Position numbers and translations under genes: made by a program. A stretch of DNA of 64,000 nt, taken from contig JACCGJ010001452.1 in assembly GCA_013407085.1 (NCBI GenBank), positions 97,050 through 161,049 on the forward strand, given 5' to 3'. This DNA is from Atriophallophorus winterbourni (lineage: Eukaryota > Platyhelminthes > Trematoda > Plagiorchiida > Microphallidae). Under the pieces are notes generated by a model. It was given only the letters and a program-made list of their open reading frames with translations. It was not told where the DNA came from and made no database searches. Every line of letters starts with the position of its first letter. Position 1 is the stretch's first letter. This document shows, one piece after another, positions 1 through 64,000 of this stretch.

Positions 1-120
1 ACCACTGTTTGAAGGCTCACTGAACCTGATCTTTTTGTCTCCACCTGACGATGGCAAACAGCCAGAAATCGGTAGTGGTGTGTAAGGAATGGGGATGTGA
101 GCAACACATTACTGTGATAA
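1..120 (+). repeat. Partial hammerhead-bearing dispersed repeat
   Basis: The segment matches 29940-30056 (shared stretches such as 'ggctcactgaacct' and 'gatgtgagcaacaca') and, inverted, the repeats at 52965-53290 and 54186-54514. It is cut by the window start, so the left end is unknown. It contains the hammerhead listed at 39-80. Confidence 0.75.
39..80 (+). ncRNA. Hammerhead ribozyme, minimal type I
   Basis: All core elements are in order. Stem I strand CTCCAC (39-44) is followed by core CTGACGA (45-51), where N7 is C, which the consensus allows. Stem II is TGGC/GCCA (52-55 with 61-64) around loop AAACA, then GAA (65-67). Stem III is the loopless ATC/GGT (68-73). The cleavage base is A74, and the second stem I strand GTGGTG follows (75-80). 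The 4-bp stem II here is fully paired and differs from that of other copies, which supports the fold. Self-cleavage is inferred, not shown. Confidence 0.72.
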
Positions 121-290
121 AATTTCATGTTTTCAACGAATACGACAGTAATTGTTTGAAATGGTTTAAATACAGGTTAGGAGGGTCAACCGCAATGTAT
201 ATTCATGTATGATGTTCCAAATGTAACTTCAAACGCAGATAAGCGGAGTTCACTTCATCGGGTCAAGAAGATATGATTGGTATCGCCATT

Positions 291-1485
291 TCAAGAATTG
301 TGAGAGTCTCTCTTGTTGAATTTCAATAATTCTGAAAAGTTAATTCTCAAGAAAAAATCATATGTCACTTTAAAATTTTTATAGCTAAAATATCTAAAGT
401 CTTTTATGCCGTATAAGTATAAATTATCTATAGTTTTATTAATAATAAATAGCTCACTTAATTTTTCCGGAGATGAAAAGGAGTTGAGTTGCTTTTTGAA
501 TTCAGTTTGTGAAGTGCTTAATTTTATATTAGTGGGAAGTAAATTCCATAAACGAGAATATCTATAAATAAAGAAATATTTTCGTACACGATTGTGGATT
601 TTCGGTATACATGTTTTGTTTTTGTGTCGAAGATTATATGCTTCAGAGTTTTTGAAATCTAATTGTAAATCAATGTCGATCATATCTTTTTTCGATATTC
701 TGTGAAAGAGTATAAAATTGTGCTTAATTCTTCGAAACCATAATGGTTCCAATCCTAGGATCTGACATCTTTCCTTATATGAATGCTTATCCGAACTGGT
801 GGTAATTGATCGTGTGAAAGAACGTTGGATGCCTTCTAAAGCATAACTATCAGACCGAGTAATGTTACTAGATATAAAGTTGCAGTAATCTAATAAAGGT
901 AGTGTATGTAACTTGTAAAGTTCCAGCTTGCAATGGGGCAGAGAGATGAAGATGAGATGAAGTAAACCTATATTCTTTTTTGTTTTAGATATCAAGTAGC
1001 AAATTTGTTCATGAAATGTAAGTGATCCAGAATATCGATAACCTAAATCACGTCAACATTGTGCTGGTTGTAGTGGTGTATTATTTAGGATGATCGAATC
1101 TTTTGGTATGATAGTGTTGAAATTTATGAAAGTAGATTTATTGGTGGAGAATTCAAGACCGTTTCGAATACTCCATTGAATCAGAGCATCCAGGTATTGG
1201 TTCAATTTTTATATAAAGTCGTTAGTCTGGTTAGATGGAAAGGCTATGGCGACTTTTATATCATCTGCAAACAAAAAGATCTCACAGTGTGTTAAGACAG
1301 ATCGTATATCGTTGATAAATATCAAGAATAGTAGTAGACCTGGAACGCTTCCTCGTATGACACTGCTTAGAATTGGCAAAGTTCTTGAACGGTAGCCATT
1401 TATATTTACCGAGAAGGGTCGACCAGTGAGAAAAGATTTGAACCACGAAAGTAGGTTTCCTGCCTCTACGACAAAAGTGGAAAAT
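291..1485 (-). pseudogene. CR1-like LINE reverse transcriptase, C-terminal half, decayed
   Basis: Read on the minus strand, this is the back half of a non-LTR retrotransposon polyprotein. A GSVPG-type block and an FADDIK motif lie near 1250-1350. A tract resembling ILNNTPL/DLGYRYS lies near 1030-1090. An open frame (291-995) covers the region after the RT, with the LINE-typical signature RLWNLLP. The part above 995 is interrupted by stops and shifts. It resembles the plus-strand LINE at 8620-10570, so the two are probably one family. No endonuclease or 3' tail is recognised. It meets the unrelated LINE at about 1487. Confidence 0.7.
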
Positions 1486-1486
1486 A

Positions 1487-2580
1487 GTGGCTAAGGGAAG
1501 CGAGTGGCACTGCTTGCAAAGCAGTGGGCTCAAACTAGCTGTTCAGTACACAAATCTCGCTACGGGATTCATGCAATATACCGCTGGTTTCAGTGGTATT
1601 GTATCGGCTGTCATGAGGCTGCCACTGACGCTGCTTGTGAAAAGCCGAAGAATAGCGTGGTGCCACCAAGCTTGTCAAATTTTGTACCTACCCAAACTTA
1701 TGCATCAGTTGTTAGAGCGAATATAAGTTCTGAGACTATATCAGGCAATGGGGTAGATCACAAATCTAGCCGGTTACAACGTTCTTCTAAGCACGGTACC
1801 TCTCCTAAGGTGGTAAATGGAGCCAGATCTTCTTAAACGCGTGCAAAAAAGAAGGTGGAAAAATTGCATCCCCCGTGAATGTAGACATAGATAGCCGGTT
1901 ACCTCGTCCTCCAAAGAAAGCTTCCTCTCCGAAGGTGGTCAACGTAGCCAGGACTATGAAAAGGCGTATCAAGAACAGTAAAGCTGTTACTCAAATGAAG
2001 CAACATGGAAATGTTGCTGGCTCACCCTAACTGGATCAAATTATCCAGGAATTGAATGGTTCGCGTAAGCAATTTGAGGCACTGCACGACAATTCTTCTT
2101 CTTCAAAAACTAGAACCCGAAATGTACTAGTTTTTAACCGAGCGGAAACTTTCATTAGGGATCAAAGAGTCGGAGAGATTTTGATCACAGATGTATCACC
2201 GATCTTATCCGGATGGTAGTTCTGAGGCCTTCTACTCCCACGCTGCGAGTTCACTGTGTAGGAAGATGGAAGATGGATAACCGCCCTAGGCCAATCCTGG
2301 TAGAATTCCTATACCAGGCGGATCGGGATGCTTTTCCGTCTAGGGCTGAATACATCGCCAAAACAACTCTAGACAAGCTTCAGGTTTAGCCGGAAAACCC
2401 TCTCTTTCATATTAGACAAATCTGTTCCGCTTCAGAAAGAAGAAACCTTGCTTTGAGACATCTGCTATCCGTAAGCCTGATGCCAATGGAAGTGCTAGTG
2501 AATCCGTTACAATCTTACCAATCAGCACATCGCCACGAGTCTTGCTGTCCGGATTAGACGACGTTGACAAGCTTATCGCA
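1487..2580 (+). pseudogene. Family A LINE ORF1 remnant
   Basis: An open stretch at 1504-1836 contains a Cys/His cluster (C-x2-H ... W-x2-W-Y-C-x2-C-H) that resembles the second half of the PHD-like finger in CR1 ORF1 proteins. It is followed by a TYASVVR-type tract and basic, serine-rich sequence. Downstream to 2580, fragments persist in shifting frames with many stops. The intact relative for comparison is the family B ORF1 at 23774-24792. Assignment rests on position just upstream of the endonuclease and on the finger-like pattern. Confidence 0.5.
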
Positions 2581-2625
2581 AATTAAGATGGGAGCCAAGC
2601 AAATTTCTTTAGTTGTTGCTCTTCG

Positions 2626-3390
2626 ATGGAGGCGGCCTCAATCCTCAGACAATGGTCCGCAACATCCATGCATGAGGCTGTTAAACCGCATACTCCTGCT
2701 TTAAGTAGCACGCCAAAAAAACATGCCCCTCCCTCGGGTGCTTCGATCGAGGGCCAAGCGGGATTTGTTTCAGAAGCACGCAAAACCAGCACCCCAGTGC
2801 TGTACGCTAATGTGTGCAGCATAAGGAATATTTGGACTGGCCTCTATCTCTGTGTGGCTGATTTGCACCCCAGGGTTATAGCGCTTTCTGAGACCTTTCT
2901 GGTCGCGCTTGATGATGGGCCGATAAACATCAGCGAGCAGTTTCTCGTCATTAGATGCGATAGACCTGGCGATAAGAGAGGCGGTGGCGTTACACTCCTC
3001 CTAGAGTATGGTTTGCACAATACGGGAACTGGTATATCCCTAACCAGTGAAAACGTCGAAGTTGTTACGGGTATCATGACTTGCTACAAGTCAGCCCTCG
3101 CAATTGCTTTTGTCTACGTCACACCCAGTGCAGCCGAGCAGGAAATTACACAGCTAATTGAGACGCTCAACAAGTTGTTTAAATCAGCTCCCAGCGTACT
3201 CATCTTAGGTGATTTCAACCTTCCAGGCATGAATCGAGCCGTCCCTGTAGGTTTAGTCACCAAGAAATGCAAAACGTTTCTCGAATGGCTCCATGATCAT
3301 GCGTTGCATCAACATGTGAGCGATCCTACGAGGTTTCGTAATGGATGCACACCATCCACTTTCCACCTGGTATTATCGTCCCAGGCCTAA
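2626..3390 (+). pseudogene. Family A LINE endonuclease domain (APE type)
   Basis: The 254-codon frame has the order of an apurinic/apyrimidinic-type LINE endonuclease. An NVCSIRN block lies near residue 65, SETFL (catalytic Glu) near residue 88, and an R-CDRPGDKRGGG loop follows. GDFNLPG, with the catalytic Asp/Asn, lies near residue 196. The frame stops before the expected final S-D-H motif, so the copy is truncated. The reverse transcriptase continues downstream in other frames. Known role of the family: nicking target DNA to prime reverse transcription. Confidence 0.78.
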
Positions 3391-3441
3391 GCCGTTAGAC
3401 TTTTACAATACCTACCACCGCTCGGCAAAAGCGATCGCGTA

Positions 3442-5586
3442 ATGATAAGCTTCGAAGCGGTACTGCGCTTTTACAAAACTATTGCGAGTCTTAGACGCAA
3501 TTTTAGGCCCGTAGACTGGGATTTTCTCTTACAGACTTCAAAATCTTTCTTTAAGTTCTCTAACAATTTTAGTGTAAGTGAAAACTGGGCTAGAATTCGC
3601 AGGTATCTAAAGGAGTTGCAAGACAAGCACGCTCAGCTGCAAGTCGTGAAAAAGCATCATAGGCCGCCCTGGTGGACTCCTCCAGTTCGTCGGTCTAACC
3701 GTAAACGAGATCATTTATGGTGGCAATATAAGCTATCTCTCTCTTTTCGTTCTTGGGTCCGAAAGAAAAACGCTCGGAACGCTTGTGTTAAAATACAGCG
3801 TTTGCTCAAACAGGAGTTTGAGTTATCCTCAGCTAGGGATGCTAAATCAAATCACAAAAGATTTTATAGCTACGCTCAATCGAAAGGAAAACCAGGGAAA
3901 ACATTGGAGATTTAAATCTAGAGGACGGAAAAGTAGCCGATACCGACGTGTCTAAGGCGACTGCCTTCTCTAGGCTCTTCAGTGGCGTTCAGAGACGTAA
4001 AATTTCTTTAAATTCTCCGTCTAGCTCGTTCAATCTACTACCTGGCGCTCCTGCACTGAATGATTTGTCCTTTATGGAATCCGAGGTGTATGAAGCACTT
4101 ATCCATGTTCGCGTCAACAAAGCTGAGGGACCAGACGGTATACACTCGATTATGCTGAAGAATCTCGCCCCAGTGCTTACAGAACCTTTATGCCAGCTCT
4201 GCAATTCATGCTTGAACCTGGAAGTGGTTCCGGGTAAGTGGAAAGAAGCCATAAACGTAACAATACACAAGGGTGGTTGCAGGTCAACTCTTGGTAACTG
4301 TAGACCTGTCAGCATCACTAGCATTGTCTCGAAAGTATTTGAAAAACTGCTGCGTGACAAAATCTGTCAGCATCTTTGTCGGCATTCTCTGTTGAGTGTA
4401 AATCAGCATGGATTTCTTAAGGGTAGATCCTACCTGACAAACCTTTTTAGTTTTCTCAATACTGCCACTAAAAGGATGGATGAAGGGAAGCCTGTCGAAG
4501 CACTCTACCTAGACTTCAGCAAGGCTTACGATTCCGTAAACCACCGCCTTCTAGAGATTGAGCTAGCGGCAAAAGGCATACGGGGTAGTCTACTTACTTG
4601 GATAAAGGCCTTCCTTACAGGTAGGACATTCCAAGTTACGGTAGGATCTACGCTGTCGAATCAAACCGACGTGATTAGTAGTGTACCCCATGGGTCGGTA
4701 CTCGGTCCTCTTCTATTCCTAATTTTCATCGATGACTTGTCCTCTGCATTTAAGTGCTCATGCTTCATTTTCGCGGATGATGTGAAATTCATCGGATCAA
4801 CGGATGAAGATACCTTGATGCACGAACTTGAACGGGTCATAAACTGGTCATACTAGTGGGACCTCCCACTGAACCTTAATAAGAGCCAAATCTTGTCAGC
4901 ACTGGTTGGTAAGATTTCAGTTTAGGTGTCGGCCACACAGCGTGTTAAGGATTAAGGAGTACTAGTTAGGACTGACTTCAAATGGGAGGACCAATGCGCC
5001 GCTGCAACTTAACGTGCTCGCAAAGTGCTTTTTCGATTGAGATCCGTGTTATCCAGCAGAAAACCCGATGTATTCCAGCTCTTACAGGGCATTAGTTCGG
5101 CCGCATTTAGAATATTGTGTCCAGGCGTGGTGCACTTACTACGAAAAGGACATCGTTCGACTAGAAAGCGTACAGCGTCTCGCAACTCGCATGACTGAGG
5201 GTCAGCAAGGGAAACCTCAAGCTGCACGCCTGAAGTCCCTAGATCTTTTCTCACTTAAGCGCCGTCGTTTGAGCGGAGACTCAATTAAAACCTCCAGGAT
5301 CTTAGAGGGTTTCAGTGGCGTTATCATGACCGACTTCTTTGCCTTAAGTCCCGAGCAGGGCACCCGGCGCCATTCACTTAAACTTGCTAAGGAGCGATGT
5401 AGACTAGACTCCAGGGAAAACGTTTTCAGCCTCAGGGTGGTAAATTTCTGGAACCGGCTTCCAGAAGAACCTATATCCTGCAGTTCTGTCGCAAGTTTTA
5501 AGAATGGTTTGGACCGCATCTGGGATAAGCTTTTTCTGAATTTTCCCCATAATTTTTATGCAAGATTAGGTAATTCACCGTTTTAG
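3442..5586 (+). pseudogene. Family A LINE reverse transcriptase and C-terminal region
   Basis: Three open blocks form the rest of the ORF2 product. 3442-3915 is the basic linker (PPWWTPPVRRSNRKRD). 3948-4856 is the RT: KAEGPDGIH, NCRPVSITS, LDFSKAYDSVNH, a VPHGSVLGPLLFLIFIDD block and FADDVKF with the catalytic Asp pair. 5068-5586 is the C-terminal region, with RPHLEYC and a VVNFWNRLP motif. Stops near 3915 and 4856 and a gap at 4860-5067 with degraded frames inactivate it. Proline-His in place of Pro-Gln in the VPxGSVLG block is a further change. Confidence 0.85.
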
Positions 5587-5651
5587 CGTTGTTTCTTGTG
5601 TAAGTAAATGCTAAAGTTCTGTTTTTTAATACACAACTCTACTTTAGCTGA

Positions 5652-5674
5652 CTTCTCACCGTACTGGTGAAGAG
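5652..5674 (+). other. Conserved 3' UTR hairpin of family A LINE
   Basis: TCACC and GGTGA pair around a 5-nt loop; the outer positions pair partly (T-A, C-G and a wobble). The same TCACC...GGTGA hairpin recurs with different flanking pairs at 22063-22085 and 48871-48894, and with the bare 5-bp stem at about 21156 and 23217. By analogy with CR1/UnaL2-type LINEs it may be the RNA structure recognised by the reverse transcriptase. Confidence 0.6.
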
Positions 5675-5814
5675 AAATTTATTTTTATCTTTACAACATC
5701 ATTCATTACGAGGTGCTTTCTAAATACAACCTGGATAATCCCTTGGCATCGCGATCGTCGAGGATATCCAAATCACAATAAGAATAAACGCTTTGACAGT
5801 AGTGGTTGCTTCTC

Positions 5815-5908
5815 TGCAGCTTTCTACCGAAAGAAATTCTGCACGCTCGATTTGCTCGTTAGCCACTTACTGTACTGTGCAACTAAACTGAACTGAACTG
5901 ACTGATAA
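5815..5908 (+). repeat. 3' end of family A LINE with CTGAA-type tail
   Basis: The block with 'accgaaagaaatt' and 'acgctcgatt' is shared with 20358-20410, 22166-22250 and 48983-49050. It ends in short CTGAA/ACTGA units instead of poly-A. Tails of simple repeats are usual in CR1-group LINEs. Confidence 0.65.
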
Positions 5909-6326
5909 TTCCTTCTATTGTCGAAATAGTTTTGTATGATGCACATGTACTTAACAATTGACCTTGATACACACATCCATTGATTCGTGTTTCTTGATTG
6001 CTTCCACTGTACCTACAAGCACCTTTTCGCTACCGCGATAAATATTCCAACTCCTGTGCCTTTTCTCCAACATTCTTAGGGACATTATTGTAGTGGTCAG
6101 TCTAATACAAATCGGTGAGCCCGACATACACGCAATCTTCGTGTATCTTATCCGTACGTCATTTTTGAGCTTTACATCGGAGTTTCCAGGTAATTTTTTT
6201 ATCTCGCTTATTCGTGCATTTTCACATCACTTGCTCCTATTCATCATGAGTGATTCTAAACGCGTTGTTCTGGCGTCGACGGTCATCACAATACCCAGTT
6301 TTATCCCGCAGGACCCTGAGTATTGA
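5909..6326 (+). mobile_element. 5' fragment of a third CsRn1-type Gypsy element
   Basis: TACA (6106-6109) ends a probable LTR piece. A primer-binding-like GGTGAGCCCG follows (6114-6123), matching the sites of the elements at 14795 and 10570. An ATG at 6246 opens a 26-codon frame with the Gag N-terminal pattern (VITIPSF...PQDPEY) and stops at 6324-6326. The rest of the element is missing; the hammerhead satellite begins shortly after. The left LTR limit is a guess. Confidence 0.6.
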
Positions 6327-6432
6327 TTTCATTTTTTAGAAACTGAATTTAGTTCAAGAAACATAATTTTCCGAATACATGAAAAACATTTCTTAGCAAA
6401 ATATCCATTTGCATGCTTTTCCGTCATTCACA

Positions 6433-6474
6433 CCCCACGACCGGTTTCGTGCTGTTTGCACTCATCAGGTAGGG
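6433..6474 (-). ncRNA. Hammerhead ribozyme, intact-looking satellite copy
   Basis: On the minus strand the order is CCCTAC, CTGATGA, GTGC-AAACA-GCAC, GAA, ACC/GGT, then C (cleavage base, forward position 6439) and GTGGGG. Stem I has 6 pairs including one wobble, stem II has 4 Watson-Crick pairs, and stem III is 3 pairs without a loop. Beyond stem I, TTAC can pair with GTGA across a small internal loop. Confidence 0.85.
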
Positions 6475-6668
6475 ACAGTGAGATCAGGATCCGCATGCGC
6501 TTGAAACAGTGAAAGAATGGTAAACAAGGAGCGCTTGTATGTCACTGTTGGATAAGGCTGGTACGACCAATCTGTTCAAAGCATGTGTCCAAACACATGT
6601 TTAATGGAGTTCAACCCATAACCATGAAACAAAATATTCATTTGCATGCTTTTCCGTCATTCACACCC

Positions 6669-6691
6669 CACGACCGGTTTCGTGCTGTTTG
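6669..6691 (-). ncRNA. Truncated hammerhead at satellite breakpoint
   Basis: Only the 3' half survives on the minus strand: the loop, GCAC, GAA, ACC/GGT and GTGGGG. The CTGATGA core and the 5' strand of stem I are missing because unrelated sequence joins inside the stem II loop at about 6691. It cannot be active. Confidence 0.7.
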
Positions 6692-6817
6692 TTGGGACAC
6701 ATGAAAGGACTGTATATGACGAGGCCCAGAATAATTGAAAATTGATTGATCTTACAAGCGCTCCTCGTTTACCATTTTTCCACTGTTTCAAGCGCATGCG
6801 GATCCTGATCTTACTGT

Positions 6818-6859
6818 CCCTACCTGATGAGTGCAAACACCACGAAACCGGTCGTGGGG
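6818..6859 (+). ncRNA. Hammerhead ribozyme, satellite copy with one stem II mismatch
   Basis: CCCTAC, CTGATGA, GTGC-AAACA-CCAC, GAA, ACC/GGT, C6853 (cleavage base), GTGGGG. The inner pair of stem II is lost (C opposite C), leaving 3 pairs; everything else matches the intact copies. Confidence 0.8.
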
Positions 6860-7050
6860 TGTGAATGACGGAAAAGCATGCAAATGAATATTTTGTTTCA
6901 TGGTTATGGGTTTAACCCCATTTAACATGTGTTTGGACACATGCTTTGAACAGTTTGGTCGTACCAGCCTTATCAAACAGTGGCATACAAGCGCTCCTTG
7001 TTTACCATTCTTCCACTGTTTCAAGCGCATGCGGATCCTGATCTTACTGT

Positions 7051-7092
7051 CCCTACCTGATGAGTGCAAACACCACGAAACCGGTCTTGAAG
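7051..7092 (+). ncRNA. Hammerhead ribozyme, decayed satellite copy
   Basis: The core CTGATGA, GAA and ACC/GGT-C remain, but the 3' strand of stem I reads TTGAAG instead of GTGGGG, so stem I is broken. Stem II carries the same mismatch as the previous unit. Probably inactive. Confidence 0.7.
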
Positions 7093-7282
7093 TGTGAATG
7101 ACGGAAAAGCATGCAAATGAATATTTTGTTTCATGGTTATGGGTTTAACCCCATTTAACATGTGTTTGGACACATGCTTTGAACAGGTTGGTCGTACCAG
7201 CTTATCCAACAGTGTCATACAAGCGCTCCTTGTTCACCATTCTTCCACTGTTTCAAGCGCATGCGGATCCTGATCTTACTGT

Positions 7283-7324
7283 CCCTACCTGATGAGTGCA
7301 AACAGCACGAAACCGGTCGTGGGG
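7283..7324 (+). ncRNA. Hammerhead ribozyme, intact-looking satellite copy
   Basis: Stem I is CCCTAC (7283-7288) with GTGGGG (7319-7324). The core is CTGATGA (7289-7295). Stem II is GTGC/GCAC around AAACA (7296-7308). GAA (7309-7311) and the loopless stem III ACC/GGT (7312-7317) follow, then cleavage base C7318. An outer helix CTTAC/GTGAA can extend stem I across an internal loop of TGT on one side and T on the other. Confidence 0.88.
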
Positions 7325-7512
7325 TGTGAATGACGGAAAAGCATGCAAATGAATATTTTGTTTCATGGTTATGGGTTTAACCCCATTTAACATGTGTTGG
7401 ACACATGCTTTGAACAGGTTGGTCGTACCAGCCTTATCAAACAGTGACATACAAGCGCTCCTTGTTACATTCTACCAATGTTCAAGCGCATGGCGGATCC
7501 TGATCTTACCGT

Positions 7513-7554
7513 CCCTACCTGATGAGTGCAAACAGCACGAAACCGGTCGTGGGG
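7513..7554 (+). ncRNA. Hammerhead ribozyme, intact-looking satellite copy
   Basis: Identical in all core and helix positions to the copy at 7283-7324, 230 bp upstream. The predicted cleavage base is C7548. Cleavage at this site and the previous one would release a monomer-length RNA. Confidence 0.88.
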
Positions 7555-7689
7555 TGTGAATGACGGAAAAGCATGCAAATGAATATTTTGTTTCATGGTT
7601 ATGGGTTTAACCCCATTTAACATGTGTTTGGACACATGCTTTGAACAGGTTGATCGTACCAGCCTTATCCAACAGTGGCATACAAGCCC

Positions 7690-8620
7690 TCTTTGTTTTT
7701 TAGCAAGGTTTTGCATTTGTGCTGCAATTGAATGTTGATTATCGTTTTTTTAATCGAATGGACATGCAATATACATTCACTCTCCCACCTTACTCTTAAG
7801 AGACTTTTCACAACTTTCACTCCAGGCACACACCTGTGCCTCGTACAATACATTTCTGGTATGGGCAGGTATTTTCAGGCAGACCTTGCAAATTATCTGG
7901 TAACTCGTTACAAATTAATCGAATATTGCTCAGTAATACTTGTATCAATTGAAGTCATTAGTGAACGCGTAGACCACCCTTTTATTAGTTCAACAAATTA
8001 AAAACAGCGATTCGTATATATTTCGATGCTACTAACAAGAATAATAGACACCAACAATACACAAACGTCAACTGTACCGGATTGTACAAATGATGTGAGC
8101 CAAAAGTGCTCAAACGTTCCAAATTAACGCATTAATTTCAGCAATTGCTGAGAAGATAGACCGTGAACTTATTAATGCCAATGTATAAAATGACAAATAT
8201 GATAGTGAACAATTGTCTCTGTTTTCTTCAAACAACACGTGCAAAAACTTGTGGAATGTAATGAATGTCAAGCAATATGACTTAGTTCAATAAAACAAAA
8301 AATGGATGTACAAGTTGATTGAACAATAACGAAAATGTATACAGAAAGCACAGGAAGATAACAACTGAGTTGAATTAAGAAAAATCAAATTGCTTAATTA
8401 GAAAATAGGAATGAATTTTTCATATAATCATCGTCATTCACAATACTGATAGTTATACTGAATTTGATATGTTGTGAGCATACTATACACGCATGTTTAC
8501 AAGGTGCGTAGCAAATACCTGTAATTAATCTAAGATCATTGCTATATTAAAGATTATGCTTCAATGATAGACAATATTCACGTTGATCTTTCTTCGACCG
8601 ATACAGATCTTATATGGAAT
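7690..8620. other. AT-rich stretch without recognised gene
   Basis: After the last satellite unit the sequence is AT-rich. It holds only short frames with no family signature. No repeat shared with the rest of the window was noticed. Confidence 0.6.
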
Positions 8621-10570
8621 AGATTAGACAGAAGAATCGGAGGAGGAGCCCGAACGCTCTTAGCAAATGGTGTCAAATTCCAAGATTTTGACATCAAAAC
8701 GGCCATATTTGGCATGTAGTTGGTCTGCTCAATCGTCACTGGCGGTATGATATGTTTTGGATTAGGCTTCCTATACAGGCCACCCGGTGCATCTGAGCAG
8801 GATTAACAGGAAGATGGAAACATGTTTACCAGGTTGCTTGTAATACCACCAGGAGTCTATTTAATGGGCAATTTCAATATATCGGGTATTGAGCGGTACA
8901 CTTAAGCAACCTCTAATAAAAATTACCATGTCTATGTCAATTGAGTGATACTCTAGTACCTTTTATCAGAACGCAAGTGAGAAACTAGCAGAGAGATGGT
9001 CCTCACCAGCCAAACTGGACAAAGTTCCGTCAAACTTTATTAAACTACAAAACTTCTCTCATCTGGACTCACAATTGATTAAAGTGATATGTCCCCATGC
9101 ATGGGTCGGCTTATTCTCTATTCTCGGGCTTTAATAGCCATCAGTAAATATTCGATGTAGTACACCAGACTTTTATTCATTTTTACGTCTCAAGGAACTT
9201 CTTATCTCTTTTACAACAATCAAATTACAATTCATCGAGAATCAAGAAAGAATGGCCCTGAACAGTGCTTCGAAGACCAAGTCTTTGAACAGTCTGACGA
9301 GATCTCGATATAATCTAAGTAAACATGAAATTTCTACACTTGTGTTCAACGATGATGGTAGGGAATCATCAACATCAGACTCTTCAGCAATAACTAAGCT
9401 TTTTCTGAACTATTTTAGTCAGTCATTCAATACCAGCGTATACCCTGTACTCCCAAATCAAAATAATAATTCAATGTGTATGGATTCCATCTCCTTTAGT
9501 TTACAAGAAGTTAGCTCAATGTGTCGGCGAAGCAAAGCTTCTTACAAGCCTGATATTGTGGGCTTTCTTCCAGCAATCTTGCAACTAAATACGGATGATA
9601 TACCATTAATTTTATTAAACTTGTTTAATCTTTCTATTAAATCTGGTATTTTTCCTCTCGAATGGAAACATTCTGTCATTGTACCTCGGTTTAAAACAGG
9701 GAATTTGCACATCGTCACTAATTATCGCCCAATTAATCACACACCTTTTCTCTCTAGGCTATTCGAAAAGTTGATCAAGAACGCATTAATAGCTTACTTG
9801 GGCCCAAACGCTTTCTCTCCATTTCAACATGGTTTTTTAAATCAAAAGTCCTGCATTACCTGTCAGCTGGAATATTTGGACCATATAACGGCCTCCATAG
9901 ATCATGGATCAGCTGTACTGACAGTTTTCTTAGACATTACCCAAGCATTTGATAAGGTTCCTCATTCTCTTCTTCTTCGAAAATTATCATCACTTGGGAT
10001 TTCCGGATCCCTATTTAATTGGTTCTGCTCATATCTTTTTGATCGCACCTTCTCCGTTTCCGTTAATGGCATATCCTCTGAAACACAACCTATACCGAGT
10101 GGAGTCATTCAGGGTAGCGTACTAGGTCCCCTCCTTTTTCTTATATATATTAATGATGTGCAGGATTTCGTAAAAAACTCGAAGCTTTTTATCTTTGCGG
10201 ATGATATTAAACTTGTTTTAGTTTTTCCAGCCATAGAGGTATCACAGGCTATAGACTCTCTCAACGACGATCTTTCAACACTTTCAAGTTGGGGCTCACA
10301 ATGGGGTTTAGAATTCTCAGCTCTGAAGACGCAATTCATGGGTATACGCTGCTCAATACCCCCCCGGTAGTATTATTCTCAACAATACACCACTCGCACC
10401 TTCAAACGAAATCAAAGACTTAGGATTTAGATATTCTTCATCTCTCAATTTCAACGAACAAGTAAGATTCCTCATAGCAAGAGCTAGACAGAATTTTGGT
10501 TTGATAAATCAAAAATTCCTCCTTCGTGAAAGTAGACTAAGTCTATATAAAATGAAAGTATTACCAGCGA
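8620..10570 (+). mobile_element. CR1-like LINE, decayed endonuclease and near-open RT
   Basis: The endonuclease relic (8620-8900) shows RRIGGGART, a FLYRPPG-like block and MGNFNISGIE in broken frames. The RT is open from 9252 to 10370 (372 codons), with NYRPINHTP, FLDITQAFDKVPH, IQGSVLGPLLFLIYINDV and FADDIKL. The frame then shifts and continues as DLGFRYSSSLNFNEQVRFLI up to about 10570. There it is cut by the minus-strand Gypsy copy. It shares its pattern with the minus-strand relic at 291-1485. Confidence 0.82.
9252..10370 (+). pseudogene. LINE reverse transcriptase open frame
   Basis: The 372-codon frame covers the RT fingers and palm. KASYKPDIVGFLP replaces the usual KS-GPDG block near residue 95. 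PPxxF-type and QHGFL blocks follow, then LDITQAFDKV (motif A) near residue 227 and SGVIQGSVLGPLLF near residue 280. The catalytic FADD lies near residue 316. There is no proper start: the first Met lies in the linker, and upstream coding sequence is broken. The element's frame shifts after 10370. It is a relic of an ORF2 polyprotein. Confidence 0.8.
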
Positions 10571-12700
10571 TAGAGCGGGTATGGCGATGTACATTACTAC
10601 GTTGGCAGGCAAGACACTGTTGTGCCCAACAACGAATGTCGTTCCGCATGCTATGCCAAACATATCGGTCTGTGATGAGTTTCGTGGTTGCGCGTTTGCT
10701 CGGGTGGGACATTCCGTGCAGCTGCTCGAAAATCCGTCGTCTGTAATCCTTTGGTACAAAGGGACGTGGATTTCCTGTCGATGTATCACAATGGATACGT
10801 ATTCGACTGCCTGGCACTGGTAAGAGAGCAAACTGCAGGGAAGCTTCGGAAGTGATTTTTTAAAATTCCGGGTCGTCCTCTCGCGCGGCCGCGATTTCCT
10901 CTAAAACAATCTTCGCGATCTGGGAAATAGATGCGCGTGATAGAGCATCTGCCTCGACGTTGCTGGGTCCCTCGATGTACCTGACTTCAGTGATGAACTG
11001 CGCGAGGTGGTCCAAGTGGCGAGTTTCCCGAGGCGAGTAGCGGTCGGCGGCAGCGCTGAAGGCGTGGATCAAGGGCTTGTGGTCCGTGTAGATGGTGAAT
11101 TGACGTCCTTCCAGTATGTGTCGAAAGTGCTTTACTGCGAGGTACATCGCAAGTAATTCTCGGCTGAAGGTAGAATACCTGGTTTGAGCCGGTTGCAGCT
11201 TTCGAGAAAAGAAGGAGAGTGGTGCGCAGTCGTCGTCAATGACTTGTTGTAGAACGGCACCAACAGCAACTTGAGAAGCGTCTGTTTTGAGCACGAGCTT
11301 CACTCTGCTGTCCGTGGAGAGATGAGCCAGCGAAGTGAGCGTGCTGAGGGATGCTTTGACTAATTGGAACGCGGCGATAGCTTCCGTTGTCATGTTGAAC
11401 TTCTTTGGATTTCCCCGCAAAAGATCAGTTAACGGTCTGCATTTGTCCGCGCATTTTGGTATGAATCTGCCGTAGAAGTTAATGAATCCAAGGAATCGAC
11501 GTAGCTGGCGAAGAGACGTTGGAGTTGGGTAGTCTTCAATCGCCGATATTTTTTGCGGAATGGCAATGATTCCACGAGAATCGATTGTGTGTTCAAGAAT
11601 TTCTAGGACTGGTCGGCCGAATTGGCATTTGGCCGGGTTGATTACGACGTTGAGAAACCAGTCGAAGGTGATCCATATGCTGCTCGTGGCTTTCACTAAT
11701 GACAAGAATATCATCGATGTACGTGAAAGTGAATGGTAGACCTCGCATGACTTGATCGATGAAGCGCTGGAAAGTTTGAGCGGCGTTTCTGAGTCCAAAG
11801 GGCATGCGAAGGAATTCGTAGAGACCGAAAGGTGTAGTGACAGCAGTCTTCGGAACGTCGACGTCTGCTACTGGAATTTGATGATAGGCGCGCACAAGGT
11901 CGATTTTGGAAAAACTCTTCTTGCCGCAGGCGCTCAGGGAGAAATCCTGGATGTGGTATGAGATACCTGTCAGGCACTGTGAGCTTGTTGAGGCCTCTGT
12001 AGTCACCACATGGTCTCCAGTCGCCTGATTTTTTTAAAACCATGTGTAGAGGCGATGACCATGGGCTATTAGAGGGTCTAATTATCCCAAGTTGTAGCAG
12101 TTGCTCGAACTCCGCTTCGGCCACAGTGAGCTTTTCAGGGAACAATCGTCGCGGTCTTGCGTTCGTCGGCGGGCCGGTCGTGAGGATGTGGTGTGCTATC
12201 CCATGTTGGATGTCTGGCGTGCAGCGCGATGGCTGGCTGATAGCCGGGTAGTCTTGAAGCAGCATTGCAAACTTGTCGTCTGGTAGGGCAAGTTTCAGTC
12301 CGATCGAATTGATCGATGTCGCTTTTCCAGTGACGCGTACTGCGGATTTGTTGTCCAACAGTTGTTTGCGCTGAACGTCGACTATTAGCCCGAACTCTGT
12401 TAAAAGGTCGGCTCCGATGATCGGCTGACGAACGTCGGCGACGATAAATGTCCATGGAAGATTTCTGCCCAAACCGAAGTTTGGCAGAAGGAGACGCTGG
12501 CCATACGTTTTGATGCGTGTGCCGTTAGCCGCTTGTAGATTGACGCCAGTTGGGTCCATGCGGGTGCTTGCACTATGAGGTGGAATGACACTCACCTCCG
12601 CTCCTGTGTCAATTAGGAAACGTAGACCTGTTGGGGAATCATCAATAAAGAATAGGCGACTTACGGTGTGGCCAGCTGCAGCCGTTGCGATTACTGGCTG
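10509..12700 (-). pseudogene. CsRn1-type pol, truncated, with two frameshifts and one stop
   Basis: The protease ([12 protein letters not shown]) lies near 12600. RT blocks run through 12250-11650, with [28 protein letters not shown] and YIDDIL (near 11710). RNase H ([34 protein letters not shown]) lies at about 11300-10930. The integrase zinc region (HGMSHPS, CLACQ) lies at about 10700-10620. The frame shifts near 11955 and again near 11665. A TAA interrupts it at about 10860, after which the same frame continues. The protein is close to that of the element at 16045-19104. Confidence 0.85.
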
Positions 12701-12715
12701 GCCTGCTCTTTTCCC
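12671..12715 (-). promoter_or_regulatory. Programmed -1 frameshift signal at gag-pol overlap
   Basis: On the minus strand the heptamer GGGAAAA (forward 12709-12715) sits in gag phase as G_GGA_AAA. A 6-nt spacer follows, then a 32-nt hairpin (forward 12671-12702). The hairpin has a lower stem GCCAGC/GCTGGC, a 2-nt bulge (CA) and an upper stem CAGT/GCTG with a T-G wobble. It matches the layout in the intact element at 16048-16092, including spacer length, bulge side and hairpin length. Confidence 0.78.
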
Positions 12716-13503
12716 GCCTTAGCGTGACTGGCGTTGGGGAAGGAACAGGGCTGCACACAGTGCCTGGCGTCAGCACCAAACTGTTTATGGTACTTGCAGA
12801 AACCTGTGTTGGCAGCCTGGCGCGAAGCGCTTGCGCGGTTGTTTTGGGGACGACGTTTTTGCTGTTGAGGTTTACGCTGTTGATACGTCGTCTGTATTGA
12901 CAGTGCAAGACGTTCGATTGCGTTCTCGATTCGAGCGAAACGTTGGTCTGTTGGGGATTGTGGCGTGTCCTCGGTCATCACATGTACTTGGGCGTTGCTT
13001 GTTTGGCACTCATGTACCTTGTCGGCAGCGAGTGCCAATTTCTCCAACGATGCTTCACTTTCTTGTATGGCTACGAAAGACCTCGTGTGAGCAGGCAGGC
13101 ACTTGATCTAAAAGTGCATTAGCACATCGTCACTGACATTATTGCCGACTGCGAGCGTGCGCATATGCCGCAACAGTTGCGAAGGTTTTCGATCGCCCAA
13201 CTCCGTTATCTGGAGAAGTTGTTGCATGCGAGTTGCGTTGGACGTGCCGAAGCGTTGTAGAATGGCAGCCTTCAGTTTGTCGTAGGGATGATCTAACGGT
13301 TTCGGATCCAAGACGTCGATCACTTCGGATGCAACCACCGTAGGAAGGTTAGCGGTGACCTTAGCGAACTTCATGTTTTGTGATTTGATGCGATAGCTCT
13401 CGAACTGAGCTTCGACCAAAACAAACCACACTCTGGGGTTTGACATCCCGAAAGGGGGCAATCTGACGTTAGAGTTAATAGCGGCTTCGTCGTCGGACGA
13501 CAT
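12691..13503 (-). pseudogene. CsRn1-type gag with one in-frame stop
   Basis: The frame starts at an ATG (13503) and runs to TAA at 12691-12693. A single TAG at about 13108 breaks it; the same frame is open on both sides. The N-terminal half has the PF...NPRVWFVLVEAQF and [14 protein letters not shown] blocks of the CsRn1 Gag. The C-terminal half has the diagnostic finger C-x2-H-x9-C-x3-C (CKYHKQFGADARHC). The end overlaps the -1 frameshift signal at 12671-12715. Confidence 0.85.
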
Positions 13504-13857
13504 AATGAATATAAAATGAAGGGAAATAATTTGAAAACGGGCTCACCAGTTTGTAGCGGATAAGCCGAACGTTACGTTAATAAGAATTGCTATAAGTATT
13601 GCTAATTAATGTAAGCGTATGAAATTATGTATAAATATATATAATTATATTTATGCAAGAAAATACACTGTCACCAACAGACTAACGAAATCCTTGTGTT
13701 TTCCGCTCGGATTATTGCTAACAATGAATTTGACCCGTGTTATTTCTTCAGCGGGATAATTGCTCGTCGTAGATGGGGCAAGCAGTGAATTACCGAAAAG
13801 GGAAGAAATATTCTAGGTCAGTAATCTGAAACAATTAATTAGTGGTTCGGCACCAGG

Positions 13858-14400
13858 CAAGTTATCAAACGTTCAAGCTGTAGGAAGCGCAAGTGTGTGT
13901 TCAGTTGATTTAAACAAAACGACACACGGCATCATGATGGAAAATATACTTACTTCCGGAATTATTAAGGAATTATATCAATTGGGAATAATTCCTACAA
14001 GCTTGACTGGTTTCCGATGTATGGACTTGGAGTGAATTATGAGGGATTTATTTTGCAACCACATTGTGCAAAATTTAACATGACTTTCTTAAAGGGAATT
14101 CATGTCTCTCAAATTTTTCATGTGTTTAAGATAGATTTTCTGATATACTCTGTTGACCAGAGTGGTCAATATTTGGAATGCACTCTCCGCTGATGCAGTC
14201 GGGGCAGTCTCCGAAGAGCAGTTTAAACGCATATCGGACGGTGAACTTCCCGCTATCCTGCGCGATTAGCCTACTTTTTCAGCTCAGTAACTCCTCGTGA
14301 GGAATCTACGCTGAGATAGCAGAGACCCGGGAGGTGAAGCGGCTTTCACAGACTGTAGTCCTCCTGCCGTCTATTCAGAAGAAGAAGAAGATTATTCGCA
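13858..14400 (+). pseudogene. Degraded LINE pieces
   Basis: At 14155-14270 a frame reads VVNIWNALSADAVGAVSEEQFKR, which is the C-terminal region of a LINE ORF2. It is followed by a GC-rich stretch and a (GAA)n-like tail at about 14381-14398. The upstream part (13880-14150) has only a faint RT-like reading (VCSVDLNKTTHG) and is uncertain. Confidence 0.45.
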
Positions 14401-14404
14401 GGTT

Positions 14405-14794
14405 CCCAAGGTTAATGCTTCACGACTTGGTAACCAGTTTTATGATAGATCTTTGAAGACCCGAATAAGAGATATTACGTCTGAATTCGTAAAAGATATT
14501 GGTGGGGTCCCATAGCGTTCACCACTATGAAAAATACTATTTCTCAGTTTTAACTTTGATTTGGCATCTCAAATGTCTTGTCCTAGCTTCATGTTTACAG
14601 ATGATGTCAAATACACTGAATACAGTGTGTACTGTGATTTGTTAAGAGATATCTAAAAGGTGATCAAATGGTTGCAAGGTTGGGATCATCCTTTGATGCC
14701 CTCTGCTATCTTCAGAAGTCGACAAATTTAAAGTGAATACAAATAGCCGTAAGATCGATGTCAAATTTATTCAGAAGGTCAAGGATTTAGGTAT
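14405..14794 (+). pseudogene. CR1-like LINE RT relic, target of the Gypsy insertion
   Basis: Around 14570-14640 the frame gives MSCPSFMFTDDVKYTEY, a decayed F-A-D-D-V-K catalytic block. VKDLGI follows near 14780. The Gypsy element begins right after this at 14795. Confidence 0.6.
14791..14794. repeat. Target-site duplication GTAT, left copy
   Basis: GTAT directly precedes the 5' LTR and recurs directly after the 3' LTR at 19611-19614. Confidence 0.7.
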
Positions 14795-15160
14795 TTCAGC
14801 GTTTACCATTTTCATACATTTTGTATCGTTGTTTTACTAAACTGCAACCGCATAAAATTTGAATATATACTTTTCCGTCCAACCGCGCGTCGTTCGTTCT
14901 GCCTCGTTGTGCTAGTCGACTGTTCTGTGCTGACTGTTCTGTGCTGACTGTTCTGTGTTGACTGTTCTAACGGAGTCGAGCTCCTTTTCAGCTGTCTCCG
15001 GACCTTTCTCATCACTCGTTGTCCGTCTTGGATTTATTCGGAGCGGTTTATTTTGTGTGTAGTGGAATATACTTCTTCACTGTCCGTGAGTTTTCATTGT
15101 CATATTTTGTTTATGATTTATCGTGTTGTTTGTATTATACATTGGTATTTTTCCGCTACA
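14795..15160 (+). repeat. 5' LTR
   Basis: It ends in CGCTACA and is nearly identical to 19267-19610. Its first bases read TTCAGCG where the 3' LTR has the canonical TGTAGCG. A 14-bp unit (ctgttctgtgctga) is repeated about three times at 14930-14970 in both LTRs. The 5' LTR holds about 22 bp more than the 3' LTR near its end (around 15107-15135). It is the expected promoter of the element. Confidence 0.93.
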
Positions 15161-15164
15161 TTAT

Positions 15165-15175
15165 TGGTGAGCCCG
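15165..15175 (+). other. Primer-binding site (tRNA-Trp type by family)
   Basis: GGTGAGCCCGA begins about five bases after the 5' LTR. The same GGTGAGCCCG follows the LTR-like ends at 6106-6109 and, on the minus strand, at 13552. Published CsRn1-type elements use tRNA-Trp; the tRNA match here is inferred. Confidence 0.6.
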
Positions 15176-15217
15176 ATATTTGTATTTTCTTTCGCTCTTA
15201 TATCAATTTTTTTCATC

Positions 15218-16072
15218 ATGGAATCTGACGTCTCTGCCAACTCTCTCAACCTTAACGCTGTTGTTGTCCCTTTTCCTAATTTTGACGGTACTAATCCGCG
15301 TGCATGGTTTCGTCTGATGGAAAACACATTTCGGCTCAGAGGAATTACGAAACAGGACACGATGTATCTGTATGCTTCGAATTCTCTCCCCACTGCGATT
15401 GTCGCAGAGGTTTTTGATGTAATTGATGTCATGCCTCCTGAAACCCCTTACGATCTACTCAAGGCCGCTGTTTTGAAGCGAACCACTATATCGGAAGAGG
15501 GCAGATTGCGTCAGCTTCTCTCAAGTGTTCAGCTGGGTGATCGCACTCCCTCGCAGCTTCTTCGCCATATGCGCGCATTGGTTGGGGACTCAAAGGTCGA
15601 TGACTCTATCATTCGTCAATTATGGTTGAAATGTCTACCTGTAAGCATGGCGTCCATCCTAGCAGCCTCTGCCACCCGTTCCACGTTGGATGAGCTTGCT
15701 GATATAGCGGATAAAATCAACGAATATTACGGACATCATACCGTCCAGCAAGTTGAGACACCCAAGCCATTAATCCCCAATGAACCCTTAAAATCCACAG
15801 AAAGTCTGTCAGAACGACTATCCAGAATTGAACTCTCTATAGCAAATCTGACGCGTTATGCTGAAACCCGCACTCACTCCAATTCGAGACGACGCAGCAG
15901 TGCGCCACAACACCGCAGTACGTCACAACACCGCAGTGCGTCGCGACACCGCAATCAGATTTGTTATTTTCATCGACGTTTCGGTGACGATGCGCGTAAC
16001 TGTCGCCCCGGTTGCAAATACCCCAAGTCTGGCGCATTCTCTAAACAGGGAAACGCGAGCGCCAGCCAGTAG
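15218..16072 (+). CDS. gag: Gag, CsRn1 type, with C-H-C-C finger
   Basis: The 284-aa structural protein is expected to assemble the cytoplasmic particle and bind element RNA. The start chosen is the ATG at 15218; an upstream in-frame ATG in the leader (15053) lies inside the LTR. Residues about 20-35 carry [14 protein letters not shown], and a [14 protein letters not shown] block follows mid-protein. Near residues 225-245 an Arg/Ser/His-rich tract is built of short repeats (QHRS). The finger is C249-x2-H252-x9-C262-x3-C266, the lineage hallmark, unlike the usual CCHC knuckle. Its last codons contain the frameshift heptamer, and it stops at TAG 16070-16072. Confidence 0.92.
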
Positions 16073-19000
16073 TGGCGACGACTGTCGCTGGCCAACCCGT
16101 TAGTCGCCTCCTGTATGTCACTGATCGGAATTCTCATCAGAATTTTCTCGTCGACACCGGTGCTGAGGTGAGCGTTCTACCTCGATCTGCAGAAAAACGC
16201 CACCTTCAAGCTACAGGAATTTGTCTCCAGGCGGCTAACCAAACGAAAATTGCCACGTATGGTCAGAAGTTTCTAAACCTAGACTTCGGACTCCGCCGGC
16301 AGTTCCCTTTTCTTTTTATTATTGCCGATGTCAAACAACCAATCCTTGGTGTTGATTTTCTTGCGCAGTTTGATTTAGTTGTTGATATTAAGCGACGCCA
16401 ATTGCAAGATAAGATTACTTCACTTCACGTATCTTGTAAAACCGTTGCACTTAATTCTATCAACTTACGTGTGTGCCTTCCCGATTCTGATGAGTTCTCT
16501 TCCCTCGTCACGGATTTCCCTTCGCTGGTGCACCCCTCAACTGCAGCGACCAACCCCAAGCACCTGGTTCGACATCACATCGTCACCAAAGGACGACCAG
16601 TTTTTGCCAAGCCCCGTCGGCTCCCGCCAGACAAACTTCACGCAGCTAAAAACGAATTCCAACATATGGTAACCCTTGGCATAATTCGGCCATCCGATAG
16701 TCAATGGGCCTCGCCGCTGCATTTGGTTGCAAAGAAAAATGGCGACTGGAGACCTTGTGGTGACTATCGTGCACTCAACGCCATCACCATACCCGATCGG
16801 TACCCTATTCCACATATCCACGATTTTTCCCTGCATCTCCGTGGAAAGCAGTTTTACTCAAAATTGGATTTGGTACGGGCCTACCATCAGATACCAATGG
16901 CCGAGGAGGATATCGCCAAGACAGCTGTCATTACCCCATTTGGTCTCTTCGAATTTCTCCGAATGCCATTTGGACTTCGCAATGCAGCTCAGTCCTTCCA
17001 GCGATTTATGGACCAAATTTTTCGTGGATTAGATTTCGTTTTTGTATATATCGACGACGTCCTCATCGCCAGTACCACTGCAGAGGAGCACAAAAAACAT
17101 TTACGCGTTGTTTTTGAACGTCTCGACAATTACGGAATCACTATTAATCCCGAAAAGTGTGTCTTTGGTCAAACCAGTGTCCAATTCCTTGGTCATCAAA
17201 TCGACTCCCATGGTATTAGCCCGTTACCCGACAAAACCCAATCTATCGTGGAATATCCTTTACCCCAATCCATCAAGAGCCTTCGTCGTTTTCTTGGTGT
17301 CATCAATTATTACGGTCGGTTCATCCCCAATTGTGCTCAATTGTTACAACCCTTAACTGATTTACTACGAGGAAATCCAAAGAAACTCGTGTTGACAGCT
17401 GAAGCGGAGGCCGCTTTTGTCGCCGTGAAGAAGGAGTTGTCAACAGTTACGTCCTTGAGCCACTTGGATACCACAAACAGTGCCCGCCTTGTGCTCAAAA
17501 CAGATGCTTCTTCTGTTGCAGTGGGTGCAGTTCTACAACAGTTGATCGGCTGCGATGCTCAACCACTTTCCTTCTTTTCGAAGAAGTTGCAACCAACGCA
17601 GACGAGGTACAGTACATTCGGCAGAGAACTTCTCGCTGTGTACTTGGCGATCAAACACTTCCGGCACTTTTTGGAAGGACGTCAGTTTACCATCTATACT
17701 GATCACAAGCCCCTCGTTTATGCAGCTCGCACCTCTGCGGATCGTCACTCTCCTCGAGAAATCCGTCAGTTGGACTACATATTGCAGTTCACCGACGATA
17801 TTCGCTTTATCGATGGTAGCAGTAATGTTGTTGCTGACGCATTCTCTCGCACGGATTTACACCAAGTCAATCGACCATCTGTGGACCTACAGGATCTTGC
17901 CCGGCATCAGGAAGCTGATCCTGAATTTTCCGTCATCACAAACAACCCTTCCCTTCGATTTTCATGTTTACCCCTCCTAAACTGTGACGCTCATATCCAT
18001 TGTGACATTTCTACCGGCAAGCCGCGACCATTTGTTCCACAATCTCACCGCCGGATTATTTTTGATCACTTTCATGGATTATCCCATCCGAGCATACGCT
18101 CAACGGTACGTCTTATTACCGAACGTTTCGTATGGCACAACGTACGGAAAGATATCCGCCAATGGGCAAAACACTGTGTTACGTGTCAAAAGGGCAAGAT
18201 TCATAAGCACACCCGTGCTGCCCTTGCCACATTTCCCCAACCTGACGCGCGTTTCAAACATGTGCACCTGGACATTGTAGGTCCCTTACCGCCATCCAAG
18301 GGTTACACCTACATTTTGACGTGTGTGGATCGATTCACACGTTGGCCTGTTGCCACGCCTATGTGTGATATTTCATCAGAGACTGTTGCTCAGACGTTTG
18401 TTCATTCATGGATATCTATCTTTGGCGTTCCGGCTACTATCACCACAGACAGAGGATCTCAATTCACCTCTGCATTGTTTCGGGATGTTAGCCGAATGAT
18501 CGGATCAACACATATGTGTACGACGGCATACCACCCCGCGGCAAATGGATTAGTCGAACGGTTCCACCGTCAATTGAAAGCTTCCATCACCGCTTCCTCG
18601 TCCAGTGTGCATTGGTCTGAACGGCTACCCATCATTCTGTTGGCAATCAGGAACACGGTCAAGGAGGATGCCGGATGTTGTCCCTCGGAACTTGTTTTTG
18701 GTACCGCACTACGACTGCCTGGCGAGATGATTCTTGACTCCCGCCACACCGGTGAGCTCGATGTTTCCTCATACGCCGCGAGATTGAAGGAGCAATTCAA
18801 GTCTGTTCGTCCCGTCCCAACGCGCCCCAACAACCGTCCCGCCCAAGTTCATCTCGACCTCTCAACCTGCCCCTACGTTTTTGTTCGTGTCGACGCCGTG
18901 CGGAAGCCCCTACAGCCGCCCTACGACGGTCCCTTCAAAGTTTTGGTGCGCAAGCCGAAATATTTTGTCCTGGACAAAAACGGAACACGAGACTCCGTCA

Positions 19001-19104
19001 GCATCGACAGGTTAAAGCCAGCCTTATCGATTCCTCATATGGTCAACCCTCTTCAAATGACTCTAATGTGGTATTCCCGTCAACACCTCCGACCCAGCCA
19101 ATGA
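16045..19104 (+). CDS. pol: Pol polyprotein: protease, RT, RNase H, integrase
   Basis: The pol frame is open from 16045, overlaps gag in the -1 frame and has no ATG at its head, so it should be made as a Gag-Pol fusion. Numbered from 16072, the aspartic protease motif D28-T-G-A is followed by RT with [13 protein letters not shown] and YIDD at 326-329. RNase H has D478 (TDASS) and a YTDHKPL block. The integrase has an H-H-C-C zinc region (HGLSHPS ... CVTCQ) and catalytic D734, D793 and E829, with 35 residues between the last two. All expected catalytic residues are present and there are no stops, so it may be functional. It ends 162 bp before the 3' LTR. Confidence 0.95.
16048..16092 (+). promoter_or_regulatory. 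Programmed -1 frameshift signal
   Basis: The heptamer GGGAAAC (16048-16054) lies in gag phase as G_GGA_AAC, a classical X_XXY_YYZ site. After a 6-nt spacer a 32-nt hairpin runs 16061-16092. Its lower stem is GCCAGC/GCTGGC, with a 2-nt bulge TC and an upper stem CAGT/ACTG around a 10-nt loop. The gag stop codon lies within the hairpin. The layout is conserved in the copy at 12671-12715. Confidence 0.85.
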
Positions 19105-19249
19105 CCGAGGACCCTGTTTCCCTCTCCCAACCAACCGACAATACTCAACCTACAGTTTCTCGCACACGTTCTGGGCGCTGTGTCTCTTTCCCCGCCCGGT
19201 TAGCAGAGTTTATTCCCTGATTTTTCGATCGTTGGTCGATCCGACCAAC

Positions 19250-19266
19250 GCTCTAGGGGGGAGCTC
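19250..19266 (+). other. Polypurine tract before 3' LTR
   Basis: The AGGGGGGAG run at 19255-19263 sits just before TGTAGCG, the start of the 3' LTR. This is the standard plus-strand primer position. Confidence 0.75.
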
Positions 19267-19610
19267 TGTAGCGTTTCACATTTTCATACATTTTGTATCG
19301 TTGTTTTACTAAACTGCAACCGCATAAAATTTGAATATATACTTTTCCGTCCAACCGCGCGTCGTTCGTTCTGCCTCGTTGTGCTAGTCGACTGTTCTGT
19401 GCTGACTGTTCTGTGCTGACTGTTCTGTGTTGACTGTTCTAACGGAGTCGAGCTCCTTTTCAGCTGTCTCCGGACCTTTTCTCATCACTCGTTGTCCGTC
19501 TTGGATTTATTCGGAGCGGATTATTCTGTGTGTAGTGGAATATACTTCTTCACTGTCCGTGAGTTTTCATTGTCATATTTTGTATTCTACATTGGTATTT
19601 TTCCGCTACA
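19267..19610 (+). repeat. 3' LTR
   Basis: It starts TGTAGCG and ends CGCTACA, and carries the same triplicated 14-bp unit as the 5' LTR. It is followed by GTAT, the second copy of the target-site duplication. Confidence 0.94.
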
Positions 19611-20120
19611 GTATAATCTTTAGCTGCACAGTCAGCTAAAGCAGAGCTCTTCGGGCCTGAATCTGTTCTGACATGCCGAAAGTCGAAGGTTTTTATCTCC
19701 ATATATACGGCGTTTTTCGGGCCTCATTAATTATATTTCTTTTTCCTTTAGATCTCTTCTCACTTCGACGCCGGCATCGACGTGATAGAAAATTTCTAAA
19801 CACTTGAAGGCCCAGCCACCGAGCGCCTGCGCTGTCGAGCCATCAACCATTAAACTAGAGGACATAAAATGAAGCTCAAGAGAACTCACAAACTTCTGAA
19901 TCCTAGACAACCATTCTTCAGTGTGAAAGTGGTTTGCATCTTAAATAAGCTGCCTGTGATCTTAATTGTTTGCACGTCGGTTGGCGCATCCAAAAACGAT
20001 TAGGATGCCTAGTTGCATGATCTTTTTCCTTACTTCTTTTTCGTCCATTTTAGAGATACTAATCGATAAATTTGACCTGAGAATGTTTTACAGTTTCCTT
20101 TTTATAAGAACTATGCAACA
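19611..20120. other. No gene recognised; short perfect hairpin
   Basis: CTTTAGCTG and CAGCTAAAG pair perfectly across a 6-nt loop at 19618-19641. Nothing else is recognised up to 20120. Confidence 0.5.
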
Positions 20121-20425
20121 ATCAGAGAAATGAAACATCACGAAAAACAAAAAGTACGCACAAATTCTTCGTTAATCGACCCATCACCGGTTTGGTGGAG
20201 AGAAAGCGTTCCTGTTTTCCGCAGTCGAAGCTACATAAACCAGTGAACCGAAGGACAGTCTGTATAACTCTCGACGTACCATCGGCTATCACATACGACG
20301 AAAATATCAAATAGCAAAGAACCAAATTTGGCAGTGGCCAGTGCTTCTTACAAGCTTTACAACGAAAGAAATTCCGGATGCTCGATTTGATTATCAGCCA
20401 CCTTCAGTCCCGTGTCTAATAAACT
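20121..20425 (+). repeat. Family A LINE 3' UTR relic
   Basis: It holds the TCACC/GGTG(G) hairpin (about 20187-20204), the 'acgaaagaaattc...gctcgatt' block (20358-20385) and an ACTGAAC end at about 20424, in the family A order. Confidence 0.6.
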
Positions 20426-20830
20426 GAACACAAATGATCCGGGACATCGATATGTAAGCACATTTTCAGCAACCTTGTAGTCAACCCCTGTAATTAGGTT
20501 CCAGATGATATTATAAACCTCACTTACACGTTAAGCTTCAAGCGGAAATAAAACGCTAACTGACATACCCCATTTCCAAATTTCGTAGAACGAAAAACTT
20601 TAAACAAAGATAAATATGTTTTGTATTGTATATGCATATTTTTGCATTGTCGCCTGAATAGCTTTCTTTTCCCCGTGCTAGTGACGTTAACCATTACCTT
20701 ACATTCCAAATATTCAGAAACAAGAGCGTGTGAACCATATAAAATGTATACTTAATATTGAAGTGCTAAATGCTTAATCACATAACGTTGATGAAATTCT
20801 GGGCACGTGATTTACCTTCAGTTACCTCCA
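20426..20830. other. AT-rich stretch, nothing recognised
   Basis: No coding signature, repeat or structured RNA was noticed here. Confidence 0.5.
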
Positions 20831-20849
20831 GTCATGTGCAACATGAAGT

Positions 20850-21263
20850 TGAAATTGAATCCAGAACGCACTTCTTTAGCATCCGATAGTGAACGCGTGG
20901 AACTCACTTCCCGCGGAACTAATCATGGCAACTTCAGTAATCGCGTTCAAACATGGGCTGGACGAACGGTGGCAGGTGCTCTTCCCGGAGCATTACCCTT
21001 AAGACTAAATCCCTCCATATTTATGATCAAAAAACACAAAAATTATCGAAAAACATTTTTAAACACAAAAAAGAGTTTCTTTTTCATTTTTTCGTATTTG
21101 TGGAAATAAACTGCTGTCTTTTCATTGGATTGGACATGCAACATGCATAACTCTCTCACCTTTCGGTGATGAGACATCTCCCATCTTCCATTCACAGTTA
21201 CACACGACTGTATTACTTACCAATCAATCCTGGTAGTGGCGGGTGTTTTCAAGCACACCTCCG
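20850..21263 (+). repeat. 3' end of family A-like LINE, copy 1
   Basis: It is almost identical to 22908-23330: the end of the ORF2 (frame remnants of LPAELI...FKHGLDE), a 'ttaagactaaatccctc' stop region, an A/T-rich UTR with 'aaacacaaaaaagag', and the TCACC-TTTC-GGTGA hairpin at about 21156-21170. It is interrupted at about 21263 by the next LINE copy. Confidence 0.75.
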
Positions 21264-22306
21264 ATATTGAAAAGGTTATCAAGTGGTCTGTTACACGGGA
21301 CCTACCAGTTAACTTCTCAAAAAGCTACCTCTTGTCGAAAGTCGGCAAGAAGCTGGCGGTAGCTGGCCCAGATGGTACACTTGTGATAACTGGGGTGCCG
21401 AGTGTACGCGACTTAGGTATAGCGATTTCTGCGGACTTCAAATGGGCTGATCAATGTGCAGCTGCTGCACATCGTGCTAGGAGCGCGCTGTTTCGCCTTC
21501 GATCAGTTTTATCCTGCAGGTCCCCGGAGGTTTTCATACCGATATACAAGGCTGTCGTTAGACCTCATCTCGAGTACTGCATTCAAGCTTGGTCACCTTA
21601 TCTTCAAAAGGATATTGCAAGGCTTGAGGGTGTTTAGCGCCTTGCTACTCGTATGATCGAAGGGCAATCAGGTAGATCTTATGAGCAAAGACTATTAAGT
21701 CTAGGGCTCTTTTCACTGAAAAGAAGGCGGCTGCGTGGGGATCTGATAGAAACCTTCAAGATCATGGCCGGTTTTAGTACTATTCAACCAGGTGAAATGT
21801 ATGTTCTCGCACCCAATGTGGGTACTCGAGGTCACCCTCTGAAACTGGCCAAACAACATGTCAGGTCTAATGCTCGTAAGCACTTCTTCAGTGAAAGAGT
21901 AGTAAGCTACTGGAACTGCCTACCTGAAGATGTCGTGAACTCTAACTCTGTAATGTGTTTCAAGAATAGACTTGATGCCGTATGGAGCTCACTATTTCCT
22001 GAATTTTGCCCCTAATTGAATAATGATATTGTATTTACCTGGTCTTTGAAATGCACTAATGTCTCCTCACCTTTGGTGAGGGGAGTTTTTGCTCTACATT
22101 CCAGGTAACCATCCTACCAGAAGAAATCTGTGAACTATTGTGTTTGAAGTGGTGGGCGCTTTTTTTGGCATACCACCGGAAGAAATCTGGACGCTCGATT
22201 GGCGACCTAATCACTTATCGTCCTGTGCAACCTGAACCTGAACATCAGAATGAATCTAAGCACTAGTTTAGACTTGGTTGACTATCGCCCTGTGATACTG
22301 ATACTG
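21264..22306 (+). pseudogene. 5'-truncated family A LINE, copy 2
   Basis: The frame opens inside the thumb region (IEKVIKWS...LPVNFSKSYLLSKV) and continues through RDLGIAIS, KWADQCAAAAHRAR and RPHLEYCIQAW. One stop at about 21637 separates the two open parts (21236-21637, 21653-22015). The UTR has the CTCCTCACC/GGTGAGG hairpin at 22063-22085 and the 'acgctcgatt' block. A short extra tail fragment with (CTGATA)n lies at about 22256-22306. Confidence 0.82.
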
Positions 22307-23399
22307 ATGTGGAAGCTGTAACAGCATGGGCGGGTAAGTGGGACCTTCCCCTTAACCTAGATAAGAGTCACTTGCTCTCTACACTAGCAGGCAACATGAT
22401 TGTGTCTACGCCCTCAGCTCACACGGAGTTCCGTAGGGTAAAGTCTACTAAGGACCTAGGAATCGTAGTCTCCGCAAACTTTAAGTGGGCTGACCAATGT
22501 GCTGCTGCAGCTCAAAGGGCCAGGAGGGAACTCTTTCGACTACGTTCAGCCCTCACTTGCAGAAAAGCTGAGGTGCTATTGCCCCTCTACAAGGCAATAG
22601 TAAGGCCACATTTAGAATACTGTATCCAGGCTTGGAAGCCGTATTACCAGAAGGATATAGTGCAGCTAGAAAAGGTACAGAAGCTGGCCACTCGCATGAT
22701 CGAGGGGTTAGCACACACCAATTATGAAAATCGTCTATTAGCACTAGGACTTTTCTCACTTAGGAGGAGGCAACTTAGGGGGATCTTATAGAGACCTTTA
22801 AGGTTGTCAAAGGACTAAGTTGTTTAGAATTCGATGACTTCTTCCGGTTCTCTCCTTTGGTTGGTACACGAGGGCACAGTTTTAAGCTAAGTAAACAGCA
22901 CACCAGGCTCGAATCCAGAACGCACTTCTTTAGCATCCGTATAGTGAACGCTTGGAACTCACTTCCCGCAGAACTAATCTTGGCAACTTCAGTAATTGCG
23001 TTCAAACATGGGCTGGACGAACGGTGGCAGGAGCTCTTCCCGGAGCATTACCCTTAAGACTAAATCCCTCATTTTTATGATAAAAAAACACAAAAATATT
23101 CGAAAAATATTTTGAAACACAAAAAAGAGTTTCTTTTTCATTTTTTCGCATTTGTGGAAATAAACTGCTGTCCATCGTCTTTTCATTCGATTGGACATGC
23201 AACATGCATAACTCTCTCACCTTTCGGTGATGAGACATCTCCCATCTTCCATTCACAGTTACACACGCCTGTGTTACTTACGAATCAACCTTGGTAGTGG
23301 TGGGTGTTTTCAAGCACACCTCCGAAAGAATCTGGGCACTCGTTTCGACTTGGTCGACTATCGCCCTGTGATACTGATACTGATACTGATACTGAGTTT
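22307..23399 (+). pseudogene. 5'-truncated family A LINE, copy 3
   Basis: The frame 22309-22791 reads VTAWAGKWDLPLNLDKSHLLS, RPHLEYCIQAWKPYYQKDI and LATRMIEG, then shifts and continues at 22857-23057 to a VNAWNSLPAEL end. The UTR (23058-23330) matches copy 1. The element ends in ACTGATA/CTGATACTGAT units at about 23369-23397. Confidence 0.82.
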
Positions 23400-23559
23400 G
23401 AAAAGCGGGCGATTTGAATAAACCACGGTTTTTATTCAATTCTTTTGAAATTGTAATCTACTTCTACTCTGCATCGGGTTTTTGTTGTTTCTTTGTTATG
23501 AATATTGGAACCCAGTAATATCCACTTTGTAAATAGAGTGCACTAAAAACGGCGAAGTG

Positions 23560-23772
23560 TGAGATTTTTTCAACTATGTTGTCGATTATCGGCACTATTG
23601 ACGCATGGAGCGATGGGCAGAACATTTTGAAGCACAGTTTAACTGTCCTTCTGCACCCACTGATTTTGATAATACGGAACACTGTACCCCATGGTCGATT
23701 TCTCTCGAGGCTCCGACTCAATCACAGATTTACAGTTTAGTCCGGAGTCTTAAGCGCCATCGGGCATCAGGT
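23560..23772 (+). pseudogene. RTE-like LINE, left part split by LINE B
   Basis: The frame reads RWAEHFEAQFNCPSAPTD, then QSQIYSLVRSLKRHRASG, the linker-to-RT region of RTE elements. It breaks at 23772 and resumes at 27643 with ADALLPSLFKDGG. Family B LINE therefore inserted between the two halves. Confidence 0.8.
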
Positions 23773-23773
23773 A

Positions 23774-24792
23774 AATGATGCAAACAAGTGTGTTAAATGC
23801 GTTGAACACGTTAAAAACTCTGACTGCGCTCTACAGTGTGATTTTTGTGACAAATGGGAACACGTCAAGTGCTCATCGGTCAATCAATCAATTTATGATT
23901 CGCTGGTACAATTTCCCAGTACGCAAATTGTATTCTATTGTTCTGCCTGTGACGCTCGTCGTCGTCGTGAGAAACTTTCAAAATTACGGAATGTTTCGCT
24001 CCGATCAAAAATGATTATCGAATCTGCTCCTCAATCAGTCAAAAGGCTCCGTACTTCCGATTCCGAGGTCTCCATACCGTGTACCGTTAGTTTGCCCGCG
24101 TCCCCTTCAGGAAAGAAAAAGAAAAATCGGGTTGAAGTCGATCGTGACCAGTTGAACAATTCCAACCAAATTGAAGCACCATCGTGGGTCGAGATAATTG
24201 CCAAGCAATCTCACAAAAGACGCAATTGCCCAGTGAACTGCAATGTTCCAATGCCCGTCGCCACGACATGTACAAGCGTACGGAGTGATAATCAAAGGAA
24301 GTCTGCTGACCCGTCCTTCACAGTGCGTGATAATAAGAACTATGCACCCCGATCACATTGTCTATTAGTTTTCAGAGTGCCAGAATCCAGCAAAGAGTCT
24401 CCATCTGATCGGCATGCGGATGATCTGCAGCAACTTCAGGTGATTCTCGACAAAGTTCTTCATAATAACGACCAGGGTGTGACGATTAAAGCTCTTATAC
24501 GCCTCGGTAAAAGAAAACCAGATATCGATAGACCACTGAAAATTGTCTTTTCAGGATCTGAAGACCCCGCTAGATTACTCTCAAACTCCCACAAATTGAG
24601 AGGCACTGCGTTCTTAAACCTGACCTGTCATTAGAAGATAGAACTAAATTACGAACATCCGTTGAAGAACTCAGGCTCAGGCTACACAATGGTGAAAGCA
24701 ACCTAACGATCAGAAATTTTCGAGTTGTCAGTCGTCAGAGGATGATTCAGCAGCCACTGCAGCTTAAACCACGAAGCCCGTTGCAATGCTGA
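23774..24792 (+). pseudogene. Family B ORF1 with PHD-like finger, one frameshift
   Basis: The frame is open from the element's left edge, without an ATG before the finger. A C-x2-C ... C-x2-C ... H-x2-C ... C-x2-C pattern (KCVKC, CDFCDKWEHVKC, YCSACD) spans about 23786-23945, the PHD/treble-clef finger seen in CR1-type ORF1. A basic, Ser/Lys-rich middle and a C-terminal segment (RKPDIDRPLKIVF) follow. A 1-nt shift near 24617 ends the frame at 24634. The other frame continues (LSLEDRTKLRTSVEELRLRL) to TGA at 24790-24792, overlapping the ORF2 start. Confidence 0.75.
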
Positions 24793-27571
24793 CAAATGCC
24801 CGAAGCATCTTGAACAAGAAAGACGAGTTTGAGACTCTTATACTCCGACATTCTCCTGTACTCTTTGCGGTAAGTGAAACGTGGTTATCGAGTAACATTG
24901 AAGATCGAGAAGTTTTCATGCCCAATTACTCCATCCGGCGATGCGATCGTTTAACTGACAGACACGGTGGTGTCCTCATTTACATTTCTAATGAGTGGAT
25001 GATATCGGAAACCGTACATCATCGAGGTACCGATAATTTATGGGAGATGTTGATCTGCACAATCAAAAACTTTGAATCCCAAGCGCTTACTGTTCTTGTC
25101 TTTTATCGTAGTCCAAGATGTGTGGATGGTGCTTGGATGAATTTGATTCGAAAATACACTTCAAAACCGAGGATATTCATCATGGGCGACTTTAATTTGC
25201 CTGACATCGACTGGTCAATGTTATGCTGTAAGCCAGGGGCCTCCAGGCTCTCGTTATCGTTTCTCGACTTTGTAGTACAAGAAAAATTAATTCAGCATGT
25301 TTCCGATGCGACCCGTTATGGTATTTCATCATCCTCGTGCCTGGACCTGATTTTCACACGGCACGAGCACTGCATATCTAACATCGAACATCTGCAGCCT
25401 CTCGATTCCAGTGACCACGCGGTAATCCTAGCATACACATGTCTTCCCAAACAAAAAACGTTCAGGAATCAGCGCATCCCTAACCCGTGGAAGACTGACT
25501 TCAATGTTCTTATAACCGCCGCTAGCCAGCAGTCGTGGGATGTAGAGAATTTGAATCTTCACTTAGCCTGCAGAAAATTCTACGACAACCTACGGGAATT
25601 CTATGCAGCTCATGTTCCGATGAAGAAACATCCTAGCAACTATCGTGGTCCTCCATGGTTTGATAAATGTCTACAAAGAATGATGCGTCATAGAAAGAGG
25701 TTGTGGTGTATCTTCAAATTGGAACCCACTGCGGTTCGTAATGCCGTAACGAAAGTTAAAAGAGACAAGCGTCGAACCTTTGAGAGATCATTAATCGAAA
25801 ATTCTTCGTCTCAACCCAAAAGACTGTACGCTTATGTAAACAAACGTTTGAGAAGGAAAGACGACATTTCATTCTTATCGGACGACAACGGCCATATCCT
25901 CACAACAGATTCATCAAGAGCCGAAACTATGGCAGAATTCTTCGCATCATGCTTCTCTGGAGAGCAGCCCGACCTCCCGCATATCAACGCAGCCGACAAT
26001 GCTATGCTTGACACTGTCACATTTAAATCCGATGCTGTGTACGGACTACTCAGAGAACTCGATCCAACCAAGTCTCCTGGATGGGATGGAATCCACCCAG
26101 TTATACTGAAACATCTGGCTCCAATAATTGCTCGGCCTCTGGCTTGTGTCTACCAAAAGTCATTTTCGGAGGGCGAACTACCTATCGAATGGAAATATGG
26201 TGTCGTTAAGCCGTTTCATAAACAGGGTGACAAGCACAAGCCTAGTAACTACAGACCAATATGCCTTACTTCTGTTCTGCTGAAGATCATGGAGAAGCTG
26301 GTAAAACGCTGCATTGAAAATTATATTTACATCGCGACGTACTTTCTCCTACACAGCATGGATTTATCAAGGGTAGGTCTTGCTTAACCAACCTCTTAAT
26401 CACAAGAGAGGCTTGGGCTGATGCAAAAGACAATAAGATATCTGTCGATGTGATATTCTTCGACTTTTCGAAAGCTTTTGATAGGGTCAATCACCGGAAG
26501 CTGCTGCATCGATTGAGAGCATATGGGCTTGGAGGCTCGCTTTTGAAATGGCTTCATAGTTTTATCGCAGATGGGCAATGGGCTGTGCAAATCAACGTGA
26601 CCCTTTCTCGTTGGAGACCTGTCAGCAGTGGTGTACCACAAGGGTCGGTTTTAGGCCCTCTCTTATTCATTCTTTATGTGAATGACATAACACGTAGTCT
26701 GCAATCAACTTGCTTGATGTTTGCAGACGATCTGAAAATATGGCGCGCAGTTGCTTCATCAACTGACCGTGAAATACTGCAAAAGGATATAGACGCCATC
26801 AGCAAATGGGCATCAGTCAACGATCTTCCGCTGAATGCTACCAAAACGAAACACTTGACGGTAGGCGTTCTGGACCCCTTTGATTATTACATCGATGACA
26901 TGAAGATTGAGAGCTGTACGGAGACCAGAGATCTAGGCACGATTGTGACTTCCAGCTTGAAGACCGCAGCAAACACTGCTCAAGCACGATCAAAGGCCTT
27001 GCGATGCTTGTGGGCCCTAAGAAGAACGTTTGCTGATTGGTCTATTCCTATGACAAAAATACTTTTTGGCACTTACGTTCGACCACTCCTAGAATACGGT
27101 GTTGTAGCGGCGTTTCCTTGCACCGCAGCCGAAGAGCGACTTCTAGAAAAAGTTCAACGACTTGCGACGAGATTCTGCACCAGTATCTGCAAGCTACCAT
27201 ACGCAGAGCGATGTCTGAAATTGAATATTTTCTCACTAGCCTACCGCAGGGTTCGTGGTGACATGATACTCCTCTATCGGATTGTTTGCCGGAACGAGCT
27301 TCCTGGCCTCAGATCGCTTTTTGTAGTTATCTCTGACCATCGCACAAAGGGCCACAAATTTCGGTTGCTCGTCCAACGGACGAATCGTCTGTCGCACTGG
27401 TACAGATTTTCACAACGTGTTGTCGGCACTTGGAACTCACTTCCGGCCAAGGTTGTTGAAGCGCCAAGTCTATCTCTGTTCAAGAACAGCACCGATCAAT
27501 TTCTCTGGTTCGCCAAAGACGACTGCTTTGAGAAACGAATCCACCTCCCAGGATACCCGAGGCGTCGGTAG
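24786..27571 (+). pseudogene. Family B ORF2: APE endonuclease and RT, one frameshift
   Basis: It starts at ATG 24786, overlapping the ORF1 stop. Endonuclease blocks: TNARSILNK (residue 3), SETWL, RRCDRLTDRHGG, GDFNLPDID (near 136), LDLIFT and SSDHAVI (near 208). RT blocks: KSPGWDGIHP, NYRPICLTS, then after a shift near 26352 [33 protein letters not shown] and FADDLKIW (near 26720). The C-terminal part has RPLLEYG and VVGTWNSLPAKVVE. Apart from the shift the frame is complete, about 930 codons, the usual ORF2 length for CR1 elements. It is the best-preserved LINE polyprotein here. Confidence 0.88.
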
Positions 27572-27641
27572 TTATGCCGGTTCAAGAAAGAGCTTAAATG
27601 GAACTTTTGTACTCCTTCTGCTCTAAATATAATTGTGTTGT

Positions 27642-28520
27642 AGGTGCTGATGCTTTGCTTCCCTCATTGTTCAAAGATGGCGGTTTCGCTTTAGTTCGCA
27701 AACTTCAAGCGATGTTCGCCAGCATATGGGCTGAGGAACGCGTTCCGATCCCTTGGAGAGAATCAGTAATTGCTCCGATTTTCAAAAAGGGATTGCGCGA
27801 TTCTTGTGAAAATCATCGGGGTATCAGTCTTAATTCAGTAGCTCCTAAAATACTGGCGTCCATCCTGCTTCACCGATTGAGTACCAAACGGAAAGAGCAA
27901 ATCCGTGAAGAGCAAACTGGGTTTCGTGCAGGTCGAGGGTGCATAGATAAATTTTTCACACTCCGTCAGCTACTGGAGCAACGCCACGCTTTTCGTAGAC
28001 CAACCATCGTGGTATTCCTTGACATCCGAGCGGCATTCGATTCAATCGATCGTGCAAGTCTTTGGAACTGTCTGCTGAGACATGGAGTGCCCGAGAAGTA
28101 TGTTTGGATCTTGAAAGCATTATATTGCCAAACTTCGGGCAGGGTTCGAGCGTACGGACAATTGTCGTCCTCGTTCAATATCTCCAGCGGTGTGCGGCAG
28201 GGCTGCCCTATCTCGCCGTTCCTTTTTAATTTCGCGATCGACGATGTCCTGAGAAAAGCTTTAGCTGGTCTGGTGGGCGCAGGTGTTGAACTTCCTGGTG
28301 AGAGAGCTACCGATCTAGAGTATGCGGATGACGTCACACATCTGGGAGATGACCCGCATATAATGCAACAAGCCCTGGACCGCCTGGCACTTGAAGCTTC
28401 AATGTATGGCCTGTGCTTTGCGCCTAACAAGTGTAAAACAGTTACCCAGGATTGGAGCGGCTCTCTTCCGTTTGGAAGAGAGCCGCTCGGATGTGCAATC
28501 GTACAGTACTTGTGTGATGT
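27642..28520 (+). pseudogene. RTE-like LINE, right part: reverse transcriptase
   Basis: This continues the split RTE: ADALLPSLFKDGG, ENHRGISLNSVAPKILA, EQTGFRAGRGCIDKFFTLRQ, FLDIRAAFDSIDR (motif A), SGVRQGCPISPFLFNFAIDD and EYADDV (catalytic, near 28320). The frame stays open to 28539, but RTE-like sequence ends at about 28450, after which a palindrome and the S1 repeat follow. The C-terminal third is missing. Confidence 0.85.
28455..28488. repeat. Perfect 15-bp inverted repeat
   Basis: GAGCGGCTCTCTTCC (28455-28469) and its exact complement (28474-28488) are separated by GTTT. It lies at the broken end of the RTE fragment. Confidence 0.9.
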
Positions 28521-28526
28521 ACGGCT

Positions 28527-28710
28527 AACATCGTGCTAAATTGATTAGCCATCGGTGCTGCTGCATGCTGAAACAGGCTGGAGTCTCACTACCATTTCTA
28601 TTTTCATTCTCATATCTGTCTAGGCCTGGGCAACCTGACAGTATCTCAGCCCACGTGCAGTCTCTGACTGTGCGGCACTTTGCCTGGATCAGGCTTGTGC
28701 TTTCATACAC
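28527..28710 (-). repeat. S1 dispersed repeat, copy 1
   Basis: S1 is a roughly 160-260-bp non-coding repeat found at least 11 times here. Oriented as in the copy at 63590, it begins with 'tatgaaagcacaagcctgat', contains 'tgccgcacagtcagagactg' and 'aggcctagacagat', and has a conserved hairpin GGTAGTGAG/CTCACTACC near its middle. There is no poly-A tail and no coding frame; a SINE-like or other non-autonomous element is likely, but no tRNA-like promoter boxes were recognised. Confidence 0.85.
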
Positions 28711-28744
28711 ACATATACACAACACATTAGGTAAAGTGCTGCAC

Positions 28745-29145
28745 ATAGTTTAAGATACTGTCAGGTTTCCCGAGCATAGACAGGTTAAAAAGGGAATAAC
28801 ATACAGCATTACATCAGTAGCAAATACCATATGTTTAACTGCCGTAAAACCATGACATGTTAAAAATCCTAAAATGATAAGGAGAGTATGGGACTCAGAG
28901 CTACAGAACATAAAGAAGGCTAGGCGCTGACACGGTGATGAGGTGCCTACAGGTCGAATCAAACATGTATTCACGCAAGTGTTTTTAACGAGTAGAACCG
29001 CATCAGCATGATAGATTCCTTGCGGCTCCCATTGTCATGCATCGTAACAAGCTACCCTCGTCACTTTACTTGACAGCATACAAGATGTCTACATCAAGAC
29101 CGCCACGGAACGCGATTTTGCGCCATATCACAAAGAGTATGAATA
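28745..29145. other. No gene recognised
   Basis: A short S1-like scrap ('agatactgtcaggtttccc') is at 28752-28770. The rest shows no feature. Confidence 0.5.
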
Positions 29146-29149
29146 TGAG

Positions 29150-29415
29150 ATGAAAGCACAAGCCTGATCCAGGCAAAGTGCCGCACAGTCAAGACTGCAC
29201 CGTGGGCTAAGATACTGTCAGGTTGCCCAGGCCTAGACAGATTGAGGGGGTAAATAGAATAGAAATGGTAGTGAGACTCGCGTGTACTCGCATGCAGCTC
29301 ACTACCGTTTGGCCAATCAATTTAGCACGATGTTAGCCGCACAGCACAGAAATGCTGCACGATTTGCACTCCTCACTGCACGATTGCACATCCGTGCACA
29401 TTGCACAAAGAGTAA
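29150..29415 (+). repeat. S1 dispersed repeat, copy 2 (long form)
   Basis: This is one of the longest copies, with a 3' part ('ttagccgcacagcacagaaatgc' region, then a 'gcacatccgtgcac' palindrome-like end) that most other copies lack. Confidence 0.85.
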
Positions 29416-29419
29416 GAAA

Positions 29420-29875
29420 CCACTGCGAATTCTGATCCTTTTGACCCGACCTGGGTTACAGGTCACACTAAAGACAGCTAGTTTAGCAGTCAAAGCCTTC
29501 ATCTGCTTGAGCCAAGTTAGACTCTGACCACCCTTACAACACACCATTCTGAATAAGGATAGCCAGACTATCATTCTATCATATTTTATAAAAAAACAAG
29601 ATTCACCTGAAGTGAACCTAAAAACATGCTACTTTTACATGCGTTCGCATATTTATCCTACCCGTTTTCTCTTTTCGTGTTTGCTTATCCGCTTCTCTTG
29701 CTCTATGTTGCTTGGCACTTTGTTTGGCTTCAGACATGATGATGATAATGTGAGGCACGCTGGACTTAATTCGATCGCTCTAAAATCACACTGTGATGTT
29801 AATCTTCGTTTACTTCCGAAGTTGTATCTGCCGGCAGTTATGTTGAGTACGAGATCTCATTGTGTAAACTAAGCA
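29420..29875. other. No gene recognised
   Basis: Only short frames without family signature are present. The hammerhead repeat starts just after. Confidence 0.5.
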
Positions 29876-29879
29876 GATG

Positions 29880-30056
29880 TATGGGGTGTGTGAGCAACAC
29901 ACGAGTCACTATGTGATTCGTGGTTCGTTGTACGAACCCTATGCAACAGTGGCATTCAAGGCTCACTGAACCTAATCTTACTGTCTCCACCTGATGACGG
30001 TAAACAGCCAGAAACCGGTAGTGGAGTGTAATTTCGGGGGATGTGAGCAACACATC
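29880..30056 (+). repeat. Hammerhead-bearing dispersed repeat
   Basis: It carries 'gtgagcaacacac' on both sides, a 'caacagtggcattcaaggctcactgaacc'-type leader (29944-29972) and the ribozyme. It matches the monomer of the 240-bp repeat at 53009-53290 (inverted). Confidence 0.8.
29985..30026 (+). ncRNA. Hammerhead ribozyme, dispersed copy
   Basis: Stem I CTCCAC/GTGGAG is a perfect 6-bp helix (29985-29990 with 30021-30026). The core is CTGATGA (29991-29997). Stem II is CGGT/GCCA around AAACA, with one C-A mismatch and one G-T wobble. GAA, the loopless ACC/GGT and A30020 (cleavage base) follow. An outer TTAC/GTAA helix extends stem I. Confidence 0.8.
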
Positions 30057-30059
30057 ACT

Positions 30060-30330
30060 TAAGCAGATGTATCGTTTGATAACCTAAGCCATTTTTTCAA
30101 CGGCACGATTTTCAGTATGAAGTTGCGTGTACAACGCTATCGTGCGTGTTGCGCTTTACGCCCGCGAAACCTGTTCGATGTGATTTGAAAGTCTCCATTG
30201 GATTTTTATTTTTCACACCCGTTGCCGGCAAATAATTGATCGGCAACAGAATCATGTTGCTAATATGGACGTTTGCAGATTGTTGTTAGGGTCCTGAGAT
30301 TGTCATAGCCGGGGGTGGTATATGTATGAT
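30060..30330. other. No gene recognised
   Basis: Nothing is recognised between the hammerhead repeat and the next S1 copy. Confidence 0.4.
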
Positions 30331-30515
30331 GGTATGAAAGCACAAGCCTGATCCAGGCAAAGTGCCGCACAGTCAGAGACGGCAAGTGGGCTAATATACT
30401 GTCAGGTTGCCCAGGCCTAGACAGATATGAGGGGGAAATAGAAATAGAAATGGTAGTGAGACTCCACCGTGTTTCAGTATGCAGCTTATTACCGTTGGCC
30501 AATCAATTTAGCCGG
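30331..30515 (+). repeat. S1 dispersed repeat, copy 3
   Basis: It starts 'gtatgaaagcacaagc' and ends 'ttggccaatcaatttag'. The hairpin's right arm is worn (CTTATTACC). Confidence 0.85.
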
Positions 30516-30635
30516 GGATGTCAGTGGGGATAAGCTCCCACTGTCTATAAAATGGCTCCTCGAGCCCGGAGGAACTGCTTCTACCAATAGGAGAAGGGGC
30601 GAGTAACTGGCGCCTGAAAACCAGTTTGCTTCGGG

Positions 30636-30985
30636 CAGATGGAGCTCGTCAGCCTGGGGGGCATTTCATCTAGGGGAAGGAAAACCCTGATTTTAAACCT
30701 CAGCTGCCCTGCGGGATATCCGATCGCGTGAAAGGCTTCGGAAAAAAAACCCTGAGGAAAAATCTGGAGCAGAGTCTCGTAGACGGTTAGTTGGTGCACA
30801 CCACCTCTTTCTGGCAACTCCCTGCTTCCTTGCAGGTCTCACTTTATTGTGCAAAGGCTAGAGAAGCTGATTCGAACAAACGCTGAGTGGTGCTGGGGAC
30901 GCCGCTTTGTACCCAAATTCCCAAGACTCTTCAAAAAAGCCGACTCATCCTCCAGGCTGAGATAGTCGCACAAAAGTAAAAGTAC
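30636..30985 (-). repeat. Inverted-repeat element, left copy (flanks RRS1 exon 1)
   Basis: It is the reverse complement of 32435-32792. Shared tracts include the 'tttgtgcgactatctc' end, 'aagcggcgtcccc', 'ggtctcacttt'-like and 'ctcagggtttt' segments. The two copies face each other across RRS1 exons 1-6. Its nature is unknown; no terminal motif or coding frame was seen. Confidence 0.8.
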
Positions 30986-31032
30986 AGCATTATTGCACAT
31001 CCCTAAGGCTATGAGCTGAGAAAAATGCTAAT

Positions 31033-31078
31033 GCCAGCTCGTTTGCGTTGGTTGGAACACGTTTTAAGAATGTCTCAT
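31033..31078 (+). pseudogene. RTE LINE C-terminal scrap upstream of RRS1
   Basis: Fifteen codons read PARLRWLEHVLRMSH, the RLRWLGHVLRM motif near the end of RTE polyproteins. It ends about 80 bp before the RRS1 start codon. Confidence 0.6.
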
Positions 31079-31156
31079 TATTACATGTTCATGCCTATTT
31101 CCCCCCTTGACCCTTATCGATTTAAAATGCGTTACCAATTCATTATTCGTTCACAG

Positions 31157-33409
31157 ATGTCGTATCGTGTACAACTAGCCGAACTTGATCTCGGAAACCT
31201 TCTTATTGAAGATAAAGCCCCCTTAGATTCAGATAATTCTGGTCAACTGTATGTTTTAAATTTCTGTCATCCATCTTGAATAGCACTGAAAAAGTGTTCC
31301 GTGACATAGCAGAGGAGTGTACACGACATTTTTTTCACACCTTTTGGCTGGTAAGTTCGTTATACGGTAATCTATTTTATTGAACAGCTTCCAACTCAAT
31401 CGGTTGAAGGAACCACCGTAACAACAGTAAGTTAATGATACGCACCTGAAACATTGTCTGTTTTACTGCAACTGCATGAGTGCGCAATAAATTGATAAAA
31501 CCGGATATTGCTTTATAGTATTATGTATACCTTTCCCGATCAGTTTATTCGCTTTGTTTCCTGATTAGTTGCCGAAACCAACATTCAGACTCCCTCGAGA
31601 GAAGCGTGTAAGTACATTTTTTCGACTTTATATGACATACTCAATAGATCCCTGCCCAACGTGATCTCACACGATGGGAACGGTTCGCAAAGCTGAAAGG
31701 AATTAAAAATAAGAAAAAGTCTAGAAAGGTCTGGGATCCGCAAACGCAGTCATGGAAACCGCGCTGGGGTAAAGATCGGATAGATAGCGTTCAAGATAAA
31801 TGGTTTATTGAAGTTCCCGAGAACGCTGGTTAGTTGCTGTTGTTGATTCGATTTTCTGTAGATCCTTATGAGGACCAATTCGAAAAACTTAGCAAAGAAC
31901 GAAACGAGCGTCGAGCGAAGAATGAATTTCAACGTTTGCGCAATCTTGCCCGATCCGTTAAGCCTGGCCAAGGTATTTCTCTTTTTCCGAGCAACCTTAT
32001 TATTCCATACTTTTACATCTGTCTAGGCCTGGCAAGCTGCTCTTTGTCTTGATCAGGCTTACGATTTCATGAATACATACATACCTTTGACACGTTGGCA
32101 GACTGACAGTTTGTAAGCCCACGCGCAGTGTGGCGCTTTGTGATTTCAATGATAGATAGTTTAAGTACTATTCGGAGAAGTGAATAACCAGAGACAAACA
32201 CAATGAAATAAATTTAACACATAGAAGTTCACGTAGAATTTATTATACGATCGTGCAATCGATGGTGCTTTGCAATTTGTCGGCTCATAGTGTACTGGGT
32301 GAATCCTATTCTTGGTAATGTTGATTATTTCCTCACAGGCAACGAAATGTTTAAGAAAAATTCGCTCGTGCTCTTGGTGATGTATTTTTCTCGAAATTAA
32401 TTTCTCTGTGTTCGATTGTTTTGCAAAAATTCAAAACTTACTTTTGTGCGACTATCTCCTCCTGGAGGATGAGTCGGCTTCAATGAAGTTTCTTTTGAAT
32501 TTGGGAACAAAGCGGCGTCCCCAGCACTACTCGGCGTTTGTTCGAGTCAGCTTCTCTAGCTTTTGCACAACCAAGTGCGACCTGCAAAGCCGCAGGGAGT
32601 TGCCAGAAAAAGGTGGTATGCACCAATTAACCGTCTACCAAATTCTGTTCCAGATTTTTCCTCAGGGTTTTCTCCCGAAGCCTTTCCCGCGATCGGGTAT
32701 CCTGCAAGGCAGCCTGGGTTGAAATTCAGGGTTTTCCTCCCCTTAGATGAAATGCTCTCCCAGGCTTACGAGCTCCATCTGCCTTCCTTCCATATTACTG
32801 TTGGCGATTCAACAACATCTTATTAACTGCGCATTATATACGCAACTCTTTCGTTGATTGTATACAGCAGTTGCAATAATTTTGCGAATTTTCTGTTGTC
32901 AAATCCAAGTGGTCAAACAAGTAAAGTTAATGCGTCAACCTCTGGCGGTCTTCCGGAGAATGGAACCCATTCTCAATTCGTCTACTGATTCCGTGTTATG
33001 GATCTTTTTATTTACAATTCCTATCTTTGTTCATTTCGCATTGTAGCTCCACCAATCGGCGTACTCAGTGAATCACAAAGTTCCAAGAACGAGTTGTCTC
33101 GAGCGCTGTCAATCGCGAAGTCTTCCGATGCTTCGCTTGGTCGCTTCGCTCCACCGGTGAACGAAAGAAAAATCACGAAACAGACCAAGTGAGCCACCAA
33201 CCCAAATCTCTGTTCCACAAACTGCTTCGCGTTACTTTCTCAACAATTCTTTTCCATTTTTAATTTACGTTTGCAGGAAAAAGTTCGACAGACGGATGAA
33301 ATTGAGCCAAGTAGTCAATTTGAATGCCGTGAAGCAAGTTCAAAAGAAGCACATCAAACATAAAAAAATCTCTAAAACCAAAACGGGAAAATCTAAAAAA
33401 TCAAAGTAG
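31157..33409 (+). CDS. RRS1: Ribosome biogenesis regulatory protein RRS1 homolog, 8 exons
   Basis: The conserved nucleolar protein is needed for 60S subunit assembly (in yeast with Rpf2 and the 5S RNP). Exons: 31157-31248, 31284-31350, 31388-31426, 31569-31607, 31648-31828, 31862-31972, 33047-33188, 33277-33409; all introns are GT-AG, and phases join without a stop to give 267 aa. Family landmarks: ELDLGNLLIEDKAP near the N-terminus, FWLLPTQSVE, PTFRLPREKR, TRWERFAKLKGIKNKKKS with VWDPQTQSWKPRWG, DKWFIEVPENADPYEDQF, NEFQRLRNLAR, an ELSRALSIAKSSDASLGRF block and a Lys-rich tail. It is shorter than the human protein. Most introns are tiny (34-142 nt); intron 6 is 1,074 nt and filled with repeats. 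Confidence 0.93.
32015..32145 (-). repeat. S1 dispersed repeat, copy 4, decayed, in RRS1 intron 6
   Basis: 'tctgtctaggcctgg' and 'gatcaggctta' are kept, along with 'agcccacgcgcagtgtggcgc'-like sequence; the rest is worn. Confidence 0.6.
32435..32792 (+). repeat. Inverted-repeat element, right copy, in RRS1 intron 6
   Basis: It is the partner of 30636-30985 in opposite orientation, fully within RRS1 intron 6. The two could pair in the DNA or in a transcript spanning both. Confidence 0.8.
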
Positions 33410-33825
33410 ACCGAATGTCACTCGTTTGCTGTATTGTACAAATTTGAACCATACATCGCAATTTCGCCAATGTTTGATCATGTTTAGTGTAATACACACT
33501 CATCTGTTTGATTCTGGTCTTGTGCTTGTGGAGCATTTTGTGTTACCTGTTCGGACAATTGCGATCAATCGGTTCATTCTGAAGGTGGAATTTACATATA
33601 CATCTATACTACAACTACTACTACTACTATACATCTGTTGCTTTACTTGTCATCAGACAGCACTGGTACATTCCCCAAGAAGCAATTACGCATTAACTTG
33701 AACATGCGCGATAGTCTGTGTATTTCAGTTGTTCGTTAAACTAAACCGGTTGGTGTGCACAAATGGGAGCTGTGCAGTAACTCTGTGGTGCACATGTGAT
33801 ACCGTGCTTAATGGATATACCAACA
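33410..33825 (+). other. RRS1 3' flank
   Basis: Presumed 3' UTR and intergenic sequence. A (CTA)n-like microsatellite lies at 33608-33634. No clear polyadenylation signal stands out near the stop. Confidence 0.4.
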
Positions 33826-33829
33826 GTAC

Positions 33830-33960
33830 CCAGCTGCATGTGGAAACACGCTGGACTCTCACTGCCATTTTCCCTTTCTTATATCCTTCTGGGTCTGAGA
33901 AACCTGACAGTATCCTAGCTCACGCGTAGTTTTAGATTATGCGACACTGCACGCATACAG
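33830..33960 (-). repeat. S1 dispersed repeat, copy 5, decayed
   Basis: 'ctgcatgtggaaacacgctgga', 'acctgacagtatcctagc' and 'gcgacactgca' follow the S1 order on the minus strand. Confidence 0.65.
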
Positions 33961-34186
33961 GTTGATGTTCTTCTAGCACTGGCAAAGCCACTCATATCGG
34001 GGAACGTAAGCTAGCCGAAGTTTGCTGGCTCTCAGCTTGAAGCATCAACCATTTCGTGTCATGCCCATGAGTGGTCGCTGAGTAGTGGCGTTTCTGGGAG
34101 ATACCAGCTTAACTTAATACAACCGGAGTGTCCTTAGTCCTCATAAAAATTTAATTTACTTAGTTACCACAGCTGTAAGTGGTTTG

Positions 34187-34380
34187 GTATGAAAGCACAA
34201 GCCTGATCCAGGCCAAGATACTGTCAGGTTTCCCAGGCCTAGACAGAGGGGGAATAGAAATGGTAGTGAGACTACAGCGTGTTTCAGCATGCAGCTCACT
34301 AACGCTGGCCAATAGATTTAGCACGATATTAGCCGCACAGCACAGAAATGCTGCACGATTGCACACCCGTGCACGGGGAA
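34187..34380 (+). repeat. S1 dispersed repeat, copy 6
   Basis: It lacks the segment between 'atccaggc' and 'aagatactgtc' (the 'aaagtgccgcacagtcag' part). It is directly followed by copy 7 in opposite orientation. Confidence 0.85.
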
Positions 34381-34548
34381 ATGGGAGTGCGCTACATGCT
34401 GAAATAGGCTGGTAGCTTACTAACATTTTCTGTTCTTTTTCTTCCTTATATCTGTCTAGGCCTGGGCAACGTGACAGTATCTTAGCCCACGTGCAGTCTC
34501 TGACTGTGCGGCACTTTGCCTGGATCAGGTTTGTGCTTTCATACATAC
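34381..34548 (-). repeat. S1 dispersed repeat, copy 7
   Basis: With copy 6 it forms an inverted pair with almost no spacer. Confidence 0.85.
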
Positions 34549-34549
34549 T

Positions 34550-35150
34550 TAAGTGGTTTGTGGTTTGAAGTCGACTATTTCGAGGTGTACGTAAAACCAG
34601 ACAACGATTGAGGTACGTCCTTTTGATATTTCGTTCAGCTAACCGTTCTTTTTTATCCTAACAACAATAGAACCAACCTTTCGGTTGGAGTCATGAAGAT
34701 GAGTCAATAATAGTTAAATTAAGTGTGCTACTCGAACCACGAGATTCGCAATTTTGCATAGTTTTCATTTTGCAACAGTCAAACTGTTCCAAATTAACTA
34801 CAACGGCTAATGGGCAACACCCGGGTACACCCAGCAGTTTCATTCCAGTTATTAATTTTTGAAATTGATGTCTATCGTCGAGCACTGAGTATTTGAACTC
34901 ACGTCCCATTCATCGTTCGATTTGGCGTTTAGCATGTCGACTGACTTGCAATTTTTCACACATGAATGCAAAAACTGTTGCGTTACCGACCTTCAAGGAA
35001 GTGTTGTTTCAGTTGTGGGCTTTGTTCGAAGGATGTTGAGAACAAGAAAATGTAACTTTCGTTGCGTGTCGAACAACATCAGGTTTCACAATTTTGAAAA
35101 GAATGGCATTGGTATGCTACTCAGATTTCCAGTTCGTTATTTGATTTCTG
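34550..35150. other. No gene recognised
   Basis: A 129-codon frame (34922-35311) runs through this stretch into the LTR-like repeat. It resembles no family and is probably chance. Confidence 0.4.
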
Positions 35151-35547
35151 TTATGTCTCACAGTCACTGGAATAAAACTAGATTCGCAAACAGACTGGTT
35201 CACTCGGAGGCACGAGTGATTCGGTGTGGAAGTTTATTGTATGTGTACAAGGGCATCAACGGCAAGCTGAGAAAGGGGAAAAAGAGTTTTTATGTTAATT
35301 GTCAACTATAATGTACGTTCGTAGGTCACCATCCCGACACCCCCCTTTTGAGCTCTTGCCTTGGATCGATTTGCATGTGAGCCACAGGTTTCCGGACACG
35401 ATCAGTCCATCTTCGTTGAGTACAAAGATTTCGTAGTTCTGGAGTTTCCAGGAACATTCGTAAACCGTCGTAATTCGAATGTGCCAACGAGAATGTCAAG
35501 TGGAACATTATCTCTGGGACTGTTTGTCGTAGGCGAATTCGAGGGTA

Positions 35548-35800
35548 TTAGCTGATTGGTATGAAGAACCCATACTGAACATCGACGTCGTAGGCTATAT
35601 TCCTGGGACGGTGCAAAGTAGCATGTGAGATTATAGTTATGTCAGAGGCAGTATCTAACTGCGGGCGCACTGGCGTCCGATTTATACACAGTGATGAATC
35701 GCCCGCGAGATTCGAAATAAACTTTAAATGTAGGGTACACTGATTTTGACTGAGGACGCTTTGAAAATGTTTTTGTTGGCCTCCTTCGGTCGATGTCGAC
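35548..35800 (-). pseudogene. Gypsy aspartic protease fragment
   Basis: The frame has RPQLDTASDITIISHATL, an aspartic-protease active-site block with Asp-Thr-Ala-Ser in place of the usual Asp-Thr/Ser-Gly. That variant is common in this Gypsy lineage. The rest of pol is absent. Confidence 0.6.
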
Positions 35801-35830
35801 CATGAATGTACATCACAATCTCGTGAATTT

Positions 35831-36520
35831 TTATGTTCTACAGCTTTTCGAATGACTAAACAGTCCCATTCGGGAGGAACATTTTCTCCCGCAATGCTTG
35901 CAACGATAGGTAGAACTCGGTGGTTGGCCGTCAGTTGCACGCTGGCGGCGTGATCTGCGTTCAGCAGCTAAGAGCTGTATCTGCATCTCCCCAGCTTGCA
36001 GACGACGTTTTACACTGCCTCTAATGTGAGCGGTCATGAGCAAGTTCTTCCCAGCTCGCGGGGTCAATGCCAAGTGCTTTCATATCTCTTTTGCAAACGT
36101 CTTTGTACCGCAAGTGCGGTTTGCCCAGTGATCGACTTCCTGATTGCTAATCACCGTAGAGTATATCTTTCGGAATACGACCATTTTCCACTCTGTAGAC
36201 GTGGCCAAGCCACCGCAGGGAGCGATGTCGTAGTAGGGTGAACATGCTCTGTAGACCAGCTTTTGAAAGCACTTCAGCATTAGTCAATTTGTCCATCCAC
36301 GATATGTTCAAGATGCGACGGATGCTTCGTAGATGGAAATCATTCAGCTTCCGTTCGTGTCTTTTTTGTCGGGCACTGCTGCTTATTAAATGAACAAAAC
36401 CGTTTGAAATGTCATTCACCATATGACCAGCATAGTGTCGATTGCTTTTTGAATTTGGATCCGAGGTTTGTTTCACATTGTGGACCAAATTTGATGGTTG
36501 AGCTGATTGCTGCATCATCG
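35831..36520 (-). pseudogene. RTE-like LINE C-terminal end with C2H2 finger
   Basis: Frames read RKLNDFHLRSIRRILNISWMDKLTNAEVLSKAGLQ and RSLRWLGHVYR, then (after a break near 36100) MALTPRAGKNLLMTAHIRGSVKRR. They end in YRCKHCGRKCSSRMGLFSHSKSC, the zinc finger that closes many flatworm RTE-like polyproteins. It is inserted between the gag and protease pieces of the Gypsy remnant. Confidence 0.78.
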
Positions 36521-36699
36521 CAGTATCGTGCTCAAGAATTAGCAGACTTTGACATACAATAGTTAGATCTTGAACACCTACATTGTGATTTTAGTCCAAT
36601 TTGGACAGCAACGATATGAGAATGTCTGAATCATTCTGAAGGGATAGACCAGCAACAAATAGGAGACATTTTAACGGACCTTTGGTCAGTGACTTCAAC

Positions 36700-37185
36700 T
36701 GGAACCTTTCACACTCGGTTGACGATTCCTGCAAATGTGGCATTGCCATCGGCAGCTGTCTTGGTTAACTTCAAACAATTATATCGAAGATTGAACAAAG
36801 AATCTTGGTTGCCAAATATTTCACGGAGCTTAGCTACCGCTTCCTGAAAGGTGAGATCTTTGGGTTGCTTCAGCAAGATAGAATTGGTAAAGCGTTCATG
36901 TTTAACCGTGACAAGCTTTCGAACCAGCAAACGTGCTCACCAGTCTAAATCCTTGCTGCTGAGCTCATGCTGAATGGTGTCCTCCCGGCATCGAACGTGT
37001 GTCCAGATGATGGTTCATAATGGAACTCAGTGATGGTAGCGGTGGCAGAATCTACTGTTCCAGACTCGTTGCTATCGAGTTGAGACTGCGTGAGTAATTC
37101 GATCATGTGCATTTGACTTTGTTCAAACAGCACCTGTTGAGCGCGAAAAAGCTGTGCTACATCTTCTACTGGTATAGACATTGTG
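36700..37185 (-). pseudogene. Gypsy gag fragment
   Basis: Two frames (37181-36945 and 36930-36709), separated by a small break, give the Gag core. The first has VEDVAQLFRAQQVLFEQSQMHMIELL. The second has LVRKLVTVKHERFTNSILLKQPKDLTFQEAVAKL and DSLFNLRYNCLKL. This is the Gag type of Gypsy elements related to the one at 60136-62891. Confidence 0.7.
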
Positions 37186-37359
37186 GGTTCTGTATTATCG
37201 CGTCGCCAAATTATGTTTCACACTCACTGAAAAAACATCAGATTCGCAAACAGGCTAGTTGTGTCGGAAGCACTAGTGGTTCGGAATGAAAGTTTATTGT
37301 AGATATAAAAAAGCACCAACGATTGCATAATGTCCGTTCGGAGGTTACCCTTCTTAACA

Positions 37360-38475
37360 ATTTTCACGTTGGTCGTCGCAAATAAGTGTCACATGGTTCT
37401 CGTTTGGTGTGTGGCATCCTGCACGAAGTAAACAGAATCCCTACGATGGTTTTAACAGCAATTTTCGCTTTCGTTAGTTAGTCTAATAGTTTCAATCGGC
37501 TTTTGTTTGCGTCGAATTTTTTCGGCATCCAATGTATTAAATCTGATAGGCATTCTCCGTGTCACATTGTACTTCAGTTATGATTAGTGAATTAACGGTT
37601 TAGATTATGCATTTGCTTCCTTGCGCTACTATCTGAGGCAACTTAAGAAATATCTGGAATAACAAATGTCATCTCACGCTGTTTTATCTGTTTACTTAAA
37701 GCTTCTGCTGTTAGCGGAACGTGCTCTTTTAGATACGCCAACATTTAGGCTGCCCTACAAGATTGTTCAACCATTACTAGCTCGACGAACTCCATCTGAG
37801 CAACTTGTTTAATTCTTCTTTGACGAAGTGTTCAGTTCCTTTTAAAGGTTGCACTTTAGAAGCTGAAATTCGCTGGATCATCAAACGCGGATATGTCCCT
37901 TCCCAATGATATGATCGCTTTGTAGGAGGTGCAATCGTGCTAAATCGATTTGCCACCGTTCATGAGCTCCTTGCTGAAACACGCTAGATTCTTACCCCCG
38001 GTGGACGATTGTTTGCTGACTATTTAGACTTCGTAGTTTTTGTCACAAGTCTGAATCGCTAATGAGTTGCAAGGACTAGCACGAGCAAGTCTAACGTTGC
38101 CGATTAAGGGTTCGTAGTCGCCCTTTAACACCTGAAGACTGACCTCGAACCATTATCTCATCACCTATCGCATTTCCGTTGTTCCGGATAACATCTCACT
38201 AAATTCGCGGATTAGCTTAGCACCTGCCGTCGTACCCCGTTTCAAGTCTTGTCTCCAGTGCAATCATTCACGACGATACGTCATATTTTGAACATAATTT
38301 GGATGCAGAAGTGCGCTCCAGTACTAGTCCATAAAACATGTTCCATAGTATCGCCTACATCATCTAAGGGGTGTTTATATCAGGCATTAGATCTTTTTGT
38401 ACATAGGCGTTTGAAAAGCTCTGGGCATTAACCAAACACTTACTTTGGAGACTGTTAAGTTTCATCTTCAAACTG
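37360..38475. other. No gene recognised
   Basis: About 1.1 kb with short frames only; no family signature or shared repeat noticed. Confidence 0.5.
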
Positions 38476-38479
38476 GTAT

Positions 38480-38690
38480 GTATGGTATGAGAGCACAAGC
38501 CTGATCCAGGCAAAGTGCCAGACAGTCAGAGACTGCACGTGGGCTAAGATACTGTCAGGTTGCCCAGGCCTAGACAGATATGAGGAAGAAAAAAGAATAG
38601 GAAATGGTAGTGAGACTCCAGCTTGTTTTAGCATGAAGCTCACTGCATCTGCACACCAGTGTGCGCTGATGAACGGAAAACTGAAGACAC
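38480..38690 (+). repeat. S1 dispersed repeat, copy 8
   Basis: Complete from 'tatgagagcacaagcc' through the hairpin region (GGTAGTGAG ... CTCACT). Confidence 0.88.
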
Positions 38691-38691
38691 C

Positions 38692-39640
38692 GAACATATA
38701 GTGATGATTGATCGGAACTTTTTAGCGCCCTGAACGTTAAAGGGTCGTCTGTTACCCACCATTTCCGGATTGGCTATAACCATAAGGCAGCGTGGGCTTG
38801 AAATAAAGTATTTTTCGTTCTAGGTGAACTGCTTCATGGCATTACTAGCTCGTCCTACCCGAAACACCGGTCACTCCTCTTGTCAGTAGAAGCAGTCCGC
38901 TGGGTCACTTATGGCCACACACGCATGTCAGGAGCTTGACCTGGTTGTCAAAAAATATGAGACGCGCGTCGTTTGAGTGCTTTTGGAAACGGGAGCCAAA
39001 CTTAAAACCACTTCGACCGTGATAACCTTAAATACTACGTATATCAAAGACCATGAAAATCATTTCAGGTGAACGTTTTTTATGAAACGATCTTCGAGAC
39101 TGTTTAACCTCTCTAACCAACGGCTGGGCCAGCAGTGGTGCAGCACAGATACAACAGACTCAGCATGAGATCTAAAGTTTAGCTGGAATCAATAAGTACT
39201 CAGAATAACCGAACATATAGTGATGATTGATCTAAACTTTTTAGCGCTCTGAACGTTAAAGGGTCGTCTGTTACCCACCATTTCCGGATTGGCTATAACT
39301 ATAAGGCAGTGTGGGCTTGAAATAAAGTAGGTGAACTGCCTCATGGCCTTACTAGCTCGTCATACCCAAAACACCGGTCACCCACATCTACCCTTTCTCT
39401 TGTCAGTAGAAGCAGTCCGCTCGGTCACTTATGACCACACACACATGTCAGGAGCTTGACTTGGTTGTCCAAAACTATAGGAAACACGCGTCGTTTGAGT
39501 GCTCTTAGAAATGGGAGCAAACATAAAACCACTTCGACTGTGATAACCTTGAATACTACGTATATCAAAGACCATGAAAATCATTTCAGGTGAATGTTTT
39601 TTTATGAAACGATCTTCGAGGCTGTTTAAAAACACGTTGT
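38692..39640. repeat. Direct duplication around an LTR piece
   Basis: 38692-39100 and 39208-39625 are near-identical direct copies (both begin 'cgaacatatagtgatgattg'). Between them, 39108-39207 matches 56310-56405, the 3' half of the Gypsy LTR at 56207-56411. Confidence 0.85.
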
Positions 39641-39786
39641 TCTTATTCTTCGTAATATTATTTTAACGGATATTTCCCATCCACTGCATCAGAATTGTTG
39701 CAAAACTCTGTCTTTATCTGATACTCGGTCAATACCAACTATATCGTCCTCTACCTCGTCTATCCGCAAACGGTCAAAAGGCGCCT

Positions 39787-41300
39787 GTGGTTAAACAGTT
39801 GAGGACCAACTTATCCTGTCACTGTCAATCTCAATTTTATGCTAAAGTATTTAGTCCGTTAGCGATTACATCGACCGAAGAATTACCGCCATCAACGGTG
39901 ACGCAACAGCTGGCTGAGATCGAGATCAATTCAGCGATTATACAACAAGATTTGTGTCGAATGAACCCTAGGAAATCCCCCTGGATCGGACGGAATCACT
40001 CCGACTATACTGAAATCCTGTGACCAGCAGCTGTATGAACCATTAAGTGAATTGTTTAGACATTTTGTAACAGAAGGAGTGGTGGCAACAGAGGGGAAGA
40101 CGGGTAATTTCACCTATCTACAAGGGTGGTAGAGGTTCGGATCATGAAAACTACCGTCCTGTCACCTTACTTCCTGTGATATTCAAAATTCTAGAGCGTA
40201 TAGTGACGGGAAAATTAGTTCATCACTTGGAATCTCAAAATATACTATCTGTAGCGCAGCTTGGTTTTCGTAAATCTCACTCGTGATTGATAAACTTGTT
40301 GATGGTGTTAAATGACTGGACCCAAGCGATTGGTGAAGGGGCTAGCATCCACGCTTGCTTTCTGGATATGTCTAAAGCTTTTGACCGAGTTGATCACTTT
40401 CGATTAATACAAAAGCTGAAGCAGATGGGTATCAGCGGACAGCTACTCATATGGCTTGAAAGTTACCTCAGTGGGCGCAACGGGGTACAATCACAGGCTA
40501 TTGATGCCTCTAATGGCGTCCCGCAAGGTTCAGTCCTCGGGCCAGTACTTTTCTTGGCTTACATCAACGACCTACCAGAGACGCTCGCATGCAAGGTGAT
40601 TCTTTTTGCTGATGACATTAAACTTTGGACGCGGATAAAAACAACTGCGGACTGTGTACAGCTGCAACGTGATCTAGATACTCTACATGAATGGTCCAAA
40701 AAATTTCCAAAAATGCAAGGTGTTGCAAATTGGTAAGCCATTCCAGTACCAATATCACTTTGGGCAGACTATTTTGAGCTGTACAGAATCAGAAAGGGAT
40801 CTTGGAGTCTGGGTATGTGGCAGCCTGAATAACAGCCTGCATTGTGAGATTATCTACAAGCGTGCTTCCAAGCTTCTAGGTATGCTGCGACGTATTTTCA
40901 GAACCTTCTCGCCTGAAACGTTGCCCACCATCATGAAAGCCTACTTAATTCCAACCGTGGAGCATGCATCACAAGCTTGGACTCCGTGGTTATAAAAGGA
41001 TATATTATTGCTTGATAAAATATAACATCGTGCAACCGAACTCGTAAGTGGTTTCCGGAAACTAACGTACGAGGAACGATTGCAAAAACTGAGACTCCCC
41101 ACTCCCCTTCAAAGAAGCCTTCGAAGTGATGTGATACTACCATACAAAATATTAAATACCCCACATCATCCTTTAAAACATTTATTCGAATACCGTGAGT
41201 CACGACATACACGCCGCCACTCAGCGACACTACAAATCCCCAACTCCCGTATCAGCTGTCGCCGATATTTTTTATTGTGTACGTGTCTGTTTCCTTTGTA
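39787..41300 (+). pseudogene. CR1-like LINE RT, decayed (family D)
   Basis: Blocks in order with several shifts: MNPRKSPW...GITPTILKS, YRPVTLLPVIFKILERIV, a QLGFRKSHS stop, [14 protein letters not shown] (motif A), [29 protein letters not shown] (near 40607), ERDLGVWV, EHASQAWTPW and the C-terminal FKxSLRSDVILPYKILN region. Related 3' parts lie at 58430-59000 and 46380-46740. Confidence 0.85.
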
Positions 41301-43195
41301 ATGTCCTCCTCGAAACTCTTGTCATCGCTCCCAGCGTCGAAACGTTCATTCGAAATTTTTGATACTTCTTTGTTGCATAACGATTTAACGACACCTGCGT
41401 ATTGACTCATGGTAAGTATTCAACTGGATTATACATTACATGAATATTTTATACCTTTTTCCTGAACGAATATTTACTGTGATATGGTAAATGTGAAGTC
41501 ATGTGCTTTTTGTGACCATAAATTCTTGAATCTTGTGACGTGAAATGTATTGCTATTTTCAATGTTAATTCCGAGCTGAAATTTCGATAGAAAAGCTTTT
41601 CATCAAACAATTGCAGCCACATCATAATGGCTGCTTTGAATTGCTTCAATTGAGAAAATTTCAGAGATTAAACGACAGTGCAGCCAGTTGTTTGCTACTA
41701 GAAAACTGCTAAAAAAAATTTGAGAATCTTGCAGCAATTGAGAATTCAATCTCCACCAGCCGTAACTGCTTGCCTTTCAAGTCTTGCTTACGTCTGCCAT
41801 TCTTCCATCGAATGCACCGCAATGACGCTGTGATTTAAACCCACTGGTCTTAAACGTTTCATATGTTGTCATTCAAAGGTACATGTGAAGTAATTGCTTC
41901 TTTCACTATGAAATCTTGATTCTCGATGCCAGCCGATTTCAATGAATGCAGATGATAACTCAGTCACACACAAACTATGCTTCGCTTTCGATATCGTCAG
42001 CTGATGATACGGAACAAGACGTTGTTGTCTACTTGGCTAGCTCTCAGTGAAGATGGAATGCACACCACAGTAACAAAACGAGCATTTCTGTTGTGTCAGT
42101 AGCTTTATAATTATAGCCATAACCCTGTAATGGAAAATGTTCGTGACCGATCGGGGAATCATAATCATGAAAAAAAAGTTTGTAATGAATCGGTGAGAGC
42201 AGTTTATTGGTAACGTTTCGCTTCTGACTCGGAAGATTAGTCTGACCAAGGGGGTCAGTACGAACAGAGATCAAGCTTAAATTTCATTCACCTGACCAAT
42301 CCTAAGCTGGTTAAGAACAGCACAGTCCATGGCGGGTGCTGCGCTCGTTAAGATAGACAGGCGCGATCAATATAGACTGACGCCCCACCACCCCAACGTG
42401 CCGTATAATCCCTCAATTGTTTTGGCCTTGGCAGGTGTGACTGACATCTGCTGACAGGTTAGCTCGATTGCGTACTCGGTGCGCACACTAGGGGTCACGC
42501 ACGTTAACGTTTATCCGCTGCTGAACCGTAACCCTGTTAGAATGGATTTCGACCATGGTGTTCGCCGAGCTTGCGTATTTGGTGTAGGACGTTACGTCAT
42601 CAGGCAGCGTGTTTAACCGACCCCAACAATGAAACCGGGGAGAAAACTGAACCAGACGCACTCTACCGTATGTCGCAGCCCGAGTAATTAGGCCACTCGG
42701 AATAGACATCGCACACAAACCCACTTCGTAACCATTTCAATAACACGAAAGACAAAGTGGCGAAAGAAAAACAGTCGAATATCGTCTACAAGATTGTATA
42801 CAGAGATTTCGAAAAGGATTACGTGCAACTGACAGGTCATAAGCTGAGCACAAGATTACATGATTCAAGATTTATGGTGAAAAAAGCAAATAGCTGTACA
42901 ATACCATAGGATATATGTATGGAAGTTAAATAAATCGTTACTTTAATGTTTGCGTCCATGTGCGTCAAGGGATGAGCAAAAGTAATTCCAATTGTCACGC
43001 GGAGGGAAGAAATTTCTACATGATTGCCAGTAGGCCATGCGTGGATGTGATCGGAAATCACTAATCTCAATACACAACGAACAATTCGGGCATCAGTTCG
43101 ACTGGGACCGCGCGAAAATAGTAGCCAAAGGAAACGACCGATGGGTGCGAGATTTCCTTGAAGCGTGGCAATCAACCTATTTAATTAACCAGCAT
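41300..43195. other. No gene; dispersed repeat and PLE hammerhead relic
   Basis: 41450-41535 matches 55445-55545 ('aacgaatatttact', 'tgctttttg'). A decayed PLE-type ribozyme lies at 42209-42247. The remaining frames carry no signature. Confidence 0.6.
42209..42247 (-). ncRNA. Decayed PLE-type hammerhead
   Basis: It aligns with the ribozyme at 49171-49209: GAA, ACGT and ACC are kept, but the CTGACGA core reads CAGACTA and stem II has mismatches. Predicted inactive. Confidence 0.55.
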
Positions 43196-43197
43196 GG

Positions 43198-43410
43198 CAT
43201 GGCATGAAAGCACAAGCCTGATCCAGGCAAAGTGCCGCAGAGTCGGTGACTGTACGTGGGCTGAGATACATTCAGGTTGCCTAGACAGATATGAGGAATA
43301 AAAAATAACAGGAGATGGTAGTGAGACTCCAGCATGTTTCAGCATGCCGCTCACTACCTCTGGACAGCACAAGGTACTGCACGATTGCACATCCGTGCAA
43401 TTGGCTGCAA
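43198..43410 (+). repeat. S1 dispersed repeat, copy 9
   Basis: Starts 'catgaaagcacaagcctg'; lacks 'cccaggc' before 'ctagacagat'; the hairpin is intact. Confidence 0.87.
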
Positions 43411-43411
43411 C

Positions 43412-45640
43412 ATATGGACCAATGAGAAACCGCTTTCAGAGAAGGCCAACATGAACTCGATTAACCCGCGTAAGTGATGGTGAATGGACAGATAAGAACC
43501 AAAGTATTATAACTATGAGACGCTTCGAAGGAAATTATGATGACGAAACGTCCAACACCAACTGCGCAAACTCGGCGAGCACCATCAAGTCACTACACAC
43601 TGAGGCAACGTGGCCTTGGGACACAACGCCTTACTTTATTAGTTTATATTCTACTGACACTATAAATATTTTAGTTGGTATCACATTTTCCACTCATTAG
43701 TGGCTAGGCGAGGTGCTGAACTTCCAGCAATATCTATTTTCACACCAAGGCCTCCTATGCCGTAAATACTAGATGTAATCTACGTTTTTATTTACTTTGT
43801 GAGCTGTGTCTAATACAACGTTTCAGTCTCGCTGCTACCATTACCGTACTTAATCCAACAAATTTGTGGGTGACAGCACACTGATCGCATCTAGATGTTT
43901 ATGATGGCAACGTTAATTTGTCCCCGGGATCATGTACGCAATATAAAACTTCAATTGCTGAAACACAACTTTAATTGAAGCAATATTCTCATTGCTTCAT
44001 CTCATCCAATTCAGCATTGGAGACTTTTTTGTGGTTGCACACTGTGCAACGTTTCTGAGGTTAGATATTTACAAAACGTCTATCCACACAACGATTTCAC
44101 GAGTGGATACGTTGTCGGTGTTATTCGTTCAGTTTCGCGCGAATCTCCTCCGATTACATCCAATGATTATCCTCTTACGACGGCCTGTTCGCACATCGCT
44201 GACAGCTTGTAGTAATGACCTTGTCGATCGACACCCGAATCGGTTAGTTGGCTGCAAACTTGGTAGATGCGATAATCCTCGATTCCACGCCATCACTTCT
44301 CGATGGATATGATATTCTGATGCTTGAATTCCAGTGTTAGCCACGTGCACAATCTCTGGCGCTGTGAAGGCCACGTGCCTGGTTAACTTCGAGTCTCGGC
44401 TGTGAATCCTGCAGAGAAAAAAAGAAGAGTTGTCAAGAAACAAAAAATTTCGTTTTCTGTAATTGAATTAAAATTAAGCTTACTTGTTTATGCAAACTAA
44501 TGGTGCAATGATTTTCTCGTGAACGGCTAACACGGTTATATATTGATCGTAGTCGGGAATGAGCTAATACCAATGACTTGTGGTTTTACTGGCATTGCAG
44601 CGCTCCCTTGAGTACTTCCACCGCGTTGGCTGTTAGACAGTATTGGATCCCTGTTTTAGTCTTTCTGAATTTAATTGATCATAAGCCTGTCATCGTCATC
44701 CTTACCATGGTAAATATTACAGCGGTAGAAATCGACGATAATCGCCTTCCCTTAAACTTCAGCAACAAACCTCTTTGATGTCACAGATGACCCGAATCGC
44801 TAAACGTTACCGTTACTTTAACAATGCAAACCATAATCTTTTTTGAAACTACCGAAGTAGCTAGGGTAGACTAGAGTAGCAAGTTTTTCCTTGGGGTTTG
44901 GTCTCCGTACTTTTCATACACATTGCAAATGCGCACTAAATATTTCTTCGCTAGTAGTGTACGTTATCAAGTCGCAAATGGCCACTGCTATGGAAATGTC
45001 CTCAGCTTTATCTAAAATGTCACTGTTCGTTATTCCTGTTGATGTGGTTGCACTTTGCTACAGATTCTTTCGTATGGTACATATGAGCCTGGAAGTATAA
45101 TGCTCAAGGTTGTTGCAATCGTTGATTTTGCGGTGGCTACCTGCATTTTTTCTGGGAAAATTACATTCCAAAAATTGAATGCAGTTCTAATGAAAAGCAA
45201 AATCTGCAGGCTTTGTGAAACTTTATCACTTTGCTAGAAAAGCAATTCATATGAAACCGAACTGTCGTTTACATGCCGTTGTTAATGAGAAAACTGCAGT
45301 CTTTTGGCAGCCATCACTTATAAATTATTATGCACATGCAGCAACACGTGTAACTTGAACAAAATAATTGTAAGTGCTGATAATTTCAGCACAGCCCATA
45401 ACGAGTTTCGACTGATTGAACCCGTCGGTTGGGGAAATTTTGATGACAATACCATCAAGCTAACTTGGTGATATAACAAACGTGGATTCATGGCCTCCGT
45501 CCATCCGTTGAAGTTTGTTAAATTGTAAGGCAAACAGAATCGAGTTCTCCGAAACCCCTATTGTCTAGATGTTGGGGGATGTTGCAGCATCTTGTGCGTT
45601 CCATTACGCTCGAGAGTAATGAAGTAGTGATTGCGTAGGT
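43412..45640. other. No gene recognised; PLE end scrap
   Basis: 'gatgacgaaacgtcc' at 43539-43553 resembles the ribozyme half of PLE ends at 46827 and 52279. No other feature is recognised to 45640. Confidence 0.45.
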
Positions 45641-45642
45641 AT

Positions 45643-45755
45643 GTATGAAAGCACAAGCCTGATCCAGGCAAAGTGCCGTACAGTCAGAGACTGCACGTGG
45701 GCTAAGATACTGTCAGGTTGCCAAGGCCTAGACAGATGCGAGAAATAAAATAGAA
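45643..45755 (+). repeat. S1 dispersed repeat, copy 10, 3'-truncated
   Basis: Only the left part, up to 'cctagacagatgcgag', is present; the hairpin is missing. Confidence 0.82.
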
Positions 45756-46375
45756 AACAGTGATTGCGTATAGACAAACTAAAATCTTTTCAGAAATGCA
45801 CTTATTTTTCAAGATGAGTATGAACGATTTGGAAATCACTTCCATCAGCTGTCGTGCAATCGATATGCTTTACGATGTTTATGCTCAAACAAGCCTTGAA
45901 TTGATCAAATATGTGAACAAAGAATTGCTCCGACTTAGCCGTACTGTCGCACTTTTTAACATTTCCGTTAAATCCGTCCTACCAACATTTCGAACCCTGC
46001 GTTTATTCTGCGATCGATTTTTTAACCACAAATTTTGATTCACGTACTCCACTTCTATGGGAAAGTGTTAGTTTTGTCGAAATGAGCGATGTCTACTATG
46101 TTCTAGTGGAAAATATGTTTATAGCTACACTCAAAAATGCTATCCTGATGGGCGCCTTATTAGCGGGAAACGAACGGAACATTTGAAATAAAAACTATTC
46201 TTATACATTTCTGCACAACTTCTGTGACACTTATTTAGTTAACACAGCGCATTAGTTTTTATCTGATAAGAATTGAAAGTTTGATTGATCGGAAATGACC
46301 CGACAGTGGGAGAAATATTTTGTGAACGATCAATCGTTCGAGGGCGCCCGCTGTTTGTAGCATGGAAATGTAATT
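45756..46375. other. No gene recognised
   Basis: A 92-codon frame (45760-46038) has no recognisable motif. Nothing else was seen. Confidence 0.4.
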
Positions 46376-46379
46376 CAAG

Positions 46380-46740
46380 GGTAATCCAAGGGTTTTAATG
46401 GTCTAAAAAGCAACAAGCTTAACAACAACCATAGGATGGTAAAAATTGAAATTTAAGTGTATAAACAATATAAGAACATAGATTAAACAGTATATAAGTG
46501 TTCTGGAAACGAATAATGCAATAAAATTTCGTCTAATTTCGTTTTAAAGTCATGCAAGCTAGTGGCGTGAGCAACGGTTGAAGGTAAACTGTTCCAAGTA
46601 AAACAGACACGGACAGAGTAAAATGTGAATAACGATTTGTGCGGAAAACAAAATTACATCGATGAAGTAAAACCCAGCAAATTGATACATTTCCAATTGT
46701 TCGCTAGCCGGAATCAGTAATCAGAAGATTGTTAAGCCGG
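46380..46740 (-). pseudogene. LINE 3' end, family D-like
   Basis: In broken minus-strand frames it reads like FTWNSLPSTVAHATSLHDFKTKLDEI, the final ORF2 motif. A UTR follows, with 'ccataggatggta' and 'aacaagcttaacaac' on the plus strand. The UTR is repeated inverted at 51380-51560. Confidence 0.65.
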
Positions 46741-46779
46741 CACCAACGCGACATTGATTAAGCTAAGTTGTTCTCGTTG

Positions 46780-47580
46780 CATATGAAACAACAAGTTTGC
46801 GTAGTTCTTAGTTGTTCTCCGAGCTGATTTCGGACGTTTCATCATCAAACTAGATGACATCATCAGCCAAACTTCTTTCGAAGCAACTGGGCGATGGGAA
46901 TCATTTGAATTCATCCGTTATGTTGCGACCTCATCTACTATGATTGGCTAGAATCTTTGCATGTTCTCGTTGTTGGCGTGTGCTTATTGGTCCGTAGACC
47001 CCATCCAATTGAATGTGCTCATTGATTGATTGTGGTGTTGAATACCACGCCTCGAGGAATTCTCGAACGTGACGAGTTCTGTCTTTGGCGATGATTTCTT
47101 TTTATCGCAATTGTATTCGTGTCCTTCTTGATCCATGTTTACCGATATTATTGATTCGTGGTCATGCTTTCTTGTAACCAGTATGTGTTCATGTCTGTCC
47201 GATATAATATTTCTCACAATCGGAACACGGGGTTATGTAAACGACGTTATTTCATTCCTCCCTAGCAAACGGGTACATGACCTTGACGAGTTGTCTTCTC
47301 AGTGTTTATGCAGGTTTGTGTGCTGCATTAATTCCGAGCGGGCGTAGGATTCTTGCGGTAGGTTGTATATAGGGGAGTGTTAATCTTACAGTGTTCGTGT
47401 TGTTCACGTGCGATTAGGTTGTTGAGTCTTTGTTGCGAATGATGAAGTTCTGTGGGTACCCGAAAGAGTTTGAATAAATATTGCTCTTCTTTCTCGACTT
47501 CGTCGATGCTACAGTGTGTTTTCAGGCGGTTGAATAGCGTTCGGACACAGCTTCGCTTATGGGTGTACGGTGCTTGCTTC
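46780..47580 (-). pseudogene. Penelope-like element, C-terminal part with GIY-YIG nuclease
   Basis: On the minus strand, fragments follow the PLE order. CVRTLFNRLKTHCSIDEVEKEEQYL and LFRVPTELHHSQQ come from the region before the nuclease. NVVYITPCSDCEKYYIGQT is the GIY-YIG core, here V-Y-I ... Y-I-G. The last stretch is RTRHVREFLEAWYSTPQSIN then GVYGPISTRQQREHAKILANHSR-stop (about 46950). Stops and shifts break the middle. A hammerhead-like motif follows the stop at 46827-46872. Confidence 0.75.
46827..46872 (-). ncRNA. Hammerhead-like motif after PLE ORF
   Basis: Core CTGATGA, a TCATC/GATGA helix in place of stem II (with unpaired bases beside the core), GAA, loopless AC/GT, cleavage base C, and a partly paired stem I (TTTGG with CGAAA). 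PLEs are known to carry such minimal ribozymes. Stem II does not stack directly on the core, so activity is doubtful. Confidence 0.45.
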
Positions 47581-47635
47581 TGAAGTTCAAAACTTATTAG
47601 GGATAGGTTCTGTCGCCATCTAGTTGATTACTCGT

Positions 47636-49050
47636 TGCTGAACACTGCTCAGCACGGCTTCCTTAAATGAAGTCGCGCCTAACAAACCTCTGGTGTTTTC
47701 TAAATGTGGTCACCATGAGGCTAGATAAAGGCCAACAATTTGAAGTTTTTACTTGGACTTTGGCAAGGCCTTTGGTTCGGTAAACCACAAAATGCCTGGA
47801 ACCAAACTTGGTTATATGTGTATCGATGGTCTTCTGAAGAAATCGATAATAGGATTTTTAAGCAATGGATTCTTTCGTGTCAGGATAGGCAGTATGTATT
47901 CGTGCAATACAAAAGTTATTAGTGGAGTCCCACAGGGTTCCGTTCTCGGACCGCGACTTTTCCTCATTTTCATCGATGATTTAGCAGCGTCGCTTAAGTG
48001 TCCCTGCTGTATTTTTGCGGATGATGTCAAGATTATCGCATCACTGGATGAACAGGATCTTCTTGAGGATATAGAAAAGTTCATCAAGTGGTCTGCTACA
48101 TGGGATCTACCAGTTAATTTCATTAAAAGCTATCTCTTGTCTAAACTCATTAAGAAGCTAGAGGTTGCTGGACCAGATGGTATACTTGAGATAAATGGGG
48201 TGCCAAAAGTTCGTGACTTAGATATAGAGGTTTCAGCGTACTTTAAATGGGCTGATCAATGTTCAGCTGCTGCACAACGCGCTAGGAGCGAGCTTTTTGA
48301 CCTTCGATCAGTTTTATCCTGCAGGTCACCAGAGGTTTTCATACCATTACACAAAGCCGTCATGAGACCACATCTCGAGTATTGCGTTCTAGTTTGGTCA
48401 CCTTATCTGGAAAAAGATATTGCCAAGCTTGAAGGTGTTCAACACCTAGCTACTCGTATGACTGTAGGGCTATCAGGTAGGTCGTATGAGGAACGATTGC
48501 TGAGTCTAGATCTCTTCTCACTAAAAAAGAAGGCGGCTACGTGGGGACGTGATTGAAACCTTCAAAATCATGACAGGTTTCAGTACTATTCATCCAAGTG
48601 AAATGTACGCTTTGTCGCCAAGTGTGGGTACTCGAGGCCAACTATTAAAACTGGCCAAGCGACATGTCAGGTCCAATGTTCGTGAGTTCTTCTTTAGTGA
48701 AAGGATAGTAAATTACTGGAATCGTCTTCCTAAAGAAGTTGTTTGTTCTACTTCGGTAGGGGGTTTCAAGAATGGACTCGACTCTGTGTGGCCTTCATCA
48801 TTTCCTGGTTTTATCCGTAAGTGAATAGTTGGTATGATCCTCATGTTGTCTTTGGAACGCACTAATGTTTCTCCTCACCTATTGGTGAGGGAAGTTTTTC
48901 TGTTGCACTACAGATTACTCTCATACCAGAAGATATTTTTGAAGATATTGTTTGAAGTGGTGGACGCTCTTCTGTGGCATACCACCGAAAGAAATCTGGA
49001 CGCTCGATTGGCTCATTAGCCACATACTGTCCTGTGCAAACTGAACTGAA
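47636..49050 (+). pseudogene. 5'-truncated family A LINE, copy 4
   Basis: It starts in the RT at AQHGFLK, with broken frames, and is open from 47753 to 48556: [42 protein letters not shown] (near 48020), RDLDIEVSAYFKWADQCSAAAQRAR and RPHLEYC. A shift near 48550 leads to 48549-48824 (IVNYWNRLPKEVV). The UTR has the CCTCACC/GGTGAGG hairpin at 48871-48894. The copy ends ACTGAACTGAAC-like at about 49050. Confidence 0.87.
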
Positions 49051-49059
49051 CAGCGCGGT

Positions 49060-49135
49060 CACATCGAAAGAAAACATGATTTCTCCATCCATCGATTGGA
49101 CTATGTTTGGGACAGATCGTGTATTCATAATGCAA
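49060..49135 (-). pseudogene. PLE reverse transcriptase scrap
   Basis: NTRSVPNIVQSMDGEIMFSFDVTALFS matches the PLE RT motif A neighbourhood (FDV). A related scrap is at about 54950-55030. It borders the LINE tail at 49050. Confidence 0.5.
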
Positions 49136-49170
49136 AGAAATTTGAGTGCAATCGGTTAGAGCAGTTTTTG

Positions 49171-49209
49171 GGTAACGTTTCGCTTCTGACACAGAAGCTT
49201 CGTCAGACC
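49171..49209 (-). ncRNA. Hammerhead ribozyme in PLE non-coding region
   Basis: Minus strand: GGT, CTGACGA, an extra A, stem II GCTTCTG-TGT-CAGAAGC (7 perfect pairs), GAA, loopless ACGT, cleavage base T (forward A49174), ACC. Stem I has 3 clear pairs next to the core. It lies about 300 bp after the GIY-YIG stop, as in PLEs with ribozymes in their long terminal repeats. Confidence 0.68.
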
Positions 49210-49505
49210 AAGGGCGATAGTCAGGACAGGGAACATGATTAAGTAGTAGTCAACCCCCCACCACTTATTTGACCTTACCGCTAAACAGCCTATGGTACGC
49301 CTACGTAGGAATGACCAGGATCAGTAGTCGATTTGCCTACTAGTGTGTATCCACATCAATCTAATACGAGTGAAGACGGTCAAGGTCGGTTGACACAGCG
49401 GCCCACATGCGTAAAAGTACATAACTAACAAGGCTAAGGTTAAGCTATTTTTGAAGAAAAACAAAAATGTAATTGACTAGTAGGTATAAGATGAATAACA
49501 ACTAT

Positions 49506-49901
49506 TTACCTTCGCATCTGTGCCGAGCGCCAGATTGTGGAGATTTCTGCCCAAACCACCTTATTGATCGCCTTGGCAATTTCGACCGCCTCCGCATGTA
49601 GGCGTACGCTATACGTTTTAATACCGCGTCTCAATATTTCCACATTGTCTAGATCGACGATGTGGCCCATATCTAAAACGTGCTCGGCCAAGGCGAAATC
49701 ACGAATAAGGGATTGATATTCCCTCGCATCTCGGGGCTGTCTCCGGACACGCTTTCGGTGTTCTTCGATTCTAGTATGAATTTCCCTGGAAGTCTGCCCT
49801 ATGTAAACACCCGAACAGTCTTTACAGTTGATTTTGTAGATGCTGTTCGTAACGCTAGATTGACTTACTTGACTTAATTCATTGAGTTCCTGGAGGAACA
49901 T
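49506..49901 (-). pseudogene. PLE GIY-YIG endonuclease domain
   Basis: The 131-codon frame reads SIYKINCKDCSGVYIGQTSREIHTRI, the GIY-YIG core with Y-I-G, the conserved Arg and the CxxC that typifies PLE nucleases. FALAEHVLDMGHIVDLDNVEILRRGIK, with the catalytic-type Glu, and EAVEIAKAINKVVWAEIS follow. The domain nicks target DNA in PLE retrotransposition. The upstream PLE coding part lies beyond the RTE insertion at 51920-52075, so the original ORF is split. Confidence 0.82.
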
Positions 49902-51915
49902 AGGGCCTCGACAACTTGTCTCCAGTTTGGTCTGTCCATGGCAGCTAGTTTGATGTCGTTCCAGTTAAGTCCACACTTGCGGATTTCCTCTTCACACGAG
50001 CGCCTCCAAGATAGCTTTGGGCGTCCGACCCGTCTCTTCCCGATTGGGTTCCATTCCAGAGCATGACGCGTGATGTCATCATAAGGCTTCCGCAAGGTGT
50101 GCCCAACCCATCTCCACTTTCTTCTTCTGATCTGCTGGGCGATCGAGTCCTCAGCAGCAATCTGCCACAGGTCTTGATTCCTCATCTTTTCTGGCCATTT
50201 TACCCCAATAATTCGACGAAAGCAATTATTGTGGAATGATTGCAAGCGGCCAGAAGACTTTGCTGTCACTCGCCAGGTTTCCGATCCATAGAGTGGCACG
50301 GATTTGACGTTGCTTCTGAATATACGGAGTTTCGTGCGTTTTGATAGAACCTTCGACTCCCAAATGGGTTTCAAAGCTATGAACGCGTATCTTGCTTTGC
50401 CGATTCTGGCGACTATGTCTTCGTCCGTGCCACCACTTATTGAAACAAGGCTGCCGAGGTAGACGAATTGCGTGACATCTTTAACTGCTTTACCATTGAT
50501 GGTGATTGATGGGTGCTCGTCAGTTAGCACACGGAGGACTTCTTTTTTTCGGTATTCACGCGTAGTCCTGCATATGAAACAAAGTGTGCTAGTCTATCGG
50601 TCTTTCTCTGAAGACGTTGGGGGTCACGTAATATCAAGCAGACATCATCAGCGTATTCCAGATCCTCCAAATGGTCGGATTCCTTCCAATCGATACCGTT
50701 CCTCTCACCTTTTACTGATTGTTTCATTATCCAGTCTATTACCAACAGAAAAATCATTTGGGACAACAGGCATCCATGGCGGACGCCAGTCTTAACTGCA
50801 AATGGATCGGTAAGTCTTCCGTTGTGAATTGCCTGACAGGAGGCACATTCATACAGCTGCTTTATGAGGTCCATGTACAGCAGTGGGACCCCATCGTGTG
50901 GCAAAAGCTTCCATGTGAATTCGCGGTCCACACTGTCGAAGGCTTTCTCAAAATCTATGAAGTTGAGGCAAAGAGGCGATTGCCATTCAATGCTTTGTTC
51001 AATTATTATGCGGAGGGTCGCAATTTGGTCGATACCAGACTTTTGTTTTCTGAAGCCCCGTTGCTCTGGCCGTAACATTTGATCGATAGCGTCGCGCAAA
51101 CGCAGAAGGATGATGCGCGTAAGTACTTTACTAGGGACTGAGAGCAGCATGATACCTCGCCAGTTTTCGCATAGCCTCAGATCCCCTTTCTTTGGAAGTT
51201 TGACCAAATGACCTCTCTTCCAATCGTTTGGGACCAGTCTTTCTGACCAGATTTTCTGCAGCAGAGAAAGTAACATATCAGCCGAGGTGTCCAAATCAGC
51301 CTTCAGAGCTACTGGTGGAATCCCATCTGGACCTGGTCCTTTGTCATTCTTCAGTGATTTTAAGGCAAACAGGATCTCATTTCATTTAAAACGAAATTAG
51401 ACGAATTTTTATTGCATTATTCGTTTCCAGAACACTTATATACTGTTTAATCTATGTTCTTATATTTCTTAAATTCTTCTTATATTCTTAAATTTCAATT
51501 TTTACCATCCTATGGTTGTTGTTAAGCTTGTTGCTTTTTAGACTATTAAAAACCTTGAATTACCTTGAATTTCGACCGGGGGGATCGCTGTTTACGTCCA
51601 GCAAATTTGCTGCAGGTGGGATGTCAGTGACTGAAGTAGGTGCTGGTCGATTTAGGAGTTCCTTGAAGTGCTCCATCCATCGCTTTCTTTGCGCCGATTC
51701 CTGACTGATAAGGTTACCTTCACCGTCCTTTACTATTTTGCCGTCAGGTATTTTTCTTCCTGATAGGGTTCTGGTAATGTTGTAGACGATGTTGAGGTCT
51801 CTCTTTTCTGCTGCATTTTCCGCCTCCGTTGCCAGCATTTCATAGAACCGCCTCTTGTCACTTCTGGCACTTCGTTTCACGTCTTTATTTAGGGAGCCGT
51901 ATTGTTCGATCAGTT
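49874..51915 (-). pseudogene. RTE-like LINE inserted in a PLE
   Basis: High to low: linker (51880-51560: ARSDKRRFYEMLATEAENAA, RWMEHFKELLNRPAP), an interruption by a LINE tail, then RT (51360-50524: DKGPGPDGIPP, CENWRGIMLLSVPSKVLTRI, FIDFEKAFDSVDRE, TGVRHGCLLSQMIFLLVIDW, LEYADDVCL). After a shift near 50527 the C-terminal region runs to 49874 (TQFVYLGSLVS, LYGSETW, CFRRIIGVKWPE, RRKWRWVGHTLR, WNPIGKRRVGRPKLSWRR). Loss of the second Pro in the LSP block and the two breaks make it non-functional as it stands. Confidence 0.88.
51380..51562 (+). repeat. LINE 3' tail inserted in the RTE element
   Basis: It is the inverted match of 46380-46555, ending 'ccatcctatggttgttgttaa...gctttttagac'. It splits the RTE linker from its RT. 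Confidence 0.78.
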
Positions 51916-52278
51916 GGTTTTACTGATTGGTGTCCTTACACCGCTAGATAAAGATGTATTATTCTAGAGGTGCATCAGAACCGAACGGATAGTTTTCCCT
52001 TTCTTATGAGTTACGCGTATGCCCGCTCGGTTCAAGATTCTACGTATCGCTTCAGCTGTGCATTTTACATACGGTATACAAACTGCTCTAACCGATTGCA
52101 CTCAAATTTCTTTGAAGCATGATTTCTCCATCTTCTATATTCACGTACTTTATCTTCTGTAGAAATTTAGTTGCGGAATTTATCGACTATTCAAGGATTC
52201 TAGCCAATCACAGTAAATGAGGTGGCAACGCAGCAGATAAATTCGAATAATGCCCATCACCCAGTTGTTTCGAAACAA

Positions 52279-52325
52279 GTTTGGCTGATGATTTCCTCTA
52301 GTTTGATGACGAAACGTCTGCAATC
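52279..52325 (+). ncRNA. Hammerhead-like motif after PLE end (unit 1)
   Basis: Core CTGATGA (52285-52291), then a partly pairing TCCTC/GATGA arm, GAA (52311-52313), loopless ACGT (52314-52317) and C52318. It lies 59 nt after the PLE stop, like the motif at 46827-46872. Weak helices; probably decayed. Confidence 0.4.
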
Positions 52326-53008
52326 AACCGTACCAGCCCGGAGAACACATATGACCTACAATACCGTAACTGAGCTACAAGACTATTTCACAACAAGCTT
52401 TCCTCGGCATTCCACTTGACAACGTCTATATTAATTAAACGCTCAAAGAATATCCCTATAACTTGGAATTCATTAATAATACTATATGAAATTAAAGTGA
52501 CAACTCTAATACATGTGATATCGAACAAAGGTAACAGGAAAATCAGATGATTCGCATAAAAATTTATGTAGCGACTATCTTTGCATCGTTTAGCTTTTTA
52601 TTCACCACTTTACCCTGCCGTCGTAATTTTTAATACTTCGGTATTGTAGATGTTCGTTGTATAATTTAACCGGGTCTTGATACCTCTACGTTGTCCAGAC
52701 CCAAACTTCGTTATATATCCAACATGTACAGTCAATGTTGAATCATTTCAATATACCTTTTGCTAATATTTTCGCATTCATCAATCCCAGAGCGAAGTGC
52801 CCTAGAAACCTGTCCTACGCACAAACCAGCACAATCCTGATTCTATTGTTAATATTCGTGACCATCGCTAACGACTTGTGGCTTACTGCAACCGAACAGA
52901 TAGTAGTCCACGTAACAAAGGTTGGCTCAAGTTTTTGTTTATGAGTTTTAATACGCATTGGCGCAAAGTATACAATGATGTATGTTGCTCACATCCCCCG
53001 CACTTACA

Positions 53009-53050
53009 CACCACTATCGGTTTCTGGCTGTTTGCCGTCATCAGGTGGAG
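53009..53050 (-). ncRNA. Hammerhead ribozyme, 240-bp repeat (unit 1, first)
   Basis: Minus strand: CTCCAC, CTGATGA, CGGC-AAACA-GCCA, GAA, ACC/GAT (one mismatch in stem III), A, GTGGTG. An outer CTTAC/GTAAG helix extends stem I. Probably weakened by the stem III change. Confidence 0.7.
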
Positions 53051-53248
53051 ACAGTAAGATTAGGTTCAGTGAGCATTGAAACAGTGGATAAATGGTAAAA
53101 AAGGTAATAATTGAATGCCACTGTTACATCGGGTTTGTACGACGAACGACGATGTTCAAACACAGAATCATAAAGTGATTCTTGGTCAAGCACTCAAAGC
53201 GCTTATGAATAACCAAAGTGATGTGTTGCTCACATCCCCGTACTTACA

Positions 53249-53290
53249 CACCACTACCGGTTTCTGGCTGTTTGCCGTCATCAGGTGGAG
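53249..53290 (-). ncRNA. Hammerhead ribozyme, 240-bp repeat (unit 1, second)
   Basis: As the copy 240 bp to the left, but stem III is ACC/GGT, fully paired. The predicted cleavage base is A (forward T53255). The duplication breakpoint lies 3 bp beyond its stem I strand. Confidence 0.78.
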
Positions 53291-53499
53291 ACAGGTATAC
53301 AAACTGCTCTAACCGATTGCACTCAAATTTCTTTGCAGCATGATTTCTCCATCTTCTATATTCACGTCCTTTATCTTCTGTAGAAATTTAGTTGCGGAAT
53401 TTATCGAATATTCAAGGATTCTAGCCAATCACAGTAAATGAGGTGGCAACGCAGCAGATAAATTCGAACAATGCCCATCACCCAGTTGTTTCGAAACAA

Positions 53500-53546
53500 G
53501 TTTGGCTGATGATTTCCTCTAGTTTGATGACGAAACGTCTGCAATC
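53500..53546 (+). ncRNA. Hammerhead-like motif after PLE end (unit 2)
   Basis: Duplicate of the motif at 52279-52325, with core CTGATGA at 53506-53512. Confidence 0.4.
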
Positions 53547-54229
53547 AACCGTACCAGCCCGGAGAACACATATGACCTACAATACCGTAACTGAGCTACA
53601 AGACTATTTCACAACAAGCTTTCCTCGGCATTCCACTTGACAACGTCTATATTAATTAAACGCTCAAAGAATATCCCTATAACTTGGAATTCATTAATAA
53701 TACTATATGAAATTAAAGTGACAACTCTAATACATGTGATATCGAACAAAGGTAACAGGAAAATCAGATGATTCGCATAAAAATTTATGTAGCGACTATC
53801 TTTGCATCGTTTAGCTTTTTATTCACCACTTTACCCTGCCGTCGTAATTTTTAATACTTCGGTATTGTAGATGTTCGTTGTATAATTTAACCGGGTCTTG
53901 ATACCTCTACGTTGTCCAGACCCAAACTTCGTTATATATCCAACATGTACAGTCAATGTTGAATCATTTCAATATACCTTTTGCTAATATTTTCGCATTC
54001 ATCAATCCCAGAGCGAAGTGCCCTAGAAACCTGTCCTACGCACAAACCAGCACAATCCTGATTCTATTGTTAATATTCGTGACCATCGCTAACGACTTGT
54101 GGCTTACTGCAACCGAACAGATAGTAGTCCACGTAACAAAGGTTGGCTCAAGTTTTTGTTTATGAGTTTTAATACGCATTGGCGCAAAGTATACAATGAT
54201 GTATGTTGCTCACATCCCCCGCACTTACA

Positions 54230-54271
54230 CACCACTATCGGTTTCTGGCTGTTTGCCGTCATCAGGTGGAG
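54230..54271 (-). ncRNA. Hammerhead ribozyme, 240-bp repeat (unit 2, first)
   Basis: Duplicate of 53009-53050, with the same stem III mismatch. Confidence 0.7.
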
Positions 54272-54469
54272 ACAGTAAGATTAGGTTCAGTGAGCATTGA
54301 AACAGTGGATAAATGGTAAAAAAGGTAATAATTGAATGCCACTGTTACATCGGGTTTGTACGACGAACGACGATGTTCAAACACAGAATCATAAAGTGAT
54401 TCTTGGTCAAGCACTCAAAGCGCTTATGAATAACCAAAGTGATGTGTTGCTCACATCCCCGTACTTACA

Positions 54470-54511
54470 CACCACTACCGGTTTCTGGCTGTTTGCCGTC
54501 ATCAGGTGGAG
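54470..54511 (-). ncRNA. Hammerhead ribozyme, 240-bp repeat (unit 2, second)
   Basis: Duplicate of 53249-53290, with all core positions and stem III intact. Confidence 0.78.
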
Positions 54512-54519
54512 ACAGTAAG

Positions 54520-55720
54520 ATTAGTTTCAGTGAGCATTCAAGTATAACTTTGTATACAAAGCTATGTTTTACAACTTCATCGATAGTTATTTCACTTCAA
54601 TTATTTGGCATCACAATGTTCATCGGATGAACGCGATCTTATAAGCCGTCGAGTAGCATTGATTTCGGGTAATTGGCCTGAAGCCGGTTACGGAGTGTAA
54701 TTTCAATGGGGCTGAGTTGAAAATTGATCGGTATTCAACTAATAACTAGAGTTGTTTTTGTACGATCCATTCAACCCAACGCTAACCGTTTTGGTCATGC
54801 TCATTTGCGCCACATTGCTGACTGACCTTGACCGCGTTCACTTGCCCTAAAATCATGTGAATATGCCCCGCACAAATGGGTCAAATGAGTTAATACCCGT
54901 GAGCCGTTCAGTTATGAAGTTGACTACAGGTTGTGGATGCGGTACAACTTAGCAATCGATTGGAATATGTTTGGGACCGATCGTGTATTCATAATGCAAA
55001 GGAATTTGTGTGCAATCGGTTAGAGTACAACTTAATTATGTTCCCGTTCTGGCCATTACCTCAGCTTTGACTAGGCCTCGATGCCATATGCGAAACGTTA
55101 CCACAGAACTGCTTTTACCGATTGTTTTTAATTTGAGGCCTTCGTGCCACATGATTGTATTTATTGGCTAAATCGTTCTCAGTTGAGTTAAACGATTAAT
55201 ATGCTTCTAACGATTGTGGTCACGCGAAACACACACCAGACGCATCTGCTGGTGCTAATACAGTACTGTACATTTTGTTGATCGATAAGTGCCTCTCATC
55301 TATGGACATAAATGAGTTGCCAGCATAATTGATTTTGTTATCAGATTTGTGCAAACAGAATTTGAATCAAAGTTGGAGTCCGGAATAAGGTACAAAAAGC
55401 CATTGAAAATGTCAGTGGTTGCCGAATCACGAACATTATATCGCATAATTGTTTTTTATACCTCTTATTGAACGAATATTTACTATGATATGGTAATTGT
55501 GAAGCTATGTGCTTTTTGGTGACCATAAATTATTCTTGAATCTTCTTGAATTAATCAGGAATAATAGCAAAACATACTCTGCCTGCAATCTCAGACGCAA
55601 ATGCTATCCAATCCAACAAGAAAATCTGCTTATAATTAACGGGCAACAGAATACGACAAAAATACCGTTTTGTCATGTCTAAATTTCGACATATAGTGGA
55701 TCGTGAGCAGTTACACCAGG
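54520..55720. other. No gene; PLE and dispersed-repeat scraps
   Basis: 54950-55030 resembles the PLE RT scrap at 49095-49160. 55087-55100 keeps a ribozyme-like 'gcgaaacgttacc'. 55445-55545 matches 41450-41535. Confidence 0.55.
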
Positions 55721-55724
55721 GGAA

Positions 55725-56411
55725 TCATTTAATCGACCGTGAAAACTCTTGTTCCAAGTCACGCTTACCGGCTGTTCGTAAAACCCTTAACTGCCCGACA
55801 GCAGCAATATAATTACAATATCGAATCTCGGTTGAACAAACACCATTGTGCAAGACCGAAAATACTTCCTATTGAGGATCAAGTTTATGTAGAGAATATA
55901 CGACACAATCAACAGTACTGGCTGCTAGGAGCAATATTTAAGAAAGTTGAAAATGTCATATACAAAGTACATCTCGGACAACGACATGGAAATTCACAGA
56001 ACTATCATCAGTTGCAAGTCCATTGGTAGTCATCACGAAAACAGTGACTCGACACAAAATATTCAAGAACCACCCATCAGCGAGCCACCTGAAACCAACT
56101 GTTTAAAAAACCAGAATCACGCAACTGATCAGCGGGTTTTCTGTGAACCTACGATACACTAGGTATCATTCAATCGTATCATGATAAGTTATTTAAAGAG
56201 GGGGGATGTAGTGTAGATCAATATCTATCCAATCAATATCTATCGCAAGTGCATAATGTGATTATCATTCACTGTTCAGAATTCATTCAGTCAATACACC
56301 AGTTCTCTCTAGCCCGCGGCTGTGCCAGGAGTAGTGCAGCACAGTTACAACAGACTTAACATGAGATCTAAACTTTAGCTATAATCAATAAGTACTGAGA
56401 ATAACTTTACA
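55725..56411 (+). mobile_element. Gypsy element 3' end: pol tail, polypurine tract, LTR
   Basis: The frame 55739-56029 is the C-terminal tail of an integrase region (ILPIEDQVYVENIRHNQQYWLLGAIFKKVENVIYKV). A polypurine run AAAGAGGGGGGA (about 56195-56206) precedes an LTR that starts TGTAGTG (56207) and ends TTACA (56411). The LTR's 3' half recurs at 39108-39207. The rest of the element is missing. Confidence 0.78.
56207..56411 (+). repeat. Gypsy LTR, 205 bp
   Basis: It is flanked by the polypurine tract on the left and ends 7 bp before the stop codon of the minus-strand ORF at 56419. It carries 'gcagcacagttacaacagac', near-identical to the piece in the 38.7-39.6-kb duplication. Confidence 0.75.
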
Positions 56412-56418
56412 CTCAAAC

Positions 56419-57927
56419 TCACTGGGGCAGATATTCATCCTCGCTCAGAGTATCACTTATCTCACTGTCCCTGCGCATTTCGAATAAAGTGGAAGCTGTG
56501 GGCAATGGTGCCACGCTGGAATCTTCATCCAATGCTGACTCACGTATACGCATCATTGATTTCTTGTGCAGCATTAAACTCTCCCTTTTATTTTTCAAAT
56601 CCTTCGTTTTCACTTTTCTTTCGATTCTGCTCATTTGATTGAAAGCTGCCATTATTTGAAGCGAAGTCAGTTTATTCCAAAAGCTTGAATCACACACTTC
56701 TAGCAAAACTTCAATTATTGATGCTTCCACAATCCGTCCTTCGATTTCATCCGAACCGAGAAGTTCAGGTTTTTCAGTGAAAGAAATCAATAATTTCCCA
56801 TAGATCAATCCGATTTTGTAGCGCAAATGCGGCTGAGGAATGAGGTATTCTTGTGCATGTAGCAAATGGATCATCAAAAATGCCAGAGTATCCACGTAGA
56901 CACTGGAGGATTGAAGTATAATGTGATGAATGATGTGTCTGAATTCAACATTTGGTCGAAAAAACGAGTCCAGAAGCGGTACCTGCTTCATTTGCTTCAT
57001 TTGCTTTCGTGTAATATGTAAAGGTTTTCGAGCTAGTTTGTCCAGGAACATACGAACTAGGACAACTTTAATCGGGTTCGACAGCCGTTTGATTATCGAG
57101 CGCAGGCTTTTCGAGTTGGCGGAGTAATTTAATAGCTCGGGGAACACCTTTTCGGCCTGGGAATAATATTCCAGGTATGGCTCAAGTATGCAATTCCAAT
57201 CATGTTTGTAGCAATAAGTTTCGATCATGTTTATCAATATTCTGAGTACGTCTGGTACAAATGGCGAGCCAAACGGCCTACATGAGCTCAGATTGATCTG
57301 TTGCTTTCGAAGCCGCTCTCCGCGCTTTGTATTACCACAACAATCGGAGAGTTGACAATACAGCGAATTCATGTTTTGCAGCATTGGACGCCCACGAACA
57401 CCTTGCTCTGTGATGTGGTGATTCGCGTAACTAGACGTTGTTAGATGTAAAACATACGTCTTGCTCCTGTATATGGGACCATGTGGCCGGATTACTCGTT
57501 GATCAGCATTATATATATTCAGTTTCTCAGGTTCGGCGTCAATCAATTTGTCCGTAAACGCCCCGTTATACTTCCTGTTCTCCTTGCTTTGTGGTTTTTC
57601 ATTTAGCGGTTTAGCTTCCAGGTAAGTTGGATACGAATGTAAAGCAGATTCATTGTGGAAAAGATTTTCTATACGTTTTTCGACCTCATGTTCAAGCGAG
57701 CGCAACATCAGCTTATCGGTTGACATCATACGCAATAATGAACGAGGTCTTACAGAGCGAATTTTAAAAGTCGAGCTAGTCACGTGTTTGCGATCGCACG
57801 GCCATCTGTCTTGCCGAGGATTTCTGATCTTTAAATGAACTTTGAACGTTTCATACGTTCTTGAGATTACCCAAAATATGTTCAGGCAAAGGATTCTAGT
57901 TTTGAGATGCATCAGCATTGAATCCAT
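56419..57927 (-). CDS. Unidentified 502-aa protein, possible degenerate RhoGAP-like fold
   Basis: This long open frame matches no transposon protein and is the second candidate host gene. The N-terminal ~180 residues are basic and of low conservation character. From about residue 225 a helical region begins with RPFGSPFVPDVLRILINMIETYCYKHDW. It is followed by LVRMFLDKLARKPL and, about 50 residues on, VDTLAFLMIHLLHAQEY...LRYKIGLIYGKLLISF. This order loosely recalls a RhoGAP domain, as in DEPDC1-type proteins, but the arginine-finger GxFR motif is absent. The C-terminus is acidic and Ser-rich (DTLSEDEYLPQ). The true start and any upstream exons (above 57927) are unknown; the first ~30 codons may be intron. 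Confidence 0.5.
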   Translation of the reverse strand: MDSMLMHLKTRILCLNIFWVISRTYETFKVHLKIRNPRQDRWPCDRKHVTSSTFKIRSVRPRSLLRMMSTDKLMLRSLEHEVEKRIENLFHNESALHSYPTYLEAKPLNEKPQSKENRKYNGAFTDKLIDAEPEKLNIYNADQRVIRPHGPIYRSKTYVLHLTTSSYANHHITEQGVRGRPMLQNMNSLYCQLSDCCGNTKRGERLRKQQINLSSCRPFGSPFVPDVLRILINMIETYCYKHDWNCILEPYLEYYSQAEKVFPELLNYSANSKSLRSIIKRLSNPIKVVLVRMFLDKLARKPLHITRKQMKQMKQVPLLDSFFRPNVEFRHIIHHIILQSSSVYVDTLAFLMIHLLHAQEYLIPQPHLRYKIGLIYGKLLISFTEKPELLGSDEIEGRIVEASIIEVLLEVCDSSFWNKLTSLQIMAAFNQMSRIERKVKTKDLKNKRESLMLHKKSMMRIRESALDEDSSVAPLPTASTLFEMRRDSEISDTLSEDEYLPQ

Positions 57928-57929
57928 GG

Positions 57930-58430
57930 GACAAATTATACAGCATTAAAATACAAATCTTAGTGTAATTGTCAGAATCCATCATTGTCCGAATGAAAAC
58001 TAAATTTCAATTAAATATTCCAACACTCAGAATGTAGTTCTTTAGATCTCGCCAAGCTTGCATATCAGGGTTTCGGATGAAAGCATGCATTAGATGAAAT
58101 TACCATCTAGTCAGAAGATATACACTTGCATTTGAATCCGGACAATTTTGTAAAACTTGTTTACTAATCTGCGTAGCGACTGGGGTGCCGCCTTGTGTCG
58201 CAATCTAGAGGGACCTAGAATTAAATCCGCATATCATAGAAGAGATTCACTTGTCAGGTATTTGGAACTCGTCAATTCCGGTAAATTAACTTTGTCCCAT
58301 CGTCTCCGCTCTTGGCGTTAGGTCTGAACTGGTTTCTCACCTTACTTTCTTTCGTAGTGCTCTCATTAAATTTCTCCTAAGTCATTTTACAAGACTTTAT
58401 GATAGTAATGCGCTGCATCTAAAATGTTTC
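57930..58430. other. No gene recognised
   Basis: This could hold upstream exons or the promoter of the minus-strand ORF, but no splice-consistent exon was identified. Confidence 0.4.
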
Positions 58431-59000
58431 TCGCACAAGTTATATCTGCTATATCTGTATATACGTCCTGTTATGGAATATTCCATCCAAGCCTGGGCAC
58501 CATGGCTGAGGAAGGATATCGAACTACTCGACAGGATTTATCATCGTGCTACAAAGTTGGTTTCCCGGTACAGAAATTTGCCTTTCACAGAGCGAATGTT
58601 AAAACTGAACCTACACGATTTTACCCAACGGCGGATACGTAGTGACTTATGTTGACCTTCAAAATCCTGCATTCTGTAAACCATCCCCTTAAACACTTGC
58701 TAAAGCCCAATGACCTTACTAGAACACGAACACATTCAAAGGCTTTAAGCATTCCGCATTCTCGATTGGATATACGTCGTAATTTCTTCTCCGTAAGAAT
58801 TTGTTTCACTTGGAACTATTTGCCTGAAGAAATCACACGATCAGAATCTGTTGAGGTTTTCGCTTCCAAACTCGATGAGTTTATGACGAACCATGCGGTA
58901 TGTGATTGTCCCTATTGATTTTGAGATATTTTATATTTTTTTATATGTTCCACATACCTTGTCATCCTATGGTTATTGTTAAGCTTCAATGCTTTTAACC
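58430..59000 (+). pseudogene. 5'-truncated LINE C-terminal end (family D)
   Basis: MEYSIQAWAPWLRKDIELLDRIYHRATKLVS (58473-58655) then, in another frame, FKILHSVNHPLKHLLKPND and VRICFTWNYLPEEITRSESVEVFASKLDEF (58649-58918). The UTR ends 'catcctatggttattgttaagctt', like the tail at 51500-51535. Confidence 0.82.
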
Positions 59001-59189
59001 ATACAATTTTCTGAGTTCTGATATTTTCTGGGTCTCGCTTTTTCGTGATAAATCTTGAACCCTTCTTTAAAAAATACGTTTTATCTTCCTTTGGGACAAC
59101 TCAATGCTCTTGCATATTAGGGATATTTTAGATCCAGTACAAATATAAACTCCGCCAAAGGTACGGTCCCAAGCCCGTCTGAGAAAGGA

Positions 59190-59520
59190 GGAGGGTTGGG
59201 CTTAGGGCTAGCAACCCTATCCCGTAAAACCTACATTGCTACGGAAACGATGACAACCGATCCGTGGTTCGGTCATGTCTGCAGGATGGATCCCAGTTCG
59301 CATACGAAGGTAGCCATGCACTGGCATCCGCAAGGTAAACGAAAAAGGGGACGGCCCAAGGAAACTTGGCGCAGAACTTTGGAACGCGAACTACATGCAC
59401 AAGGATTCACGGTGCAGACGGCAACGGAAGCAGCGACAGACCGGAACCACTGGCGTGAAGTTGTCTTCGCCTCATGTGCCACCCGGCACGGAGAGGACTG
59501 AATGAATGAATGAATGAATG
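59190..59520 (+). pseudogene. RTE LINE 3' end with (TGAA)n tail
   Basis: The frame has FGHVCRMDPSSHTKVAMHW, KRKRGRPKETWRRTLERELHA and DRNHWREVVFASCATRHGED-stop. It is directly followed by TGAATGAATGAATGAATG (59501-59520), the simple-repeat tail typical of RTE elements. Confidence 0.88.
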
Positions 59521-59527
59521 TGCAAAG

Positions 59528-60135
59528 GCGTTCCGCATAAGTATGTCAACATACTACGCGCACTTTATGTTCATACATCCGGATGCGTTAGGGTTTACAA
59601 TGAACTCTCACCCAAATTCCACCACAAGTGGCGTCCGACAAGGATGCCCGATTTCTCCGTTTTGTTCCATTTTGCTTAATTGATGCAATTATGGAATTAT
59701 GCAACGAAGGTGCCCCAGCTTTCGGAATTCACATAATGCCAGGCGTCAAGCTTTTCGACTTGGACTATGCTGATGATATAGTTCTGCTCTTCGACTCGTA
59801 CACAGATGCACAGGCGATACTGAACAAGGTATCTAGTATTGTGCCCGCATTTGGAATGCGTTTTGCACCCTCTAAGTGCAGCGTTCTACTGCTGGACATC
59901 GACTTATCGAACAACATTTTATTACTTGACAATCAGGCACTTGAAATCGGAGATCGTTTTACGTATCTCGGTAGTTGTATCAATAATTCTGCATCGTTAG
60001 ATGACGAGGTCTCGGCACGCATTTCGAAAGCGACCAGAGCATTCCGCAACCTAGGTCACCTCTGGCGTCAGAAAGGACTGTCTCTGTTACTCAAGAGTAG
60101 AGTCTATAAAGCGACAGTTCGGGCTGTTACCAGCA
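59528..60135 (+). pseudogene. RTE-like LINE RT, left part split by Gypsy
   Basis: It starts KGVPHKYVNILRALY, has GVRQGCPISPF in one frame, shifts near 59683, then LDYADDIVLLFDSY (catalytic), FAPSKCSVLL, FTYLGSCINN and LKSRVYKATVRAV up to about 60132. It resumes after the Gypsy LTR at 62892 with the CETWTLR...VFDNRCLRNI block. Confidence 0.85.
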
Positions 60136-62666
60136 CTACCGATGGGCACTGCTTTGTTTCGATAATTCATAAAGGTAATCGCTACCCTAACGTCAAGCTT
60201 TCGATATTACCCGATCTATGTTCAGACGTGCTACTTGGACACGACTTTCTATCTCTCCATGAAGGAGTTGTGATCCCATTCTCAGGACAAAAGTCGACCT
60301 TTTCGCTATGCTCTCTCAGTGCTGCAAATGTAGACCCACCTGCTTTGTTCGAAAATCTGTCTCCCGGCTGCCATCCAATTGCAACCAAATCCAGACGATA
60401 TTCCGAACGGGATGAACATTTTATCCGTTCAGAAGTCCAGCGACTGTTAAATGAAGAAATCATTGAGCCATCGCGTTCTCCATGGCGGTCACAAGTCGTG
60501 ATTACAACTAACGAGCGTCAGAAAAAGCGGATGGTTATTGATTATAGTCGTACAATTAATCGATTTACCTACCTTGATGCTTATCCCCTGCCAAGAATCG
60601 ATAAAATGATTGAGAATATATCACGGTACGAGTATTTCAGTACACTGGATCTCAAGAGTGCTTATCATCAAGTGCCAATAAAAGAAGCGGAAAAAGTTTA
60701 TACCGCTTTCGAAGCATGCGGAAATCTATACCAATTCAAACGTATTCCGTTCGGGGTAACAAATGGTGTAGCCTGTTTCCAGAGAGTGATCGATACGCTC
60801 ATCCAAAAGGAGCATTTGTCGGCGACTTATGCCTATATTGATAACGTTAACGTTTGTGGTAAGAATCTATCAGAGCATGATGAAAACCTGTCGAGGTTTC
60901 TTGAAATGGCTAAAAAGTACGATATTACCTTCAATGATACGAAGAACACTATTCGAGCTACAAAGGTTAAACTTTTGGGTTACGAAGTATCAAAAGGAAC
61001 CATAAAACCTGATCCCGAGCGCCTCCGACCCCTTCGTGAAATACCCGCACCCCATAATTTAAAAACACAAGAACGCATCGTTGGTATGTTTGCTTACTAT
61101 TCTCAGTGGATCAATCACTTTTCTGATAAAATTTCTATACTGAATCGAAATCGTATTTTCCCAATTCCCGATGATGTTCAACAGACGTTCTTAAATTTAA
61201 AGTCAGAGCTGGAGAAAGCAGTTATAGTTACACCCGAAGTTGACGAAACACTTGTAGTTGAAACTGATGCTTCTGATATAGCCATAGCCGCCATTCTCAA
61301 TCAGAGAGGAAGGCCAGTTGCTTTCTATTCACGAACACTAACCACATCAGAACGTCACCATTCCTCTGTTGAAAAAGAAGCGTACGCAATCGTAGAAGCA
61401 CTGAGAAAATGGAGACACTATCTTATTGGGAAGCATTTTAAACTCGTAACTGATCAGAGGTCTGTCGCTTTTATGTTCGGAAATACGAACAAAGGCAAAA
61501 TAAAGAATGAGAAAATCGAACGCTGGCGAGTTGAACTTGCCTCTTTCAGCTACGACGTTGTCTACAGACCGGGAAAACAGAACCATGTTGCAGATGCGCT
61601 TTCCCGCGGATTTTGCGCATCAGTCAATAACGTCTCGAATCTGAAGAAACTTCATGACTCCCTCTGCCATCCCGGTGTCACACGTATGATTCACTTCGCC
61701 CGTTCACGGAATTTACCTTATTCCGTTGACGATATAAAACGAATGACCAGCTCATGTCGTGTTTGTGCTGAAGTCAAAGTTAAATTTTTCAAGCCTTCAC
61801 ACGTTCCCCTGATAAAAGCTACACAACCGTTCGAGCGCCTGAGTATCGATTTCAAGGGACCTCTGCCGTCTGCTAATCGTAATCGGTTTTTACTTACGAT
61901 CGTCGATGAATTTTCACGGTTTCCCTTTGCATACGCGTGCTCGGATACAACATCAACAACCGTTATTCGATGTCTCACTGATTTGTTCTCCGTGTTCGGG
62001 ACGCCATGCTATGTTCATTCTGACCGAGGATCTTCATTCATGTCGAACGAACTTTGTGATTTTCTTCACTCTAAAGGTGTAGCGACCAGCCATTCTACCT
62101 CGTACAATCCACAGTCGAATGGCCAAGTTGAACGCTTAAATGCTACTTTGTGGAAAAGTATACTTTTATCACTTAAGTCCAACGATCTTGAAGTGAAACA
62201 TTGGGAAGCCGTACTGCCAAACGCCCTTCATTCAATCAGATCTTTGTTATGTACCAGTACGAATGTTACGCCACATGAAAGGATGTTTCAACACAACCGA
62301 AGAGCGGCAACTGGCACATCCCTTCCCAGCTGGCTATTACAAACAAACCGAGTGCTGATGCGCAATAATCTACGACGTAATAAATACGAGCCATTAGCAG
62401 AAGAGGTGGAACTGATTGAATGCAATCCAACTTACGCCAGGGTACGACTACTTAATGGTCAAGAACAGTCGGTGTCGCTGCGTCAACTCGCGCCCATTGG
62501 AGAGCAACATAATGCAATTGTTCCCGATGTCGATATTCTGTTAGAACCGCCAAACGACGAGCCTTCTGAAACTCCTTGCAATCAAGAACCTAACGAGAGT
62601 CTCACTGAACTTATTCGTCAACAACAACGCGTCCGACCGTATGAGCTGAGGAGCGGTGCAATTTAA
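59628..62666 (+). CDS. Chimeric 1,012-codon frame: RTE RT piece fused to Gypsy pol
   Basis: Residues 1 to about 20 are an out-of-frame reading of RTE sequence. About 21-168 are RTE RT (DYADD) through VYKATVRAV. From about 169 it is Gypsy pol: a protease tail (LPDLCSDVLLGHDFL), RT with ERQKKRMVIDYSRTINRFTYL and YIDN at 403-406, RNase H (VETDASDIAIAAIL, VTDQRSVAFMF) and integrase. The integrase has a CRVCAEVK zinc part, a DFKGPLP Asp, an HSDRGSSF Asp and a GQVERLNATL Glu. There is no stop across the junction near 60133. The fusion comes from insertion plus loss of the Gypsy 5' part; translation from this start is unproven, and it is best seen as a relic. Confidence 0.85.
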   Translation: MASDKDARFLRFVPFCLIDAIMELCNEGAPAFGIHIMPGVKLFDLDYADDIVLLFDSYTDAQAILNKVSSIVPAFGMRFAPSKCSVLLLDIDLSNNILLLDNQALEIGDRFTYLGSCINNSASLDDEVSARISKATRAFRNLGHLWRQKGLSLLLKSRVYKATVRAVTSTTDGHCFVSIIHKGNRYPNVKLSILPDLCSDVLLGHDFLSLHEGVVIPFSGQKSTFSLCSLSAANVDPPALFENLSPGCHPIATKSRRYSERDEHFIRSEVQRLLNEEIIEPSRSPWRSQVVITTNERQKKRMVIDYSRTINRFTYLDAYPLPRIDKMIENISRYEYFSTLDLKSAYHQVPIKEAEKVYTAFEACGNLYQFKRIPFGVTNGVACFQRVIDTLIQKEHLSATYAYIDNVNVCGKNLSEHDENLSRFLEMAKKYDITFNDTKNTIRATKVKLLGYEVSKGTIKPDPERLRPLREIPAPHNLKTQERIVGMFAYYSQWINHFSDKISILNRNRIFPIPDDVQQTFLNLKSELEKAVIVTPEVDETLVVETDASDIAIAAILNQRGRPVAFYSRTLTTSERHHSSVEKEAYAIVEALRKWRHYLIGKHFKLVTDQRSVAFMFGNTNKGKIKNEKIERWRVELASFSYDVVYRPGKQNHVADALSRGFCASVNNVSNLKKLHDSLCHPGVTRMIHFARSRNLPYSVDDIKRMTSSCRVCAEVKVKFFKPSHVPLIKATQPFERLSIDFKGPLPSANRNRFLLTIVDEFSRFPFAYACSDTTSTTVIRCLTDLFSVFGTPCYVHSDRGSSFMSNELCDFLHSKGVATSHSTSYNPQSNGQVERLNATLWKSILLSLKSNDLEVKHWEAVLPNALHSIRSLLCTSTNVTPHERMFQHNRRAATGTSLPSWLLQTNRVLMRNNLRRNKYEPLAEEVELIECNPTYARVRLLNGQEQSVSLRQLAPIGEQHNAIVPDVDILLEPPNDEPSETPCNQEPNESLTELIRQQQRVRPYELRSGAI

Positions 62667-62891
62667 CAAGTCAAAACTACTGGCAGTTATCATTTTTTTC
62701 GAGGCGGGGAGAATGTCGTATATCGCTGTCTGTTTGTCTTGTACTGTCTTTTATATTATAAACTCGTGACCATATATAAACGCATCCCTCTCCCTTGTCA
62801 GCCGTATATTGTATCAACAGGTTGTTTAAAGCCCAAATCTCGGATCTTCTTACTCTCTACTTGTTGAGTTCTCTATAATCAATTCACCACA
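60136..62891 (+). mobile_element. 5'-truncated Gypsy element nested in an RTE LINE
   Basis: Pol from the end of the protease onward is open to 62666. A GAGGCGGGGAGAA polypurine tract (62701-62713) and the 3' LTR 62714-62891 (TGTCGTA ... CCACA) follow. The 5' LTR, gag and protease active site are missing. It differs from the CsRn1 type in its YIDN RT motif and belongs with the lineage of the gag at 36700-37185. Confidence 0.85.
62714..62891 (+). repeat. Gypsy 3' LTR, 178 bp
   Basis: It runs from TGTCG to CCACA, directly after the polypurine tract. A TATATAAACG (62773-62782) inside could be its TATA box. RTE sequence resumes at 62892. Confidence 0.75.
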
Positions 62892-63430
62892 GGTGCGAAA
62901 CCTGGACCTTACGTTCACCGTCTCCAAGTATTTGACAACCGATGTCTCCGCAACATTCTAGGAAATAGCTGTTACAATCGCATACGCACCGATACTCTCC
63001 GAAATAAATTGTTTGGTAGTAATGTTTATATAGAGAAGCAGATCAACCTACATAGGTGTTGTGTATTTTTATATGCTTGCATTATTGTAATTCGCATTCT
63101 ATTCCATCTATAATAACTATTCTATTGTTCGTTGTTTTAGCTCTTCTGATGAATAAAGCCTAAATCAAGGCAACTCTCCTCTTCTCAATCATTCTGAAAC
63201 TCGCATGTTTGTTTGGAATATTACAATAGGTTACGCTGGTTGGGTCACGTTTTACGGATGCCGGACCACCGACTTCCGAAACGGATTTTTTTGCGACGCC
63301 ACATCCTGATTGGCGTAAATCTCGGGGTGGCCAAACCGTCACATGGCATAGGCAGTTAAAAACCCTTACTAGTAACCTTTCCGAAGTCGTCGCAGCGCGT
63401 CTTCTAGGCTGGTGTCCCCGCGATCGCTGA
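62892..63430 (+). pseudogene. RTE-like LINE, right part
   Basis: CETWTL, then HRLQVFDNRCLRNILGNSCYNRIRTDTLRNKLFG, a decayed middle, then RLRWLGHVLRMPDHRLPKR (about 63231-63290) and WRKSRGGQTVTWHRQLKTL with DRY. Frames shift several times. Confidence 0.8.
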
Positions 63431-63589
63431 TATCGCAATGGTTAGTTACGCTTCAGGATATGTCTCGAAACCGTGTTCAATGGCGGTCTTGCACTAAGGA
63501 TATTCTTGGAGTTTTTGCTTAATCTTGTATGTTGTCAAGCGGAGTGACGAGAAAAGCTTATTATGATGCATGACAGTGAAAGCCGCAAT

Positions 63590-63765
63590 GTATGAAAGCA
63601 CAAGCCTGATCCAGGCAAAGTGCCGCACAGTGAGAGACTGCACGTGGGCTAAGATACTGTCAGGTTGCCCAGGCCTAGACAGATATGGGGGGAATAGAAA
63701 TAAAGATGGTAGTGAGACTCCAGCGTGTTTCAGCATGCAGCTCACTACCGTTGGCCAATCCGCAA
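63590..63765 (+). repeat. S1 dispersed repeat, copy 11
   Basis: A well-preserved copy: 'tatgaaagcacaagcctgat' start, 'gtgccgcacagtgagagactg', and an intact GGTAGTGAG/CTCACTACC hairpin at about 63709-63749. Confidence 0.9.
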
Positions 63766-64000
63766 TGAAGCTGCCATGCTGATGTCGCTCTACTCGTTCA
63801 CGAAACTTGTTTGAATGCATGTTCCGTTTGAGGTGTAGGCACCTCTTCCCAGTTTGTTTGTGCTTACTCTTCTATAGAAGCCGTAGCAATTTAAGTTCCA
63901 CCCTTCCCCATCTTTTAGGATTTTACTTTTTCATGGTTGTATGGCAGTTAAGCATTCGGTACGTGCTACCGGTGTAATGCTGTCTTTGATGTTGTTGATG
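63766..64000. other. No gene recognised to window end
   Basis: Only short frames; nothing assigned. Confidence 0.4.

Follow-up and report, generated by a model that had tools for sequence, protein, structure and literature searches.

The question raised by this locus is what kind of genetic element repeats a hammerhead ribozyme motif in tandem in the genome of the trematode Atriophallophorus winterbourni, and by which route such an element is inserted into the DNA. The locus lies in a stretch of 64,000 nucleotides of contig JACCGJ010001452.1, which was analysed as a whole and is referred to here as the window. In the first-pass annotation, the repeats were described as a satellite at 6370-7690 with a period of about 232 bp, in which every unit carries a minimal hammerhead. 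The array actually spans 6397-7698 and is described here as a composite insertion of a putative retrozyme, assigned to subfamily A, with two divergent arms (<- ->). An inverted arm of 1.27 units (6397-6691, minus strand), with its outer 3' end 42 nt beyond the cleavage position, is followed by a junction spacer (6692-6749), a part that varies among copies, and by a tandem arm of 4.1 units (6750-7697, plus strand), whose outer 3' end falls at unit position 148. The period of about 232 bp was borne out by TRF on 6753-7698 (period 232, 4.1 copies, 95% matches) and by unit spacings of 233, 232 and 230 bp in the tandem arm. The inverted arm aligns to a direct unit in two pieces with 96-97% identity. 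The GC content is 0.42-0.45 across five units, and there is no long coding frame, the longest stop-to-stop stretch within 6397-7698 having 118 codons.

The motifs that had been named for the units are all present, namely CTGATGA, stem II formed by GTGC and GCAC around the loop AAACA, GAAA, the cleavage base C and the CCCTAC/GTGGGG stem I. Searching the window with a 30-base hammerhead core (one free position, up to 3 mismatches tolerated) gave 5 mismatch-free matches over both strands and none in 100 shuffles. Six extended hammerheads lie in the array, and three of them are intact as judged by the core, NUH, at least 5 of 6 stem I pairs and 4 stem II pairs, so that the claim of an intact ribozyme in every unit was wrong. 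The intact copies are the two plus-strand copies and the one minus-strand copy recognized earlier: 7289 (7267-7340, predicted cleavage after 7318), 7519 (7497-7570, predicted cleavage after 7548) and 6468 (6417-6490, predicted cleavage after 6439 when read on the minus strand). The copy near 6691 (6650-6713, minus strand) is truncated within stem II and has lost its 5' half. Copy 6824 (6802-6875, plus strand, predicted cleavage after 6853) is one stem II pair short owing to a C.C mismatch, and copy 7057 (7035-7108, plus strand, cleavage position after 7086) is damaged in, and fails the checks for, both stems I and II. The sole unit between two intact hammerheads is 7319-7548 (plus strand), with a predicted self-cleaved RNA of 230 nt. 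To judge from the sequence, unit-length processing of an array transcript would be a natural expectation for this one unit.

The proposed search with an Rfam model ended just short of the threshold. With Hammerhead_1 (RF00163), three copies reached 32.9 bits and a fourth 25.2, which leaves the best score 1.1 bits below the gathering cut-off of 34. Taken literally, the refuting condition of a missing hit above threshold thus counts against the first-pass annotation, although the E-value is 5.8e-6 over the 1501 bases searched. No hammerhead match was returned by Rfam for the whole window at the gathering cut-off. The type I hammerhead motif in the units is supported by helices that are kept through compensating changes, and as a sequence motif it is considered real.

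Contrary to the first-pass annotation, the hammerhead is not minimal. Stem I of A consists of an inner helix (CCCUAC/GUGGGG), an internal loop (UGU/U) and an outer helix, which had also been predicted and is present as UUAC/GUGA. The internal loop and the loop AAACA, as loop 1-loop 2 candidates, are largely conserved. The proposed loopless ACC/GGU stem III is found as well, but it is sterically possible between two units only. Stem III of A reads A + CCGG + U, and a lone unit offers just one base pair around a palindromic tetraloop; since ACCGGU cannot close within one unit, the ribozyme would require two. ViennaRNA, whose energies leave out non-standard core contacts, placed the single-unit hammerhead at -7.7 kcal/mol, or at -13.2 when the stem III pair is omitted, whereas the best fold of one unit was a different one at -15.8. 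For two strands, the dimeric hammerhead with six stem III pairs was itself the predicted optimum, at -35.7 kcal/mol. The A hammerhead is predicted to act as a dimer across two units. A single-pair stem III with a palindromic tetraloop, and hence dimeric action, has been described for the satellite retrozymes of newts and axolotl (HHR_Amex1) in the available part of PMC7229834; by description, these vertebrate units are 330-350 bp long, against 230-240 bp here.

The second subfamily, B, has 72-76% identity to A at the level of units, and retrozyme units of 230-240 bp are found. In B, stem II is CGGC/GCCA, the outer helix is UUAC/GUAA and cleavage is predicted after GGUA, whereas A would be cleaved after GGUC. 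B copies are present in the window at 45 and 29991 on the plus strand and at 53044, 53280, 54265 and 54504 on the minus strand. The segment 1-116 (plus strand) is the right end of a divergent composite that starts in another locus, L033. A copy at 29884-30059 (plus strand) runs across the cleavage site and lies between 13-bp direct repeats (29870-29882 and 30060-30072). A tandem copy of 1.4 units at 54197-54541 (minus strand) is flanked by AAGTATA (7 bp), and a second copy of this element is found at 52976-53294 (minus strand). The latter lies within a 1222-bp tandem duplication (52073-53294 and 53294-54515, 99.7% identical), either genuine or an assembly effect, into which the B copies 53044, 53280, 54265 and 54504 fall. 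In each unit of the duplication, a retrozyme B copy is accompanied by a CTGATGA...GAAACGTC motif.

Copies of the family are dispersed in the genome. A covariance model built from 11 copies (alignment A1) was applied to 20 stretches of about 10 kb, one per contig and picked by contig number, thus not strictly random (198,852 bases). It gave 29 matches at E<=0.1 and 27 at E<=0.01, in 11 of the 20 stretches. Scaled to 537,331,230 bases, this corresponds to about 73,000 A/B copies (Poisson range about 48,000-106,000), most of them decayed. Local alignment in the same stretches gave 34 segments of score >=60. In the loci L012-L018, no hammerhead match was obtained with Rfam even at E<=0.1, compared with 5 using the A1 model, which together with the result for the window indicates that Rfam misses A/B copies. 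All hammerhead checks are passed by 4 of 30 aligned copies. The first stem II pair is non-standard in 16 of the 30, mostly B, so B hammerheads may cleave poorly. At 8643-9288 of L024 (minus strand), a B-like, an A and a B hammerhead are lined up in the same orientation, spaced 302 and 270 bp, which means that A and B are mixed within one cluster. In L033, runs of N (8564-8650 and 9500-9563) lie beside B arrays and suggest that these arrays are incomplete in the assembly, or that stretches were withheld. An exact 30-base core pattern had no match in viral contigs, a loose regex scan of the loci L001-L008 gave none either, and among the papers listed by literature searches, no title or beginning of an abstract described the A/B family.

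Covariation was compared with 500 shuffles in three alignments. In A1 (11 rows), 90.2% of cells were paired against 82.7% after shuffling and covariation was 0.262 against 0.142, values reached by 0 of 500 shuffles. In the alignment of the 29 sampled matches (A2), which was made to the model and is hence biased toward its structure, 75.4% were paired against 65.1%, and cells changed on both sides numbered 49 against 21.6 (0 of 500). A MAFFT alignment (A4) was made from the 33 matches scoring 45 bits or more, less three in the window (23-96, 52993-53066 and 53233-53305), and the 30 aligned copies gave 82.1% against 74.7% paired and 63 against 28.9 both-side cells (0 of 500); with partners slid by 1-3 columns, 25-48% were paired. 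The number of covarying pairs was reached by 50, 48 and 11 of 500 shuffles in A1, A2 and A4, respectively, and the number of pair types in A4 by 129 of 500. The distal helix of stem I is GCAUGC/GCAUGC in A and UGAGCA/UGCUCA in B, with both sides changing at three adjacent pairs. This mostly reflects a single difference between A and B, so that events are fewer than the cell counts suggest, and a large part of the A/B covariation may go back to one event inherited by descent. The hammerhead helices are supported as being maintained through compensating changes, with pair counts a weaker signal than cell counts. A conserved rod across the whole unit was also considered: whole units folded modestly better than shuffles (z -1.43 and -2.18), which is weak support, and RNAalifold run unaided on A4 gave 3 pairs.

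These structural features bear on whether A and B are terminal pieces (pseudo-LTRs) of a Penelope-like element (PLE) rather than an independent retrozyme, a reading that is considered rather unlikely. PLEs carry tandem type I hammerheads with a short stem III that are possibly dimeric, according to the available part of PMC7761336, and the window contains a weak GIY-YIG match (PF01541, 19.3 bits, cut-off 22.6) about 300 bp from another hammerhead-like motif. However, blastn with the A unit gave nothing near this other motif, which has ACGU as stem III. Neither an RT nor a GIY-YIG domain was found in the 10 frames scanned out of 65 (at least 100 codons, within 1 kb of 59 A/B segments); the domains in those 10 include RRM, tRNA synthetase and gag-type protease. 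In addition, the outer helix is retained by A and B. The minimal hammerheads of PLEs and Terminons resemble A/B in their short stem III and in dimeric cleavage, predicted for A/B, but as described in the available part of PMC7761336 they occur in coding elements and are without helix III or loop-loop contacts, whereas A/B keep the outer helix and the internal loop. A minimal PLE hammerhead was rejected for A/B on the basis of the conserved outer helix.

Several other elements were observed near the retrozyme copies. The weak GIY-YIG match lies at 49506-49961 (minus strand), with the hammerhead-like motif at 49206 (minus strand) and LINE-like frames just upstream; match and motif probably derive from the 3' part of a Penelope-like element that is now broken. 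Hammerhead-like CTGATGA...GAAACGTC motifs with almost no stem III occur at 46866 (minus strand), 52285 (plus strand) and 53506 (plus strand), and presumably represent a type that has been described from Penelope-like elements. On either side of a Ty3/gypsy-like frame (16045-19104) lie identical 14-bp tandem repeats (GACTGTTCTGTGCT, 14918-14968 and 19390-19440), within 368-bp repeats that are probably LTRs. Among the 120 best relatives listed for an LTR-element frame, the highest-placed named ones come from flatworms (Sparganum, Dicrocoelium and Hymenolepis, further down Trichobilharzia, Schistosoma and Clonorchis), in keeping with a trematode, and a protein search with a non-TE frame had no match. 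In L030, a frame with a tRNA-synthetase domain (7476-7862, minus strand) lies 38 bp from a B segment, and this B copy is probably in or beside a gene.

Hammerheads of another family are also present in this genome. Rfam gave 32 hammerhead matches, 27 of them above the cut-off, and eight loci (L001-L008) were examined. All eight have the stem III ACUCGAGU and belong to a family other than A/B. The first-pass annotation had proposed that the repeat family differs from known ones; this holds with respect to the stem III of these eight loci, but the kind of element has already been described (PMC7229834, available part). By eye, a tRNA-like head with a GGTTCGA-type word was seen upstream of at least one copy in 7 of the 8 loci, and a common tail of about 75 nt follows. 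These loci appear to form a SINE-like family resembling the Smalpha elements of schistosomes. Their type I hammerheads are full-score, and at L001, L002 and L005 (3 of the 8) a second, inverted SINE-like hammerhead copy lies close by.

That A/B would itself be a SINE of the Smalpha type, driven by a pol III promoter of its own, is regarded as scarcely credible. Hammerhead SINE-like elements do occur in this genome and are known from schistosomes (PMC8490949, available part), and a box A-like word with 1 mismatch is found on the minus strand of one A unit. No tRNA-like head was seen in A or B units, and their stem III is ACCGGU versus ACUCGAGU in the SINE-like family. The best box B match carries 3 mismatches in all five units. 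This test is a rough one: its best match had 0 mismatches in L001 and 1 in L008, yet 4 in both L002 and L005 despite GGTTCGA words there, so that it missed 2 of 4 positive controls. As far as the available part of PMC8490949 describes them, the Smalpha/Sjalpha and W-elements of schistosomes are, like A/B, flatworm repeats with type I hammerheads, and some schistosome hammerhead repeats cleave in vitro; Smalpha is SINE-like, unlike the array in the window, and resembles by description the L001-L008 family.

The ends of the copies give indications of how they were inserted. The array is flanked by TTAGCAA at 6393-6399, overlapping the arm by 3 bases, and at 7700-7706 (both plus strand), a putative target-site duplication. 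End repeats were tested in 27 copies, using local-alignment limits, ends within 4 bp and 6000 random placements. Five of the 27 have repeats of 7-13 bp at P<0.01, with about 0.3 expected: the array (TTAGCAA, P 0.008), 54197-54541 (AAGTATA, P 0.008), L011 5093-5644 (GGACGTAC, P 0.0025), L010 5140-5219 (8 bp, P 0.0025) and 29884-30059 (TAAGCAGATGTAT, P 0.0002), the limits of the last copy having been fixed after the repeat was seen. The other 22 showed no end repeat at P<0.01. In a wider test with 70-base windows per end, the 7-bp match of the array was equalled by 23% of random placements and the 8 bp of L011 by 7%. By this measure the match of the array is not unusual, and the case for end repeats therefore rests on their lying directly at the ends. 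In the array and in L011, the repeat encloses the inverted and the direct arm, so the composite would be one insertion.

A systematic local-alignment scan of 300,754 bases yielded 59 segments and none in four shuffled loci. When segments of score >=130 are merged (26 in all), the 3' end falls 33-52 nt beyond the cleavage site in 13, with about 2 expected if uniform; two of these 13 are one duplicated copy, and among the remaining 13 one is truncated by the end of its locus. The 5' ends are more scattered (at most 6 of 26 per 20-nt bin). Considering all 50 merged segments, the 3' end lies at 20-59 in 24. This clustering could be inflated by homology fading beyond the conserved stem in old copies. 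Closer copies are less affected by this, and their 3' ends lie 42 (array), 36 (54 kb), 39 (29.9 kb), 42 (outer end, window 1-116) and 43 nt (L011) past cleavage.

Neighbours in opposite orientation and at most 100 bp apart form 10 pairs, of which 9 are divergent and 1 is convergent (L010). Two further divergent composites fall outside this rule: in L030 one arm is below the score limit, and in the composite running from L033 into 1-116 of the window a gap of a kilobase, bounded by N at either end, separates the arms. In the 11 divergent composites, one outer end lies at 33-52 in 8 and at 14-26 in 3, and the range of the other is 129-218 in 10 of them, L009 being the exception (45-84). The junction sequences of ten composites were examined and vary from copy to copy. 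A heritable inverted master element, considered in view of a short spacer word common to the window and L009, was set aside as the ten junctions differ. Independent origin of the inversions is preferred, and shared descent of some composites is possible.

The array could also be an ordinary satellite grown by unequal exchange or DNA rolling circle, with the hammerhead as a relic. The tandem layout, the 96-97% identity of neighbouring units and the failure of at least one hammerhead check in 26 of the 30 aligned copies would agree with this. However, short copies are dispersed over 11 of the 20 sampled stretches without long arrays, end repeats flank entire composites, compensating changes preserve the helices and the inversions are divergent, and this origin is judged distinctly improbable. 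The designation as a satellite is not supported, as the repeat is a dispersed element and the array is flanked by a 7-bp direct repeat.

The best explanation, which is held to be probable, is that the A/B repeat is a non-autonomous flatworm non-LTR retrozyme, with dimeric self-cleavage, circle formation and target-primed, partly twin-primed copying by the reverse transcriptase (RT) of another element. Neighbouring units of a multi-unit transcript would pair via the palindrome ACCGGU into a double hammerhead, cleavage after GGUC would release RNAs of about 230 nt, and a host ligase would close these into circles. Copying by the presumed RT of another element would begin just beyond the extended stem I rod, about 40 nt past the cleavage position, with the circle or a multimer that stayed uncleaved as template and a nicked target as the site, in a putative order of priming. 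Tandem arrays would arise when the RT circles the template more than once, and the divergent inversion when priming takes place a second time, on the other strand of the target. As inserts cross the cleavage site, the template would have been either a closed circle or a multimer that had escaped cleavage, rather than a linear monomer left by cleavage. Repeats at the ends, a favoured 3' end, 5' ends that vary and inversions that are nearly always divergent together characterise target-primed reverse transcription with twin priming, known for L1. The end repeats, clustered 3' ends and divergent inversions found here would fit target-primed, sometimes twin-primed copying. As a tentative and rather doubtful extension, the extended stem I rod could be the signal at which the RT starts, about 40 nt past the cleavage position of the re-closed circle, with the RT going round one or more times and a second primer entering the large unpaired loop (unit positions about 130-180).

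The same life cycle has been proposed as a hypothesis in PMC7229834, the available part of which leaves the priming between target-primed and small-RNA-primed, by LINEs or PLEs. No paper joining a hammerhead ribozyme with twin priming was found in a literature search. The non-LTR retrozyme kind is already known, and what is new here is the evidence on insertion, namely the end repeats, clustered 3' ends and divergent inversions. A/B were compared with published retrozymes by description. According to the available part of PMC7229834, metazoan non-LTR retrozymes have, like A/B, a type I hammerhead, tandem units of 150-450 bp from dimers upward (here 230-240), a GC content below 50% and target-site duplications of more than 4 bp where present; they have also been reported in platyhelminths, with species-specific sequences. 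In contrast to these elements as described there, A/B have a 3' end preferred about 40 nt past cleavage and divergent inversions, and form two subfamilies set apart by compensating changes. In addition, A/B have a dimer-type stem III in an invertebrate, whereas most invertebrate retrozymes cleave efficiently and vertebrate ones require dimers (PMC7229834, available part).

With the A/B family, the dimer-type hammerhead of amphibians has a counterpart in a flatworm. The route by which animal retrozymes return to the genome is left open in the available part of PMC7229834. A/B copies are estimated to number in the tens of thousands, some of them carry end repeats, and their inversions can be counted, so that the route would be decidable from DNA alone. 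If the reading of the stem I rod as a start signal is true, one structure would cut the RNA, circularise it and mark it for target-primed copying, and the preferred 3' ends, the tandem arrays and the one-way inversions would be explained jointly.
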